From Paracoccaceae bacterium (GTDB taxonomy: Bacteria; Pseudomonadota; Alphaproteobacteria; Rhodobacterales; Rhodobacteraceae): DNA of 64,000 nt. The notes beneath the pieces are model-generated. The model was not told where the DNA came from. It did not search any database and saw nothing but the letters and a program-made list of their open reading frames with translations. The position numbers were made by a program, and so were the translations under genes. Shown here one piece after another: positions 1 to 64,000 of this stretch. Position 1 is the first letter of the stretch, and the number at the start of each line of letters is the position of its first letter. The stretch spans positions 1 to 64,000 of the forward strand of contig JAFGTV010000053.1 of the NCBI GenBank assembly GCA_016938875.1. The letters are read 5' to 3'.

Positions 1-11
1 CTGGCCCGCGC

Positions 12-677
12 CTAGGATCCCGCAAACGCCGCCGCGTCACCCCACAGCGCGCGCACCCGCGCATCGCGACCACAGCCTTTGCGATAAAGCTTGTATGCCT
101 CGGCCTTGGTTTTCACGCCGAACCGGGTCAGCACGCGGTCGGAAGATTTGTAATAGTCCTGGTGATACGCCTCGGCCGGAAAGAATGGCCCGGCGGCGAC
201 GATGGGTGTGACGATCTTTTGCCCAAGCGCCGATTGCGCGCTGGCCTTTGCCTTTTCCGCGGCGGCTTTTTGGGCCGGATCAGAGACGAAAATTGCCGTG
301 CGATAGCTGTCGCCCCGGTCACAGAACTGACCGCCCGCGTCCGTCGGATCGACCGAGCGCAGGAAGAGCGACAGGATCTGGTCATAGCTGACAACGTCGG
401 GGTCATATGTGATCTGCACCGCCTCGTAATGCCCGGTTCCGCCGCGTACGACCTGTTTATAGCTGGGATTGGCAACCGTGCCGCCAGTGAACCCGGACAC
501 GACCTCGGACACGCCTTTTACCTTTTCAAAATCGGCCTCGACGCACCAAAAGCAGCCCCCGGCCAGGATGGCGGTCTGCGTCTGGCCTGCGCGGGCCTCG
601 TCACATTCGGCAACAACGCCCAGGGCGATGGCCAGCCCCAGCAGCAGCGGTTTGAACGTGTTGGAAAACAGGGTCAT
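12..677 (-). CDS. msrA: Peptide-methionine (S)-S-oxide reductase, exported
   Basis: Reduces methionine-S-sulfoxide in oxidised proteins. The catalytic motif GGCFWC is present with the nucleophile at Cys42, and a C-terminal Cys near residue 202 (YRKGCG) could act as the resolving residue. Residues 1-30 form a hydrophobic signal peptide ending ARA-GQ, so the enzyme probably works in the periplasm. The start at 677 is chosen because AAAGGAGA lies just upstream; the reading frame stays open much further but without a better site. The protein is 221 aa, normal for MsrA plus a signal sequence. It is transcribed divergently from the aminotransferase at 813. Motif and length leave little doubt about the family; the periplasmic location is inferred from the leader. 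Confidence 0.95.
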
Positions 678-812
678 GGGCGGTCTCCTTTGGCGACAAG
701 GATAGCGCCGGGCCCAAGTCGCGCGGAACGCACAAGCCCGTGACCTCACGCAGGTGGGACGGGTTGTAACATTGCGCCCCTCGGCTAGGCTGTCGTCCAA
801 AGGAGTGCGCCC

Positions 813-1721
813 ATGCCCGACCCCGTCACCACCCACCAGGCCCAAGAGGATGCGCGCAACGCGGATATCCTGATCCATGTGAACGGGCGGCTGGTGCCAC
901 GGGCGCAGGCCGTGATCAGTGTCTATGACAGCGGATTCATGCTGGGCGACGGGGTGTGGGAGGGGCTGCGCTTGCATAACGGGCGCTGGGCGTTTCTGGA
1001 CGATCACCTGGATCGTCTGTTCGAGGGCGCGCGCGCGATCGACCTGGATATCGGGCTGGACCGCGCCGGCGTGCTCGCCGCGCTGGAGGAGGTGCGCACG
1101 GCCAACGCAATGCAGACCGACGCCCATGCCCGGCTGATGGTAACGCGTGGGGTAAAGGTGCGCCCGTTTCAGCATCCCGGGCTGTCACGCAGCGGGCCGA
1201 CGCGGGTGATCATCATGGAACATTCGCGCCCCGCCATTCCGCGCCCGATCCGGCTGGCGACCGTGCCCCATATTCGCGGCCTGCCGATGAGCCAGGACCC
1301 CAAGCTGAATTCCCACTCCAAGCTGAACTGCATCCTGGCCTGTATCGCCGCCGAAAAGGCCGGGGCGGACGAGGCGTTGATGCTGGACGTGCATGGCTTC
1401 GTCAACACGACCAACGCCTGCAACTTTTTCATCGTGCGCAAGGGGGCGGTTTGGACCAGCACCGGGGATTACTGCATGAACGGGATCACCCGGGCCAAGG
1501 TGATCCAGCTGTGCCGGGACAATGACATTCCGGTGTTCGAACGTAACTATTCCCTGGTCGATACCTATGGCGCGGACGAGGCGTTCCTGACGGGCAGTTT
1601 CGGGGGTCAGACGCCAGTGGCGGAAATCGACGGGCGGATGATCGGCGACGGGGTCATGGGGCCGGTGACGACGCGAATCAGGGATCTTTATGCGGCTCTG
1701 ATTCAGCAGGAAACGGCCTGA
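813..1721 (+). CDS. PLP fold-type IV aminotransferase-like protein
   Basis: Belongs to the class IV aminotransferases (branched-chain / D-amino-acid aminotransferase / aminodeoxychorismate lyase superfamily). The PLP lysine is Lys170 in SHSKLN. The usual motif GxVxExxxxNxF around residues 195-205 reads [11 protein letters not shown], so the Glu that normally contacts the PLP ring nitrogen is a Thr (Thr199). This suggests a divergent subfamily, and substrate cannot be assigned. At 302 aa it is normal length. The stop overlaps the start of the next gene (TGATG), which implies translational coupling to the sulfotransferase-like protein. It may be annotated as ilvE elsewhere, but I would not assume a role in branched-chain amino acid synthesis. 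Confidence 0.85.
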
Positions 1722-2439
1722 TGCGCATCGCGACGTGGTCTGGACCGCGCAACCTGTCGACCGCGATGATGTATGCCTTTGCCGCGCGGGGCGACTGTGC
1801 CGTGTGGGACGAGCCGTTCTATGCCGCCTACCTGGCGCGCACGGGCCTGAACCATCCGATGCGCGACGAAATCATTGCCGCCGGAGAGGTCGATGCGGCC
1901 AAGGTGGCCGCGCGCCTGACGGGCCCGGTGCCGGGGGGCAAGCCGCATTTCTATCAGAAACACATGTGCCAGCACATGTTGCCCGGCATGCCGCGCGGCT
2001 GGATGCGGGAGGTCACCAACGTTTTCCTTATCCGCCACCCGGCGCGCGTGCTGGCCAGTTTTGCCGCGAAATACGAAAACCCCACGCTGGCCGATATCGG
2101 CTTCGTCCAGCAGGCCGAGTTGTTCGACGATGTGGCGCAGGCGACGGGCGAGGCGCCCATCGTCATCGACAGCGGTGATATCAGGGCAAGCCCCGAGGGG
2201 ATGATGCAAAAGCTGTGCGCGGCGCTGGGGATCTGCTTTGCGCCCAGGATGCTGCGCTGGCCGGCGGGCGGTCACGCCCAGGATGGGGTCTGGGCGCCGG
2301 TCTGGTACGGGGCGGTGCATCGCAGCACCGGTTTCGCCGGACCTGAGGGGGCATTGCCGGATTTGTCACCCGACTATGCGCGGCTGGCCGACCAGGCGCT
2401 GACCCATTATCAGCGCCTGGCCACGTATCGTTTGATGCC

Positions 2440-2443
<4 letters not shown>
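1721..2443 (+). CDS. Sulfotransferase-like P-loop protein paired with aminotransferase
   Basis: A 240-aa protein with a sulfotransferase-like fold. The N-terminal WSGPRNLST (residues 6-14) resembles the 5'-phosphosulfate-binding loop, and [14 protein letters not shown] resembles the 3'-phosphate-binding segment of PAPS-dependent sulfotransferases. It begins on the last base of the upstream aminotransferase stop codon, so the two are almost certainly co-translated. From memory, the same two domains occur fused in some eukaryotic branched-chain-aminotransferase-like proteins, which would support a joint pathway, but I cannot check this here. Acceptor and even donor are unknown. It converges on argG with a four-base shared stop (TTAG). 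Confidence 0.75.
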
Positions 2444-3660
<1,217 letters not shown>

Positions 3661-3767
3661 GAGGGACTCCCGTCTGACGGACAACGCGCGGCGGATAGCG
3701 GGTTTTCCCGGGCAGGGCAAGGGAAGCGCGGCTTGCACAGCGCCGCGGAACCGGCCAAAGCTGCACC

Positions 3768-5018
3768 ATGAGCGATTTTTCCGATAAAGCCCGTGCCGCC
3801 GAACAGGCCCTGCGCCACGTTTTCCCACCCACGCCCTTGCAGCGCAACGATCACCTGTGCGCGCGGTTCGGCGCAGATATCTGGCTAAAGCGTGAGGATC
3901 TCAGCCCGGTGCGGTCCTACAAGATCCGCGGTGCCTTCAACGCCATGCGCAAGGTTCTGGCCGAGCGGCCCGATCAGGGCGTGTTCGTGTGCGCCAGTGC
4001 GGGCAACCATGCCCAGGGCGTGGCCTATGTGTGCCGGCATTTCGGGGTGCGCGGGGTGATCTTTATGCCGGTGACGACGCCGCAGCAAAAGATCGACAAG
4101 ACCCGCACCTTTGGCGGCGAGAATATCGAGATCCGCCTGACAGGGGACTATTTCGACGACACGCTGGCCTCGGCCCAGGCCTATTGCGCCCAGGTGGGGG
4201 CGCATTTCCTGTCGCCGTTCGACGATGCCGACGTGATCGAGGGGCAGGCCTCTGTCGCGGTGGAAATCATGGATGCGCTGAACCAGGCGCCCGACCTGGT
4301 GATCCTGCCGGTGGGCGGTGGTGGATTGGCGGCGGGGGTCGTGTCCTATCTGCGCGCCGCGGCGCCCGAGACCGCGTTCGTGTTCGTGGAACCGGCCGGG
4401 GGCGCCTCGCTCAGTGCGGCGGTGGCGGCCGGGGCGCCGGTGACCCTGCCAAGGGTGGATACCTTTGTTGACGGCGCGGCCGTGGCGCGGATCGGTGAGC
4501 AGACCTTTGCCCGCCTGGCGGGGAGCGTGGCGGCGGGCGATGTGTTGTTGGCACCCGAGGACCGGATTTGCGCCACCATGCTGGAAATGCTGAATGTCGA
4601 GGGCATCGTGCTGGAACCGGCCGGCGCGCTGGCCGTCGATGTGTTGCCGGCCCTGGCTGAGCGGATCCCGGGCAAATCGGTGGTCTGTGTCACCTCGGGG
4701 GGCAATTTCGATTTCGAACGCCTGCCAGAGGTCAAGGAGCGCGCCCAGCGCTATTCCGGGGTCAAGAAATACTTTATCCTTCGGCTGCCCCAACGCCCCG
4801 GCGCGCTGCGCGATTTCCTGGATCTGCTGGGCCCCGAGGATGACATCGCCCGGTTCGAATATCTCAAGAAATCCGCGCGCAACTTCGGCTCTGTGCTGAT
4901 CGGGATCGAAACGAAACAGGCCGAGAATTTTCCCGCCCTGTTCGCGCGCCTGGATGCTGGTGGGTTCGTCTACCGAGACATCACCGAGGATGCGACCCTG
5001 GCCGAATTCCTGATCTAG
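3768..5018 (+). CDS. ilvA: Threonine ammonia-lyase (threonine dehydratase)
   Basis: PLP-dependent deamination of threonine to 2-oxobutanoate, the first step to isoleucine. PLP Lys52 is in [18 protein letters not shown] (residues 78-85) and the phosphate-binding loop VGGGGLAAG are present. The C-terminal ~85 residues (from about 333, [15 protein letters not shown]) form one ACT-like regulatory domain, which usually means allosteric control. At 416 aa it matches the shorter single-ACT type. No strong Shine-Dalgarno sequence is visible before the ATG. Its stop shares the CTAG tetranucleotide with the convergent Hpt gene. Confidence 0.95.
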
Positions 5019-5344
5019 GCGACACTGCGCCCGGCCGTTGGTGGGTCCAGCAACGCGGACTTTGACTTGGCGTAGCAGTCCAGCAGCGGGTCCAACATGA
5101 CCGATTCCCCGCGCCTGATCTGGTGTTCCAATCCATGGCACAGAATGCAAAAGCGTTTGAGGCCCAGGTTCAACGCGGACCCGCGCACGAAATGCAGGTC
5201 GTCGGGCAGGCGGTCGGGATCGGGCGCGGCGCGCAACCTGTCCATGACCTCGTCCACCTCTTCCAGGAAAAGCTCCAGCACCTCGTCATAGGCGTCCTCG
5301 CCCACCTCGTTGCGCAACTCCTCAACACGCGCCCAATCAATCAT
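5015..5344 (-). CDS. Stand-alone histidine phosphotransfer (Hpt) protein
   Basis: A 109-aa all-helical Hpt-like protein. The phosphorylatable histidine is probably His51 in DLHFVRGSALNLGL, close to the family pattern HxxKGxxxxxG but with Arg instead of Lys. The start at 5344 (MIDWARVEE) follows a good GGAGGG ribosome-binding site; a longer frame adds 13 residues with no homology. It is transcribed away from the response regulator-phosphatase at 5509, 164 bp upstream. I infer that the two may form a phosphorelay branch, the Hpt supplying or removing phosphate from that regulator. No sensor kinase is in the window. Confidence 0.85.
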   Translation of the reverse strand: MIDWARVEELRNEVGEDAYDEVLELFLEEVDEVMDRLRAAPDPDRLPDDLHFVRGSALNLGLKRFCILCHGLEHQIRRGESVMLDPLLDCYAKSKSALLDPPTAGRSVA

Positions 5345-5508
5345 TACACCCTCCAACACAACAACAATGCCCCCACCGTGCACGTGACCCTAGGTCGGCA
5401 GGATTAACAGGATGTAATCCAGCCGTGGCGAATTAGCTCGAAAGCGATCTTTTACGCGCCGTTAAGGGGGCGGTCCTATTCAGGGCCCAGTCACTCGCAG
5501 GGATCGCC

Positions 5509-6768
5509 GTGAATCATCAGACCGACCCCACCGCTCTTTCGCCGGATCAGCCGTCCCTCGTGCGGCTGGTGCTGCTGGTCGATGACAGCCGTCTGCAAAG
5601 GCGGATTCTTCGCGCCTCGCTGGAGCGGTGGGGTTACACCGTGGCCGAATGCGGATCGGGTGAAGAGGCGCTGGAGATTTGCCAGGCCCGGGCGGTGGAC
5701 CTGATCATCAGCGACTGGATGATGCCGGGCATGAACGGGCCAGAGTTTTGCCAAGCGTTCCGGGAATTGCCGCGCGAAAGCTATGGATATTTCATCCTGC
5801 TCACCTCGAAATCCGAAACCGTCGAGATGGTGCATGGCCTGGATGTAGGGGCTGATGAGTTCCTGACAAAACCTGTGAATGCCAGCGAATTGCGCGCCCG
5901 CATAGCCTCGGGCGAGCGGATCATGCAGATGGAACACCAGCTGCGTGAAAAGAACCGGCTGCTCAGCGCAACCCTGGACGAATTGCGCGCGCTTTACGAT
6001 GCGCTGGACCGCGACCTGGTCGAGGCGCGCAAGCTGCAACAATCGCTGGTGCACGAACGCGCTCGCCGCTTTGGCGGGTCCGAGGTGTCGCTGCTGTTGC
6101 GGCCCTGCGGCCATGTGGGCGGCGACCTGGTGGGGTTTTTCCCAGCGGGCGAGGGGCATGTCGGGCTGTTTTCCATTGACGTTTCGGGCCATGGGATCAG
6201 CTCTGCCATGATCACGGCGCGTCTGGCGGGTCTGTTGACCTCCAGCTCGGCCGAGCAAAACCTCGCGCTGGAGGTCGCGCCGGATGGCACGATCCATGCC
6301 CGCCCCCCCGAAGAGGTGGCCGCGCATCTCAACCGCCTGCTGCTGGATGAGATCGAGACAGAGCATTATTTCACCCTGCTTCTGGCCATTGTAACGCTGG
6401 AAACCGGTGCGCTCAGCCTTGTTCAGGCGGGTCATCCCTATCCGGCAATCCAGCGGGTGGACGGGCGGGTGGACTATCTGGGCCAGGGCGGCCTGCCCAT
6501 CGGCCTGATCCCCGATGCCCGGTTCGATCCGGTGACGGCGCAACTGGGGCCCGGGGACAGGATGTTGCTGGCCTCTGACGGGATCACCGAATGCACTGCG
6601 CCATCGGGCGCGCAACTGGGCGAAGAGGGTCTATGCCGCCTGATGCAGGCCAATGCACAGGCGCGAGGCCAGGCGTTCTTTGACGCGCTGCTGGGCGATT
6701 TGACGGCCTATGCAGGCGGGGCGGACTTTTCCGATGACATCTCGGCGGTGCTGTTCGAATTCGGCTAG
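5509..6768 (+). CDS. Response regulator with SpoIIE/PP2C-type phosphatase output
   Basis: A 419-aa regulator with a receiver domain at residues 20-140 (acidic pocket DD25-26, phosphoacceptor Asp69 in IISDWMMPGM, Lys121 in LTKPV), a helical linker at about 140-185 rich in coiled-coil heptads, and a PP2C-like serine phosphatase domain at about 190-419 (metal ligands in GGDLVG, IDVSGHGISSAM and GDRMLLASDG). This is the RsbU/HsbR architecture, which normally dephosphorylates an anti-sigma-factor antagonist in partner-switching. No STAS or HATPase anti-sigma gene is adjacent. The start is GTG. Next to a divergent Hpt protein and convergent with a Nudix gene (shared CTAG stop). Confidence 0.9.
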   Translation: MNHQTDPTALSPDQPSLVRLVLLVDDSRLQRRILRASLERWGYTVAECGSGEEALEICQARAVDLIISDWMMPGMNGPEFCQAFRELPRESYGYFILLTSKSETVEMVHGLDVGADEFLTKPVNASELRARIASGERIMQMEHQLREKNRLLSATLDELRALYDALDRDLVEARKLQQSLVHERARRFGGSEVSLLLRPCGHVGGDLVGFFPAGEGHVGLFSIDVSGHGISSAMITARLAGLLTSSSAEQNLALEVAPDGTIHARPPEEVAAHLNRLLLDEIETEHYFTLLLAIVTLETGALSLVQAGHPYPAIQRVDGRVDYLGQGGLPIGLIPDARFDPVTAQLGPGDRMLLASDGITECTAPSGAQLGEEGLCRLMQANAQARGQAFFDALLGDLTAYAGGADFSDDISAVLFEFG

Positions 6769-7211
6769 CGGTGCCAGCCCAGGTAACGGCGGACGAAATG
6801 CCGATCCCCGGCATTGCCCAGCTGGGTTACGGCCTCTTCGACGGGCATCCACAGGGCGGTGTGGCCCGGCTCGGTCGGTTGGCCGTGGGGGCGAATGGGG
6901 CGGGCCAGGTAGATCGTGCACAGCTTTTCCGCCCAGAGGTCGTATTCGGGCATATAGGTGAAACGGCGAAACGCGCCCAGCCGCCGGTCTACCCGGATCC
7001 GCCAGCCGGTTTCCTCGAACACCTCGCGATGCAACGCGCCAAGGGGTGATTCGCCGGGGTCGATCCCGCCGCCGGGCAACTGGAATTCCGGCTCTGGCTC
7101 GCGCTGATGGGTCAGCAAAAGCGACCCGCCGCGCGCCAGCACCGCATAGGCACCGGGCCGCAGCGTATATCGTTGGCCTTGCTGGATGGGTTCCCCGAAA
7201 CGCCTGATCAT
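6765..7211 (-). CDS. Nudix hydrolase
   Basis: A 148-aa Nudix pyrophosphatase with the complete box at residues 47-70 (PGGGIDPGES...HREVFEETGW). It hydrolyses a nucleoside diphosphate linked to some group X; the substrate cannot be read from sequence. The start at 7211 (MIRRFGEP) is preceded by AAGGGGC. It is divergent from hslO and converges on the response regulator with a four-base overlap. One of three Nudix proteins in this window; it is closest in style to housecleaning Nudix proteins. Confidence 0.88.
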   Translation of the reverse strand: MIRRFGEPIQQGQRYTLRPGAYAVLARGGSLLLTHQREPEPEFQLPGGGIDPGESPLGALHREVFEETGWRIRVDRRLGAFRRFTYMPEYDLWAEKLCTIYLARPIRPHGQPTEPGHTALWMPVEEAVTQLGNAGDRHFVRRYLGWHR

Positions 7212-7222
7212 CGTCCGCCCCT

Positions 7223-7251
7223 TTGTGCCCCGGCTCAACCCTCTATATAAG
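7223..7251 (+). promoter_or_regulatory. Probable hslO promoter
   Basis: TTGTGC at 7223-7228 and TATAAG at 7246-7251 are separated by 17 bases, 36 bases before the hslO start. The box is part of TATATAA, an AT-rich island in GC-rich sequence. Assigned by inspection only. Confidence 0.45.
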
Positions 7252-7287
7252 GCGGGTATGCCAAGGCCCAGAGCCCAAGGAAACCCC

Positions 7288-8289
7288 ATGTCACTCGGAT
7301 CGCAGATCGCCTGGGACGATACCGTCCTGCCCTTTCAGTTGGACCGCAGCGATATCCGCGGCCGCGTAGCGCGGCTGGACGGTGTGCTGGATCAGGTTCT
7401 CGCCCAGCACGCCTATCCGCCCGAGATCGAGGCGCTGGTGGCCGAGGCCGCGCTGTTGACCGCGCTGATCGGTCAGACGATCAAGCTGCGCTGGCGGCTG
7501 AGCCTTCAGGTGCGTGGCGATGGTCCCGCCCGGCTGATCGCCACCGATTACTACGCCCCCACCCAGGATGGCGCACCGGCGCGGATCCGGGCCTATGCCA
7601 GTTACGACGCCGACCGCCTGGTGTCCGGTGCCGAGCCGTTCAGCCAGATCGGCAAGGGTTACTTCGCCATGTTGATCGACCAGGGCCGGGACATGGTGCC
7701 CTATCAGGGGATAACGCCGATCGCGGGCGGATCTCTTTCGGCCTGTGCAGAGACGTATTTCGCCCAGTCCGAGCAGTTGCCGACGCGCTTTGCGCTCAGC
7801 TTTGGGCGGGCGCAGATCCCGGGTCAGGCGGAGCGCTGGCGCGGGGGCGGCGTGATGCTCCAACTGATGCCCGAGGGGTCCGTGTCCGGTGCGCAGGAGG
7901 GCGCCAGCGGGGATGCGGGCCTGATGCATGCCGATGACATCCTCGACGGGGACGAGGCCGAAAACTGGACCCGCGCCAATACCCTGCTGGATACGGTCGA
8001 AGAGATGGAGCTGATCGGCCCGACGGTGCAACCGACCGATCTTTTGGTGCGGCTGTTTCACGAGGAACGCCCAAGGGTCTTTGACGCCCAACTGGTGACC
8101 TTTGGCTGCACCTGTTCCGAGGACCGCGTGCGGCAAAGCCTGTCGATCTATTCGGCCAAGGATATCAGCCACATGACCACGCCAGAGGGGATCGTCACCG
8201 CCGATTGCCAGTTCTGCGGTGCCCATTACGAAATGGACCCCGCCACCCTGGGGTTCGAGGCCGAGGCCGCCAAAGATGACGACGCCTGA
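7288..8289 (+). CDS. hslO: Hsp33 redox-regulated holdase chaperone
   Basis: Cytoplasmic chaperone activated when oxidation releases its zinc and unfolds the C-terminal switch. The four zinc ligands are visible as CxC (Cys274, Cys276 in FGCTCSED) and CxxC (Cys307, Cys310 in DCQFCG). At 333 aa it is slightly longer than the E. coli protein, with an acidic tail. The start at 7288 is preceded by AAGGAAA. The last 14 bases overlap the start of the CoA pyrophosphatase gene, and cca follows with another overlap, so this is an operon. Confidence 0.95.
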   Translation: MSLGSQIAWDDTVLPFQLDRSDIRGRVARLDGVLDQVLAQHAYPPEIEALVAEAALLTALIGQTIKLRWRLSLQVRGDGPARLIATDYYAPTQDGAPARIRAYASYDADRLVSGAEPFSQIGKGYFAMLIDQGRDMVPYQGITPIAGGSLSACAETYFAQSEQLPTRFALSFGRAQIPGQAERWRGGGVMLQLMPEGSVSGAQEGASGDAGLMHADDILDGDEAENWTRANTLLDTVEEMELIGPTVQPTDLLVRLFHEERPRVFDAQLVTFGCTCSEDRVRQSLSIYSAKDISHMTTPEGIVTADCQFCGAHYEMDPATLGFEAEAAKDDDA

Positions 8290-8878
8290 TCCCATCGGCC
8301 CCCTGCGCGCGGCGCTTGCCCGGTCCGGGGGGGCCACATCGGATCATGACCTGAACCCGGATTTCGTGATGCCCGAGGGGCGTGTGCTGCGCCCTGCCGC
8401 GGTTCTGGTCGCCCTTCGGCCCGGTCCGGGGGGGCTACGGCTGATCCTGACCAAACGCTCTTCGCGGCTGAAACACCATCCTGGTCAGATCGCCTTCCCC
8501 GGTGGCAAGCTGGACGAGGGCGATAGCGGCCCCGTCGCCGCCGCCCTGCGCGAGGCGCAAGAGGAAATCGGCCTGCCCCCCGAAACGGTCGAGGTGTTGG
8601 GCACCATGCCGCCCCATGAAACCGTCACAGGCTTTACCGTCACGCCGGTTTTGGGCCATGTTCGGCACGATTTCGATCCGATCCCCGAGGCCGGCGAGGT
8701 CGATGAGGTGTTCGAGGTGCCCTTTGCCCATGTGATAACGCCGGCGCATTTCGCGGTGCAGTCGCGGTTTTGGCGTGGGCAAAAGCGGCACTATTACACC
8801 GTGCCGTACGGCCCCTATTATATCTGGGGGGCCACCGCGCGAATCCTGCGCGCGTTGGCGGATCGGGTGGCACCATGA
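8276..8878 (+). CDS. Nudix CoA pyrophosphatase
   Basis: A 200-aa Nudix protein of the coenzyme A diphosphatase group. The Nudix box (GGKLDEGD...REAQEEIGL) is directly preceded by LLKHHPG-type sequence (RLKHHPGQIAFPGG), the signature that separates CoA-hydrolysing members from other Nudix enzymes. It would split CoA or oxidised CoA into 3',5'-ADP and phosphopantetheine. Its start lies inside the end of hslO and its stop overlaps the cca start (ATGA), so translation is coupled on both sides. The hslO-nudix-cca order is, to my knowledge, common in Rhodobacteraceae. Confidence 0.9.
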   Translation: MTTPDPIGPLRAALARSGGATSDHDLNPDFVMPEGRVLRPAAVLVALRPGPGGLRLILTKRSSRLKHHPGQIAFPGGKLDEGDSGPVAAALREAQEEIGLPPETVEVLGTMPPHETVTGFTVTPVLGHVRHDFDPIPEAGEVDEVFEVPFAHVITPAHFAVQSRFWRGQKRHYYTVPYGPYYIWGATARILRALADRVAP

Positions 8879-10026
8879 TGCGGGTGACGGGCGATTGGTT
8901 CTTTGCCGACCATACCCAGGCGGTCTGTGCGATGTTGACGCGGGCCGGGCACCAGGCGCTGTTTGTGGGCGGGTGTGTGCGCAACGCGTTGTTGGGCGCG
9001 CCGGTCAGCGATATCGACATCGCCACCGATGCCCGGCCCGACCGTGTGATGACGCTGGCGCAGGCGGCGGGGCTGAAGCCTGTGCCGACCGGCATAGACC
9101 ACGGCACGATCACCGTCGTCGCGGGGCATCTGCCGCATGAGGTGACGACCTTTCGCCGCGATATAGAGACGTTCGGCCGGCACGCCGTCGTGGCCTATGC
9201 CGACACGATCCAAGAGGACGCCCACCGTCGTGATTTCACGATGAACGCGCTTTACGCCACGCCGGACGGGGTGGTTCTGGACCCGCTGGGGGGGCTGGCC
9301 GATCTGGCCGCGCGGCGGGTGCGGTTTATCGACGATGCCGACGACCGCATCCGCGAGGATTACCTGCGTATCCTGCGGTTTTTCCGGTTTCATGCCTGGT
9401 ACGGCGATCCGGCGGGCGGGTTGGATGCCGATGGCCTGGCGGCCTGTGGGTCGAATGCGGCCGGGGTAGAGACGCTTTCGCGCGAACGGGTCGGGGCAGA
9501 GATCAAGAAACTGCTATCCGCCCCCGATCCCGGACAGAGTGTTGCCGCCATGGCCCAGGCGGGCATCCTGGCCCGGGCCCTGCCAGGGGCTGAGGCGCGC
9601 GTTCTGCCGGTTCTGATCCATCTGGAGGGGCTTTGGGATCTGCCGCCCGATCCGATCAGGCGGCTGGCTGCCTTGGGCGGGTCCGATCACGCCGATCTGC
9701 TGCGCCTGAGCCGGGTCGAGGCGCGGCGGCTGGACCATCTGCGCGCGGCGATGGGGTCGGCCGAGGGCCCGGCCGCGCTGGGCTATCGGTTGGGGGCGGC
9801 GGACGCGTGCGACGCGGTGCTGCTGCGCGCGGCGATGTTTGAAACGGTCCCGGATCCTGACGCGCGTGCGGATATCGCGCACGGCGCCGCGGCACGGTTT
9901 CCCGTCACCGCGCAGGATCTGATGCCCGCGCTGTCTGGCCCCGAACTGGGTGCCCGCCTGAAAGAGCTGGAGGCGCGCTGGATCGCGTCAGGCTTTACGC
10001 TCAGCCGTCAACAACTGCTGGGCTAG
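8875..10026 (+). CDS. cca: CCA tRNA nucleotidyltransferase / poly(A) polymerase family
   Basis: Adds or repairs the 3' CCA of tRNAs (class II nucleotidyltransferase). The GGCVRN loop at residues 32-37 is followed by the catalytic pair DID (Asp46, Asp48), then RRDFTMNALY and the RIREDYLRILRFFRFH helix characteristic of this family. The 383-aa length is normal for the bacterial short form without an HD domain. The start is the first ATG of ATGATG, which overlaps the upstream stop by four bases. Some relatives only add polyA or only CC or A, and sequence alone does not decide this here. Confidence 0.92.
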   Translation: MMRVTGDWFFADHTQAVCAMLTRAGHQALFVGGCVRNALLGAPVSDIDIATDARPDRVMTLAQAAGLKPVPTGIDHGTITVVAGHLPHEVTTFRRDIETFGRHAVVAYADTIQEDAHRRDFTMNALYATPDGVVLDPLGGLADLAARRVRFIDDADDRIREDYLRILRFFRFHAWYGDPAGGLDADGLAACGSNAAGVETLSRERVGAEIKKLLSAPDPGQSVAAMAQAGILARALPGAEARVLPVLIHLEGLWDLPPDPIRRLAALGGSDHADLLRLSRVEARRLDHLRAAMGSAEGPAALGYRLGAADACDAVLLRAAMFETVPDPDARADIAHGAAARFPVTAQDLMPALSGPELGARLKELEARWIASGFTLSRQQLLG

Positions 10027-10032
10027 GCGGGC

Positions 10033-10617
10033 ATGACGCTTGATCCGTTGTATTTCTTTGTCTTTGCGGGCCTCTTTTCGCCAGGTCCGAACGTCATTTT
10101 GCTGACCGCATCGGGGGCGCGGTTCGGGTTTCGGCGCACCCTGCCCCACGTGGCGGGGGTGGTGGCCGGGGTTGGCATCACCTCGGGCTTGACGGGGCTG
10201 GGGATCGGGGCGCTGGTGTTGGCGCAGCCGGGGGTTGCGCTGGTTCTGCGGGGGCTGGCGGCGGCGTGGATCCTGTGGATGGCGTGGACGTTGTTGACCG
10301 CCGCGCGCCAGCCCTATGGCGCGGATCGCGACCGGCCGTTCACGTTCGTGCAGGCGGTTCTGTTCCAATGGGTGAACCCCAAGGTCTGGGCCGTGGCGCT
10401 GGCCGCCGCGTCCGGCTATGGCGCGGGCCTGACCCCGCTGGCCGAGGCCACGCGGCTGGCCACGGCATTTTCGGGCCTGAACCTGTTCGTTTGCCTGTTC
10501 TGGTCCTTTGCCGGGTCGCTTTTGTCCTATCTGCTGCGCGATGCGCGGGCCTGGCGGGTCTTTATGGGCGCGATGGCGCTGGCCTTGGCGGCGTCTGCGG
10601 GATTGGTTTTCCTGTAG
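10033..10617 (+). CDS. LysE/ArgO family amino-acid exporter
   Basis: A 194-aa integral membrane protein with about six hydrophobic helices. The N-terminal motif FSPGPNVILLTASGARFG is the family hallmark (PGPN near residue 18). These proteins export lysine, arginine, threonine or homoserine lactones; substrate is not predictable. It starts six bases after cca and probably shares its transcript. A MarR gene in the window is too far away to be an obvious regulator. Confidence 0.88.
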   Translation: MTLDPLYFFVFAGLFSPGPNVILLTASGARFGFRRTLPHVAGVVAGVGITSGLTGLGIGALVLAQPGVALVLRGLAAAWILWMAWTLLTAARQPYGADRDRPFTFVQAVLFQWVNPKVWAVALAAASGYGAGLTPLAEATRLATAFSGLNLFVCLFWSFAGSLLSYLLRDARAWRVFMGAMALALAASAGLVFL

Positions 10618-10663
10618 CGGAAACGGGGCTATATCGGTTCTTGTTCAGCGCAAAGGCCATCCC

Positions 10664-12505
10664 GTGTTCCGTTTCTTTGAAACCCTTGTCGATCCCTATG
10701 TGGCGTATGAGCAGAGCGACGCCCCGCCCCGGCGGCTGGCGCCGTTCCTGTGGGACTATGCGCGCCCTTTTTCCAAGGTTTTCGTGGCGGCGACGATCTT
10801 GGCGATTGTCGTGGCCGGGGTCGAGGTCTGGTTGATCCACGCGATGGGACAGGTGGTTGATATCCTGTCCTCGGGCACCCCCGATCAGGTCTGGGCGGAC
10901 CATGGCACGGCATTGATCATGCTGGCGGTGTTCATCCTGATCGTGCGGCCGGTGTTGCAGGGTTTGGACGTGGCCATCCTGAACAACGCGATCATGCCCA
11001 ATTTCGGCACGCTGATTCGCTGGCGGTCCCATGCGCAGGTGCTGCGCCAGTCGGTTGGCTGGTTCGAGAACGACTTTGCCGGGCGGATCGCCAACCGGAT
11101 CATGCAGACCCCCCCGGCGGCCGGCGAGGCGGTATTCCAGATTTTTGACGCCATCGCCTTTGCGATTGCTTACGCGGTGGGCGCGCTGATCCTGCTGTCG
11201 CAGGCGGATATGCGGTTGGCCCTGCCGCTGATCCTGTGGCTGCTGCTGTATGCGGCCCTGGTGCGGTGGACGATGCGGCGGGTGGGGCCCGCGTCCAAGG
11301 CCGCCTCGGCCGCGCGCAGTGCGGTGACGGGGCGCGTGGTGGATGCCTATACCAACATCCATTCGGTCAAGCTTTTCGCCCATCACGACCGCGAACTGGC
11401 CTATGCCAAAGAGGCGATCGACGAAACCCGCCGGACCTTTGGTGCCGAGATGCGGATTTTCACCAAGATGGACGTGGCGCTGACTGCGCTGAACGGGTTT
11501 CTGATCGTGGCGGTGGTGGGCTGGGCGATCGCGCTATGGATGCAGGGGTCGGCCAGCGTCGGCGTGGTGGCGGCGGCGACGGCGCTGACGCTGCGGCTGA
11601 ACGCGATGACCGGCTGGATCATGTGGGCGCTGTCCAGTTTCTTTCGCTCGCTCGGTGTGGTTGCCGAAGGGATGGAGACGATTGCCCAACCGATCACCCT
11701 GACCGACACGCCCGGCGCGCCTGCGCTGAATCTGACCGACGGGCGGATCGAGATTCAGGGACTAACACATCACTATGGGCGCGGGTCCGGCGGGTTGGCG
11801 GGGATTGATCTGACCCTGGCGCCAGGGGAAAAGGTGGGTCTGGTGGGCCGGTCCGGGGCCGGGAAATCGACCCTGGTCAAGCTGCTGCTGAGGTTTTACG
11901 ACGCCGAGGGCGGGCGCATCCTGATCGACGGGCAGGACATTACCCAGGTCACCCAGGAAAGCCTGCGCCGCCACATCGGCATGGTCAGCCAGGACGCCAG
12001 CCTGCTGCACCGCTCGGTACGCGACAACATCCTTTACGGTCGCCCCGAGGCCAGCGAGGACGAGATGATCGCCGCCGCCAAACGGGCCGAGGCGCATGAG
12101 TTCATTCAGGATCTGCAAGATCCCGAGGGGCGGCGCGGCTATGACGCGCAGGTGGGCGAGCGGGGCGTAAAGCTGTCCGGCGGTCAGCGTCAGCGGGTGG
12201 CGCTGGCCCGTGCGATCCTCAAGGACGCCCCGATCCTGGTGCTGGACGAGGCGACATCGGCCCTGGATTCAGAGGTCGAGGCGGCGATTCAGGAAACCCT
12301 TTACGGTGTGATGGAGGGAAAGACCGTCATCGCCATCGCGCACCGGCTGTCCACCATCGCGCATATGGACCGCATCGTTGTCATTGATGACGGCCACATC
12401 GCCGAAGAGGGCAGCCATGCAACGCTCTTGGCGCAAAATGGGCTTTACGCGCGGTTCTGGGCGCGGCAATCGGGTGGCTTCATCGGAACGGAGGCCGCCG
12501 AGTGA
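10664..12505 (+). CDS. ABC exporter, fused membrane and ATPase domains
   Basis: A 613-aa half-transporter. A six-helix type I exporter domain covers roughly residues 30-340; the nucleotide-binding domain follows, with Walker A GRSGAGKST near residue 395, signature LSGGQRQRVA near 503 and Walker B ILVLDEATSAL near 523. It would work as a dimer exporting a lipid, peptide or drug. I choose GTG at 10664 because AAAGG lies upstream and the family N-terminus begins here (FRFFETLVDPY); an in-frame extension runs back into lysE. The stop overlaps the next start (GTGA). Confidence 0.93.
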   Translation: MFRFFETLVDPYVAYEQSDAPPRRLAPFLWDYARPFSKVFVAATILAIVVAGVEVWLIHAMGQVVDILSSGTPDQVWADHGTALIMLAVFILIVRPVLQGLDVAILNNAIMPNFGTLIRWRSHAQVLRQSVGWFENDFAGRIANRIMQTPPAAGEAVFQIFDAIAFAIAYAVGALILLSQADMRLALPLILWLLLYAALVRWTMRRVGPASKAASAARSAVTGRVVDAYTNIHSVKLFAHHDRELAYAKEAIDETRRTFGAEMRIFTKMDVALTALNGFLIVAVVGWAIALWMQGSASVGVVAAATALTLRLNAMTGWIMWALSSFFRSLGVVAEGMETIAQPITLTDTPGAPALNLTDGRIEIQGLTHHYGRGSGGLAGIDLTLAPGEKVGLVGRSGAGKSTLVKLLLRFYDAEGGRILIDGQDITQVTQESLRRHIGMVSQDASLLHRSVRDNILYGRPEASEDEMIAAAKRAEAHEFIQDLQDPEGRRGYDAQVGERGVKLSGGQRQRVALARAILKDAPILVLDEATSALDSEVEAAIQETLYGVMEGKTVIAIAHRLSTIAHMDRIVVIDDGHIAEEGSHATLLAQNGLYARFWARQSGGFIGTEAAE

Positions 12506-13716
12506 CCTATGTGATCGACCGGCTGAGCCTGCGTGGCGAAGGTGTGACCGCCGAGGGGATCACCGTGCCCCTGACCCTGCCCGGCGAAGAGATTGACGGC
12601 GAGGTGAAGGGCGGACGCATCGCGCGGCCCCGGATCGTCACGCCGGTGCCGGACCGCGTGCGCGCGCCCTGTGCCCATTTCGCCCAATGCGGCGGCTGTG
12701 CGTTGCAGCACGCCAGCAACGATTTCGTTGCGGCGTGGAAAGCGCAGGTCGTCGACCGGGCGCTGTCCGGCCAGGGGCTGAGCGCGCCGATGCGTCCGAT
12801 CCTGACCTCACCCCCGGCGACCCGGCGGCGGGCCACGCTGGCCGGGCGGCGCACCAAAAAGGGTGTTCTGGTGGGGTTTCACGCCCGCGCCTCGGACGTG
12901 GTGGTGCCGATTTCGGGCTGCCGTTTGCTGCACCCCGACCTGATGGCCGCCCTGCCCGCCTGTGAAGAGATCACGCGGCTGGGCGCGTCGCGCAAGGGGT
13001 CCATCGCGCTGACCCTGACCCGGTCCGAGGATGGCGTGGACCTGGCCGTGGCCGAGGCGCGCCCGGTCGATCCGGCCCTGTTTGCGCAGTTGGGCGCGCT
13101 GGCGGAACGGCACGATCTGGCACGGCTGACCTGGAACGGCGATCTGCTGGCCGAACGCCGCCCGCCGCGTCAACGCATGGGCCGCGCCCATGTCGTGCCG
13201 CCGCCTGGCGCGTTCTTGCAGGCGACCGAGGCGGGGCAGGCCGCCCTGACCCGGGCGGTGATCGCGGCTCTGGGCGATGCGCGCAGGGTGGCCGATCTGT
13301 TCGCGGGCTGTGGCACCTTTGCCCTGCCCTTGGCCGAGCGGGCCGAGGTGATGGCGGTCGAGGGATCGGCAGAGATGCTGGCGGCGCTGGATGCCGGGTG
13401 GCGCGCGGCGCCGGGGTTGAAACGGATCACTACCCAGGCGCGCGATCTGTTTCGTCGGCCCCTGAGTGCGGCGGAACTGGCGGGGTTCGACGCGGTTGCG
13501 ATCGACCCGCCACGGGCCGGTGCAGAGGCGCAGGTGGCGGAAATCGCCGCCTCGACCGTCGGCCGGATCGCCATGGTGTCGTGCAATCCGGTGACCTTTG
13601 CACGGGATGCAAAGCGGCTCTGTTCCGCCGGATTCGTGCTGAAATGGGTGCAGGTCGTGGATCAATTCCGCTGGTCCGGCCATGTCGAGCTGGCGGCATC
13701 GTTTGGCCGGGTGTGA
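12502..13716 (+). CDS. TrmA/RumA-family RNA (uracil-5-)-methyltransferase
   Basis: S-adenosylmethionine-dependent m5U methyltransferase acting on rRNA or tRNA. A Cys set C57-x5-C63-x2-C66 plus Cys139 should bind a [4Fe-4S] cluster, as in RlmD. The methyltransferase core shows DLFAGCGTFALPLA, IDPPRAG, and the catalytic VSCNPVTFARD with nucleophile near Cys361. At 404 aa it is shorter than E. coli RlmD because the N-terminal TRAM-like region is reduced. Whether it modifies 23S rRNA or another RNA cannot be decided. The start is GTG, overlapping the ABC transporter stop by four bases. Confidence 0.9.
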   Translation: MTYVIDRLSLRGEGVTAEGITVPLTLPGEEIDGEVKGGRIARPRIVTPVPDRVRAPCAHFAQCGGCALQHASNDFVAAWKAQVVDRALSGQGLSAPMRPILTSPPATRRRATLAGRRTKKGVLVGFHARASDVVVPISGCRLLHPDLMAALPACEEITRLGASRKGSIALTLTRSEDGVDLAVAEARPVDPALFAQLGALAERHDLARLTWNGDLLAERRPPRQRMGRAHVVPPPGAFLQATEAGQAALTRAVIAALGDARRVADLFAGCGTFALPLAERAEVMAVEGSAEMLAALDAGWRAAPGLKRITTQARDLFRRPLSAAELAGFDAVAIDPPRAGAEAQVAEIAASTVGRIAMVSCNPVTFARDAKRLCSAGFVLKWVQVVDQFRWSGHVELAASFGRV

Positions 13717-13742
13717 TCGCCGCTTTATGCGGGCGGGCGATT

Positions 13743-13751
13743 TGCTATACT
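13743..13751 (+). promoter_or_regulatory. Extended -10 promoter for the L,D-transpeptidase gene
   Basis: TGCTATACT matches the extended -10 form TGnTATAAT with one mismatch, 35 bases before the ATG at 13786. No convincing -35 is visible (CTTTAT at 13723-13728). Confidence 0.5.
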
Positions 13752-13785
13752 GCGGCCAAACAAAATCGGGCGCGGGCAGACCCAG

Positions 13786-14280
13786 ATGATTGACAGACGG
13801 ACGTTTCTGACGCTTTCGGCAGCGGCGGCGCTGACCGGGTGCGGCTCCAAGTTCAAGAGCTATGATGGGCCAGAGGTCACGCAGATCGTCGTCTACAAGG
13901 AACGGCGGCGCATGTACCTGCTGCATCAGAACCAGGTGCTGAAGGATTATGCCATCGACCTGGGCTTTGCCCCCGAGGGCGACAAGCAGCACGAGGGCGA
14001 CGGGCGCACCCCCGAGGGGCGCTATTTGATCGACCGGCGCAATCCCGACAGCCAGTTCCACCTGTCGCTGGGCATTTCTTACCCCAACGCGCAAGACATC
14101 GAAGAGGCCAAGGCCCTGGGCAAGGCCCCCGGTGGCGACATTTTTATCCACGGCCGATCGCCCAAGAACCGTCGCAAGGGTGCGGACTGGACCGCAGGCT
14201 GCATCTCGGTCAAGGACGGCGATATCGAGGATATCTACGCGATGGTGCGCGAGGGCACCGTGATCGACATCCACCCTTAA
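13786..14280 (+). CDS. L,D-transpeptidase (YkuD) family lipoprotein
   Basis: A 164-aa envelope protein with a lipoprotein signal (LTGC, lipid Cys19). The YkuD catalytic block is present: IFIHGRSP and TAGCISV, with nucleophile Cys139. Such enzymes make 3-3 peptidoglycan cross-links, attach proteins to peptidoglycan, or act as murein amidases. Charged residues replace the usual Ser before Gly-Cys, and the protein is short and lacks LysM or peptidoglycan-binding domains. It forms an envelope cluster with the CAP lipoprotein and a second YkuD protein downstream. Confidence 0.88.
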   Translation: MIDRRTFLTLSAAAALTGCGSKFKSYDGPEVTQIVVYKERRRMYLLHQNQVLKDYAIDLGFAPEGDKQHEGDGRTPEGRYLIDRRNPDSQFHLSLGISYPNAQDIEEAKALGKAPGGDIFIHGRSPKNRRKGADWTAGCISVKDGDIEDIYAMVREGTVIDIHP

Positions 14281-14295
14281 CGGGGTGCCGGCCGA

Positions 14296-14838
14296 TCACA
14301 TCCCGCCAATGGGTTGGGCTGCCCTGCGGCCTGTTACCAGGGTCCACCAGATCTTGCCGTTCATTTCCTGGTAGAAGGCAAAACCAAGGTCAGTGGCCTT
14401 GGGGTCCAGCACAACGTCGCGCGAGCCGGGTTCTTCCATCCAGTCGGCCAGGGTTTCCAGCTCTGTCTCGTAGGTTTCAGAGATGTTTTCACCCTGCATC
14501 GTGCCGGCATAGCCCGTCCGCGCCACCCGGTCCAACGGCGACGAGCCGTCAGAGCCAAAGTGCCAGGGCCGATTCTGAACCGACATGTCGCGGGAATGGG
14601 TGGCGGCGGCGGCGGTCAGCCGCGCGTCCAGTTCCAGCGGACGCGCGCCGCGGGCCTGGCGCAACGTGTTGACGGCATCCAGCATTCGGTACTGGATCTT
14701 GGCGCTGTCACGCTGCGAGATGCGATAGATGGACGGAACCGGCTTTCCGTCTGGGCCGATGCGCATGCCGGTCGCTGCGGGGTTACAGGCCGAAAGCATG
14801 AAAATCGCGCCGATCAGGACCAGAACAAGACGTTTCAT
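14296..14838 (-). CDS. CAP-domain (SCP/PR-1-like) lipoprotein
   Basis: A 180-aa predicted lipoprotein (LSAC, lipid Cys18) with a CAP/YkwD-type domain from about residue 50: MLDAVNTLRQARGARPLELD, HSRDMSVQNRPWHFG, and GENISE. Bacterial CAP proteins are secreted or surface proteins of mostly unknown activity. The ATG at 14838 is chosen, with AAGGG upstream; a TTG one codon earlier is less likely. It is convergent with one L,D-transpeptidase gene (15-bp gap) and divergent from another, which suggests a cell-wall role. Confidence 0.85.
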   Translation of the reverse strand: MKRLVLVLIGAIFMLSACNPAATGMRIGPDGKPVPSIYRISQRDSAKIQYRMLDAVNTLRQARGARPLELDARLTAAAATHSRDMSVQNRPWHFGSDGSSPLDRVARTGYAGTMQGENISETYETELETLADWMEEPGSRDVVLDPKATDLGFAFYQEMNGKIWWTLVTGRRAAQPIGGM

Positions 14839-14936
14839 CAAAGCATCCCTTGCCGTTTGCCCGTTCTATCTAGCGGGTCTGGGGGTGCGGTTCAAACCCT
14901 ACGGGCAGGATGACGCCCAGGTGACAGGTCTTTGAA

Positions 14937-14965
14937 TTGCGACTGCGGCGAACAAGACCTATTAT
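14937..14965 (+). promoter_or_regulatory. Promoter for the second L,D-transpeptidase gene
   Basis: TTGCGA (14937-14942) and TATTAT (14960-14965) are separated by 17 bases, with an AT-rich discriminator, 41 bases before the ATG at 15007. This is one of the best housekeeping-type promoters visible in the window. Confidence 0.6.
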
Positions 14966-15006
14966 AAACGGGAAACAACAAAAATTCCGCCACGACGGAG
15001 CGAAAC

Positions 15007-15609
15007 ATGAGCCCCCGACCCCCCCTCAGCCTGAATCGGCGCCGCTTCATGGGCGGATCTGCGCTTGCGCTGGGCAGCTTGGCCGCGCCGGCCGTCATGG
15101 CGCAGACCTTCCCCGAAGAGAACGAGCGCGATACCACCGAGATCGTTCGGCATAACATTTCCAGCTTTCGCGCGTTGGAGTGGCAGCCCTATTTCGCCTC
15201 GCTTTCGATGGGGGCGATCCTGGTCGATACGACCTCGCGGGCGCTGCATTTCTGGTCAGAGGATGAAACGGTCTACAAGCTCTACCCGACCTCTGTGCCG
15301 CTGTCCGAGGATCTGACCCGCCGTGGCCGCACCAGCGTGGTGCGCAAGGTCGAGGGCCCGTCCTGGAGCCCGACACCGGCGATGAAGATTCGCAATCCCG
15401 AGTGGCCCGATTACGTCGGCCCGGGGCCGGACAACCCGCTGGGCACCCATGCGCTGTACCTGGGCTGGACCTATTACCGGATCCACGGGACGCACGACAC
15501 GCGCAAAATCGGGCGACGATCCTCTAACGGCTGTATCGGTCTTTACAATGAACATATCGCCGAATTGTTTGGATACGCCAAGGTTGGAACCCAAGTGTTG
15601 CTTATTTGA
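15007..15609 (+). CDS. Tat-exported L,D-transpeptidase (YkuD) protein
   Basis: A 200-aa protein with a twin-arginine leader (NRRRFMGG, residues 10-17, hydrophobic stretch, then AMA-like cleavage VMAQ). The catalytic block is YRIHGTHD followed by SSNGCIGLYN, with the nucleophile at Cys176. It should form 3-3 peptidoglycan cross-links or related bonds in the periplasm. Export through Tat implies that it folds before crossing the membrane. Together with the lipoprotein paralogue at 13786 and the CAP protein it makes a cell-wall group, each with its own promoter. Confidence 0.92.
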   Translation: MSPRPPLSLNRRRFMGGSALALGSLAAPAVMAQTFPEENERDTTEIVRHNISSFRALEWQPYFASLSMGAILVDTTSRALHFWSEDETVYKLYPTSVPLSEDLTRRGRTSVVRKVEGPSWSPTPAMKIRNPEWPDYVGPGPDNPLGTHALYLGWTYYRIHGTHDTRKIGRRSSNGCIGLYNEHIAELFGYAKVGTQVLLI

Positions 15610-15693
15610 CGACATTCGCGACCTTGGTGCGACACCCTGTTCTGTAATTATTGCAATGCGGGAAAAGCGTGGATTACACAGCGATTACGCGTC

Positions 15694-15699
15694 TATTAT
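15694..15699 (+). promoter_or_regulatory. Possible -10 box for the 59-aa peptide gene
   Basis: TATTAT lies 47 bases before the ATG at 15747 in an AT-rich patch. The expected -35 position holds only GGATTA, so this is a weak call. Confidence 0.3.
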
Positions 15700-15746
15700 T
15701 CCGTAACGGGGGGAGATTCCCATCCCGTGCAGTTAAGGAGAAAACC

Positions 15747-15926
15747 ATGAAGAAACTCGTCCTTGCCGCCGCTCTGTCGGCCGCCGCTTCCTCCGCCTTC
15801 GCCGGCGGCTACTCCGAGCCGATGATCGAGCCCGAAGTGATCGTCGAAGACACCTCGTCCTCGGCCGCTGGCATCGTTGTTCCGATCCTGGCCCTGCTGC
15901 TGATCGCTGCTGTCGCCTCGAACTAA
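15747..15926 (+). CDS. Small secreted or membrane peptide, 59 aa
   Basis: An unassigned 59-aa protein. Residues 1-19 look like a signal peptide (MKKLVLAAALSAAASSAFA-GG); the mature part has an acidic segment (EPMIEPEVIVEDTSSS) and then a hydrophobic helix (AAGIVVPILALLLIAAV) ending SN. After cleavage it would be a roughly 40-residue single-span peptide. TTAAGGAG stands six bases before the ATG, so it is probably well translated. It has its own transcription signals and a strong terminator. I recall similar peptides beside hemH in other Rhodobacteraceae, but no function. Confidence 0.8.
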   Translation: MKKLVLAAALSAAASSAFAGGYSEPMIEPEVIVEDTSSSAAGIVVPILALLLIAAVASN

Positions 15927-15946
15927 GTTTCGAGACCCGGACAAGG

Positions 15947-15977
15947 AAAAAGGCGGTGGATTTCCACCGCCTTTTTT
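15947..15977. terminator. Bidirectional intrinsic terminator
   Basis: A perfect 9-bp GC stem (15952-15960 with 15963-15971), extended by an A-tract and a T-tract that also pair, closes both the 59-aa peptide gene and the convergent hemH. A runs on one side and T runs on the other allow termination in both directions. Confidence 0.92.
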
Positions 15978-16009
15978 CATGTCCAACCCCAGCGACCCGT
16001 CGGTGGGGT

Positions 16010-17134
16010 TTAATCCAGCCAACCCTTCAGGTTGGTCTTGATGACCTCGCACAGCGCGTGGATATGCGCGTCGTCATCGTTCAGGCAGGGGATATAGGTG
16101 AACTCCTCTCCGCCTGCCTCTTCAAAGCTTTCGTGGATCTCTTCGTTGATCTCTTCCAGCGTCTCGATGCAGTCGGCGGAAAAGGCGGGGGCGATCACCG
16201 CGATCTTCTTCTTGCCCTGCTCGGCCAGGCGCGCGACCTCTTCGACCGTATAGGGTTGCAGCCATTCCTCGGGGCCGAAACGCGACTGAAAGGTCGTCGT
16301 GATCTGGTCATCCGACCAGCCCAGACGCTCTTTCAACAGGCGCGTCGTTTTCTGGCACTGACAATGGTACGGGTCGCCTTCGGTCAGATAGCGTTGCGGC
16401 ACCCCGTGATAGGAACACACCAGGATGTCGGGCTTGCTTTCCATGTTCGCATAGGCGCGCTCGACTGAGGCGGCCAGCGCGTCGATGTAAAGCGGATCGT
16501 CGAAATAGGACGTGATCGTGCGGGCCGGCGGTTGCCACTTCTCGGCCATCAGCGCGCGAAAGAAATGATCATTCGCCGTCGCAGAGGTCGCCCCGGAATA
16601 TTGCGGATAAAGCGGGAAGAACAGAACCTTGCGGCAGCCCTTTTCGGACATCTGGCGGACCTTGGAGCGGGTCGAGGGACTGCCGTAGCGCATGCAGAAG
16701 TCGACCTCGATCTCGTCGCCATAGATGGCCTCAAGCTCGGCGCGAACCTTGCGCGTCTGGGCCTTGGTGATGGTCATCAGCGGGCTTTCGCCCTCTTCTT
16801 CGTTCCAGATCGACTTGTACGCCTCGCCCGACGAGAACGGCCGTTTCGTCAGGATGATCAGCTGCAGCAGCGGCTGCCAGATCCAGGAGGGATAGTCGAT
16901 CACCCGCTTGTCCGACAGAAACTCGTTCAGATACCGGCGCATCGACCAATAGTCATAGCCGTCGGGCGTTCCGAGATTGGCCAGCAGCACGCCGACCTTG
17001 GCCGGCTTGATCGCGGGGTGATCGGCCGGGGCATGGATCGGGCATTGTGCCGCGTCGGGGGCGGGCATGGGTGACGTGCCGCCCTGCTTGGAATCAAACA
17101 TAGTCTCGGTTCCGGTGTTTCTATCGCGCTTCAC
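16010..17134 (-). CDS. hemH: Ferrochelatase
   Basis: Inserts ferrous iron into protoporphyrin IX, the last step of heme synthesis. The core LLANLGTPDGYDYWSMRRYLNEFL, the conserved His in CSYHGVPQRYL and the acidic PAFSADCIETLEEI segment identify the family. At 374 aa it has about 45 residues before the conserved start of the fold, including CPIH. I use GTG at 17134 because GAGG lies eight bases upstream; an internal ATG at 17101 has no clear ribosome-binding site. It is convergent with the small peptide gene across a shared terminator. Confidence 0.95.
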   Translation of the reverse strand: MKRDRNTGTETMFDSKQGGTSPMPAPDAAQCPIHAPADHPAIKPAKVGVLLANLGTPDGYDYWSMRRYLNEFLSDKRVIDYPSWIWQPLLQLIILTKRPFSSGEAYKSIWNEEEGESPLMTITKAQTRKVRAELEAIYGDEIEVDFCMRYGSPSTRSKVRQMSEKGCRKVLFFPLYPQYSGATSATANDHFFRALMAEKWQPPARTITSYFDDPLYIDALAASVERAYANMESKPDILVCSYHGVPQRYLTEGDPYHCQCQKTTRLLKERLGWSDDQITTTFQSRFGPEEWLQPYTVEEVARLAEQGKKKIAVIAPAFSADCIETLEEINEEIHESFEEAGGEEFTYIPCLNDDDAHIHALCEVIKTNLKGWLD

Positions 17135-17173
17135 TGATAATTCCTCAGGGACATAAACGGATTTGGGCGAGGG

Positions 17174-18016
17174 TCAATCAATCCCCCGACCCTTTTGGTC
17201 GGAAAACCCCTGCTCGACCGTCCCCAGGGCCGCGGCCAGCCGGGTGCGGGCGGCACCCGGGCGCAGCGGTTTTTGCTGGGTCTCCGAAGGGGCCCACCCG
17301 GTGAGGTAAATCATCTCGGCGGTTGCGGGAATGCGGCCATCCGGCCCGGCATGGGCCTGGGCATAGCGCCGGGCGGCCTCGGGGAACAGCGCACGGGGGG
17401 CGGGCGCACGGTGCCGCGTGGCCAGGGCATTGGTCTCGCCCATGGCGCGCAATTCGGCCATCAGGTGCAGCGGAGTTTGGTAAGAGACCTTGAAAACAAC
17501 GCTATCGGCGACGGGCAGGGCGAATCCGGCGCGTTGCAGCAGCGCACCCAGATCGCGGATCTCGGCCATTGGCAAAACGCGCGGCGACAGCCCGCCGGTC
17601 AGCGCGACCTCTGCCTCGGCCAGGGCGCTGCGCAACTCGTGCAGGCTGCGCCCACCGAACAGCACCCCCAGGAACAACCCGTCGGGTTTCAGGGCCCGGC
17701 GACATTGCACCAACTGCCCCACCGGATCGTTCGCCCAGTGCAGGCCCAGCGCATGGATCACAAGATCGTGCGCACCCTCGTCCAGGGTCAGGATGTCGGT
17801 ATCGGCAACCTGACGGGCCTGGGGAAAGGCCGCGCCCCAAAAATCGGGAAAGCCAGAGATGATCGCTGGTGCGGTAAAGGTTCTGTTAACCTCTTTGAGC
17901 CTTTCCTGAATCTCATCCGCCGCCGTCTCGTGCAGGAACAGCGCCGGGGCGCGCAGGGCGCGGGCGCGGGCGCGGATCAGCGCCGGTCGGTCGGTCAGGT
18001 CAGGGGGGCGGGACAT
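17174..18016 (-). CDS. BioC/NDUFAF5-like methyltransferase-fold protein
   Basis: A 280-aa class I SAM-binding fold protein. HDLVIHALGLHWANDPVGQL and the LKPDGLFLGVLFGG strand match the BioC/NDUFAF5 branch, whose mitochondrial member hydroxylates an arginine of complex I subunit NDUFS7. The glycine-rich motif I is weak (after FTAPAIISGF), as in NDUFAF5-like proteins. A role in complex I assembly is an inference from that resemblance; a malonyl-ACP methyltransferase role in biotin synthesis is less likely since no bio genes are nearby. Divergent from comF with 44 bp between. Confidence 0.75.
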   Translation of the reverse strand: MSRPPDLTDRPALIRARARALRAPALFLHETAADEIQERLKEVNRTFTAPAIISGFPDFWGAAFPQARQVADTDILTLDEGAHDLVIHALGLHWANDPVGQLVQCRRALKPDGLFLGVLFGGRSLHELRSALAEAEVALTGGLSPRVLPMAEIRDLGALLQRAGFALPVADSVVFKVSYQTPLHLMAELRAMGETNALATRHRAPAPRALFPEAARRYAQAHAGPDGRIPATAEMIYLTGWAPSETQQKPLRPGAARTRLAAALGTVEQGFSDQKGRGID

Positions 18017-18060
18017 CGGCTCTCCGGCGGGTTCGGGTGCAATGTAGGGGGCCGGGGGCC

Positions 18061-18780
18061 ATGTTGCAAAGTGCGTTGCGCCTGATTTATCCGCCGCGTT
18101 GCGTTTCGTGCGGGGATCTGGTCGAGCGGGATTTTGGCCTGTGCCTGGGCTGTTGGGGGCAAACGCCGTTCATCGGCGGGCTGGTGTGCGACTGCTGCGG
18201 CACCCCCCTGCCGGGCGAGGATACCGGGGCCCCGGAATATTGCGACGACTGTCTGGCGCGGCCGCGACCGTGGACGCGCGGGCGCGCGGCGCTGATCTAT
18301 GCCGACAAGGGGCGCGCACTGGTGCTGGCGTTGAAACATGGCGATCGCACCGACCTGGCCCGCCCGGCTGCGCAATGGATGCTGCGCGCGGGCCAACCGA
18401 TCCTGGTGCCCGGCATGCTGGTCGCCCCGGTGCCGCTGCACCGCTGGCGGCTGTTGTCCCGGCGTTATAACCAGGCCGCGCTGCTGTCGCGCGGTGTGGC
18501 CGAGGGGGCAGGCTTTGCCCATTGTCCCGACCTGTTGACCCGCCCGCGCAAGACCGCGGTGCAGGACGGCATGGGTCCGGACGCGCGGTTTGCCAATCTG
18601 GCGGGCGCGATCGCGGTCAATCCCCGGCGCCAGGCGCTGCTGGCGGGGCGGCGGGTATTGTTGGTGGATGATGTGATGACCTCGGGGGCGACGCTGGATG
18701 CGGCCACGGGGGCCTGTTTGGCCGCAGGGGCGCAAGAGGTGCGCATTCTGGTTCTGGCGCGCGTTGCGAAACGGCCTTAA
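18061..18780 (+). CDS. comF: ComF family phosphoribosyltransferase-like protein
   Basis: A 239-aa ComF homologue. The N-terminal zinc-finger pairs are visible (CVSCG, CLGC, CDCCG, CDDC within residues 15-70), followed by a phosphoribosyltransferase fold with the PRPP loop VLLVDDVMTSGAT. In naturally competent bacteria ComF handles incoming single-stranded DNA; in many others its role is unknown, although gene-transfer agent uptake in Rhodobacter uses com genes. The start at 18061 (MLQSAL) fits the family. grxC follows after 36 bases. Confidence 0.9.
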   Translation: MLQSALRLIYPPRCVSCGDLVERDFGLCLGCWGQTPFIGGLVCDCCGTPLPGEDTGAPEYCDDCLARPRPWTRGRAALIYADKGRALVLALKHGDRTDLARPAAQWMLRAGQPILVPGMLVAPVPLHRWRLLSRRYNQAALLSRGVAEGAGFAHCPDLLTRPRKTAVQDGMGPDARFANLAGAIAVNPRRQALLAGRRVLLVDDVMTSGATLDAATGACLAAGAQEVRILVLARVAKRP

Positions 18781-18816
18781 ATCCCTATAGTTCGGCAAAA
18801 CTCCGGGGAACACACG

Positions 18817-19074
18817 ATGCAGACCGTCGAAATCTATACGTCGCCCTTTTGCGGCTATTGCCACGCGGCCAAGCGGCTGCTGGATCAAAAGGGTGTCAGC
18901 TATAGCGAGATCGATGTCGCCATCGAACCAGCCCGGCGCCAGGAAATGATGACCCGCGCCCATGGCCGCCACACGGTGCCGCAGATTTTCATCGGTCCGT
19001 CCCATATTGGCGGCTGTGATGAGCTTTATGCGCTGGAGCGGGCCGGAAAACTCGACCCCATGCTGGCGGGGTAA
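18817..19074 (+). CDS. grxC: Glutaredoxin 3
   Basis: An 85-aa dithiol glutaredoxin with active site CGYC (Cys12, Cys15), the cis-Pro TVPQIFI and GGCDELYAL. It reduces disulfides and glutathione-mixed disulfides in the cytoplasm using glutathione. Length and motifs match the GrxC family. It is followed by the nitrilase-family gene after six bases and probably co-transcribed with it. Confidence 0.95.
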   Translation: MQTVEIYTSPFCGYCHAAKRLLDQKGVSYSEIDVAIEPARRQEMMTRAHGRHTVPQIFIGPSHIGGCDELYALERAGKLDPMLAG

Positions 19075-19080
19075 GGGGGG

Positions 19081-19911
19081 ATGCGGGCGGCCCTGATCCA
19101 GATGACATCGGGCGACATGCCCGATCAAAACCTGCCCATGACCCGCGCGATGATCCGCGAGGCGGCGGCGGGCGGTGCGGGTTTCGTGCTGACGCCCGAA
19201 GTGACGAATTGCCTGTCCTCGGACCGGGCACACCAGACCCGCGTGCTGCACCCCGAGGGGGACGATCCCACCCTGGCCGCCCTGCGCGACGAGGCCGCCA
19301 GCCTGGGCATCTGGCTGTTGATCGGATCGCTGGGGCTGCGCACCGACGACCCGGATGGACGGTTCGCCAACCGCTCCTTCCTGATCGGGCCCAATGGCGC
19401 GGTGGTCGCGTGGTATGACAAGATCCACATGTTCGACGTGCAGATATCCCAGACCGAAAGCTATCGCGAATCGGAGGGATATCGCCCCGGTGACCGGGCC
19501 GTGGTGGCCCAGACCCCCTTTGGCAAGCTGGGGATGGCGATCTGTTATGACCTGCGGTTTGCCTATCTCTTTCGTGCGCTGGCCCATGCGGGGGCGGATA
19601 TCCTGACCGTGCCCGCGGCGTTTTCCCACGTGACCGGCGCCGCCCATTGGGAACCGCTGTTGCGCGCCCGCGCGATCGAGACGGGGTGTTACGTTCTGGC
19701 CCCGGCGCAATGCGGGCTGCACCCCGCGCAATCGGGCCGACCGCGCCGCACCCACGGGCATTCCCTGGCGGTGTCGCCCTGGGGCGAGGTGCTGGCCGAT
19801 GGCGGCACTGAACCCGGCATCACCCATGTCGATCTGGACCCCCAAGAGGTGGCGCAGGCCCGGGCCCGGGTGCCCGCGATCACCCATGACCGCCCCTTCG
19901 TGGGGCCCTGA
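19081..19911 (+). CDS. Carbon-nitrogen hydrolase (Nit1-like deaminated-glutathione amidase)
   Basis: A 276-aa nitrilase-superfamily amidase with the catalytic triad Glu40 (LTPEV), Lys114 (YDKIHMFD) and Cys155 (AICYDLRF). The YDKIHMFDV and SQTESYRES sequences are typical of the Nit1 branch, which hydrolyses deaminated glutathione. The adjacent glutaredoxin gene fits a glutathione-repair role. The stop is directly followed by the GTG start of the MarR gene, so the three genes grxC, nit and marR look like one operon. Confidence 0.9.
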   Translation: MRAALIQMTSGDMPDQNLPMTRAMIREAAAGGAGFVLTPEVTNCLSSDRAHQTRVLHPEGDDPTLAALRDEAASLGIWLLIGSLGLRTDDPDGRFANRSFLIGPNGAVVAWYDKIHMFDVQISQTESYRESEGYRPGDRAVVAQTPFGKLGMAICYDLRFAYLFRALAHAGADILTVPAAFSHVTGAAHWEPLLRARAIETGCYVLAPAQCGLHPAQSGRPRRTHGHSLAVSPWGEVLADGGTEPGITHVDLDPQEVAQARARVPAITHDRPFVGP

Positions 19912-20355
19912 GTGAGCGAGATCGGCGATAGCCTGGCGGTGTCGCTGTTCAGCGAGATCTTCATGGCGGATCAGCTGGCGCGGAACCGGATTTCCAGGGC
20001 CCTGCCCAAGGGGATGGAGCTGAGCCATTTTTCCGTGCTCAACCACCTGGCCCGGCTGAACGAGGAACGCAGCCCCGCCCAACTGGCCGCGGCGTTTCAC
20101 GTCACGCGCGGTGCGATGACCAACACGCTGAACCGTCTGGAATGGGCGGGCCATGTCCATATCCGCCCCGATTGGGACGATGCCCGGCGCAAGATGGTCG
20201 CGATCAGCCCCTCGGGCCGGTCCGCGCGCGATGCCGCGATCCAGGCCATCGCCCCGGTCCTGGCCGAGGCGGTGGCCGATATCGGCGAGGACCGGCTGCG
20301 CGCCGCCCTGCCGGTGCTGCGCCAGTTGCGGCAGAAGCTGGAAGGCGGGCGCTAA
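19912..20355 (+). CDS. MarR family transcriptional regulator
   Basis: A 147-aa winged-helix regulator: [38 protein letters not shown] (recognition helix) and the wing [21 protein letters not shown]. These are dimeric repressors or activators that respond to phenolics or oxidants. Target genes are unknown; the context with glutaredoxin and an amidase hints at a stress response. GTG start directly after the upstream TGA. Its stop shares CTAA with ubiG on the other strand. Confidence 0.9.
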
Positions 20356-21098
20356 GCCGGTTTGACCGACGCTGTGACGTAGTTCACCGACAGGTCGCGG
20401 CTGGACAGTGACCAGGTCCAGGCGATCGGGTTGAACACGAACCCGGTCCTGTCCACGACGCGCAGGCCGGCCTGTTCGATCAGGTCGCACAGCTCGTCAG
20501 GGGTGATGAACTTGTTGTATTCATGGGTGCCCTTGGGCAGCCAGCGCATCACGTATTCCGCGCCAAAGATCGCCATGACAAAGCTTTTGGGATTGCGGTT
20601 GATCGTCGAACACAGGTGCAGCCCGCCGGGTTTCAGCAATTGCCGACACGCGGTCAGATAGGCCAGCGGATCGGCGACATGCTCGACCACTTCCATGTTC
20701 AGCACGATGTCGAACTGTTCGCCTGCGGCGGCCAGCGCCTCGGCGGTGGTAAAGCGATAGTCGATATCCAGCCCGGATTGTTCGGCATGGATGCGGGCGA
20801 CGGGGATATTACGCTCGGCCGCATCGGCGCCGACGACGGTGGCGCCCAGACGGGCCATCGGTTCGGACAACAGCCCGCCGCCACAGCCGATGTCCAGCAG
20901 GCGCAGCCCGGCAAAGGGCTGCTCGGCCGACAGGTCGCGGTCGAACTCGGCGGCAATCTGCTGGGTGATATAGTCCAGCCGGCACGGGTTGAGCATGTGC
21001 AAAGGCTTGAACTTGCCGTTGGGATCCCACCACTCGGCGGCCATGGCCTCGAACTTTGCCACTTCGGCGGGGTCTACGGTGGTCTCAGCAGCTTGCAT
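20352..21098 (-). CDS. ubiG: Ubiquinone biosynthesis O-methyltransferase
   Basis: Performs both O-methylations of ubiquinone synthesis. The SAM loop is [20 protein letters not shown] and the family signatures [17 protein letters not shown] and [15 protein letters not shown] are clear. At 248 aa it has normal length. The start at 21098 (MQAAETT) has GGAG eight bases upstream. It is divergent from the prolyl aminopeptidase gene and convergent with marR (four shared bases). Confidence 0.97.
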
Positions 21099-21133
21099 CG
21101 GGCGCTCCGTTCCTGTCTTCTGTTGGCACACCC

Positions 21134-21161
21134 TTGGGGCGTGACGTTCACGCGTTATATA
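21134..21161 (+). promoter_or_regulatory. Promoter of pip, giving a nearly leaderless mRNA
   Basis: TTGGGG (21134-21139) and TATATA (21156-21161) are 16 bases apart. The -10 box ends eight bases before the ATG at 21170, so transcription would start at or next to the first codon, consistent with the lack of any Shine-Dalgarno sequence. Confidence 0.45.
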
Positions 21162-21169
21162 GGCGGTTC

Positions 21170-22159
21170 ATGGACAAATCCGCAGGCCAAAAGCGCGCAT
21201 CGCAACTTCTTTACCCGCCGGTCGACCCGTTTGACCAGCGGATGCTGGACGTGGGCGATGGTCATCGGCTGTATGTCGAGCAATGCGGAAACCCCAGGGG
21301 CATTCCGGTCGTGGTGCTGCATGGCGGCCCCGGCGGTGGGTGCAGCCCGGCGATGCGGCGCTATTTCGACCCCACGGAATACCGGGTGATCCTGTTCGAT
21401 CAGCGCGGCTGTGGCCGCTCGCGCCCCCATGCCAGCGTCGAGGCCAACACCACCTGGCACCTGGTTGCCGACATCGAAAGGATCCGCATTGCGCTGGGCA
21501 TCGACCGTTGGGTGGTGTTCGGCGGCAGTTGGGGCGCCACGCTGGCGTTGATCTATGCCCAAACCCATCCCGATCGCGCCGCCTACCTGGTGCTGCGCGG
21601 CGTGTTCCTGATGACAAAGCGCGAGTTGGACTGGTTCTATGGCGGCGGGGCCGGGCAGTTCTGGCCGGATCTGTGGACCCGCTTTGCGGACCTGATCCCG
21701 GCGGATGAACAGCACGATATGATCGCGGCCTATCACAAACGGCTGTTCTCGGGCGACATGGCGCTGGAGACCCGTTATGCCCGCGCCTGGGCCGCGTGGG
21801 AAAACGCGCTGGCCTCGATCGATCACCACGGCGCGCTGGGCGAGGCACCTGCCGATTACGCCCGCGCCTTTTCCCGGCTGGAGAATCACTATTTCCGCAA
21901 TGCCGGTTTCCTGGACCGCGACGGCCAGATCCTGGAGGATGTTTCGCTGATCTCGCATATTCCCGCGACTATCGTGCAGGGGCGCTATGACATGGTGTGC
22001 CCGCCCACCTCGGCCTGGGCCCTGGCCGAACGCTGGGGCCGGGCGGAACTGAAGATGGTGCCGCTGGCCGGTCATGCCCTGTCCGAACCGGGGATCAGCG
22101 TCGAGCTGGTGCGCGCGATGCGGGGCGTCGCCCGGCAGGCCGTGGCGCTGGGGTTATAG
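21170..22159 (+). CDS. pip: Prolyl aminopeptidase (proline iminopeptidase)
   Basis: A 329-aa alpha/beta hydrolase that removes N-terminal proline. The oxyanion loop HGGPGGG (51-57), the nucleophile elbow GGSWGATLAL with Ser120, FDQRGCGRS and the C-terminal GHALSEPG with the catalytic His are all typical of peptidase family S33. No ribosome-binding site is visible at the ATG. A methyltransferase gene follows four bases after the stop. Confidence 0.95.
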   Translation: MDKSAGQKRASQLLYPPVDPFDQRMLDVGDGHRLYVEQCGNPRGIPVVVLHGGPGGGCSPAMRRYFDPTEYRVILFDQRGCGRSRPHASVEANTTWHLVADIERIRIALGIDRWVVFGGSWGATLALIYAQTHPDRAAYLVLRGVFLMTKRELDWFYGGGAGQFWPDLWTRFADLIPADEQHDMIAAYHKRLFSGDMALETRYARAWAAWENALASIDHHGALGEAPADYARAFSRLENHYFRNAGFLDRDGQILEDVSLISHIPATIVQGRYDMVCPPTSAWALAERWGRAELKMVPLAGHALSEPGISVELVRAMRGVARQAVALGL

Positions 22160-22163
22160 CAGC

Positions 22164-22790
22164 ATGAGCGTGAATGTCCGTTTCTGGGACCGCCTGGCCC
22201 GGCGCTATGCCCGCATGCAGGTGCGCGACCCCGAGGCCTATGAGGCCAAGCTGGCGATGACCAGGGAGTTTTTTACCCCCGACGCCAGCGTGTTCGAGTT
22301 TGGCTGTGGCACCGGCACGACGGCGCTGAAACATGCGCCCCATGTCGCGCAGGTCACCGCCATCGACTGTGCCCCCAACATGATCGACATCGCCCGCGAA
22401 AAGGCCGTTGCCGAGGGGATAGACAACGTGCGGTTCGAGGTGGCGCACCTGGAGGAGATGGCGACGCAGCCGGGCTGTTATGACGTGGTGATGGCGCATA
22501 ACGTGCTGCACCTCTTGCCGGATCGCCACGCATCCCTTGCGCATATCCACGACATGCTGCGCCCCGGCGGCACTTTTGTGTCCAGCACCGCCTGTGCCGC
22601 CCGTGCGCCCGGCCTCTTCAAGGTCATCCTAAAGGTGGGCAATGCGCTGCGGTTGCTGCCGCTGTTTCATTTCCTGACCGAGGATCAGCTAAAGGCCGAT
22701 ATCGCTGCGGCGGGCTTCACCATCGTCAAGGAGTGGATGCCCGAGGGTGGGCGCAGTGCGCTGTTTCTGATCGCGCGGCGCGACGGCTAG
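22164..22790 (+). CDS. Class I SAM-dependent methyltransferase
   Basis: A 208-aa methyltransferase with motif I VFEFGCGTGTTALKHAP, the acidic IDCAPNMIDIAR, and the post-core MLRPGGTFVSSTAC. The substrate is unknown. It starts four bases after pip and is probably co-transcribed. It ends 147 bp before rimP; the intrinsic terminator at 22898 may belong to this transcript or to the rimP leader. Confidence 0.88.
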   Translation: MSVNVRFWDRLARRYARMQVRDPEAYEAKLAMTREFFTPDASVFEFGCGTGTTALKHAPHVAQVTAIDCAPNMIDIAREKAVAEGIDNVRFEVAHLEEMATQPGCYDVVMAHNVLHLLPDRHASLAHIHDMLRPGGTFVSSTACAARAPGLFKVILKVGNALRLLPLFHFLTEDQLKADIAAAGFTIVKEWMPEGGRSALFLIARRDG

Positions 22791-22812
22791 GCGGGCGCGG
22801 GCGACAAGAGCC

Positions 22813-22840
22813 TTGCGCCCGCGCCCCTTTCGCCCTATAT
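22813..22840 (+). promoter_or_regulatory. Possible rimP-nusA-infB operon promoter
   Basis: TTGCGC (22813-22818) and CTATAT (22835-22840) are 16 bases apart. A start near 22847 would give a leader of about 90 bases that contains the terminator at 22898-22921. Confidence 0.4.
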
Positions 22841-22902
22841 CCCGTTCAACAGCGGCGGATCGGCCTCCACCCCCGACCCTCCACCGGACAAGTTTGAACG
22901 GG
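22841..22902 (+). promoter_or_regulatory. Candidate antiterminator pairing in the rimP leader
   Basis: CCCGTTCAA (22841-22849) is the exact reverse complement of TTGAACGGG (22894-22902). The right-hand copy overlaps the 5' arm of the terminator stem at 22898-22903, so the two structures cannot form together. Transcripts entering from the upstream gene would contain both arms; transcripts from the promoter at 22813 would start inside the left arm. Confidence 0.4.
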
Positions 22903-22921
22903 CCGCGCGCCCGTTTTTTTG
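22898..22921 (+). terminator. Intrinsic terminator or attenuator upstream of rimP
   Basis: A six-base stem ACGGGC/GCCCGT with a five-base loop is followed by an unbroken run of eight T. It ends 17 bases before the rimP ATG. It could end the pip-methyltransferase transcript or attenuate the rimP-nusA-infB operon. Confidence 0.85.
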
Positions 22922-22937
22922 TGCCTGGACAGAACCC

Positions 22938-23531
22938 ATGAGCGACCTCATCGCGAAAACCGCCATCGACCGGCGCCTTGCCGAAATCCTGACCCCCGTG
23001 ATCGAGGGGATGGGGTTCGAATTGGTGCGCCTTCGGCTGATGGGCGGCAACACCAAGACCTTGCAGATCATGGCCGAGCGTCCCGATGGCGGGATCGAGG
23101 TTGATGATTGCGCCAAGATCTCGACCGCGGTTTCCGCCGTGCTGGATGTCGAGGATCCCCTCGAAGAGGCCTATACGCTGGAAGTTTCCAGCCCCGGCAT
23201 CGACCGCCCGCTGACCCGGCTCAAGGATTTCGAGACCTGGGAAGGTTACGAAAGCAAGCTGGAAACCACCGAGATGATCGACGGTCGCCGTCGCTTCAAG
23301 GGGATCCTGGCGGGGACCGAGGGCGACGAGGTGCTGGTCGAGATCGACGGCCCCGAGGGGACGCCGATCACCATCGGCCTGAAGTATGAGTGGCTGTCGG
23401 ACGCCAAGCTGGTGCTGACCGACGACCTGATCCGCGATGTTCTGCGCGCCCGAAAGGCCGCCGGGATCGTGGACGAAAGCGCATTTGACCAGATCGAGAC
23501 GGACGAAGGTGCCGTCCCGCAGGAGGAGTGA
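22938..23531 (+). CDS. rimP: Ribosome maturation factor RimP
   Basis: Needed for maturation of the 30S subunit. The N-terminal domain shows [21 protein letters not shown] and the signature [18 protein letters not shown]; the C-terminal SH3-like domain contains FKGILAG and [21 protein letters not shown]. At 197 aa it is somewhat longer than the E. coli protein because of an acidic tail. It heads the classic rimP-nusA-ylxR-infB operon, and nusA begins four bases after its stop. The ribosome-binding site is weak. Confidence 0.97.
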
Positions 23532-23534
23532 GAG

Positions 23535-25160
23535 ATGGCGATTACCTCTGCCAACCAGTTGGAGCTGTTGCAGACCGCCGAGGCGGTTGCGCGCGAAAAG
23601 ATGATCGACCCCGATCTGGTCGTGCAGGCGATGGAAGAGAGCCTCGCCCGTGCCGCCAAGTCGCGTTATGGGTCCGAAATGGACATCCGCGTGGCCATCG
23701 ATCGCAAGACCGGCAAGGCCACCTTTACCCGCGTGCGCACCGTCGTCGCCGATGACGAGCTGGAGAATTACCAGTCCGAGCTGACCGTCGCCCAGGCCAA
23801 GCAGTATCTCGACGATCCCAAGATCGGCGATACCATCGTTGACGAGGTGCCGCCGGTCGAAATGGGCCGGATCGCCGCGCAGTCGGCCAAGCAGGTGATC
23901 CTGCAAAAGGTCCGCGAGGCCGAGCGCGAGCGCCAGTACGAAGAATTCAAGGACCGCGTCGGCACGATCATCAACGGTCAGGTCAAGCGAGAGGAATACG
24001 GCAACGTCATCGTCGATATCGGCCGTGGCGAGGGCATCCTGCGCCGCAACGAAAAGATCGGCCGCGAAAGCTATCGCCCGAACGACCGTATCCGCTGCTT
24101 CATCAAGGATGTGCGCCACGAAACCCGCGGCCCGCAGGTCTTCTTGTCGCGCACCGCGCCGGAATTCATGGCCGAGCTGTTCAAGATGGAAGTGCCGGAA
24201 ATCTACGACAATATCATCGAGATCAAGGCCGTCGCCCGTGATCCGGGGTCGCGCGCCAAGATCGCCGTGATTTCCTATGACAGCTCGATCGACCCGGTCG
24301 GCGCCTGCGTGGGTATGCGCGGCAGCCGTGTTCAGGCCGTGGTGAACGAGTTGCAGGGTGAAAAGATCGACATCATCCCGTGGAACGAGGATCAGGCGAC
24401 CTTCCTGGTCAACGCGCTGCAACCGGCCGAGGTGTCCAAGGTGGTCATCGACGAAGAGGCCGGCAAGATCGAGGTCGTCGTGCCCGACGAGCAGCTGTCG
24501 CTGGCCATTGGCCGGCGCGGTCAGAACGTGCGGTTGGCCAGCCAGCTGACGGGTCTGGACATCGACATCATGACCGAGGCCGAGGAAAGCCAACGCCGCC
24601 AAGCCGAGTTCGAAGAGCGCACCAACCTCTTTATGGAGGCGCTGGACCTGGACGAGTTCTTTGCCCAGTTGCTGGTGTCCGAGGGGTTCACCTCGCTCGA
24701 AGAGGTCGCCTATGTCGACCAGGACGAGCTGTTGGTGATCGACGGCGTGGACGAGGCCACCGCGGCCGAGTTGCAGGCCCGGGCCCGCGACAACCTCGAA
24801 GAGCAGAACCGCAAGGCGATGGAACATGCCCGCGAGCTGGGCGTCGAGGACAGCCTGGTTGAATTCGAGGGTCTGACACCCCAGATGATCGAGGCGCTGG
24901 CCGAGGACGGCATCAAGACGCTGGAAGATTTCGCCACCTGCGCCGACTGGGAGTTGGCCGGCGGCTGGACCACCGTCGATGGCGAGCGCGTCAAGGATGA
25001 CGGCCTGCTCGAAAAGTTCGATGTCTCTCTGGAAGAGGCACAGAACATGGTGATGACCGCCCGCGTGCTGCTGGGCTGGGTCGATCCGACCGAGCTGGAG
25101 CCCGAGGCCGAGGAAGCCGACGCCGACGCGGATGACGCCACCGAGGAGGCCGAGGCCTGA
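23535..25160 (+). CDS. nusA: Transcription termination/antitermination factor NusA
   Basis: Binds RNA polymerase and modulates pausing, termination and antitermination. Domains in order: N-terminal polymerase-binding domain (1-125), S1 (about 135-200; GQVKREEYGNVIVDIGR), two KH domains (to about 345; VGACVGMRGSRVQAVVNEL and LSLAIGRRGQNVRLASQLTG), then two C-terminal helix-hairpin-like repeats (365-520) and a very acidic tail. The C-terminal repeats resemble those used in proteobacteria for autoinhibition. At 541 aa it matches alphaproteobacterial NusA. Confidence 0.98.
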   Translation: MAITSANQLELLQTAEAVAREKMIDPDLVVQAMEESLARAAKSRYGSEMDIRVAIDRKTGKATFTRVRTVVADDELENYQSELTVAQAKQYLDDPKIGDTIVDEVPPVEMGRIAAQSAKQVILQKVREAERERQYEEFKDRVGTIINGQVKREEYGNVIVDIGRGEGILRRNEKIGRESYRPNDRIRCFIKDVRHETRGPQVFLSRTAPEFMAELFKMEVPEIYDNIIEIKAVARDPGSRAKIAVISYDSSIDPVGACVGMRGSRVQAVVNELQGEKIDIIPWNEDQATFLVNALQPAEVSKVVIDEEAGKIEVVVPDEQLSLAIGRRGQNVRLASQLTGLDIDIMTEAEESQRRQAEFEERTNLFMEALDLDEFFAQLLVSEGFTSLEEVAYVDQDELLVIDGVDEATAAELQARARDNLEEQNRKAMEHARELGVEDSLVEFEGLTPQMIEALAEDGIKTLEDFATCADWELAGGWTTVDGERVKDDGLLEKFDVSLEEAQNMVMTARVLLGWVDPTELEPEAEEADADADDATEEAEA

Positions 25161-25183
25161 TCGCAGGCCTCGGAGCGCCGGCC

Positions 25184-25804
25184 ATGACCCGTGGAGGGGC
25201 CCGAAAGACCGCCCAAGAGCCTGAACGGCGCTGTATCGCCACGGGCGAGGTGCAGCCCAAGGGTGGCTTGATCCGGTTCGTGGTCGGTCCCGACGGGCAG
25301 ATCGTGCCCGACATCATGGGCAAACTGCCCGGTCGGGGCATCTGGGTGGCGGCCAACCGCGCCGCGCTGGAAACGGCGATCAAGCGGCGGTTGTTCGCGC
25401 GCGGTGCGAAACAGGCGGTCACCGTGCCCGAGGATCTGGTCGCCCAGGTCGAGACGGGATTGTTGCGGCGGGTCACCGACGGTCTGGCGCTGGCGCGCAA
25501 GGCCGGGTTGGCGGTGGCTGGCTATGAAAAGGTCAAGGGCTGGCTGGATGCAGGCACCGCAGAGGTGTTGATCCAGTCCAGCGACGGGTCCGAGCGCGGC
25601 AAGTCCAAGCTCAGGCCCCCGCACCCGTCTGGTGCGTTTATCGGCTGTCTGAGCGCCCATGAATTGGGTTTGGCTTTCGGACGGGAACATGTGATACATG
25701 GCGCGCTTGCGGCTGGCGGACTCACTAAACGTGTAGTAGAGGATGCCGCCAAGCTTTCGGGCGTGCGAAGTGAAGACGGGGGATCTGCCCCTGGAAAGGG
25801 TTGA
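25184..25804 (+). CDS. YlxR (DUF448) fused to an L7Ae-like RNA-binding domain
   Basis: A 206-aa RNA-binding protein with a YlxR domain at residues 10-85 ([27 protein letters not shown]) and an L7Ae/YbxF-like domain at about 90-190 ([25 protein letters not shown]). In Firmicutes these are two separate genes between nusA and infB; the fusion is usual in alphaproteobacteria. YlxR homologues have been linked to RNase P and transcription control, but the function here is unproven. Positioned 24 bases after nusA and seven bases before infB, so it is in the operon. Confidence 0.92.
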
Positions 25805-25811
25805 AGACCTT

Positions 25812-28313
25812 ATGAGCGATAGTGACGACAAGAAGACACTCGGTTTGCGCAGCGGCCCCCGTTCCGGTCAGGTGAAGCAGAGCTTCAGCCATGGCCGCAC
25901 CAAGAACGTGGTGGTCGAGACCAAGCGCAAGCGCGTCGTCGTCCCCAAGCCCGGCGCGGCCAAGTCCGGCGGCAGCGGTGCCGCAGGGTCTGCGGGCAAC
26001 CCGTCGCGGCGACCCGCAGGCATTTCCGATTCCGAGATGGAACGCCGTCTCAAGGCGCTTCAGGCTGCCAAGGCACGCGAGGCCGATGACGCCCAGCAAC
26101 GCCAGGACGAAGAGAAGCGCCGCGAGGAAGATCGCCAGCGCCGCCGCGACGAGGCCGAGGCCAAGGAACGCGAACAGCGCGAGATCGAGGAAGCTGCCCG
26201 GCGCAAGGCCGAAGAGGAAGAGCGCAAGCAGCGCGAGGCCGAAGAGGCGCGCAAGCGTCCCGCGGCCCCCGCCGCCGCGCCCGCCCCCAGCCCGGCAGAT
26301 GCCCAGGCGGCCCAACCCGAGTCCGGAAAGCCCGCCCCGCGCAAGACCGACCGCGAGCGTGACGCCCGCGACGATCGCCCCGCGCGTAACGCCAAGGCCA
26401 AGGACGACAGCCGTCGTTCGGGCAAGCTGACCGTCAGCCAGGCGCTGACCGGCGGCGAGGGTGGGCGGCATCGCTCGATGGCCGCCATGAAGCGCAAACA
26501 GGAACGCATGCGCCAAAAGGCGATGGGCGGTGCGGACGCGCGCGAAAAGGTCGTGCGCGATGTGCAGGTGCCCGAAACCATTGTGGTGCAAGAGCTGGCC
26601 AACCGTATGGCCGTGCGCGCCGCCGATGTGGTCAAGTCGCTGATGCAGATGGGCATGATGGTCACCCAGAACCAGCCGATCGACGCCGATACCGCCGAGC
26701 TGTTGGTCGAAGAGTTCGGCCACAAGGTCGTGCGAGTCTCGGATTCGGACGTGGAACAGGTGATCGACTCGGTCGAGGATCGGCCCGAAGACCTGAAACC
26801 GCGCCCGCCGGTCATTACGATCATGGGCCATGTGGACCACGGCAAGACATCGCTGCTGGATGCGATTCGAAACGCCAAGGTCGTCGCCGGAGAGGCGGGG
26901 GGCATTACCCAGCATATCGGCGCCTATCAGGTGAAAACCGATGGCGGTGCGCTGCTGACCTTCCTTGATACGCCCGGCCACGCGGCGTTTACCTCGATGC
27001 GGGCCCGTGGGGCCCAGGTGACGGATATCGTCGTTCTGGTGGTGGCTGCCGATGACGCGGTGATGCCGCAGACCATCGAGGCGATCAACCACGCCAAGGC
27101 CGCCGGCGTCCCGATGATCGTCGCCATCAACAAGTGCGACAAGCCCGAGGCCAACCCGACCAAGGTGCGCACGGACCTGTTGCAGCACTCGGTGGTCGTC
27201 GAGGCCATGTCGGGTGAGGTGCAGGATGTCGAGGTGTCCGCCAAGAGCGGTCAGGGCCTGGACGAGCTGCTGGAAGCCATCGCGTTGCAGGCCGAGATTC
27301 TGGAACTGCACGCCAACCCGACCCGCGCCGCTCAAGGCGCCGTGATCGAGGCGCAACTGGATGTCGGCCGTGGCCCCGTGGCCACCGTTCTGATCCAGAA
27401 CGGCACGCTGCACCAGGGCGATATCTTCGTCGTGGGCGAGCAGTGGGGGAAGGTCCGCGCGTTGATCAACGACAAGGGCGAGCGCGTCAAAGAGGCCGGT
27501 CCGTCGGTCCCGGTCGAGGTTCTGGGCCTGAACGGAACACCCGAGGCGGGCGATGTCCTGAACGTGGTCGATACCGAGGCCCAGGCCCGCGAGATCGCCG
27601 AATACCGCGAACAGGCGGCCAAGAACAAACGGGCCGCCGCGGGTGCCGCGACGACGTTGGACCAGCTTTTGGCCAAGGCCAAAGAGGACAAGAACGTCGC
27701 CGAACTGCCGATTCTGATGAAGGCCGACGTGCAGGGCTCTGCCGAGGCGATCGTTCAGGCGATGGAAAAGATCGGCAACGACGAGGTTCGGGTGCGCATC
27801 CTGCATGCCGGCGTCGGCGCCATCACAGAGACCGATGTCGGCCTGGCCGAGGCATCGGGCGCGCCGATCGTGGGCTTCAACGTCCGGGCCAACGCCCCGG
27901 CGCGCAGTGCCGCCAACCAAAAGGGTGTCGAGATCCGCTATTACAGCGTGATCTACGACCTGGTGGACGACATCAAGGCGGCGGCCTCGGGCCTGCTGTC
28001 GGCAGAGATCCGCGAGACCTTTATCGGCTATGCCAAGATCAAAGAGGTCTTCAAGGTCTCGCATGTTGGCAAGGTTGCAGGCTGCCTTGTGACCGAGGGC
28101 GTGGCCCGCCGGTCGGCCGGTGTTCGCCTGCTGCGCGACGATGTGGTGATCCACGAGGGGACGCTGAAAACGCTCAAGCGCTTCAAGGACGAGGTCGCCG
28201 AGGTCCAGTCGGGCCAGGAATGCGGCATGGCCTTTGAAAATTACGACGACATCCGCCCCGGCGATGTGATCGAGATTTTCGAGCGGCAGGAGATCGAGCG
28301 CACGCTCGATTGA
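25812..28313 (+). CDS. infB: Translation initiation factor IF-2
   Basis: GTPase that delivers initiator tRNA to the 30S subunit. At 833 aa, the N-terminal third is highly charged and Arg/Glu/Ala-rich (about 80-190), followed by a second IF2_N-like region ([22 protein letters not shown]) and the G domain from about residue 331 ([26 protein letters not shown]), then domains II, III and IV. The ATG at 25812 begins [12 protein letters not shown], the usual alphaproteobacterial start. Last gene of the operon, closed by the hairpin at 28338. Confidence 0.98.
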
Positions 28314-28337
28314 TCCTGACGGTCAGGGCATGAGAAA

Positions 28338-28364
28338 GGGGCGCCCAGTGGGCGCCCCGTTTCG
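28338..28364 (+). terminator. Terminator of the rimP-infB operon
   Basis: A perfect nine-base stem (28338-28346 with 28350-28358) with a three-base loop AGT, followed by GTTTCGTTTG. It lies 24 bases after the infB stop. Confidence 0.9.
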
Positions 28365-28400
28365 TTTGTCAGCAGATTGAATCGGGACACCTTGCCCGCC

Positions 28401-28535
28401 TCAGGCGGTTTGGCCGACCGGCATGCCCTCGAACAGGCGCTTTCCGACCTGAACGACGACCTTGCCGTTGGGCAGGGTCCGCACGAATGCGCCTTGGACA
28501 GACACGCAGCTGCCCAGAACGATGGTTTTAATCAT
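28401..28535 (-). CDS. Small protein of 44 aa, unknown function
   Basis: A short complete gene between infB and mutT on the minus strand, starting MIKTIVLGSCVSVQG and ending FEGMPVGQTA. The central part alternates hydrophobic and charged residues (FVRTLPNGKVVVQVGKRLF), consistent with a small beta-sheet protein; one Cys (Cys10) follows GS. The stop, ATG and a G-rich (GGGGG) stretch ten bases upstream are present. The codon third positions are GC-rich as in real genes. I recall near-identical short proteins in other Rhodobacteraceae at this place, but no function is known to me. It would be missed by a 60-residue cut-off. Confidence 0.7.
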   Translation of the reverse strand: MIKTIVLGSCVSVQGAFVRTLPNGKVVVQVGKRLFEGMPVGQTA

Positions 28536-28633
28536 TTCTAGCCCCCAGATAGATGGCGCGCAGTGTGCCGCGAAACGGGCCCCGTGCCTAATCTAAATTT
28601 CGCCGCAGGGGCATCACGTTGCCCCGGCCCAGG

Positions 28634-29032
28634 CTATAGCCAGTCCTGCAGGACGGGAATCAGCGGGATGTCGGCCGCTGGCATCGGATAGTCGCGCAGA
28701 TCGCGCGCGCGCACCCATTTCAACGCCTGCCCCTCATGTCCATGCGGCTGGCCCTGCCATTTGCGGCAGGCAAACAGCGGCATCATCAGATGGAAATCGT
28801 CATAGCTGTGGCTGGCAAAGCTGAGCGGTGCCAGGCAACTGGACCAGGTGTCGATGCCCAGCTCTTCCTTCAGTTCGCGCATCAGCGCGGCCTCGGGGGT
28901 TTCGCCTGGCTCGACCTTGCCACCGGGGAATTCCCACAGACCCGCCATCGACTTGCCCTCGGGGCGCTGGGCCAACAGCACCCGCCCGTCCGCGTCGATC
29001 AGCGCCACCGCGGCGACAAGAACCAGCTTCAT
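28634..29032 (-). CDS. mutT: 8-oxo-dGTP diphosphatase MutT
   Basis: A 132-aa Nudix protein of MutT type: LLAQRPEGKSMAGLWEFPGGK precedes the Nudix box GGKVEPGE...RELKEELGI (residues 37-60). It removes oxidised dGTP from the nucleotide pool. The gene start overlaps the argJ stop by four bases (ATGA), so it is translated with argJ; that pairing is common in Rhodobacteraceae and probably only reflects co-transcription. Confidence 0.92.
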   Translation of the reverse strand: MKLVLVAAVALIDADGRVLLAQRPEGKSMAGLWEFPGGKVEPGETPEAALMRELKEELGIDTWSSCLAPLSFASHSYDDFHLMMPLFACRKWQGQPHGHEGQALKWVRARDLRDYPMPAADIPLIPVLQDWL

Positions 29033-30393
29033 GACCGGTAGTCGGCGTTGATGTCGATATAGCGGTGCGTCAGATCGCAGGTCCAGGCGGTCGCCGTCCC
29101 GGTGCCCAGGCCCAGATCGACCCCGATCACCAGTTCGGCCTGGCGCATGTAGGCGGCACCTGCCTCCTCACAATAGCCAGGCGCAACCCAGCCGTTTTCC
29201 GCCACCAGGATATCGCCGAACCGGATCGACAGGGTGTCGCGATCCGCGCGCGCGCCGGATTTGCCCACGGCCATCACGACGCGGCCCCAGTTGGGATCCT
29301 CGCCCGCGATGGCGGTCTTGACCAGCGGAGAGTTGGCGATCGCCATGGCGACCTTGTGGGCGTCGGCCTTGCTGGCGGCGCCGGTCACGGCGACCTCGAC
29401 GAATTTCGTCGCGCCCTCGCCATCCTTGACGACCTGATGGGCCAGATCCATCATCACGCCCCTCAGCGCGGCGGCAAAGGCCCGACCGGATGTGCTGCGC
29501 AGATCGGTGATCTCGGGGGCCTTGGCCTTGCCCGTCGCGGCCAGCAACAGCGCATCCGAGGTCGAGGTATCGCCATCCACAGTAATGCAGTTAAAGGTCT
29601 CGTCGGTCAGCCGCGACAGCATCCGTTGCAGAACCGGCTGGGCCACCTTGGCGTCGGTAAAGATGTAGACCAGCATGGTCGCCATGTCCGGCGCGATCAT
29701 GCCGGACCCCTTGGCGATCCCGGCGATGCGCACCTCTTGGCCGTCGATGTCCAGCGTTGCGGCTGACCCCTTGGGGAAGGTGTCGGTGGTCATGATCGCG
29801 CGGGCGGCCTGGGGCAGGCCCAGCGGCGACAGATTGGTGGCCAGATCGCCCAGAACGGCGGTGATCCGTTCGTGGGGCAGCGGCTCGCCGATCACGCCGG
29901 TCGAACTGGTGAAAACCCGCCCCTCGGGCACCCCCGCGGCGGCGGCTGTGGCGGTCGTGATGGCATGCACCGCCTCGGCGCCATTTGCCCCGGTAAAGGC
30001 GTTGGCGTTGCCCGAGTTGACCACGATTGCCGCCCCCTGGCGCGGACCCGCGGGTTGGCCGATCTTGGCCTCGCAATCCAGCACGGGGGCTGCGCGTGTG
30101 GCCGAACGGGTAAAGACCCCGGCCATCGCCGTGCCCGGCGCCAGACGCGCCATCATCACGTCCATCCGACCATTATAGCGCACCCCCGCGGCAACGGCGG
30201 CAAACTCGGCCCCGGCGATCACCGGCAGGTCGGGAAACCCGCCCGCAGGGGCCAGTGGCGAGATCGTGGGGCCCGGGCTGGCCGGGGCCGTGCCCACGGC
30301 ATCCAACTCTTTTCGCAACCGCTTGACCTCGCGCTTCAGCGGCTGGAGCTTGGATTTCGCCTTGGTGTCGATTTTTTTCTTGGACTTGGCCAT
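29029..30393 (-). CDS. argJ: Bifunctional ornithine acetyltransferase / N-acetylglutamate synthase
   Basis: Transfers acetyl from N-acetylornithine to glutamate in the arginine cycle. The precursor self-cleaves at the ATML site, between Ala238 and Thr239, to give two subunits; NWGRVVMAVGKSGA and the C-terminal HRYIDINADYRS are conserved. At 454 aa it carries about 40 extra N-terminal residues, Lys-rich and predicted helical (KKKIDTKAKSKLQPLKREVK), before the normal start region ISPLAPAGGFPDLP. The ATG at 30393 has a strong GGAGG site, so the extension is real unless the sequence is in error. Confidence 0.95.
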   Translation of the reverse strand: MAKSKKKIDTKAKSKLQPLKREVKRLRKELDAVGTAPASPGPTISPLAPAGGFPDLPVIAGAEFAAVAAGVRYNGRMDVMMARLAPGTAMAGVFTRSATRAAPVLDCEAKIGQPAGPRQGAAIVVNSGNANAFTGANGAEAVHAITTATAAAAGVPEGRVFTSSTGVIGEPLPHERITAVLGDLATNLSPLGLPQAARAIMTTDTFPKGSAATLDIDGQEVRIAGIAKGSGMIAPDMATMLVYIFTDAKVAQPVLQRMLSRLTDETFNCITVDGDTSTSDALLLAATGKAKAPEITDLRSTSGRAFAAALRGVMMDLAHQVVKDGEGATKFVEVAVTGAASKADAHKVAMAIANSPLVKTAIAGEDPNWGRVVMAVGKSGARADRDTLSIRFGDILVAENGWVAPGYCEEAGAAYMRQAELVIGVDLGLGTGTATAWTCDLTHRYIDINADYRS

Positions 30394-30414
30394 GGGGGCC
30401 TCCGTGATGGGCGG

Positions 30415-31260
30415 CTATTGGCTGAGCAGGTCGCGATCTTTGAGAAGCGCGGGGTCGATTTCAACCTCGGTCCGGGTGACCTCGGCCTTTTCGGTCATCT
30501 CGTTCAGCGCCTTTTCCATGGCTTCGGTCTGGATGCTTTGGATCAGCTCGGCGCGCACGTCGCCCAGGGCGGGGGCGTCTTGCAGACGGGTTTCGTCCAG
30601 CTTGATCACATGCCAGCCGAATTGGGTTTCGATCGGACCTGCCAGGCTGCCCGGTTCCATGCCCAGGATCGCATCCTCAAAGGGTTTGACCATCATGCCG
30701 GCGCTGAACCAGCCCAGATCGCCGCCGTTGGGGCCCGAGGGGCCGGTGGATTTCTCTTTCGCCAGCTCGGCGAAATCGGCGCCTGCCTTCAGCTCGTCCA
30801 GGATGGCGGCGGCCTCTTGCTGGGTTGCGACCAGGATGTGGGCGGCGCGGTATTCCTTGGTGGGTTCGGCATTCCCGTAGATCGCATCATAGGCGGCCTG
30901 CACGGACTCGTCGGTGACGGCCTCCTCGGCGATGCGCGACAGGGCCTCGCCGGCCAGGAACGACCGGCGTTCGTTTTCCAGCGCCAGTTTCGCGCCCAGC
31001 GACAGGTCATCGCCGATGGCGTCCACAACGGCGCTTTGGCGGATCAACTGGTCCAGAACGGCCGTGTAAAGGACATCATCGGGCAGTTGCTGATACTCGT
31101 TGGGCAGCTGGGCACGCAGCACGATCATGTGCCCCAAGGTGATTTCGGTCTTGCCGACCGTGGCCACGACAGTGTTCGCGCTGATCTCTTCGGCGGCCAC
31201 GGGCAGCGCCAGTCCCGCGCTCAGGGCGAGTGCGAGCAACGGTTTGAGGACTTTGGGCAT
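30415..31260 (-). CDS. Periplasmic parvulin-type peptidyl-prolyl isomerase
   Basis: A 281-aa foldase with a signal peptide (1-23, cleavage after PVAA). The parvulin domain at about 136-230 shows RAAHILVATQQEAAAIL, DFAELAKEKSTGPSG and GGDLGWFSAGMMVKPFEDA, with an N-terminal SurA-like helical part. It probably assists folding of exported proteins. Good AAGGAG site before the ATG. Divergent from secA, which fits a shared role in protein export, and upstream of argJ in the same direction. Confidence 0.92.
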   Translation of the reverse strand: MPKVLKPLLALALSAGLALPVAAEEISANTVVATVGKTEITLGHMIVLRAQLPNEYQQLPDDVLYTAVLDQLIRQSAVVDAIGDDLSLGAKLALENERRSFLAGEALSRIAEEAVTDESVQAAYDAIYGNAEPTKEYRAAHILVATQQEAAAILDELKAGADFAELAKEKSTGPSGPNGGDLGWFSAGMMVKPFEDAILGMEPGSLAGPIETQFGWHVIKLDETRLQDAPALGDVRAELIQSIQTEAMEKALNEMTEKAEVTRTEVEIDPALLKDRDLLSQ

Positions 31261-31296
31261 CGGGGCAACTCCTTTCGGCCGCGCGGTAGGGCGACG

Positions 31297-31325
31297 TTGA
31301 CACTATTCTGGTGGCCCCTTACATC
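31297..31325 (+). promoter_or_regulatory. secA promoter
   Basis: A consensus TTGACA (31297-31302) is followed after 17 bases by TACATC (31320-31325). The implied leader to the secA ATG at 31445 is about 115 bases. Confidence 0.5.
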
Positions 31326-31444
31326 GCTTGTGATCATTAGGGCCGAACGCCAATCTCACGGCCAGTTCTATTGGCGCATCGAGGGGTGGGCAAGGCGTCC
31401 TTCGAACAAGATCCTGTCAGATACGCATCCGCCGCGGGGAAAAC

Positions 31445-34168
<2,724 letters not shown>

Positions 34169-34273
34169 GCCTTATTCCCGGACCCAAGGCCTGAAATCCC
34201 CCACATCCGCGCCACGTCTTCGCCCGGTTCGCAAACTAACCTGCCCTCAGGAAACCTCTGGCAGGAGTCTGTC

Positions 34274-35290
34274 ATGAACCGCAAAAGACAACTGTTGGCG
34301 ATCGGTGTGTGCGTGGTCACGGTCATCGCGTCGGGAAAATACATGGAACTGGGACAGCATCCATCTGCGCCCGAACAGGCCAGCTCTGCCCCCGCTTTCG
34401 CGCCCGCCACCAAGATCTACGGTTTGAAAAAGGTGACGCCGCTGGCCGCGCGCGCCAGCAACGATCCCGTGGCCGTGCCGACCCGTGCGGCGCTGCCCGA
34501 TCTGCCCAAGGATCCCGAGGTTGCTGTTGTTCTGCCCGCGGCCACCGTCCCGACAGAGATCCGCGCCATGCCGCGTTCTGAACCGATGCTGGCCGCCCTT
34601 TTGTCCGAGGGCGAGCGGTTTGGCGCCTCAGGCCTGCCCTGCGGCCCGAGCCTGGAGGCCGCACCCGCTGTGCAGGGGATGGCCCGGCTCAGCATCTCAG
34701 CGCCCTGCCAACCTGACAGCCTGGTAACCGTCACCCACGACATGATGTCGTTCACGGTTGCCACCGACCCCATGGGGCTGGCCTCTGTCACGGTGCCGGC
34801 ATTTGCCGATGTCGCGGTCTTCCTGGCAGAGTTCCCCGACGGCACGACCATGTCGCGCGCCGTCGCCGTGCCCGAGGCCGCGGATATCACCCGCGTGGCC
34901 TTGCAGACCCAAGGCGCGAGCGGAATGCTGTTGCACGCGTATGAGGATGGGGCCAGCTATGGCGATCCGGGCCATGTTTGGGCCGGTGCGCCCCGCGGAA
35001 ATGGTGCGCGCGGGTCCATGACACAGCTGGGTGATCCAATGTTCGACGGGGGCCGGTCGGTTCAGGTCTATTCCGCGCCGGCCGACCTGCATGCACTGCG
35101 CCTGTCGGTCGAGGTCGAGGTGAACGCCGCCAATTGTGGCCGCGATGTCGAGGCAGAGACGCTGTTCCCGGATGCCGATGGCCAGACCCTGACGCGGCGC
35201 CTGGTGCTGGATGTGCCCGACTGTGACGCGCTGGGTGAATTTCTGGTGTTGAAAAACCTGCCCCAAGACCGGACACTTGCCGGCAAGTGA
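34274..35290 (+). CDS. Membrane-anchored protein of unknown function
   Basis: A 338-aa protein with an N-terminal signal anchor (LLAIGVCVVTVIAS, residues 8-21) and a Pro/Ala-rich linker to about residue 100, then a beta-rich periplasmic domain (about 125-335) with two conserved-looking Cys pairs (GLPCGP and APCQPD; NCGRD and VPDCDA) that may form disulfides. I do not recognise the family. AGGAG lies eight bases before the ATG. It sits between secA and the PstS/OmpA-like gene, 21 bases upstream of the latter, so the two are probably co-transcribed and both act in the periplasm. It is sometimes labelled translocase in databases, probably only from its neighbour. Confidence 0.75.
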   Translation: MNRKRQLLAIGVCVVTVIASGKYMELGQHPSAPEQASSAPAFAPATKIYGLKKVTPLAARASNDPVAVPTRAALPDLPKDPEVAVVLPAATVPTEIRAMPRSEPMLAALLSEGERFGASGLPCGPSLEAAPAVQGMARLSISAPCQPDSLVTVTHDMMSFTVATDPMGLASVTVPAFADVAVFLAEFPDGTTMSRAVAVPEAADITRVALQTQGASGMLLHAYEDGASYGDPGHVWAGAPRGNGARGSMTQLGDPMFDGGRSVQVYSAPADLHALRLSVEVEVNAANCGRDVEAETLFPDADGQTLTRRLVLDVPDCDALGEFLVLKNLPQDRTLAGK

Positions 35291-35311
35291 CCTGATCCGG
35301 TTTTTGCTGAC

Positions 35312-36871
35312 ATGCGCATTTTTCCCTACGCGGCGGCCCTCGCCGCGTTTTTTCATCTGGCCTTGGGCGCCCCGGCGTCGGCGCAGGATGTTACGCTGAC
35401 CTCGCGGGATGGCGCGGTTCAGATCACCGGGACGCTGACCAGTTTCGACGGCGAATTCTACCGGGTGGACACGGTCTATGGCCCGCTGGTGCTGGATGGG
35501 CAGGGGGTGATCTGCACCGGCCCCGGTTGTCCCGACATGGAGGCCTATATCGCCCGGTTCCGCCTGTCCGGGGCCCCTGCGCTGGGCCAGGTTCTGATGC
35601 CCGCCCTGATCGAGGCCTATGCCGCCCAGCGGGGCCTGTCGGTCAGTCGCAACGACGCCGGGCCGGGCGCGCAAACCTTTGTTTTGGCCGAGCGCGAGGC
35701 GGGGAATACCGTGGCCGAAATCGGCCTTGCGGTCAGCAGCACCGACGAAGGGTTTGCCGATCTCGTGGCCGAAGAGGCCGATATCGTCATGGCTGCGCGC
35801 GAGATCCGCGCCGAAGAGATCCGCCGCGGGCAAGAGGCCGACCTGGGCGACCTGTCCGATCCCGCCCGGCGCTATGTCGTGGCGCTGGATGCAATCGTGC
35901 CCGTCGTGGCGCCCGGTCAGCCGGTCAAGGAGATGGCGATAGCCGATCTGATCGCCATCCTGAAGGGGCAGATCGTCGATTGGGGGCCTCTGGGTGGGCC
36001 GGATGCACCGATATCGCTGCACCTTTTGGGGCGGGGAAACGGGCTGCAACAGGCGGTGGTCGGCCGTCTGTTGCGCGGGGCGGTTCCACTGGCCGAGGCC
36101 CTGCGCCATGACAGCCCGTCCGAGATGGCGCAGGCCGTGGTGCGCGATCCGCTGGGGCTGGGCGTCACACGATTCTCGGCGCTGGGCGGGGCGGAGCAGT
36201 TGCCGTTGGTGGGCGGCTGCGGGATGCGCCTGATCGCCGACCGACGGACGATCAAGACTGAGGATTACCCCTTTGTCGCGCCGCTGTTTTTGTATACCCC
36301 GGCGCGGCGGCTGCCGCTATTTGCGCGCGAATTCATCGACTACATGGCCTCGCCGGGGGCGCAGCTGGTGATCCGGCGCGCCGGGTTCGTCGATCAGTTG
36401 CGCGAACGGATCCCGATGGCCCAGCAGGGCGAGCGTCTGGCGCAGGCGATTGCCCAGGCCGGGCCCGAGGTGCCGCTGGAGGAGTTGCAGCGCCTGGTCG
36501 CCGTTTTGTCGGGGGCGTCGCGGCTGACGAGCACGTTCCGGTTCCGCACCGGTGGCTCGACCGAGCTGGACGCCCAGTCCTATGGAAACATCGGCGCGCT
36601 GGCCCGCGCGTTGGAGGCGGGGCTGTTCGATGGGCGAGAGGTGATCTTTGTCGGCTTCAGCGACGGGGCCGGGCCCGCCGAGGTCAACAAGCGCATCGCC
36701 CAACGTCGGGCCGAGGCGGTCCGCGACGCGGTGCGGGTGGCCGCAACCGCGGCGGATCATACGCGCATCACCCTGCGGGTAGAGGCCTTTGGCGAGGCGC
36801 TGCCGATGGCCTGTGACCAAAGCGATTGGGGCGGGCTGATCAACCGCCGGGTCGAGGTCTGGCTGCGCTGA
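35312..36871 (+). CDS. PstS-like solute-binding domain fused to an OmpA domain
   Basis: A 519-aa exported protein: signal peptide 1-24 (ASA-QD), a phosphate-binding-protein-like domain at about 80-370 (DPLGLGVTRFSALGGAEQLPL is typical of PstS lobes) and a C-terminal OmpA-like peptidoglycan-binding domain at about 395-519 (FVGFSDGAGPAEVNKRIAQ, RRAEAVRDAV). It would hold a ligand-binding module at the cell wall. No pst transport genes are near, so uptake is unlikely; ligand sensing or cell-wall anchoring is inferred. It ends eight bases before convergent radC. Confidence 0.85.
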   Translation: MRIFPYAAALAAFFHLALGAPASAQDVTLTSRDGAVQITGTLTSFDGEFYRVDTVYGPLVLDGQGVICTGPGCPDMEAYIARFRLSGAPALGQVLMPALIEAYAAQRGLSVSRNDAGPGAQTFVLAEREAGNTVAEIGLAVSSTDEGFADLVAEEADIVMAAREIRAEEIRRGQEADLGDLSDPARRYVVALDAIVPVVAPGQPVKEMAIADLIAILKGQIVDWGPLGGPDAPISLHLLGRGNGLQQAVVGRLLRGAVPLAEALRHDSPSEMAQAVVRDPLGLGVTRFSALGGAEQLPLVGGCGMRLIADRRTIKTEDYPFVAPLFLYTPARRLPLFAREFIDYMASPGAQLVIRRAGFVDQLRERIPMAQQGERLAQAIAQAGPEVPLEELQRLVAVLSGASRLTSTFRFRTGGSTELDAQSYGNIGALARALEAGLFDGREVIFVGFSDGAGPAEVNKRIAQRRAEAVRDAVRVAATAADHTRITLRVEAFGEALPMACDQSDWGGLINRRVEVWLR

Positions 36872-36879
36872 ACCGGGGG

Positions 36880-37686
36880 CTAAAGATATCCCTCGGCACG
36901 AAAGCTCAGCTCGCGCGCGCGGCCCACGATGATGTGGTCATGCAGCACCAGCGCCAGCGCAGCACAGGCGGTGTCGATCTGTTCGGTCATGGTGATATCG
37001 GCCTGGGACGGCGTGGGATCGCCCGAGGGGTGGTTGTGCACCAGGATCAGGGCCGAAGCATTCAGTTCCAGCGCACGTTTGACAACCTCGCGCGGGTAGA
37101 CGGGCACATGATCGACGGTGCCGCGGGCCTGTTCCTCGTCCGCGATCAGCACATTCTTTCGGTCCAGGAACAACACGCGGAACTGTTCCGTTTCGCGGTG
37201 CGCCATCGTGGTGCGGCAATAGTCCAAAAGCGCGTCCCAGCCTGACAGCACCGGACGGCCCAGCACGCGGGCGCGCGCCAGCCTGTGGGCCGCGGCCTCG
37301 ACCAGCTTCAGTTCCACCAGGACCGAGTCGCCGACGCCCTTGACCTCGGTCAGGCGGGGGGGCGGGGCGGACAAGACGCCGTTGAAATCGCCGAAACGGT
37401 CCAGCAAGGCGCGGGCCAGCGGTTTCACGTCCTGCCGGGGCAGGGCGCGAAACAGGACCATTTCCAACAGTTCGTAATCGGGCATGGCCGTGGCGCCGCC
37501 GTCCATGAACCGGGCGCGCAGGCGTTTTCGGTGGTCGCGCAGGTAGGACGGCAGCCGCGCGCCGGCCGCCAGAGGGGCGGGGGCAGGCGGCTGATGAGGG
37601 GGCGCGGATGGGACGGCCACCGCCCCCTCAGCCGCGAAAAGCGGCAGGGGCGGTTCGGCCAGGGGGGTATGTGAACGCGGGCGCAT
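36880..37686 (-). CDS. radC: RadC family JAMM-domain protein
   Basis: A 268-aa RadC/MPN+ protein. The metal motif HNHPSGDPTPSQAD (His217, His219, Asp230) is complete, so it should be a zinc metalloprotease or isopeptidase-like enzyme; the old assignment to DNA repair is doubtful. A helix-hairpin-helix segment precedes it (LTEVKGVGDSVLVELKLVEA). The first 45 residues are Pro/Ala-rich and low in complexity. Downstream of dnaJ on the same strand with 58 bp between. Confidence 0.92.
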   Translation of the reverse strand: MRPRSHTPLAEPPLPLFAAEGAVAVPSAPPHQPPAPAPLAAGARLPSYLRDHRKRLRARFMDGGATAMPDYELLEMVLFRALPRQDVKPLARALLDRFGDFNGVLSAPPPRLTEVKGVGDSVLVELKLVEAAAHRLARARVLGRPVLSGWDALLDYCRTTMAHRETEQFRVLFLDRKNVLIADEEQARGTVDHVPVYPREVVKRALELNASALILVHNHPSGDPTPSQADITMTEQIDTACAALALVLHDHIIVGRARELSFRAEGYL

Positions 37687-37726
37687 GGCCCAACCCTAGG
37701 CACCTTATGCTGAACGAAGGGTTAAC

Positions 37727-37742
37727 ACCCCAAAACCGGGGT
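37727..37742 (-). terminator. Weak hairpin after dnaJ
   Basis: ACCCC (37727-37731) and GGGGT (37738-37742) flank a six-base loop just after the dnaJ stop. The stem is short and there is no T-run, so termination is uncertain. Confidence 0.3.
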
Positions 37743-37744
37743 TG

Positions 37745-38893
37745 TCAGCTTTTCATGCCATCCCAAAAGCCGCGCACTTTCTTGAAAAAGGTCGAGCCCT
37801 CGGGATTGTTCTCTTCGCTGAGCTCTTCGAACTCGCGCAGCAGCTCTTTCTGACGGGCGGTCAGGTTGACCGGCGTTTCCACGGCCAGTTCGATGAACAT
37901 ATCGCCCTGTCCACCGCCCCGCAGCCCCGGCATTCCCTTGCCGCGCAGGCGCATCTGGCGACCCGATTGGCTGCCCGAGGGTACCTTTACCCGCGAACGG
38001 CCGCCGTCGATCGTCGGCACCTCGATCTCGCCGCCCAGTGCTGCGGCGGCCATCGACACCGGCACGCGGCAGAACAAATTCAGTCCCTCGCGCTCAAAGA
38101 GCGCATGGGGCGCCACCTCGATAAAGATATAAAGATCGCCCGCGGGTCCGCCGCGCAGGCCCGCCTCGCCCTCGCCAGCCAGGCGGATGCGGGTGCCGGT
38201 TTCGACGCCAGCGGGGATGTTGACCGACAGGGCGCGGTCTTTCTCTACACGACCGGCGCCACCGCAGGCCTTGCAGGGGTTCTTGATGATCTGGCCCGCG
38301 CCGCCACAGGTGGGACAGGTGCGTTCCACGGTGAAAAAGCCCTGCTGGGCGCGCACCTTGCCCATGCCAGAGCAGGTCGGGCAGGTGCTGGGTTCCGATC
38401 CGCCCTCTGCGCCGGTGCCGTTGCACACATCGCAGGCGACCGAACCGGGCACCTTGATCATCTTTTGCAGCCCTGCATGGGCCTCTTCGAGGGTCACGCG
38501 CAGGTTATAGCGCAGGTCCGACCCGCGGCTGGCGCGCTGACGCCCACCGGGCCCGGCACCGCCACCCATGAAGTCCCCGAAAAGATCGTCGAACACGTTG
38601 GAAAAGGCCGAGGCGAAATCGCCCTGACCGTATCCCTGACCGGGACGCGGACCGCCGCCCATGCCCCCCTCGAATGCCGCATGGCCATAGCGGTCATAGG
38701 CGGCCTTCTTGTCGGGATCCTTGAGTATTTCGTAGGCCTCGTTGATCTCTTTGAACTGCGACTCGGCCTGCGGGTTGTCCGCGTTGCGATCGGGGTGCAG
38801 TTCCTTGGCCTTTTTGCGATAGGCCTTTTTCAACTCGTCGGCCGAGGCGCCACGACCCAGTCCAAGAACCTCGTAGAAATCGCGCTTTGACAT
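37745..38893 (-). CDS. dnaJ: Chaperone protein DnaJ
   Basis: Co-chaperone that stimulates DnaK ATPase and delivers substrates. J-domain with HPD at residues 33-35, a Gly-rich region ([16 protein letters not shown]), four zinc motifs ([32 protein letters not shown]) and the C-terminal substrate domain, total 382 aa. Follows dnaK after 72 bases that contain a strong hairpin. Confidence 0.98.
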
Positions 38894-38920
38894 CAGCTGC
38901 CCTTTTGTCGGGAACGCGCG

Positions 38921-38946
38921 GGCCGGCCCGGTTTCCCGGGCCGGCC
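38921..38946 (-). promoter_or_regulatory. Strong dnaK-dnaJ intergenic hairpin
   Basis: An 11-base perfect stem (38921-38931 with 38936-38946) closes on a four-base loop in the dnaK-dnaJ gap. With no T-run it is unlikely to be a full terminator; it may protect the dnaK 3' end or reduce dnaJ expression relative to dnaK. Confidence 0.7.
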
Positions 38947-38965
38947 GCTTGTGTTCACATCGCGC

Positions 38966-40882
38966 TTACGAGCGCTTGTCGTCATCCAGATCCTCGAACT
39001 CGGCGTCGACGATGTCCTCGTCCACACCGCTGGGCTCATCCGAGGGCTCGGCATCGGCCTCGCCGGCGCTTTCCTGCTGGGCTTTGTAGATCGCCTCGCC
39101 CAGCTTCATCGCGGCTTCGGACACGTTCTGGATGCCGCCCTTGATCTTGCCGACATCGTTGGTTTCCAGCGTGTCGTTCAGCGCGGCAATGGCCAGTTCG
39201 ATCACCTCGACGGTCGAGGGGTCGACCTTGTCGCCATGCTCTGCCACCGATTTCTCGGTCGAGTGGATCAGGCTTTCGGCCTGGTTGCGGGTTTCCACCA
39301 GTTCGCGGCGATCCTTGTCGGCCTCGGCGTTGGCCTCGGCCTCTTTGACCATCTTTTCGATGTCCTCGTCGGACAGACCGCCCGAAGCCTGGATCGTGAT
39401 CTGGTGTTCCTTGCCAGTGCCCTTGTCCTTGGCGGACACCGACACGATGCCGTTGGCGTCGATGTCAAAGGTCACCTCGATCTGGGGCATGCCGCGCGGG
39501 GCCGGCGGGATGTCCTCGAGGTTGAACTGGCCCAGCATCTTGTTGTCGGACGCCATTTCCCGTTCGCCCTGGAACACCCGGATCGTCACCGCCGACTGGT
39601 TGTCCTCGGCGGTCGAGAAGATCTGGCTCTTCTTGGTGGGGATCGTGGTGTTGCGGTCGATCAGGCGGGTAAAGACGCCGCCCAGGGTTTCGATCCCCAG
39701 CGACAGCGGGGTGACATCCAGCAGAACCACGTCCTTGACGTCGCCTTGCAGAACGCCGGCCTGGATCGCGGCACCCATGGCCACGACCTCATCGGGGTTG
39801 ACGCCCTTGTGCGGCTCTTTCCCAAAGAACTTGGTCACCTCTTCCATGACGCGGGGCATGCGGGTCATGCCGCCGACCAGAACCACCTCGTCGATATCCG
39901 AGGTCGACAGACCGGCATCCTTCAGCGCGGCCTGGCACGGCTTGATCGAGTTCTTGATCAGGTCGGACACCAGGCTTTCCAGCTTGGCGCGGGTCAGCTT
40001 CATCACCATGTGCAGCGGCGTGCCAGAGTCCTTGTCCATCGAGATGAACGGCTGGTTGATCTCGGTCTGGGACGAAGAGGACAGTTCGATCTTGGCCTTT
40101 TCGGCGGCCTCTTTCAGGCGCTGCAGGGCCATCTTGTCCTTGGACAGATCGACGCCGTGCTCCTTTTTGAACTCGTCGGCCAGGTAGGCGACGATGCGCA
40201 TGTCGAAATCTTCGCCGCCCAGGAACGTGTCCCCGTTGGTGGATTTCACCTCGAACAGGCCATCGTCGATTTCCAGGATGGTGATGTCGAAGGTCCCGCC
40301 GCCCAGGTCATAGACCGCGATGGTGCGGGTTTCTTTCTTGTCCAGACCATAGGCCAGCGCGGCCGCGGTCGGCTCGTTGATGATGCGCAGCACCTCGAGG
40401 CCGGCAATCTTGCCGGCATCCTTGGTCGCCTGACGCTGGGCGTCGTTGAAATAGGCGGGCACGGTGATGACGGCCTGGGTGACTTCTTCGCCAAGATAGC
40501 TCTCGGCGGTTTCCTTCATCTTTTGCAGGATAAAGGCCGAGACCTGGCTGGGGCTGTATTTCTCGCCCTTGACCTCGACCCAGGCATCGCCGTTGCCGCC
40601 ATCCACGATGGAATAGGGAACGTGCTTTTTGTCCTTGGTCACTTCGGGGTCGTCGGCCCGGCGCCCGATCAGGCGCTTGACGGCAAAGATGGTGTTGTCG
40701 GGGTTGGTGACGGCCTGCCGCTTGGCGGGCTGGCCGACCAGACGTTCGTTGTCGGTAAAGGCGACGATAGAGGGCGTCGTGCGCGCACCCTCGGCATTCT
40801 CGATCACGCGCGGCTGGGCGCCGTCCATGATGGCGACGCAGGAATTGGTCGTTCCAAGGTCGATCCCGATGACTTTGGCCAT
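38966..40882 (-). CDS. dnaK: Chaperone protein DnaK (Hsp70)
   Basis: ATP-dependent chaperone. N-terminal [12 protein letters not shown] and the phosphate loop [12 protein letters not shown] are present, followed by the substrate-binding domain and the C-terminal tail [11 protein letters not shown]. At 638 aa the length is typical. A heat-shock-like promoter lies about 110-135 bases upstream. Operon with dnaJ. Confidence 0.98.
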
Positions 40883-40990
40883 GTGTGTTACCTCTTCTTC
40901 GGCGATGTTGTGGGGTGCAGGCCCTGAAAAGGCCCCTGCCCCCCGATCCCAAACGGGTCAGGAAGGATCCCCTGGCCCGTGTCTTGGGGG

Positions 40991-41019
40991 TATATAAGGA
41001 GGGGTCCATGACCCTGCAA
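40991..41019 (-). promoter_or_regulatory. Probable dnaK promoter (heat-shock type)
   Basis: On the minus strand TTGCAG (41014-41019), preceded by C to give CTTG, is followed after 17 bases by TATATA (40991-40996), preceded by CCTCCT. CTTG and C-rich -10 flanks resemble alphaproteobacterial sigma-32 promoters. Assigned by inspection. Confidence 0.55.
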
Positions 41020-41054
41020 GCCGCGTAAATGACAGAAATGTGAGGTTCCCGGCC

Positions 41055-41687
41055 ATGTCATCGCCCGCACACACCCCCACGCCCGCCCCAACCCTGACGC
41101 TGCGCGGCGTCGCTGTGTTCAAGGGCTGGTTGGACGGGGCGGCCCAACAGGACATGCTGGAGGATCTGCGCGGCGTCATCCGGGCCGCCCCGCTGATCCG
41201 GCCCGAGACGCGGTTCGGCCGCAAGATGAGCGTGCGGATGACCTCGGCCGGGCGCTATGGCTGGGTGTCGGACCGGCGCGGGTATCGCTATGCGCCGCAC
41301 CATCCCGCAGGCGGCGCCTGGCCGCCGATCCCGGCCAGTGTGCTGGCGGTGTGGGACGCGATCACCGGGCTGGACCGGCGGCCCGACTGTTGCCTGGTGA
41401 ACTATTACGATGCGGATGCGCGCATGGGCATGCACCAGGACCGCGACGAGGCCGATTTCGACTGGCCGGTCGTGTCGGTGTCGCTGGGGGATTCGGCGCT
41501 TTTTCGGATCGGCAATATCCAGCGTGGCGGCCCGACCCAGAGCCTTTGGCTGGACTCGGGCGATGTGCTGGTGATGGGCGGTGCCGCGCGCCTGGTCCAT
41601 CACGGGGTGGACCGGCTGCGCGCGGGATCCTCGAGCCTGCTGGCGCGGGGCGGGCGGATCAACCTGACGCTGCGGGTGGTGGATTAG
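41055..41687 (+). CDS. alkB: AlkB family alpha-ketoglutarate-dependent dioxygenase
   Basis: Oxidative demethylase that repairs alkylated DNA or RNA bases. Iron ligands His127 and Asp129 (MHQDRDE) and His182 or His183 (LVHHGVDR) are present, as is the 2-oxoglutarate motif RINLTLR (201-207). At 210 aa it has normal length. ATG at 41055 is chosen with GAGG nine bases upstream; GTG at 41040 would add five residues. Convergent with the ABC-2 permease gene, sharing TTAG. Confidence 0.93.
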   Translation: MSSPAHTPTPAPTLTLRGVAVFKGWLDGAAQQDMLEDLRGVIRAAPLIRPETRFGRKMSVRMTSAGRYGWVSDRRGYRYAPHHPAGGAWPPIPASVLAVWDAITGLDRRPDCCLVNYYDADARMGMHQDRDEADFDWPVVSVSLGDSALFRIGNIQRGGPTQSLWLDSGDVLVMGGAARLVHHGVDRLRAGSSSLLARGGRINLTLRVVD

Positions 41688-42505
41688 CGGCGGGCATACC
41701 AGCTGGCCGAGGCAAACTTGCGCGTATAGAACTCGCCCATCAGGCCGATCATGATCAGCGCCACGCTGAAATAGAACGGATATGAGATCGACGAGAAATG
41801 CGGGTTGTAGTTGATGAACGTAAAGCCCCGCGCCTGGTCGATACAGTGAAACAACGGGTTCCAGTCAAACATCGCCAGCATCGTGCTGGGCAATGTGTTG
41901 GCCACGAACATTTTCCCCGAGGCGATCATGTTGACCCGTTGATAGAGCAGGGCGGCCAGGCTGACGAACCCGGGAAACCACGGCTTGAGCGCCAGGAAAA
42001 CCATGCCGAACGACAGCCCCGAGAACCACGAAAGCAGCAGCATCATGGCGGCGCCGACCGGGTCGTAAATCGTGATCGGCGAAAACGCGGCATGATAGAT
42101 AAAGCCGACGAAGAACATCGACAGGATCTGGATGTAAAGCGTGCTCAGCGCCGCCGAGGCGATGGCGACGATCGTGTTCATCGGCGCGTGTTGCATCATC
42201 GGCGAGGTCGGCCCCTCGGATCCCAGGACCGCACCCATGGTCTTGTTGAAGGTCAGGAAAAGAAAGACGCCCGACATCAGGTAAAGCAGGAAGTCGCCCC
42301 GCAGGGCGTTCCCGCGCATGCCCAGCACCGAGAACATGATGTAGAATGCACCGACCAGGATGACGGTCTGCAACATGTTCATCAGCAGCCCGATGATGGC
42401 GTTGCCATGGCTCTTTCGGATTTGACGCACCGAGCCGTGATAGATCAGGCCCAACAGGCGGAACCCGCCCATCGTGGTCGACTTGGATCTGCTGGCCTGA
42501 AACAT
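41684..42505 (-). CDS. ABC-2 type polysaccharide export permease
   Basis: A 273-aa permease of the KpsM/Wzm/RfbD type with six predicted membrane helices and the family-like ending NPLFHCIDQARGFTFINYNP, FYTRKFASASW. It would form the channel of an ABC exporter for capsule or O-antigen chains. The partner ATPase is not in the window; the gene stands alone at the left edge of the glycan block. The start at 42505 (MFQASRSKST) has only a weak ribosome-binding site. Divergent from cysQ. Confidence 0.88.
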   Translation of the reverse strand: MFQASRSKSTTMGGFRLLGLIYHGSVRQIRKSHGNAIIGLLMNMLQTVILVGAFYIMFSVLGMRGNALRGDFLLYLMSGVFLFLTFNKTMGAVLGSEGPTSPMMQHAPMNTIVAIASAALSTLYIQILSMFFVGFIYHAAFSPITIYDPVGAAMMLLLSWFSGLSFGMVFLALKPWFPGFVSLAALLYQRVNMIASGKMFVANTLPSTMLAMFDWNPLFHCIDQARGFTFINYNPHFSSISYPFYFSVALIMIGLMGEFYTRKFASASWYARR

Positions 42506-42600
42506 TGACTCTACCGCTCGTAAGGGCGCGTTGGCCGCGCTTGCCGTTCTGCAGCCAGACAAGCATAAGGGACTTGCCATTTTCTTACAACTTGCGCGCC

Positions 42601-43413
42601 ATGGGGAGAGTGCTCTTGGATTATGACAAGCTTGAGGCCGTGATGCGGCGGGCGGCGCTTTTGGCCGGGGCACGGATCATGCAGATCTATGGCGCCCCGG
42701 ATTTCGAAGTGCGCACCAAGTCGGACGAAAGCCCGGTGACAGAGGCCGACGAGGCCGCCGATGCGCTGATCTCGGCGGAACTGGCGCAGGCCTTTCCCGA
42801 CACCCTGATCGTGACCGAGGAACAGGCCGACAGCCATAGCGAAAATGCGGCGAACTTTCTGATCGTCGATCCGTTGGACGGCACCAAGGAATTCATCAAG
42901 CGGCGCGGAGAGTTCACCGTGAACATCGCCTGGGTCGAGGAGGGCGTTCCGGTGCGCGGCGTTGTCTATGCACCGGCCAAGGGGCGGCTGTTCTACACCC
43001 GTGCCGATGGCGTCTCGGTCGAGGAAACCGGCGATCTGGCGGTGGATGCGCCCGGTCCGGTCACGCCCATCGCGGTGTCACAGCCCGACAACGCGGCGTT
43101 GATCGTGGTCGCGTCGAAATCCCACCGCGACCAGGCAACCGATGACTACATCGCCAAATATGCCGTGCGCGACATGACCAGTGCCGGATCGTCGCTGAAA
43201 TTCTGCCTGGTCGCCACGGGCGAGGCCGACCTTTACCCCCGTTTGGGCCGCACCATGGAATGGGACACCGCCGCCGGTCACGCGGTCCTGTCGGGGGCCG
43301 GCGGCCGCGTGGTGCGGTTCGATGATCACACCCCGCTGGTCTATGGCAAGCCGGGCTATGACAACCCGTTCTTTATCGCCTATGCGCCCGGCGTGGCGCT
43401 GAAGGGGGCCTGA
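42601..43413 (+). CDS. cysQ: 3'(2'),5'-bisphosphate nucleotidase
   Basis: Converts PAP to AMP, removing an inhibitor of sulfotransferases and of PAPS reduction; the family also acts on inositol phosphates. The metal motif DPLDGTKEFI (residues 90-99) and WDTAAGHAVL are intact. At 270 aa the length is normal. The ATG at 42601 is used, but GGGGAGAG just after it could serve a TTG at 42616. kdsB starts on the last base of its stop codon, and a sulfotransferase is encoded 8 kb downstream, which fits PAP recycling. Confidence 0.92.
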   Translation: MGRVLLDYDKLEAVMRRAALLAGARIMQIYGAPDFEVRTKSDESPVTEADEAADALISAELAQAFPDTLIVTEEQADSHSENAANFLIVDPLDGTKEFIKRRGEFTVNIAWVEEGVPVRGVVYAPAKGRLFYTRADGVSVEETGDLAVDAPGPVTPIAVSQPDNAALIVVASKSHRDQATDDYIAKYAVRDMTSAGSSLKFCLVATGEADLYPRLGRTMEWDTAAGHAVLSGAGGRVVRFDDHTPLVYGKPGYDNPFFIAYAPGVALKGA

Positions 43414-44213
43414 TGTCGGTCCTGATCGTCATTCCCGCCCGCTATGCCTCGACCCGCTATCCGGGCAAGCCCCTGGTCACGTTGCGGGGGGCAAACGGGC
43501 AGGAAAAGTCCCTGATCGAACGCTCCTGGCTGGCCGCGCAGGCGGTCGCGGGCATCGACCGCGTGGTGGTGGCCACCGACGATGATCGCATCCGCGATGC
43601 CGCCCAGGCGTTTGGCGCCGAGGTCGTGATGACGTCCGAGCACTGCGCCAACGGGACCGAGCGCGTCGCCGAGGCGTTCGATGCGCTGGGCGGTGGCTAT
43701 GACATCGTGGTCAACCTGCAAGGTGACGCGCCGTTGACCCCTGCCTGGTTCGTCGAGGATCTGGTGTCCGGCCTGCGCGCCGATCCGCTGGCCGAGGTGG
43801 CATCCCCGGTGCTGCGCTGTGATGGCCGCGCGCTGAGCGCGCTGTTGGAGGATCGCCGCGCCGGTCGCGTGGGCGGGACGACGGCGGTGTTCGGCTGGGA
43901 CCGGCGCGCGCTGTATTTTTCCAAAGAGGTAATCCCGTATACCGGGCAAACCTATGACGATGACGCGGACACCCCGGTGTTTCACCATGTCGGCGTCTAT
44001 GCCTATCGTCCCTCGGCGCTGGCCGCCTATCCACGCTGGCAGGCCGGTCCGCTGGAGCAGCTGGAGGGGCTGGAGCAGTTGCGCTTTCTAGAGCGTGAGC
44101 GCCCGGTTCTGTGCGTCGAGGTTCAGGCGCGCGGCCGCCAGTTCTGGGAATTGAACAACCCGCAGGACGTGCCCCGGATCGAGGCGATGATGGCCGAGAT
44201 GTCCCTGCCATGA
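43413..44213 (+). CDS. kdsB: 3-deoxy-manno-octulosonate cytidylyltransferase
   Basis: Activates Kdo to CMP-Kdo for lipopolysaccharide or capsule. The N-terminus IPARYASTRYPGKPLVTL, VVVATDDDRI and DIVVNLQGDAPL are the family signature. At 266 aa the length is normal. It overlaps both neighbours by one to four bases (TGATG and ATGA). kdsD, for the Kdo precursor, lies 13 kb further on, on the other strand. Confidence 0.93.
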   Translation: MSVLIVIPARYASTRYPGKPLVTLRGANGQEKSLIERSWLAAQAVAGIDRVVVATDDDRIRDAAQAFGAEVVMTSEHCANGTERVAEAFDALGGGYDIVVNLQGDAPLTPAWFVEDLVSGLRADPLAEVASPVLRCDGRALSALLEDRRAGRVGGTTAVFGWDRRALYFSKEVIPYTGQTYDDDADTPVFHHVGVYAYRPSALAAYPRWQAGPLEQLEGLEQLRFLERERPVLCVEVQARGRQFWELNNPQDVPRIEAMMAEMSLP

Positions 44214-45469
44214 GGGCAGCGCCCAGGGTTTCGGTGGTGATTGCCAGTCACCGGCGGCCCGCGGCGCTAACCCTATGTCTGACCGCGCTGCGCTTTCAGG
44301 ATTATCGCCCGTTCGAGGTGATCGTGGCCGCCGACGCCCCTGGCCTGGCGGCGATCGCAAAGGCGGGGCTGATCGGCCGGATCAAGACGGTTCAGGTCGA
44401 TGCCGCCGGGATTTCGGCGGCGCGCAACGCCGGGCTGGCCCTGGCCGCGGGCGATATCGTGGCCTTTATCGACGACGATGCCGTGGCCGAGCATAGCTGG
44501 CTGTCGCATCTGGTGGCGCCCTTTGACGATCCGCAGGTGGCCGCGGCGGGCGGTTATGTGCGCGGCCGCAACGGGATCTCTTTTCAGTGGCGGGCGCGCT
44601 GGGCCGATGCCTGTGGGCGACACTTTGCGCTGTCGGTTCCGGGCGAGATGCCCAGCCTGCATCGGGGCGGTCCCGGCCGTGCGATCCGAACCGAGGGCAC
44701 GAACATGGCCTTTCGCCGTGCGGTCCTGGCCGAGATGGGTGGGTTTGATCCCGGCTATCGCTATTTTCTGGATGAAACCGATGTGAACATGCGCCTGGCG
44801 CGGGCCGGTGCGGTGACGGCGATCGTGCCGTTGGCCCAGGTCCATCATGGGTACGCCCCCAGTGCGCGCCGTCGCTTCGACCGTGCCCCGCGCAGCCTGC
44901 ACGATATCGGCGCGTCCTCGGCGCGGTACATACGCAAATTCGCGCCCGAGGACGATCACGACGCCGCTCTTTGTGACCTGCGGACCGGCCAGCGCCGGGT
45001 GCTGATCGGCCACATGGTGTCCGGCCGGATAGAACCGCGCGATGTCGCCGGCCTGCTGCGTGGGCTGGACGCGGGTATCGCCGAGGGGCTGCGGGCCCCG
45101 TTGACCCCGCCCGCCCCGCTGCGCGGCGACCCGCCGCCCTTTTGCGCCTTTGTCACAGAGGCCCCCCGGTCGCCGGTCTGTCTGGCCGGGCGGGGGTGGT
45201 GGCGGCGCGATCTGCGCCGCCGTGCCGCGCGACTGGCGGCGCAGGGCTATCCGGTGACGCTGTTCGTGCTGAGCCATAGCGCCCTGTTTCACCGCATGAC
45301 GATGTTGCCCGACGGGGTCTGGTTGCAACGCGGCGGGCTTTTCGGGCGGTCGGACCGGGCGGGGCGAATGTTTCGGCCTTGGGGTCTTTGTGCGCGTATT
45401 TCTTTTGAAAAGGCTCGTATGGCAGGCATTCGTCCGCTTAAGGATGCAGCAGACGTGAGCGGGTGGTAG
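44210..45469 (+). CDS. Glycosyltransferase family 2 with extra C-terminal region
   Basis: A 419-aa protein. Residues 6-250 are a GT2 (GT-A) catalytic domain: VSVVIASHRRPAALTLCL, the metal DDD in VAFIDDDAVAE, and FLDETDVNMRLARAG. The C-terminal 120 residues contain a separate segment (FCAFVTEAPRSPVCLAGRGW, PVTLFVLSHSALFHRM) that looks like the start of a GT-B domain but is too short to be complete. It overlaps kdsB by four bases. Sugar and acceptor are unknown. Confidence 0.85.
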   Translation: MRAAPRVSVVIASHRRPAALTLCLTALRFQDYRPFEVIVAADAPGLAAIAKAGLIGRIKTVQVDAAGISAARNAGLALAAGDIVAFIDDDAVAEHSWLSHLVAPFDDPQVAAAGGYVRGRNGISFQWRARWADACGRHFALSVPGEMPSLHRGGPGRAIRTEGTNMAFRRAVLAEMGGFDPGYRYFLDETDVNMRLARAGAVTAIVPLAQVHHGYAPSARRRFDRAPRSLHDIGASSARYIRKFAPEDDHDAALCDLRTGQRRVLIGHMVSGRIEPRDVAGLLRGLDAGIAEGLRAPLTPPAPLRGDPPPFCAFVTEAPRSPVCLAGRGWWRRDLRRRAARLAAQGYPVTLFVLSHSALFHRMTMLPDGVWLQRGGLFGRSDRAGRMFRPWGLCARISFEKARMAGIRPLKDAADVSGW

Positions 45470-45617
45470 CGGCACGGTCGCAGACGTGTAATATCACCTT
45501 CAGGCCTCATCTTTACCTTTTTGAGATGTTTCTGATGTCCTAAGGTTGGCGACGAACGCACGTTGCCAAGGAAGGCGCGGGTGATCGGTGGAACGTACAC
45601 AGAGGGCAGGCAAGGCA

Positions 45618-46508
45618 ATGAAGCGCAAGGTAACCAAAGCCGTTTTTCCGGTCGCAGGTCTGGGGACGCGCTTTCTGCCGGCGACCAAGTCGATTCCCAA
45701 GGAGATCATGACGCTGGTGGATCGGCCGCTGATTCAATACGCCATCGACGAGGCGCGCGCCGCCGGCATCAAGGAATTCATCTTCGTGACCTCGCGCGGC
45801 AAGGGTGCGCTCGAGGACTATTTCGACCTGGCGCCCGTGCTGGAATCCGCGCTGCGCAAAAAGGGCAAGGACGACCTGCTAGAGATCCTGAAGGCCACCA
45901 ACATGGAAAGTGGCGCGATCGCCTATATCCGTCAGCACAAGGCGATGGGCCTGGGTCACGCGGTCTGGTGCGCCCGGCGGTTGATCGGCAACGAACCCTT
46001 TGCGGTGATGCTGCCCGATGACGTGATCGCGGCCGACAAACCCTGCCTGCAACAGATGGTCGAGGCCTATGAAGAGACCGGCGCCAACATGGTCGCCGCG
46101 ATGGAGGTGCCCCGCGACCGCACCAACGCCTATGGCATCCTCGATGTCGATCGGGACATGGGTGACAAGGTTCTGGTCAAGGGCATGGTGGAAAAGCCCG
46201 AAATCGGCAAGGCGCCCTCGAACCTGGCTGTGATCGGCCGCTATATCCTGACGCCCAAGGTCTTGCAGAACCTCAACCGGATGAAGCAGGGCGCCGGCGG
46301 CGAGATCCAGTTGACCGACGCCATTGCCGAGGAGATCGGCGGCCAGGGCGTCTATGGGTTCCGGTTCAAGGGGCAGCGGTTCGACTGCGGCTCCAAGGCG
46401 GGATTTTTGCAGGCCACGGTGTCCTTTGCGCTGGCCCGTCCCGAACTGCACGATGAACTGATGCAATATCTCAGCGAAACGGTCGCGCAGAGAGAGGCCG
46501 CCGAGTAA
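45618..46508 (+). CDS. galU: UTP-glucose-1-phosphate uridylyltransferase
   Basis: Makes UDP-glucose. N-terminal VTKAVFPVAGLGTRFLPAT, EIMTLVDRPLIQYAIDEA and the C-terminal FRFKGQRFDCGSKAGFLQA are conserved. At 296 aa the length is typical. The start at 45618 (MKRKVTK) has AGGCAAGG upstream. The preceding 148 bp is AT-richer than its surroundings and probably holds the promoter of the downstream sugar genes. Confidence 0.97.
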   Translation: MKRKVTKAVFPVAGLGTRFLPATKSIPKEIMTLVDRPLIQYAIDEARAAGIKEFIFVTSRGKGALEDYFDLAPVLESALRKKGKDDLLEILKATNMESGAIAYIRQHKAMGLGHAVWCARRLIGNEPFAVMLPDDVIAADKPCLQQMVEAYEETGANMVAAMEVPRDRTNAYGILDVDRDMGDKVLVKGMVEKPEIGKAPSNLAVIGRYILTPKVLQNLNRMKQGAGGEIQLTDAIAEEIGGQGVYGFRFKGQRFDCGSKAGFLQATVSFALARPELHDELMQYLSETVAQREAAE

Positions 46509-46530
46509 GCGCGGCGTCAGGGGCGCGGTC

Positions 46531-47514
46531 ATGAAACATGTCCTTGTCACGGGCGGGGCCGGGTACATCGGGGCGCATGCCTGCAAGGTTCTGGCCCGGT
46601 CTGGTTATCTGCCGGTCACCTATGACAACCTGTCGACCGGCTGGGCCGAGGCGGTGAAATTCGGCCCGCTGGAGCGGGGCGATTTGGCGGACCGGGCGCG
46701 TCTGGACGCGGTGTTCGCGGCCTATCGACCCGTTGCCGTCATGCATTTTGCCGCCCTCAGCCAGGTCGGGCAGGCGATGGCGGAGCCGGGCCTTTACTGG
46801 CGCAACAACGCCTGCGGGTCGCTCAACCTGATCGAGGCGGCGGTCGCGGCGGGTTGCCTGGACATGGTCTTTTCCTCGACCTGTGCGGTATACGGTGACC
46901 AGGACGGCGTGACCCTGGATGAGCAGAGCGCGATTGCCCCGCTCAATGCCTATGGTGCCAGCAAACGCGCGATCGAGACGATGCTGGCCGATTTCGGGGC
47001 CACGCACGGTCTGCGCGCGGTGATCTTTCGTTATTTCAACGTGGCTGGTGCGGACCCCGAGGCAGAGGTTGGCGAATGTCACGTCCCCGAAACCCACCTG
47101 ATCCCCCTGATGCTTGAGGCGATCGACGGAAAACGTCCGGCGCTGAGCGTGTTCGGCACCGATTACGACACGCCCGATGGCACCTGCATCCGTGACTATG
47201 TCCATGTGATGGACCTGGTGGGGGCGCATGTCCTTGGGCTGAAATGGCTGGCCGCGGGGGGGGCGAGCCGCGTGTTCAACCTGGGCTCGGGCACCGGCTA
47301 TTCGGTGCGCGAGGTGATCGAACAGGGCGGCGCCATCACCGGCCGCCCGGTCCCCGTGACCGATGCACCGCGTCGCGCCGGTGACGCGGTGCGCCTGGTG
47401 TCCGGCAGCGACCGTGCCCTGCGAGAGTTGGGCTGGCGGCCTGAACGATCCGACCTTGAAACCATGATTTCCGATGCCTGGCGCTGGTACCAACGCGGCC
47501 CCTATGTCGGGTAA
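46531..47514 (+). CDS. galE: UDP-glucose 4-epimerase
   Basis: Interconverts UDP-glucose and UDP-galactose, supplying galactose for glycan synthesis. The NAD loop VTGGAGYIGAHACKVL, SSTCAVYGD and the catalytic YGASKRAIE are present. At 327 aa the length is normal. Its last 11 bases overlap the next glycosyltransferase, so it is co-translated with the glycan genes rather than with galactose catabolism. Confidence 0.95.
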   Translation: MKHVLVTGGAGYIGAHACKVLARSGYLPVTYDNLSTGWAEAVKFGPLERGDLADRARLDAVFAAYRPVAVMHFAALSQVGQAMAEPGLYWRNNACGSLNLIEAAVAAGCLDMVFSSTCAVYGDQDGVTLDEQSAIAPLNAYGASKRAIETMLADFGATHGLRAVIFRYFNVAGADPEAEVGECHVPETHLIPLMLEAIDGKRPALSVFGTDYDTPDGTCIRDYVHVMDLVGAHVLGLKWLAAGGASRVFNLGSGTGYSVREVIEQGGAITGRPVPVTDAPRRAGDAVRLVSGSDRALRELGWRPERSDLETMISDAWRWYQRGPYVG

Positions 47515-48751
47515 GGCACCCGCGCGCTGTCTCGATATCACACGGTTGATTTCGCGGGCCGGGCGTGGGGCGCTGACGGGGGTGGACCGGGTTGAGCTGG
47601 CCTATCTGGACTGGCTGCTCAGCGGGTCCGGGCCGGTTCTGGCGATTGCGCGCACGCGGCTGGGATATGTCCTGGTGGGGCGCGCCGGGATGGTGGCGCT
47701 TGCCGCCTGTCTGCGCGGGACGGTGGATTGGCCGCGCGCTGACCCTATCGCGCGCCTGCTGCGCCGGGGCGATCCTGGTCGCGCGCGGGCCGAGGTCTTG
47801 GTGCGCCGGCACGCGCGGGCGCGGGCAACGCCCTGGGGTCTGGCGCGGATGCTGCGCCGCCACCTGCCGCGCGGGGCGCAGTATTTCAACACGGGCCACA
47901 GCAATCTCACCGCGCGGATGCTGGGCGCGATGCGGGCGGTGCCCGATGGGCAGAGCGCCGTTCTGATCCATGATGTGATCCCGCTGGAGCATCCCGAATG
48001 GACCCGGCCCGGCGTGCCCGAAACCTTTGCGGCCAAGCTGCGGCGCGTCGCGGCGCTGGCCGATCTGGTGATCTACAATTCCGTCGACACCCGTCAGCGG
48101 GCCGAGGCGCAGATGCGCGCGTTGGGCCGGGTGCCGCCCGGCGTGGTGGCGCATCTGGGGGTCGATGTCGCGCACCCGGACGCCGGTGCCCTGCCCACCG
48201 GGCTGCCGCCGCCGGTCCCCTATTTCATGGCGCTGGGCACGATCGAGCCGCGCAAGAACCATGCCCTGCTGCTGGATGTGTGGGAGGGGTTGATCACCAA
48301 CCCCCCGCCCGGTCCGATTCCGACGCTGATCGTCGCGGGGCGGCGGGGGTGGCGCAACGCGGCGGTGTTTGCCCGGCTGGACCGGGCCCGCGCGAACGGG
48401 TCACCGATTATCGAGCGGGCGGATCTGTCCGATGGTGCGTTGGCCGCGCTGATGGCCGGGGCCGCCGCGCTGCTTCAACCCAGTCGCGCCGAGGGGTATG
48501 GCCTGCCCCCGCTAGAGGCCGCGGCGCTGGGCACGCCGGTGATCTGTGCCGATCTGCGCGTTTACCGCGAAACCATGGGGGGTTTTCCCGTTTACCTGAA
48601 CGCGGACGATCCCTATCCTTGGCGCGAGGCGATTTTGCAACGCGCACAGGCGCAAATCGACGCGACAAAGGCCGGCGCGCAGGATAGGGCAGGGCGGGAC
48701 GTTCCGACATGGCAGGCGCACTTCAACACCGTCTTAAGCGCCTTTGGCTAG
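47504..48751 (+). CDS. GT4-like (GT-B) glycosyltransferase
   Basis: A 415-aa retaining-type transferase. The C-terminal nucleotide-sugar domain is clear: YFMALGTIEPRKNHALLLDVW and SRAEGYGLPPLEAAALGTP with the two Glu of the EX7E motif. The N-terminal domain starts DITRLISRAGRGALTGVDRV, seen in glycan enzymes of this group. Start at 47504 overlaps galE. Confidence 0.9.
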   Translation: MSGKAPARCLDITRLISRAGRGALTGVDRVELAYLDWLLSGSGPVLAIARTRLGYVLVGRAGMVALAACLRGTVDWPRADPIARLLRRGDPGRARAEVLVRRHARARATPWGLARMLRRHLPRGAQYFNTGHSNLTARMLGAMRAVPDGQSAVLIHDVIPLEHPEWTRPGVPETFAAKLRRVAALADLVIYNSVDTRQRAEAQMRALGRVPPGVVAHLGVDVAHPDAGALPTGLPPPVPYFMALGTIEPRKNHALLLDVWEGLITNPPPGPIPTLIVAGRRGWRNAAVFARLDRARANGSPIIERADLSDGALAALMAGAAALLQPSRAEGYGLPPLEAAALGTPVICADLRVYRETMGGFPVYLNADDPYPWREAILQRAQAQIDATKAGAQDRAGRDVPTWQAHFNTVLSAFG

Positions 48752-48786
48752 ACCGGATCAGGGTCCGGTCGACCGGACCGGTCTAG
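48748..48786. repeat. Nested inverted repeat between glycosyltransferase genes
   Basis: CTAGACCGG (48748-48756) pairs with CCGGTCTAG (48778-48786), and inside it GGTCCGGTC (48762-48770) directly abuts its complement GACCGGACC (48771-48779). The two pairings partly exclude each other. It begins in the last codons of the GT4 gene and ends ten bases before the next ATG. No T-run, so it may be a translation-control or RNA-stability element rather than a terminator. Confidence 0.65.
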
Positions 48787-48795
48787 GCGGGGGCG

Positions 48796-49806
48796 ATGGG
48801 CTTTGTTTCGTCATACAGGCTGCGGTTACAGCGCAAACGCTGGCGTCTGCGCGCGTTGCGCAAGCGGCGTGAGTTGCGCCGGGTCGCGGTGCGCACCCGC
48901 CAGATTGGGCGCGACGATGTGCTGGTCTTTGCCACCCTGCGCAACGAGCGGCTGCGCCTGCCCTATTTCCTGAGCTATTACCGCGATCTGGGCATCGGCC
49001 ATTTCCTGATGGTCGACAACGGGTCCGACGACGGCAGCCGCGAGTATCTGGAGGCGCAGCCCGATGTCTCGCTCTGGCGCACCGACAAAAGCTATAAGCG
49101 GGCGCGGTTCGGCGCGGATTGGCTGAACTGGCTGCAACGGCGTCATGGCCACGGGCATTGGTGCCTGACCGTCGATGTGGACGAATTCTTTATCTATCCG
49201 TTCTGCGACACCCGCCCGATTACCGCGTTGACCGATTGGCTGGACGCCTCGTCGATCAAGTCCTTCGGGGCGATGCTGGTGGATATGTATCCCAAGGGTC
49301 CGATCGACGCGGTCCCCTACCGCGAGGCGCAGGATCCCTTTGAGATCGCGTCCTGGTTCGACAGTGGCAATTACACGATCCGCAAGAACCGCCGCTATGG
49401 CAACCTGTGGATTCAGGGCGGCCCCCGCGCGCGGACGTTCTTTGCCGACCGTCCCGACCGGGCGCCGGCGTTGAACAAGGTGCCGCTGGTGAAATGGCAC
49501 CGCTCTTATGCCTATGTCAGCTCGACCCACATGCTGCTGCCGCGGGGGCTGAACCTGGTCTATGACGAATGGGGCGGGGAAAAGGCCAGCGGCGCGCTGT
49601 TGCACGCCAAGTTCCTGCACACCTTCGTCGAAAAATCCGCCGAAGAGCTGACGCGCCGCCAGCACTATGCCAACAGCCACGAATATCGCGCCTACAATAC
49701 CGTTCTCAGGGAAAACCCGGACCTGTGGTGCAAGTGGTCCGAGAAATATATCAACTGGCGCCAGCTGGAAATCCTGGGGCTGATGTCCAAGGGGAACTGG
49801 GCATGA
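48796..49806 (+). CDS. Glycosyltransferase family 2-like protein
   Basis: A 336-aa protein with VLVFATLRNERLRLPYFL, FLMVDNGSDDGSREYL and the metal-binding VDVDEFFIYP, typical of the Glyco_tranf_2_4/GT92-like group in marine bacteria. The N-terminal 40 residues are strongly basic. Sugar and acceptor unknown. It overlaps the GT14-like gene by four bases (ATGA). Encoded within the surface-glycan block. Confidence 0.85.
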   Translation: MGFVSSYRLRLQRKRWRLRALRKRRELRRVAVRTRQIGRDDVLVFATLRNERLRLPYFLSYYRDLGIGHFLMVDNGSDDGSREYLEAQPDVSLWRTDKSYKRARFGADWLNWLQRRHGHGHWCLTVDVDEFFIYPFCDTRPITALTDWLDASSIKSFGAMLVDMYPKGPIDAVPYREAQDPFEIASWFDSGNYTIRKNRRYGNLWIQGGPRARTFFADRPDRAPALNKVPLVKWHRSYAYVSSTHMLLPRGLNLVYDEWGGEKASGALLHAKFLHTFVEKSAEELTRRQHYANSHEYRAYNTVLRENPDLWCKWSEKYINWRQLEILGLMSKGNWA

Positions 49807-51500
49807 GCGTGGGCTTTGTCATGCTGGCCCATACCGCGCTGGACCGGGCGTCGGCGGTGGCGCGGCACTGGGCCACGCAGGACTGCCCGGTGGTGATCCA
49901 CGTCGATCGCCGCGTGTCGCGGATCGACTATCGCAGCTTTGTCGAGGGGCTGTCGGATCTGCACAATATCCGGTTTTGCCGTCGGCACCGGTGTGACTGG
50001 GGCACCTGGTCGATCACGCAGGCGACAATTTCGGGGGTCGAGGTGGCGCTGGCCGAATTTCCCGAACTGCGCCATGTCTACCTGGCCTCGGGCACCTGCC
50101 TGCCGCTGCGCCCGATCGAGGAAATGCGTCACTATCTGAACGCGCGTCCGCGCACCGATTTCATCGAATCCGTTACCACCGATGATGTGCCCTGGACGAT
50201 CGGCGGGCTGGACGAGGAACGCTTTACCCTGCGATTTCCGTTTTCCTGGAAAAAGCACCGCCGCCTGTTCGACCGATATGTGCGTCTGCAACGGCGGATC
50301 GGGTTCAAGCGCCGCATCCCGCCCGGGGTCGAGCCGCACCTGGGCTCGCAGTGGTGGTGTTTGACGCGCAAGACCCTGACCGCGATCCTGACCGATCCCG
50401 ACCGCGCCCTTTATGAACGCTATTTCCGCCGGGTCTGGATCCCCGACGAAAGCTATTTCCAGACCCTCGCACGCAAGCATAGCAGCCATATCGAAAGCCG
50501 CTCTTTGACGCTGTCGAAATTCGATTTCCAGGGCAAGCCGCATATTTTCTACGACGATCACCTGCAACTGTTGCGCCGGTCCGACTGTTTCGTGGCGCGA
50601 AAGATCTGGCCGCAGGCGGATCGGCTTTATGACGCGTTTCTGGCCCCCGATGCGGGCCAGGCCAACCGCGCAGAGCCCAACCCCAGCAAGATCGACCGGC
50701 TGTTCGCCAAAGCGGTCGAGCGACGCACCCGTGGGCGCTCGGGTCTGTATATGCAAAGCCGGTTCCCCAACGAGGGCTGGGAAAACGGCAAGACCTGCAC
50801 ACGCTATTCGGTGTTCGAGGGGTTCTCGGAGCTGTTCGAGAACTTTGAGACCTGGCTTGGCAAATCCGTCGGTGCCCGCGTGCATGGGCATCTTTTTCAT
50901 CCCGACCGGGCGGAATTTGCCGGGCGCGAGGGGATTTATAACGGTGGGCTGTCGGATAGCGCCACGTTGCGCGACTATGATCCGCGCGCGTTTCTGACCA
51001 ACCTGATCTGGAACACCCGCGGCGAGCGGCAGTGCCTGCAATTTGGTCCCGGTGATCGCCAAGACATCAGCTGGTTCATCGCCTCTGACCCGAATGCGCA
51101 GATCTCGGTCATCACCGGGGCTTGGGCGTTGCCGCTGTTCCATTCCCGCCAGAGCTTTATCGACCTGCGCAAGCGGGCCGCCCAGTTGCAGCGGATCGAG
51201 GCCCGGCATCTGGACATCCTGCGTCAGCCCCAGACACGGGCACGGGTGCGGATATGGACGATGGCCGATTTCGTCCAGAACCCGATGGAGCCGTTGCAGA
51301 TCATCATCGACGAGATTGCCCCGCGCGCCCAGCGTCGGTTGACCGAGGCGCCGCAGATGGTCTGCCTGGACGGGTTTGGCCAGTTTCTGCAAAACCTCAA
51401 GAACGAGGGGATGATGCCCTACCTGATGGGCGATTTCCCGGTGGGCGAGGATCCGCATCACACGCCGGCCCAACCCCATAAACCCTATCTGGTGAACTGA
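49803..51500 (+). CDS. GT14-like beta-1,6-N-acetylglucosaminyltransferase with large C-terminal domain
   Basis: A 565-aa protein. Residues 1-330 match the core-2/I-branching (GT14) fold: MLAHTALDRASAVARHW, VYLASGTCLPLRPIEEM, HLGSQWWCLTRKTLTAIL and WIPDESYFQTLARKH. The remaining 230 residues have no domain I can assign; I recall this pairing as DUF5928 in Rhodobacteraceae. The second part is rich in Trp and aromatic residues (FIASDPNAQISVITGAWALPL). The next gene starts two bases after the stop, so a common function is likely. Confidence 0.85.
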   Translation: MSVGFVMLAHTALDRASAVARHWATQDCPVVIHVDRRVSRIDYRSFVEGLSDLHNIRFCRRHRCDWGTWSITQATISGVEVALAEFPELRHVYLASGTCLPLRPIEEMRHYLNARPRTDFIESVTTDDVPWTIGGLDEERFTLRFPFSWKKHRRLFDRYVRLQRRIGFKRRIPPGVEPHLGSQWWCLTRKTLTAILTDPDRALYERYFRRVWIPDESYFQTLARKHSSHIESRSLTLSKFDFQGKPHIFYDDHLQLLRRSDCFVARKIWPQADRLYDAFLAPDAGQANRAEPNPSKIDRLFAKAVERRTRGRSGLYMQSRFPNEGWENGKTCTRYSVFEGFSELFENFETWLGKSVGARVHGHLFHPDRAEFAGREGIYNGGLSDSATLRDYDPRAFLTNLIWNTRGERQCLQFGPGDRQDISWFIASDPNAQISVITGAWALPLFHSRQSFIDLRKRAAQLQRIEARHLDILRQPQTRARVRIWTMADFVQNPMEPLQIIIDEIAPRAQRRLTEAPQMVCLDGFGQFLQNLKNEGMMPYLMGDFPVGEDPHHTPAQPHKPYLVN

Positions 51501-51501
51501 A

Positions 51502-52944
51502 TTGTGCGCCAAATCCCTCTTCGACTCCTTCGTGATCTTTGCCGAGATGCGCACCGGCTCCAACTTTCTCGAGGAGAACCTGAACGCCGTGCCGGGCGTG
51601 ATTTGCCACGGCGAGGCGTTCAATCCCCATTTCGTCGGCCACAAGGACAAGGACCGGATGCTGGGCGTCACCCGGCAGGACCGCGACCGCGATCCCGGCC
51701 TGTTGCTGGATGCGATGCGCCGGGTCGGAGAGGGGGCGGCCCTTTCGGGGTTTCGTTTTTTCCATGACCACGATCCCCGCGTGCTGGACCGGGTTCTGGC
51801 CGATCGGCGCTGCGCCAAGGTCGTGCTGACCCGCAATCCCGCCGACAGCTACGTGTCGCGTAAGATCGCGGGCGAGACCGGCCAATGGCGTCTCACCGAC
51901 ATGAAACATGCCCGCACGGCCAAGGTGCGTTTCGATGCGGGTGAATTCGCCGCCTATCTGTCGACGATCCAGGGGTTTCAGCTGCATCTCTTGCGGGCCT
52001 TGCAGATCAGTGGGCAGACCGCGTTCTACATCGGTTATGACGATATTGCCGATCTGGATGTGCTGAACGGGTTGTTGCGGTTCCTGGGGGTCGAAGGGCG
52101 GCTGACCGCGGTGTCGGCCAAGCTGAAAAAGCAAAACCCCCAGCCGCTGTCGGACAAGCTGACCAATTTCTCCGAGATGCAGGCCGCGTTGTCGGGGTTG
52201 GATTTGCTGGATCTGTCGCGCAGTCCGAATTTCGAACCGCGCCGCGGGCCCGCGGTGCCGGGCTATGTCGCGGCCCCCGATAGCGGGCTGATCTACATGC
52301 CGATCCGGGGTGGTCCCGTTGCGCGGACCCAGGCCTGGCTTGCCGCGCTGGACGGGCAGGGGGTGGCCGCGCTGCGCCGTGATTTCACGCAAAAGACCCT
52401 GCGCCAGTGGAAACGCCAGCATCCCGGCCACCGCAGCTTTACCGTGGTCAGCCACCCTCTGACCCGTGCCCATTGCGCGTTCTGCACCCATATCCTGTCC
52501 ACCGGCGCGGACAGCTTTCCCGCGATCCGGGAAACCCTGCGCACCAGCTATGGCGTCGCGCTGCCTGCGGGGGATCCGGGGCCCGACTGGGATGCGGCGG
52601 CGCATCGCGCGGCGTTCCTTGGGTTCTTGCGGTTTCTCAAGGGCAATCTGGGCGGGCAAACCGGGATACGGGTGGACCCCAGCTGGGCCACGCAAGGCAG
52701 CATTCTCCAGGGGATGGGTCAGGTCATGGCCCCCGACATGGTCGTGCGGGCCGAACACCTGGGGCCCGAGCTTGCGGTCCTTGCTGCCTTGGTCGGTAAA
52801 ACCGCCCCCGCCGCCCCCGCCGCGCCCGGGTCCGACGGGCCGGTGCCACTGGCCGCCATTCATGACGCGGAAATAGAGGCCGCCGCCCGCGACGCCTATC
52901 AGCGCGATTACATGAGTTTCGGATATCGCGACTGGGCCGACTAG
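51502..52944 (+). CDS. Two-module sulfotransferase
   Basis: A 480-aa protein. Module 1 (1-250) has the Stf0-like phosphosulfate loop FAEMRTGSNFLEENL (residues 13-27) and the 3'-phosphate segment VVLTRNPADSYVSRKIA (107-123). Module 2 (about 265-480) contains SFTVVSHPLTRAHCAFCTHI, resembling the RHP-type segment of Sulfotransfer_2 proteins, but its own P-loop is degenerate. TTG at 51502 is the only start that keeps the loop intact; an ATG at the loop would delete half of it. It follows the GT14-like gene directly, so it probably sulfates the glycan built there. Its stop is shared with ptsN (CTAG). Confidence 0.8.
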   Translation: MCAKSLFDSFVIFAEMRTGSNFLEENLNAVPGVICHGEAFNPHFVGHKDKDRMLGVTRQDRDRDPGLLLDAMRRVGEGAALSGFRFFHDHDPRVLDRVLADRRCAKVVLTRNPADSYVSRKIAGETGQWRLTDMKHARTAKVRFDAGEFAAYLSTIQGFQLHLLRALQISGQTAFYIGYDDIADLDVLNGLLRFLGVEGRLTAVSAKLKKQNPQPLSDKLTNFSEMQAALSGLDLLDLSRSPNFEPRRGPAVPGYVAAPDSGLIYMPIRGGPVARTQAWLAALDGQGVAALRRDFTQKTLRQWKRQHPGHRSFTVVSHPLTRAHCAFCTHILSTGADSFPAIRETLRTSYGVALPAGDPGPDWDAAAHRAAFLGFLRFLKGNLGGQTGIRVDPSWATQGSILQGMGQVMAPDMVVRAEHLGPELAVLAALVGKTAPAAPAAPGSDGPVPLAAIHDAEIEAAARDAYQRDYMSFGYRDWAD

Positions 52945-53408
52945 GCCGCCTGGGTAGAGGTCTGCGCCTCGGTCAGGACCGCGTGCAGGGTTGCAGGGTC
53001 GGTATTGGCGCGCAGTTTTGCGCAGACCGTTGCGTCGCGCAGCGTGCGCGACACCAGCGCCAGCGCCTTGAGGTGATCGACCCCCGAATTGAGCGGCGCA
53101 AACAGCGCAAAGATCAGATCGACCGGCTGACGATCCACGGCGCCAAAATCAATCGGCTTTTCCAGCCTGATAAAGGCGCCGCGAACATGTTCCAGCCCGG
53201 ACAGCCGCGCATGGGGCAGGGCCACGCCGTGGCCCACGCCCGTCGGCCCCAGGCTTTCACGTTCCTGAAGCGCGTCGACCGCCCCGTTGGCCGGCAGGTC
53301 ATAGGCGGCGGCGGCGATCTCTCCCAGTTCCTGGAAGAGTCGCTTTTTGCTCGACATGGTGCCGAAGACGCGAACCGCCTCGGGTTTCAGAAGGGTAGAA
53401 AGCTGCAT
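52941..53408 (-). CDS. ptsN: Nitrogen-PTS EIIA protein
   Basis: Phosphorylatable regulator of the PTS-Ntr system. His66 in GVALPHARLSGLEHV is the active-site residue. At 155 aa the length is normal. It follows hpf after 55 bases, in the order lptB-hpf-ptsN found across proteobacteria, where rpoN is usually also present. It is convergent with the sulfotransferase. Confidence 0.95.
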   Translation of the reverse strand: MQLSTLLKPEAVRVFGTMSSKKRLFQELGEIAAAAYDLPANGAVDALQERESLGPTGVGHGVALPHARLSGLEHVRGAFIRLEKPIDFGAVDRQPVDLIFALFAPLNSGVDHLKALALVSRTLRDATVCAKLRANTDPATLHAVLTEAQTSTQAA

Positions 53409-53428
53409 GGGCCTCTCGCGGTTGGCGC

Positions 53429-53449
53429 GCCGCGCCGGTCAGGCGCGGC
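53429..53449 (-). promoter_or_regulatory. Hairpin between hpf and ptsN
   Basis: An eight-base stem (53429-53436 with 53442-53449) with a five-base loop sits in the 55-bp gap. No T-run; it may stabilise the hpf message or attenuate ptsN. Confidence 0.5.
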
Positions 53450-53463
53450 AGGTCGTCTGCGGC

Positions 53464-54027
53464 TTACGGGTCGATCCAGCCCACATTCCCGTCTTCACGG
53501 GTGTGCACCACGTTGATCTTGCCCGTCTTTTCGTTTTGGAACACCAGCACCTGCGCACCGGTCAATTCCATCTGCATCACTGCCTCACCGACCGAGAGCG
53601 TAGAGATCTTCGTCTCCATCTCGGCGATGATCATCGGCTGGAGGCTTTCCGGCTCTGCATCCTCGGCGTGTTCCGATGAGGCGAGGATATACGAGGAACC
53701 GCCGATTTGTTCAACAGGTTCCGCCCGTTCGCGGTGATGGTCTTTCAACCGGCGCTTGTAGCGGCGCAGTTGCTTTTCCATCTTGTCGCAGCAGCTGTCG
53801 AAAGCGGCATAGATCTCGGTGGCGTGGGCCTTGGCCTGGGCGGTCAGCCCGGTGGACAGGTGCACCGTCGCCTCGCACACGTATTCATGCGCATTGCGCG
53901 AGAATACGACATTGGCGTCGATCGGACGATCGGAGTATTTTTTCACGGCTGCGCTGAGCTCGTCCTTGACATGGGTTTGCAACGCTTCGCCGATGTCGAT
54001 CTGTTTTCCGCTGATCTGATACAGCAT
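53464..54027 (-). CDS. hpf: Long-form ribosome hibernation promoting factor
   Basis: Binds inactive 70S ribosomes and dimerises them to 100S particles. N-terminal domain 1-105 (SGKQIDIGEALQTHVKDELS), a linker, and the C-terminal dimerisation domain (AVMQMELTGAQVLVFQNEKT, NVVHTREDGNVGWIDP). At 187 aa it is the long form, not the short HPF/YfiA pair of enterics. GGAGG precedes the ATG. A TTGACA and an AT-rich -10-like patch lie about 155-180 bases upstream. Confidence 0.95.
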   Translation of the reverse strand: MLYQISGKQIDIGEALQTHVKDELSAAVKKYSDRPIDANVVFSRNAHEYVCEATVHLSTGLTAQAKAHATEIYAAFDSCCDKMEKQLRRYKRRLKDHHRERAEPVEQIGGSSYILASSEHAEDAEPESLQPMIIAEMETKISTLSVGEAVMQMELTGAQVLVFQNEKTGKINVVHTREDGNVGWIDP

Positions 54028-54061
54028 CTTGCCTCCTGAGATTGCCTGCCGATGCAGGGTG

Positions 54062-54083
54062 GCCCCCGGTTAAAGCCGGGGGG
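54062..54083 (-). promoter_or_regulatory. Hairpin in the lptB-hpf gap
   Basis: CCCCCGG (54063-54069) pairs with CCGGGGG (54076-54082) around a six-base loop, 35 bases before the hpf ATG. It lacks a T-run. It may be in the hpf leader or end the lpt transcript. Confidence 0.5.
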
Positions 54084-54201
54084 CGCTGGGGTCAACGGGG
54101 TTAGGGGTTTCTTTCACCGCGTCCAGTCTTTCGCCGCCTGCGTTCATGGGATGACGGCAGGGCCATGCATCAGGTGTATTTGGCGTCAGTTCGCCGGGTG
54201 A

Positions 54202-54207
54202 TGTCAA
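54202..54207 (-). promoter_or_regulatory. Consensus -35 box, possible hpf promoter
   Basis: On the minus strand a perfect TTGACA lies 175 bases before the hpf ATG, followed after 19-20 bases by an AT-rich AAATAC. Spacing is longer than ideal. A GG-N10-GC sigma-54-like pattern at 54231-54246 lies just upstream, but its -12 part is poor. Confidence 0.25.
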
Positions 54208-54277
54208 CGCCCTGACGACGCTGCGCCGCGGCGACGATCGTGCCCAACCAGGCGACGCAGGCGGCCGGGCCGGGCGA

Positions 54278-55039
54278 TCAGCCAATCCGAAAGCTCTGGC
54301 CGAGATAGACCCGGCGCACATTCTCGTCGCGGATCACCTCTTGGGTGGTTCCGCTCATCAGTACCTGGCCGTCATGCAGGATATAGGCGCGGTCCGCGAT
54401 TTCGAGGGTTTCGCGGACGTTGTGATCGGTGATCAGCACGCCGATTCCGCGGGTCTTCAGCTCTGCAACCAAAACGCGGATCTCGCCGACGGCGATTGGA
54501 TCGACCCCGGCAAAGGGTTCGTCTAGCAACAGGTATTTCGGGTTTGCCGCCAGGCAGCGGGCGATCTCGACCCGGCGCCGTTCGCCGCCCGACAGCGCCA
54601 GTGCGGGGGCGCGGCGCAGATGCTCTATCGAGAATTCGCTCAGCAACTCTTCCAGGCGCTCGCGGCGCTTGTGGCGATCGGATTCGACGATTTCCAGAAT
54701 CGCGGTGATATTGTCTTCGACGTTGAGGCCGCGAAAGATGCTGACCTCTTGCGGCAGATAGCCGATGCCCAGCCGCGCACGGCGATACATCGGCAGGTTG
54801 GTCACGTCGCGCCCGTCGATGGTGACGCGCCCACCCTCGGGCATCACCAGCCCGGCAACGGCGTAAAAACACGTCGTCTTGCCAGAGCCGTTGGGCCCCA
54901 GCAGCGCGACCACCTCGCCGCGTTCCAGCGTCAGGCTGACATCGCGGATCACCGGGCGTCGGCGATAGCTTTTGCGCAGGTCGGTGACACGCAGGCCCGC
55001 TGTGCCCTCTGCCAGGGTCAGTTCGGGGGCATCGGCCAT
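54278..55039 (-). CDS. lptB: LPS export ABC transporter ATP-binding protein
   Basis: Energises lipopolysaccharide extraction from the inner membrane with LptFG. Walker A LLGPNGSGKTTCFYAV, signature ALSGGERRRVEIARCL and Walker B LLLDEPFAGVDPIAV are intact. At 253 aa it is typical. The ATG shares one base with the lptA stop (TAATG), so they are coupled. Confidence 0.95.
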   Translation of the reverse strand: MADAPELTLAEGTAGLRVTDLRKSYRRRPVIRDVSLTLERGEVVALLGPNGSGKTTCFYAVAGLVMPEGGRVTIDGRDVTNLPMYRRARLGIGYLPQEVSIFRGLNVEDNITAILEIVESDRHKRRERLEELLSEFSIEHLRRAPALALSGGERRRVEIARCLAANPKYLLLDEPFAGVDPIAVGEIRVLVAELKTRGIGVLITDHNVRETLEIADRAYILHDGQVLMSGTTQEVIRDENVRRVYLGQSFRIG

Positions 55040-55539
55040 TACCTGGACCCTTCGGGTGTCAGCACGGTCCGCACGCGGCCCTCCATCGTGCCGGTTCCGC
55101 TGTCCAGATTGACCACCAGGCGCTGCCCCGTGATCGAGCTCTGGCCCTGGGTCAACAAGACATCGCCGGTCATCACGATGGTGCCGCTGTCGATGGTGTA
55201 GATCGCGCTCTGGGCTTCGGCGGCCTCTTGGCCGAGGGCCAGCAATACCTCTCCTGTCGCCTCCATCCGGGCGATGCGACCCTTTGCGGTGTCGTCCTTG
55301 GCGTAGATTACCAGAACCTTCTGGGCCGACAGGCGCATGTCGCCCTGACCGACCAACACATCGCCCGTGAATATCGCCGAGCCGTCGCCCTGATCCACGC
55401 GCAACTGTTCGGCGGTGACCTCGACGGGTTGGGATTTATCGTGGGTCAGCGTGCCGAATGCAATTTCCGCGCCCTGGGCCAGCGCGCCACCGGAACCCAA
55501 GGCGATGACCAGGAAGGCCACGGCGATACGAAGCAGCAC
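55039..55539 (-). CDS. lptA: Periplasmic LPS-transport bridge protein LptA
   Basis: Carries LPS across the periplasm. Signal peptide 1-22 (ALA-QG), then an OstA-type beta fold: PVEVTAEQLRVDQGDGSAIF, GQGDMRLSAQKVLV and the repeat GQSSITGQRLVVNLDSG. I use GTG at 55539 because AGGGG lies six bases before it; a TTG two codons earlier is too close to it. This gives 166 aa. Confidence 0.9.
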   Translation of the reverse strand: MLLRIAVAFLVIALGSGGALAQGAEIAFGTLTHDKSQPVEVTAEQLRVDQGDGSAIFTGDVLVGQGDMRLSAQKVLVIYAKDDTAKGRIARMEATGEVLLALGQEAAEAQSAIYTIDSGTIVMTGDVLLTQGQSSITGQRLVVNLDSGTGTMEGRVRTVLTPEGSR

Positions 55540-55557
55540 AGCCAACCCCTTTTCCCC

Positions 55558-56160
55558 TTATTGCTGAGGGTCGTATATCAGTTTCACGCCGTCCTTGAAA
55601 ACAAGAAGATAGCGCTCTGGCGTTTCAGGATCGGTCGTCAGATGCATCGCGCCTGCCTCCAGGTGGCCGGGGGGGCCGTCGGCGGTCACGGGCCCGTCGG
55701 AAACGACATCGGTTTCGTTCAACCTCGAGGTCAGCCGCGCGGCCAGCACCCGGTAGCCGGTCGAGGTCACGATTTCGACCCCGCCCTCCAGCACCGCCTG
55801 GCTGGCGGGGGTGTCGATGGCGCCGTGCGCCGCGGTGATGTCGGTGTGGCTGCCATCGGGCATGTCCAGCCGGATCTGCATCGCCTCGGCCGAGGCGCGG
55901 CCGGGTTGGTCTGGATCTGGCCGGGCGGTGTCGGCCCGCACCGCGATCGCGGTGCCGTCGCGCGTGACCCCGGCATAGTTCGGCGCGCCGATGCGTTGTT
56001 CGCGGATCAACTGGTCCACATCGACGCCGGAATGGGTCATGTTCTGCCCCGGTCCGCGCGAGAGCAAAAAGAGCGTGGACAGAATGCCCAGCGCGGCCAG
56101 CGGCAGGATGATCTTGGCCAGGGCAATGAACCGGGAATAGGCGTTGTCATACGAGGCCAT
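55558..56160 (-). CDS. lptC: LPS export protein LptC
   Basis: Single-span inner-membrane protein (helix about 12-33) with a periplasmic OstA-like domain that passes LPS from LptB2FG to LptA. At 200 aa, with SHTDITAAHGAIDTPASQAV and GGVEIVTSTGYRV typical of the family in alphaproteobacteria. Lies between kdsD and lptA with 3- and 18-base gaps. Confidence 0.9.
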   Translation of the reverse strand: MASYDNAYSRFIALAKIILPLAALGILSTLFLLSRGPGQNMTHSGVDVDQLIREQRIGAPNYAGVTRDGTAIAVRADTARPDPDQPGRASAEAMQIRLDMPDGSHTDITAAHGAIDTPASQAVLEGGVEIVTSTGYRVLAARLTSRLNETDVVSDGPVTADGPPGHLEAGAMHLTTDPETPERYLLVFKDGVKLIYDPQQ

Positions 56161-56163
56161 GCC

Positions 56164-57126
56164 TCAGGCGACCCCGGCGCGCAGGCAGTCGTGGATATGC
56201 AGGATGCCCTGCGGTGTGCCATCCGCCGGGGCAACCGCAAACAGGCATGTGACCTTGCGCTCGTTCATCACCGCCAGCGCCCGTTCGGCCAGCGCCTCGG
56301 GGTCGATGGTCAGCGGATCGGGGGTCATCACCTGATCGACCGTGCGCGACAGCAGCCCGTCCATGTGGCGGCGCAGGTCGCCGTCGGTGACAATGCCGAT
56401 CAGCCGCCCGTCGGACCCGGCCACGCCAACCACGCCAAAGCCCTTTTGGCTGATAACCAACAGGGCCTCTGACATCGCGGTGCCGGTGGGCACCAGCGGC
56501 ATCTCGTCGGCCGGGTGCATCAGGTCGCGCACCCTGGACAGTCGCGCGCCCAGTTTGCCGCCGGGGTGAAAGTCGCGGTAATGTTCCGGCGTGAACTGGC
56601 GGCGTTCCATCAGTGCCACCGCCAGCGCATCGCCCAGTGCCAGCGTCATCGTGGTCGAGGTGGTCGGCGCCAGCCCCATCGGGCAGACCTCTTCGGCGGG
56701 GGGCAACACCAGTGCCACGTCGGACTGCCGCAACAGCGTGCTGCCCGGCTTGCCCGCGACACCGATCAGCGGGATCGAGAAACGGCGGGTATAGGCAATG
56801 ATATCGGCCAGTTCGGGTGTCTCGCCGGAATTGGACAGCACCAGGCAGACATCGCCCTTGGCCAGCATGCCCAGATCGCCATGGCTGGCCTCGGCGGGGT
56901 GGACGAAATGCGCAGGCGTCCCGGTCGAGGCAAAGGTCGCCGCGATCTTGCGCCCGACATGGCCCGATTTGCCCATGCCCGACACGATCACCCGGCCCGA
57001 GGCCCCCAGCATCAGATCCACCGCATCGGCAAAGCTGTGGTCCAGCGCGTCGGCCAGCATCGACAGGGCCTGGGCCTCGCGGTGCAGCACACGGCGGCCG
57101 ATGGAAAGAGAGGTGTCGCGGGTCAT
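56164..57126 (-). CDS. kdsD: Arabinose-5-phosphate isomerase
   Basis: Makes arabinose 5-phosphate, the precursor of Kdo. SIS domain 1-190 (VIVSGMGKSGHVGRKIAATF, LVLSNSGETPELADIIAY, PTTSTTMTLALGDALAV) and two CBS domains at about 200-320. At 320 aa it is full length (KdsD/KpsF type). Upstream of lptC, as in most proteobacteria, and with kdsB in the window it gives two of the steps of the Kdo pathway. Confidence 0.95.
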   Translation of the reverse strand: MTRDTSLSIGRRVLHREAQALSMLADALDHSFADAVDLMLGASGRVIVSGMGKSGHVGRKIAATFASTGTPAHFVHPAEASHGDLGMLAKGDVCLVLSNSGETPELADIIAYTRRFSIPLIGVAGKPGSTLLRQSDVALVLPPAEEVCPMGLAPTTSTTMTLALGDALAVALMERRQFTPEHYRDFHPGGKLGARLSRVRDLMHPADEMPLVPTGTAMSEALLVISQKGFGVVGVAGSDGRLIGIVTDGDLRRHMDGLLSRTVDQVMTPDPLTIDPEALAERALAVMNERKVTCLFAVAPADGTPQGILHIHDCLRAGVA

Positions 57127-57134
57127 GGGCGGCC

Positions 57135-57746
57135 TCAATGGGCGAAAATGTCGATCTCGGGCCAACCGGCCAGGTCCAGTTTGGCACGGGTCGGCAGGAA
57201 ATCGAAACACGCTTGTGCAATCTCGGTGCGCCCCTCGCGGGCCAGCCGGTCGTCCAGCGTCGCCCTCAGCCGGTGCAGATACAGCACGTCCGAGGCGGCA
57301 TAGGCGATCTGCGCATCGCTCAGCTCTGCGGCGCCCCAGTCAGAGCTTTGCTGTTGCTTCGAGATATCCACCTCCAGCAACTCTTGCAGCAGGAATTTCA
57401 GCCCGTGCCGGTCGGTATAGGTGCGGATCAGCTTGGACGCGATCTTGGTGCAATAGACCGGCGCGGTGACCACGCCAAACGCGTTCAAGAGTGCCGCGAT
57501 GTCGAAGCGGCCAAAGTGAAACAGCTTCAGCACCGCCGGATCGGTCAGCATCGCGGTCAGGTTCGGGGCCGCAGTCTGGCCCTGTTCGACCTGCACCAGA
57601 TGTGCGTTGCCATCCCCTCCGGACATCTGCACCACGCACAGCCGGTCGCGGTGCGGGTTCAGCCCCATCGTTTCACAGTCGATCGCAACGACCGGACCCA
57701 GGTCCAGGCCGTCGGGAAGGTCGTTCTTGTAAAGGAAATTCGCCAC
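57135..57746 (-). CDS. Ribonuclease D-like 3'-5' exonuclease
   Basis: A 203-aa DEDDy exonuclease domain: VVAIDCETMGL (Asp, Glu), FGRFDIAALL (Asp) and AYAASDVLYLHRL (Tyr, Asp). It lacks the C-terminal HRDC domains of E. coli RNase D, as usual for this short alphaproteobacterial form. I choose GTG at 57746 (ANFLYKNDLPDGL) with AGGGGA upstream; the frame continues another 180 bases upstream but that sequence has no family resemblance. It heads the kdsD-lpt operon. Confidence 0.88.
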   Translation of the reverse strand: MANFLYKNDLPDGLDLGPVVAIDCETMGLNPHRDRLCVVQMSGGDGNAHLVQVEQGQTAAPNLTAMLTDPAVLKLFHFGRFDIAALLNAFGVVTAPVYCTKIASKLIRTYTDRHGLKFLLQELLEVDISKQQQSSDWGAAELSDAQIAYAASDVLYLHRLRATLDDRLAREGRTEIAQACFDFLPTRAKLDLAGWPEIDIFAH

Positions 57747-58115
57747 GTCATCCCCTGCGGTCTGGGGCAAGGTGCCCCGCAGAGCACCGTCCATTTCATG
57801 TTTCACATCCCCGAGGCAGCCCGGAAACAAAGATATCCGTTGCATAGCCCCCAGCCCCGGATGGAACAAGGGTGGATCGCCAGGGCGCAGGAAACCTGAC
57901 CGCCCGGCGTTGGGTCGGGTTGGCATGGTTCGGCCGGGACGCGGGTTTTCGTGCCCGCACGTGCCCGGTTGAGGATGTTCGGCGCGCGCTGGCCACAGCC
58001 GGAGATGCGGCGCCGCACCAGTCTTCGAACCGAAAAGGCGGGCCAGGCCGACATGGCCCCGACCCGCCCCTGGACCACTGCCCCGCCCATCAACCGGGCG
58101 GGGCAGGTGGCCACC
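57747..58115. other. Gene-free stretch, 369 bp
   Basis: Between the ribonuclease D-like gene and the repeat-protein gene. It holds the likely promoter of the rnd-kdsD-lpt operon, which I cannot place, and near its right end the hairpin at 58078. Frames open here are short and have no recognisable product. Confidence 0.6.
58078..58106 (-). terminator. GC-rich terminator hairpin of the repeat-protein gene
   Basis: An 11-base perfect stem (58078-58088 with 58096-58106) with a seven-base loop, nine bases after the stop codon. No T-run, so it may also be an mRNA 3' stabiliser. Confidence 0.65.
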
Positions 58116-58541
58116 TTACTTTTGAACTTCGCCGGTCACGATCTGGCGGAAAAACTTGCTGATCGGATCGCTGGCCGGGGCACGGCCGCCGCCGGTTGCG
58201 GGGCTGGCGGGGCTGGCGGGGCTGTCGCTGAGCAAGGGGATGTTCAGCATCGAGGAGAGGGGCGTCGGGTTGTCGGTCGACAGCGTGACGTTGGACCCAG
58301 AGGCGCTGAGCAGGGGCCAGTTCATCCGGCTGGAAAACGGCGTCTGATCGACCGATTCCAGATCGACCCGGGTCGCCTTGCGGTCTGACAGGGTGGGCCA
58401 GTTCAACAGATCCGAAAACGGCGTCGGGCTGTCGGTTTTCAAATCGAATGCCGGCTTGCGCGTGCTGAGAAGCGGCCAGTTCATCCGGCTGGACAGCGGC
58501 GTGGGGGTGTCGGTCAAAAGGTCTTTGCTGTTGTCGGTCAT
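58116..58541 (-). CDS. Four-repeat Pro/Ser/Asn-Trp protein, unknown function
   Basis: A 141-aa protein that I do not recognise. It contains four copies of about 26 residues, starting near residues 11, 37, 64 and 90, with consensus DxPTP(L/F)SSxxNWPLLS followed by a variable linker. Copy 4 has NIP instead of NWP. A Ser/Pro/Ala-rich linker and a short basic/aromatic tail (SDPISKFFRQIVTGEVQK) follow. There is no signal peptide, membrane segment or Cys, so it is probably cytoplasmic. The ATG at 58541 has AGGAAAG upstream. Copies 1 and 3 share an identical 20-base block, which points to recent duplication. Transcribed away from the crotonase gene. Confidence 0.8.
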   Translation of the reverse strand: MTDNSKDLLTDTPTPLSSRMNWPLLSTRKPAFDLKTDSPTPFSDLLNWPTLSDRKATRVDLESVDQTPFSSRMNWPLLSASGSNVTLSTDNPTPLSSMLNIPLLSDSPASPASPATGGGRAPASDPISKFFRQIVTGEVQK

Positions 58542-58737
58542 CGCGGTCTTTCCTTTGGAGTGACAGTTATCGCCTCTATGTCCTTGAACTGGGCGATGAT
58601 GCGCCTGCGGCAAGGCCAAGTGATAATCTTGTGATCGGCAGCCAGCGATCATCTGCTGACGCGGTGGCCCGGCTTGGCAACCTGGTTTGTCCCGGCTAAG
58701 CCTGCACAGTATGACCGTCGCCTGCGAGGACACCGCC

Positions 58738-59541
58738 ATGATCGATATCGACACCCTCACCCTCAAGAACCTGCGCCTTGAGCGACATGAGGATGGCGTC
58801 TGGATCGTCACGCTGAACCGCCCGGCCAAACGCAACGCTCTGGACGTGGCCACGGTGGATGAGATGATCTTGCTGTTTGCGAATGCCGCCGACTGGGGCG
58901 CGCGGGCCATCGTCCTGGCGGCCGAGGGCGATCATTTCTGCGCCGGCCTGGACCTGGTGGAACATCACCGCGCAGACCGCAGCCCGGCCGATTTCATGCG
59001 CATCTGCCTGCGCTGGCACGAGGCGTTCAACAAGATGGAATATGGCGGCGTCCCGATCATCGCCGCGCTGAAAGGTGCGGTCGTTGGCGGTGGTCTGGAA
59101 TTGGCCAGCGCGGCCCATATACGGGTGGCCGATGCCAGCACCTATTTTGCCCTGCCAGAGGGGCAGCGGGGACTCTTTACCGGCGGTGGCGCGACGATCC
59201 GGGTGTCCGACCTGGTGGGCAAGGCGCGGATGATCGACATGATCCTGACCGGCCGCGTCTATCAGGGGGACGAGGCGATCAGCGTCGGCCTGGCGCAATA
59301 CCTGGTCGAGGGGTCCAGTTTCGATGTCGCGCTGGATCTGGCGCGCAAGGCCGCCGCGAACCTGCCGCTGACCAATTTCGCGATCTGTTCCGCGATCAGT
59401 CACATGCAGAACATGTCGGCGCTGGACGCGGCCTATGCGGAATCGGCGGTGGCCGGGATCGTCAACACCCAGCCCGAGGCCCGCGCCCGGCTGGAGGCCT
59501 TTGCCAACCGCACTGCCGCGCGCATCCGACCCAACGAATAG
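58738..59541 (+). CDS. Enoyl-CoA hydratase/isomerase (crotonase) family protein
   Basis: A 267-aa crotonase: [32 protein letters not shown] and [20 protein letters not shown] form the CoA-binding oxyanion hole; [20 protein letters not shown] carries an acidic candidate catalytic residue. It could hydrate, isomerise or decarboxylate an acyl-CoA; exact substrate unknown. ATG at 58738 is chosen with GAGGA upstream; an ATG at 58711 would add nine residues. It stands alone, without other beta-oxidation genes. Confidence 0.9.
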
Positions 59542-59739
59542 GCCGGGGCCACAGGGCGAAATCACCCCCTGGAGCAAAGGCGGGGACAATCCCGGGACGG
59601 CTGGACGAGGCCCGCCAAAACGCGGATTTTCGACCGAGCGAGGTTGGGCATAGGCGGCGCGCCCTTTTGGGTGCGGCACCGCTGACCGACGCTGGGCCGG
59701 CCCATGCCGACCCGGATCTGTGGCGGACGGTTCAAGATG

Positions 59740-60594
59740 TCACCTGGCATGCTGCGCGGTCGTGGCGCCGGTTCCCAGCTCGATGATTTCGGCGGTGATT
59801 TCCTCTTGGCGGACGCGGCGCAGGGTGGCCTGGAACTGCTCAAGCTCGCGGTCGATCTGGCTGCCCGCGGCGGACATGGCCTCCATCCTGGCCTCGTTTT
59901 CGGCGGCAAAGGCATGCAGGGCGGCCTTGCACACCAGGGCATGAACGTAATCCCCGCTGAGACTGGCGATCAGGGCATCGTCGGGCAACTGCGTCAAGGG
60001 GCGCGTCGGCGTGGGCGGCGGCAGGTCTGACAAATCGATGGGCAGCAGCACCTGCCGCTCGATCCGCGGCTGCCCGAATGCCCAACCCGCATGGACCACA
60101 TCCAGCCGTTCAAATCGGCCCTCGTCCAGGGCACGGTAGATCGCCTTGGCGATGCCATCGGCCAGCTTCGGAATGGCGGGCGTGTGCGAGGCCATCGCCG
60201 CGGACCAGACCGGCTCCAGACCCCGCGCCGCAGCGATCGAGAGACCGCGGGTGCCGATCAGAAACAGATCGGCTATCGCCAGATCCTCTTCGATGCTGTC
60301 CAAAACGCGTTCGCTGAATGCACCGGCAAATCCCTGTTCAGCGCAGAACACCAGAAAGCCGGTTTTTCCCGTCTTGGCGACCTCTTCAGCCTTGGGGGCC
60401 GGCATGGTTTCAGCGGGGCCAAGCACATTGGACATGGCGACGGCCATGGTTGCGGCATAGCTGTCGATCGCCTCGATCTGGGCGCGGGCGGTGCGGGCAC
60501 GGGCGGCGGCGATACCCTTCATCGCGTTCACCACGGCGCCCAACTGGCGGATGCCGTCGATCCGGGCGCTGACATCGGCAAGCCGCTCGGTCAT
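59740..60594 (-). CDS. atpG: N-ATPase gamma subunit
   Basis: Central stalk of the second F-type ATP synthase. A 284-aa protein with N-terminal helix ([20 protein letters not shown]) and C-terminal helix ([19 protein letters not shown]) of gamma subunits. Weakly similar in the middle to ordinary AtpG. Overlaps atpA by four bases. Last gene of the operon; the order A-G with no D or epsilon after it is that of N-ATPases. Confidence 0.9.
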
Positions 60595-62114
60595 GGCGCG
60601 GGCTCTGCCGGGGTCAGCGACGCGGCAAGTCGGGACATCGCGTCCATCAGGGTGGCCCGCGCGTCGGCGTCCAGCGCGCCGGTGTCGTCAATCGCGCGCA
60701 TGACCTCGGGCACATCGCGGTCCAGCGCCGTCGGCAGGTCCGTGCGGAACGCGGTGACGGCCTCTAGTGGCAGGGGATCCAGCAGGCCCGATTGCACCGC
60801 CAGCAACAGCGCCACCTCGTCGGTCAGGCGCAGCGGCGCATGCTGGGGCTGGCGCAGGACCGCCCGGATACGTTCCCCGCGTTTCAACTGGTCGCGCACG
60901 CGGCCCTCGGGCATGCCGCCGAACCGGGTGAACACCTCCAGCTCCAGGAACTGGGCATAATCCAGCCGCAAGGTTCCCGCCGCCGCGCGCAACACCGGGG
61001 CCTGGGTCTTGCCGCCCACCCGGCTGACGCTCAGCCCGACATCGATGGCGGGTTTCTGGCCCTGATGGAACAGCGCGGCATCCAGCACGATCTGCCCGTC
61101 GGTGATCGAGATCAGATTGGTCGGAATATAGGCCGACAAGTTCCCCGCATCGGTTTCGGCAATCGGCAGCGCGGTCAATGACCCGCCGCCGCGCGCCTTT
61201 GACAGCTTGGCGGCGCGTTCCAGCAGGCGGGCATGGATATAAAACACATCGCCCGGATAGGCCTCGCGCCCCGGCGACTGACGGGTCAGCAGGGCAATCT
61301 CGCGGTGGGTGGCGGCGTGTTTGGACAGATCGTCGATGACGATCAGCGCATGCTGGCCCTTGTCGCGGAAATATTCCGCCATGGTCATCCCGGCATAGGG
61401 CGCGATCCATTGCAGCCCAGGCGCGCTGGCAGATCCGGCGACCAGCACGATGCAGCGATCAAACGCGCCCTGTGCCTGCAACGCGTCGATGGCACGGCGG
61501 ACGCTGGATGTCTTTTGCCCGATGGCGACATAGACACAGATCATCTCGCTGTCGCGCTGGGCGATCACCGCGTCGATGGCCAGCGTCGTCTTGCCGGTGG
61601 AATGGTCGCCCACGATCAACTCGCGCTGGCCGCGACCCAGGGCAAAAAGCGTGTCCAGCGCGACCATCCCTGTTTGCACCGGCTCGGTCACCAAATCGCG
61701 TTCGATGATCGAGGGGGCCGGGCGTTCGACCGGCAGATGGGTGTCGGTTTCAATCGCGCCTTTGCCATCCAGCGGGCGACCCAGCGGGTCCACGATCCGC
61801 CCCAACAGCGTCTCGCCAACAGGCACCTGGACGACCTCGCCCGTGCCAAAGACCGCATCGCCCGCCTCGACATCGGTCGCGGCATCCAGCAGCACGCAGC
61901 CGATCAGGTCGGGGTCCAGCACCCGTGCAAACCCGACCTGGCCGCCCTGAAAGCGCAGCACCTCGTCCAGCCGCACATCGCGCAGCCCCGAGATGATCGC
62001 CACGCCGTCGCCGATTTCCTCGACCACACCGCGGTGTTCGGCCCGTGGGCCCAAGCTGGCACTGCGCACTGCGTCGCGCGCGCTGTCCAGCCAGTCGGGT
62101 GCGTCAGGCGGCAT
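60591..62114 (-). CDS. atpA: N-ATPase alpha subunit
   Basis: Catalytic-hexamer alpha subunit, 507 aa. Walker [10 protein letters not shown] at 169-177 (ordinary AtpA has GDRQTGKT), [40 protein letters not shown] and the C-terminal domain are present. The divergent Walker A and the overall gene order point to an N-ATPase alpha subunit and not the housekeeping one. Overlaps atpF by 11 bases and atpG by four. Confidence 0.93.
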
Positions 62115-62841
62115 CCTTCATCTCCTTCAGGATCCGCGCCAGGTCCGCCTGCCAGGAATTGCGCAGAACGAAATGCGCGCTGCGCAGTTCCAGCCCGGCG
62201 ATCAGCTCGGGATCGCCGACAAGGTGCAGGTCCGCCGCGCCGCCCAATGCGTCCGCCACGGCCTTTTCGATCCTTGTTTTTTCCGCCTCATCGGGGACGG
62301 TTGCGGCGACAATCTCGATCCGGGTGGCCGCGCTGGCCAGCGCCGCGCGGTCGGACGCGGACATCTTTGCGATGGCGTCTATCAGCAGGTCGAGAAACGC
62401 CGCCTGAACGGCGGGCGTGTTCATCTTTGCCAAGAGTCGCGTGGCAATCTCTACCGACAGCGCAGAGGCCTGTGCGGCATTCTGCTTGCGCGCGGCCTCG
62501 GTCTCGCGCGCGATGGTGGTTTGCGCGGCGGCCATCAGGGCGTCGGCCTTTTGCTGGGCCTGTGCCAACGCGGTTTTCCGGGCGGCGTCGGCCATCGCCT
62601 TGGCCTCGGCCAGGATGGCCTCGCGCTCTGCCGCGATGCCGGCACGGGTGTTGGTGACCTCGGCCAGGGCTGCATCGGCCTTGTCCTGCGCCGCCTTGCC
62701 CGCGTCCAGCATGCTTTGCGCGGCGGCCTGACGGCGGGCAATGGCCCCGGCGACCGGACGCCAGAAGATCCGGGCCAGAAGCCAGATCAGGATCAGGACG
62801 TTGACCGCCTGTAGCCCCAGCCCCCACCAGTCGATCGTCAT
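62104..62841 (-). CDS. atpF: N-ATPase b subunit (elongated)
   Basis: Peripheral stalk subunit. One N-terminal membrane helix ([15 protein letters not shown]) and a long charged Ala/Gln-rich coiled coil. At 245 aa it is much longer than an ordinary b subunit (about 160); the extra C-terminal part ([32 protein letters not shown]) resembles the delta subunit, which has no separate gene in this operon. I infer that it replaces delta. Start at 62841 (MTIDWWG). Confidence 0.88.
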
Positions 62842-62845
62842 CGGA

Positions 62846-63094
62846 TCATCCCAGCAACGGGTTGGCAAAGAGCAGCAACAGCGCGATCACCAGGCAGTAG
62901 ATCGCCGTCGTCTCGATCATCGCGAGCCCGACGAAGAGCGTGCGCGAGATCGTATTCCCGGCCTCGGGCTGGCGGGCGATCGCATCCATGGCGGCGGCGA
63001 CGGCGCGCCCTTCGGCCAGCGCCGGTCCGATCGCGCCGAACGAAACGGCGAAGGCCGCGCTTACGATGCTGGCAATAGCAATAAAGTCCATCAT
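62846..63094 (-). CDS. atpE: N-ATPase c subunit
   Basis: Rotor ring proteolipid of 82 aa, two membrane helices. Ion-binding Glu61 is in GLAMIETTAIYCLVIALL, followed by Thr62-Thr63 and Tyr66, which resemble the Na+-type ES-T-x2-Y site. The position of Gln32 of Ilyobacter c is Glu28 (GPALAEGRAV), giving two carboxylates near the site. This arrangement has been described in N-ATPases. ARQPEA forms the polar loop. ATG at 63094 overlaps atpB by four bases; the next ATG has better ribosome-binding spacing. Confidence 0.92.
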   Translation of the reverse strand: MMDFIAIASIVSAAFAVSFGAIGPALAEGRAVAAAMDAIARQPEAGNTISRTLFVGLAMIETTAIYCLVIALLLLFANPLLG

Positions 63095-63786
63095 GCGTCC
63101 TTTTTCATTGGGGAAGGGGGGGAATGCGCGCCGTCCTCGACCGCGGCGGTGATGAACACCATCGCAAGGACGGCAAAGATATAGGCCTGAACCAGCCCGG
63201 TCAGCAGATCGAGCGCCATCAACGGGATCGGCACCAAGAGCCCGGCCAGCGAGGCGACGATGCCGATGACGAACACCCCGCTCATCACATTGCCAAAAAG
63301 GCGCACGAACATCGAAAAGACCCGCGTGACGCTTTCCAGCATGTTCAACGGGATCATCGCGGGGTTCGGCGCGGCAAAGGATTTCAGATAGCCCCCGACA
63401 CCACCGCCACGGATCCCGAACCAGATCACCGACCCGAACACCAAGGCGGCCAGCGCCGCGTCGGTTTCCAGCTTTGCGGTTGGCGGGTCGATCCCGGGCA
63501 CCAGCGAGGACCAGTTGGCCACGAGGATGAACAGGAAAAGCGTGCCGATGAACCCGCGATAGGGATCGGGTTCGGCCCCGGTCGTTTCGCGGATCTGGGT
63601 ATCCAGCGTGGCGACCATCAGTTCCAGCGCCGCCTGCCGGCGCGAGGGCCGCAGCGTCAGCCGCCGCGTCAGCGCGAAGGCCCCCACCACCAGCACCACC
63701 ATGATCGCCCAGGTCGTCAAGATGGCCTGGGTGATCGGAACCGGGCCGAGATAGAACAGCACAACGGAATCGAGCGGCGAGTTCAT
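63091..63786 (-). CDS. atpB: N-ATPase a subunit
   Basis: Ion-channel subunit of 231 aa. The essential arginine is Arg162 in FSMFVRLFGNVMSG. Membrane helices around residues 20-40, 80-97, 110-125, 155-175, 180-200 and 205-225. GGAGG precedes the ATG at 63786. Overlaps atpR and atpE by four bases each. Confidence 0.93.
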   Translation of the reverse strand: MNSPLDSVVLFYLGPVPITQAILTTWAIMVVLVVGAFALTRRLTLRPSRRQAALELMVATLDTQIRETTGAEPDPYRGFIGTLFLFILVANWSSLVPGIDPPTAKLETDAALAALVFGSVIWFGIRGGGVGGYLKSFAAPNPAMIPLNMLESVTRVFSMFVRLFGNVMSGVFVIGIVASLAGLLVPIPLMALDLLTGLVQAYIFAVLAMVFITAAVEDGAHSPPSPMKKDA

Positions 63787-64000
63787 GGGTTGTCCTCCCG
63801 CGCCCGGCGCAGCATCAGCGCCTTGGCGCACAACACGCCCGCCAGGGCCGCCAACAGCGCCAGACCGCCCGCCAGAACGGCCAGGTAAAACCCCGCGCCC
63901 AGAAAGGCGAGCCGCCCAAGCGTCAGCGCCAGACCCAAAATCGGGCGGCCACCTGTCACGATCAGGTCGGCCGTGGCCCGCAAGGCGCTGAAATAGGCGA
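63783..64000 (-). CDS. atpR: N-ATPase accessory subunit AtpR, 5' end cut by the window edge
   Basis: The first visible residues are AYFSALRATADLIVTGG, then two membrane segments (ILGLALTLGRLAFLGAGFYL, LAGGLALLAALAGVL) and a basic end. The sequence YFSALR is the beginning of the conserved Arg region of AtpR, a small subunit found only in N-ATPase operons. The frame stays open to the edge, so the start codon is outside. A TTG at 63983 could also be read as a start, but the upstream match to AtpR is better. Confidence 0.8.
   Translation of the reverse strand, partial: AYFSALRATADLIVTGGRPILGLALTLGRLAFLGAGFYLAVLAGGLALLAALAGVLCAKALMLRRAREDNP

Follow-up and report, generated by a model that had tools for sequence, protein, structure and literature searches.

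The window, that is, the whole 64,000-nt stretch analysed, contains on its minus strand a gene encoding a 141-aa protein in which a short motif is repeated four times. This protein was placed in subfamily A of a family found in Rhodovulum, the grouping into A, B, C and D types having been made by eye. The features recognised at the locus are as follows.

58548..58556, minus strand: Shine-Dalgarno-like AAAGGAAAG, seen in the sequence 6 nt 5′ of the ATG
58116..58541, minus strand: coding sequence of the 141-aa repeat protein, from its translation and from A-type relatives (n = 8, 51-62% identity)
58464..58511, minus strand: repeat unit 1, residues 11-26, DTPTPLSSRMNWPLLS, from the motif position, with coordinates derived from the frame
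58386..58433, minus strand: repeat unit 2, residues 37-52, DSPTPFSDLLNWPTLS, from the motif position
58305..58352, minus strand: repeat unit 3, residues 64-79, VDQTPFSSRMNWPLLS, from the motif position; contains a 20-base block identical to one in unit 1
58227..58274, minus strand: repeat unit 4, residues 90-105, DNPTPLSSMLNIPLLS, from the motif position
58119..58169, minus strand: conserved C-terminal tail, residues 125-141, DPISKFFRQIVTGEVQK, a predicted short helix
58071..58113, minus strand: GC-rich hairpin (inverted repeat) immediately 3′ of the stop codon and lacking a T run; a possible terminator

The motif TP[LF]S.[RLM][ML]N[WI]P[LT]LS occurs at residues 14, 40, 67 and 93, at spacings of 26, 27 and 26 residues. 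A looser form of it is also present in four copies; when the residues were shuffled 20,000 times, 84 shuffles contained one copy and none contained two. The original prediction, made from the letters of the DNA, had described four DxPTP(L/F)SSxxNWPLLS-like units spaced by ~26 residues, and both the frame and the motif positions agree with it, as do the DNA repeats near 58317, 58398 and 58476 (the fourth copy begins near 58242) and the 20-base block common to copies 1 and 3. NWPLLS as such, which had been attributed to every copy, is found in copies 1 and 3, while copy 2 reads NWPTLS and copy 4 NIPLLS. Each unit bears a Ser (S17, S43, S70 and S96), and the S70 column is invariant across the 31 rows of alignment A1. 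The ribosome-binding site, a GC3 of 0.85 and the dN/dS values of 0.29-0.50 obtained for the A-type pairs computed (n = 4) speak for a real, selected gene. A scan for promoters and terminators around the gene returned none; the hairpin that follows it has a fold of -40.7 kcal/mol (positions 58050-58118; z -2.42).

As had been predicted, no known domain was recognised: Pfam gave no family at E 1, and the single NCBIfam match, to the BcsR/BcsP cellulose proteins (NF040718; E 0.16), was rejected at 11.5 bits against a cut-off of 55. The AlphaFold2 model of the protein, made with an eight-sequence alignment, has a mean pLDDT of 49.7 and a pTM of 0.14, and consists of short helices at the TPLSS stretches plus one C-terminal helix, with nothing else. 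This last helix, the only one longer than five residues in the low-confidence model, corresponds to the conserved tail, in which 10 of the final 12 residues are invariant in the eight-row A-type alignment; subfamily B proteins end in a similar tail. Such values fit the proposal that the repeated core is a multivalent short binding motif and not a folded domain and, since the model is unfolded, it does not predict the bound form of the protein.

The window gene lies outside the puc operon. Its neighbours are an RNase D-like gene (rnd, assigned by eye) and an enoyl-CoA hydratase family gene (ech); the adjoining genes are not photosynthesis genes. When both neighbours were used as tblastn queries against eight A-type loci, no enoyl-CoA hydratase match and only two RNase D-like matches (26-28% identity) were obtained. 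The pair is therefore not kept at these loci, and the window-type gene has no fixed neighbours. Beyond ech, the frames at 59740-63094 of the window resemble, by eye, the alpha, gamma, b and c subunits of ATP synthase, in a layout that we take to recall the N-type Na+-translocating ATPase.

Homologues with conserved repeats, on whose existence the original prediction had staked itself beforehand, are present in relatives and keep the motif. Each of the 16 Rhodovulum genomes searched (that of the window and 15 congeners) contained two to four matches; in the window genome, four copies reached E 3e-5 or better and a fifth match (E 0.026) had an internal stop. Of 85 genomes outside the genus, two gave matches, both of them weak (E about 0.005) and interrupted by internal stops. 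Several paralogues of differing length occur per Rhodovulum. Among the nine A-type proteins read, window protein included, eight have four units at spacings of 26, 27 or 28, and 26; the ninth, from R. robiginosum, has five. A four-unit array common to eight of nine A-type proteins is older than the species, and the recent duplication that had been suggested is not supported.

In each of the five C-type regions of at least 12 kb that were read (G000, which is the window genome, G003, G005, G013 and G015), the C-type gene and pucC are neighbours in divergent orientation. LHC genes between the C-type gene and pucC were confirmed in G000, and pucA was recognised there by eye in G013. A TGT-N12-ACA site, which we take to be the PpsR/CrtJ consensus, is found 226-250 nt upstream of five of six C genes (0.25 expected); no such box was found upstream of the A (n = 9), B (n = 14) or D (n = 2) genes, the window gene included. 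One reading of this division is that the dispersed A, B and D proteins were recruited to another protein via the same motif, only C staying an LH2 protein. The lack of the box would suit this, as would the absence of shared puc-side neighbours for A and the constraint on A, which is the weakest among the pairs computed (dN/dS up to 0.50). The core motif, however, is nearly identical in the A, B and C types when aligned, and such a recruitment seems unlikely. The reading preferred here keeps the window protein within a family that would bind LH2.

Some Rhodovulum loci show further peculiarities. The C-type and a D-type gene of G003 (L045:4933-5376 and L045:13074-13499) share a contig, separated by ~8 kb, in the vicinity of pucC. 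The ~110 nt upstream of the B-type genes read (n = 14; L002, L014, L016-L020, L023, L025-L028, L030 and L040) are strikingly alike throughout the genus, running GACGCGGCGAAAAATCACCTTGCCC ... GGTGGACAGGATCAA ... AGGTGGATC and then ATG; close to the ribosome-binding site GGTGGA is doubled. This stretch may combine a promoter with a site of translational control. Three B-type proteins (L019, L020 and L040) have a second, N-terminal tandem repeat of ~10 residues (TNPQVETKTF-like), and two NWPLLS-type units in place of three.

When the genome collection was scanned with two A-type peptide patterns, 28 loci were obtained: 21 in Rhodovulum, four in Rhodopila and three in Granulosicoccus. All seven non-Rhodovulum genomes contain LHC genes (eight to ten in Rhodopila; four, four and two in Granulosicoccus), and in their proteins the repeats come after a part with a weak YflT match. 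Two of the Granulosicoccus loci show the order pucB, pucA, repeat gene, pucC, with PucC assigned by Pfam. No puc genes were seen within the 12-kb loci around the Rhodopila repeat gene; Rhodopila globiformis is reported to make LH2 (PMC9640540). In all ten alphaproteobacterial positives besides G000, the repeat gene lay 92-521 nt from an LHC gene, with pucC at 242-680 nt in seven and at 1.5-4.0 kb in three; the member from one of these ten, G156, has only one clear unit. Three neighbouring small ORFs that were tested were LHC by Pfam. A sample of 398 genomes from the phylum yielded five matches at E 1e-9 or better, namely G000 and four genomes in which the gene adjoins a pucC-like ORF.

Rhodobacteraceae were surveyed with one genome per genus (n = 198), and an LH2 alpha match was found in 25 of them with a single query, by which a divergent alpha could be missed. 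Of the 26 puc regions fetched, 24 contained pucC, and in 20 the next ORF on the same strand encoded a protein with the YflT part and more or less clear repeats. With start codons picked by eye, ten of these 20 genes show a 4-nt overlap with pucC; for the other ten the distance is -13 to +87 nt. Several of the proteins have ~25-residue units, RMANWPIPLLSRRKP..., that recall the RMNWPLLSTRKP of the window protein. In three genera, the pucC-linked protein has 349 aa and nine ~25-residue units (L200:4163-5209, L202:3815-4861 and L210:3755-4801), which is the subunit number of the LH2 nonamer; this count was made with an ad hoc pattern that found all units in L200 and L210 and eight in L202, the ninth being added by eye. 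Further family matches away from the fetched puc region were noted at G016:C2:460263-460808 and G943:C43:1142-2161.

A profile of 14 Rhodobacteraceae pucC-linked proteins (A6), used at E 1e-20, matched 22 of the 198 genomes: 21 of the 24 LH2 genomes besides G000, and one of the 173 without detected LH2. Its rows are 14 of the 20 proteins from these same genomes, so their recovery is by construction; it is the genomes without LH2 that are informative. The single positive among the latter, G885 (L225; G885:C3:41000-50000), has a pucC truncated by a stop, followed by a repeat gene split over two frames, and therefore looks like a decayed puc locus. A 23rd match, in G820, had an E of 7e-5 and covered positions 1-72 only; the window genome's own copies were not found by the A6 search. 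Three LH2-bearing Rhodobacteraceae (G814, G851 and G871) lack the family gene, and the puc regions of G814 and G851 presumably resemble that of Cereibacter sphaeroides.

Profile comparisons joined these groups to one another. The 31 Rhodovulum proteins of A1 aligned with seven YflT-repeat proteins (A3) over the repeats (hhalign, 98.7%, E 1.7e-16), A3 with A6 over the YflT part (99.3%), and A1 with A6 over 36 columns, or about one unit (93.3%). The match between the Rhodovulum proteins and the three nine-unit proteins alone was weak (hhalign 24%; BLASTP E 6e-4). The A3 profile matched the window gene at E 1.2e-10, only from profile position 142 on; on the basis of such alignments, the window protein can be taken as homologous in its repeat core to the puc-linked proteins. 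Members outside Rhodovulum start with a part of ~100 residues that is, in some, weakly YflT-like (Pfam PF11181; best E 9.7e-5 and 2.5e-4, both under the gathering score), and proteins with the YflT part only are also present in genomes without PucC. This part is absent from the window protein, for which neither a Pfam match nor an A3 match before position 142 was obtained, and was probably lost in Rhodovulum. No tested member scored above the cut-off of any Pfam or NCBIfam family, three members used as queries gave no matches among plasmids, and no description of the family was found in the open-access literature searched (most subscription journals lie outside it, and an older description under PucD/PucE is possible).

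The distribution of the family was then compared with that of PucC and LH2 in 385 alphaproteobacterial genomes, 27 of which contain PucC (PF03209, E 1e-60). The family (A3 profile, E 1e-9 or better; four of the seven rows of A3 come from the same 385 genomes) was present in 11 of the 27 PucC-positive genomes and in none of the 358 PucC-negative ones (Fisher p 2e-14). Sixteen further genomes gave A3 matches between 5.9e-8 and 1e-3, none of which extended past profile position 136, and no two-unit frame was found in the nine of these whose locus was examined. The presence of at least four LHC genes, as in 11 of the 27 PucC genomes, was read as LH1 plus LH2; the other 16 have two. The family occurs in 10 of the former 11 and in one of the latter 16 (p 1.4e-5). 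The exceptions are G159, a family-positive genome with two LHC genes that is 84% complete and in 640 contigs, and G188, which has at least four LHC genes and no such gene between pucBA and pucC. Given that no copy was detected in G188 (one of 11) or in G814, G851 and G871 (three of 24 Rhodobacteraceae), the family is not required for LH2.

The original prediction had proposed a scaffold or decoy for a binding partner that it did not name, and the LH2 antenna is suggested as that partner both by the gene neighbourhood of the family and by its co-occurrence pattern. No support was found for a decoy. A scaffold or decoy unrelated to photosynthesis might be suggested by the neighbours of the window gene, but the family tracks PucC and LH2, which makes that reading highly improbable.

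The spacing of the units differs among members. By autocorrelation, the strongest lags were 53 and 26 in the window protein, and 26, or 53 followed by 26, in Rhodovulum proteins (n = 4). Lags of 25-26 were the strongest in 14 of 20 Rhodobacteraceae proteins, 15 in two and others in four. In the YflT-type proteins, 16 or 32 came first in six of 11 and other lags in five; a lag of 16 ranked fifth or higher in 10 of them. As 16 and 26 are mixed in some proteins (L062), the unit is read as a core of 15-16 residues plus an optional linker of ~10 residues. The number of units varies from about two to nine and is mostly unequal to the LH2 ring size. The YflT-type unit counts, having been made with a pattern that requires Ser at one position, are no proof of Ser conservation, the evidence for which is in alignments A1 and A3.

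The sole solved analogue found is the gamma polypeptide of Rhodopseudomonas palustris LH2 (RPA1495; PDB 7ZCU, 7ZDI, 7ZE3 and 7ZE8). It is reported to contain six 16-residue units, each with a Ser that ligates one bacteriochlorophyll, and to run as an extended ribbon on the cytoplasmic side round six of the nine alpha-beta pairs, its pigments being 27.6 Å apart on average; according to its authors, it is found only in Rhodopseudomonas (PMC9618040). Its gene (PMC9618040) is three locus tags away from pucBAe (RPA1491/1492; PMC5069747). Like gamma, the family has short tandem units with a Ser in each, and a pitch of 16 recurs in several YflT-type members; the window protein shares the regular spacing of short units, at 26, 27 and 26 rather than 16. 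A position near the LH2 genes, as for gamma, is seen in the family and in its C paralogue, but not for the window gene. The solved gamma chain, at 97 residues, is too short for a YflT-like part plus six units. Presence in LH2 has been shown for gamma only.

Comparison of the family with gamma by hhalign gave 1.2%, that is, no profile similarity, and PDB searches with the P0001, A1, L073 and L062 proteins found no gamma chain. With gamma as the query, nine of 27 phototroph genomes gave one match each at E 1. The best of these, at E 0.0065 (for one genome) and 29% identity over 87 aa, fell inside a G307 family member (L111) in a 16-residue register, and one of 400 column-permuted gamma controls scored as high as the real one; the remaining eight matches were not in family genes, and none was in the window genome. 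When such controls were run for 13 proteins, at most 15 of 400 scored at or above the real value in six and 32 to 292 did so in seven, the window protein giving 32; in a second run, on 20 proteins, the figures were at most eight in three and 16 to 350 in 17. Most members thus do not score clearly above the controls. Sequence homology to gamma is suggestive for one relative (L111) and is not claimed for the family, the likeness proposed being functional. A second comparison is offered by Rhodobacter capsulatus, in which PucD and PucE (the latter an LH2-associated gamma polypeptide) are encoded in the same place as the family gene, downstream of pucC. The cluster there is given as pucBACDE (PMC9231093). 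No close match to the R. capsulatus PucA was found in 265 Rhodobacteraceae genomes.

On balance, we lean towards the view that the window protein is a member of an LH2-antenna-linked repeat family that binds the LH2 ring as an extended ribbon. On the precedent of gamma (16-residue units, a ribbon, a gene near pucBAe), the family is proposed to lie along the ring with one unit per alpha-beta pair. Each core of ~16 residues, x-x-P-T-P-L-S-S-x-x-[GN]-[WL]-P-L-L-S, would contact one such pair at the cytoplasmic membrane surface; the cores, joined directly or via the ~10-residue linker, would follow one another along the ring in a gamma-like manner, and the conserved Ser may hold an extra bacteriochlorophyll. 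Alternatively, the ribbon may simply brace the ring during or after its PucC-dependent assembly. In Rhodovulum, the repeats would have become spread over several short genes, one of them still beside pucC, and the window gene, with its four units and conserved C-terminal tail, would be one of the dispersed copies and may still act on LH2.

PucC itself is described as an LH2 assembly factor (PMC4949548), and the family might instead act with it transiently, collecting nascent alpha and beta chains or pigment, and not be a subunit of the finished ring. The fact that PucC assembles LH2 is in keeping with this, as are the direct coupling of the gene to pucC in Rhodobacteraceae, with 4-nt overlaps in half of the 20 loci, and the YflT-like N-terminal part of the non-Rhodovulum members. 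Evenly spaced units, however, which in several members have the pitch of gamma, are suited to the regular surface of a ring, and the Rhodovulum copies manage without the extra domain; a purely transient role is accordingly judged doubtful, though it merits serious weight. A good deal less probable is a clustering role, in which a single chain would link several LH2 rings through its separate units, or LH2 with RC-LH1, and thereby set the supramolecular packing of the photosynthetic membrane. Multivalency, the ~10-residue linkers and the differing lengths of the Rhodovulum paralogues could be accommodated by such clustering, but linker-free pitches of 15-16 residues are short for bridging separate rings.

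The gamma ribbon has so far been reported from one genus only. If the family works in a gamma-like manner, an additional LH2 component, encoded alongside the puc genes, would be common among LH2-bearing Alphaproteobacteria, and this would bear directly on how LH2 ring size and the number of B800 pigments are set, and on PucC-dependent assembly. A more speculative version, which we think rather unlikely, is that the LH2 rings of many purple bacteria bear an overlooked repeat belt. Having one unit for each alpha-beta pair, it would add or position monomeric bacteriochlorophylls and may act as a ruler of ring size; the nine-unit proteins would match the LH2 nonamer, and the short proteins of Rhodovulum could tile the ring in different combinations and so tune B800 absorption.
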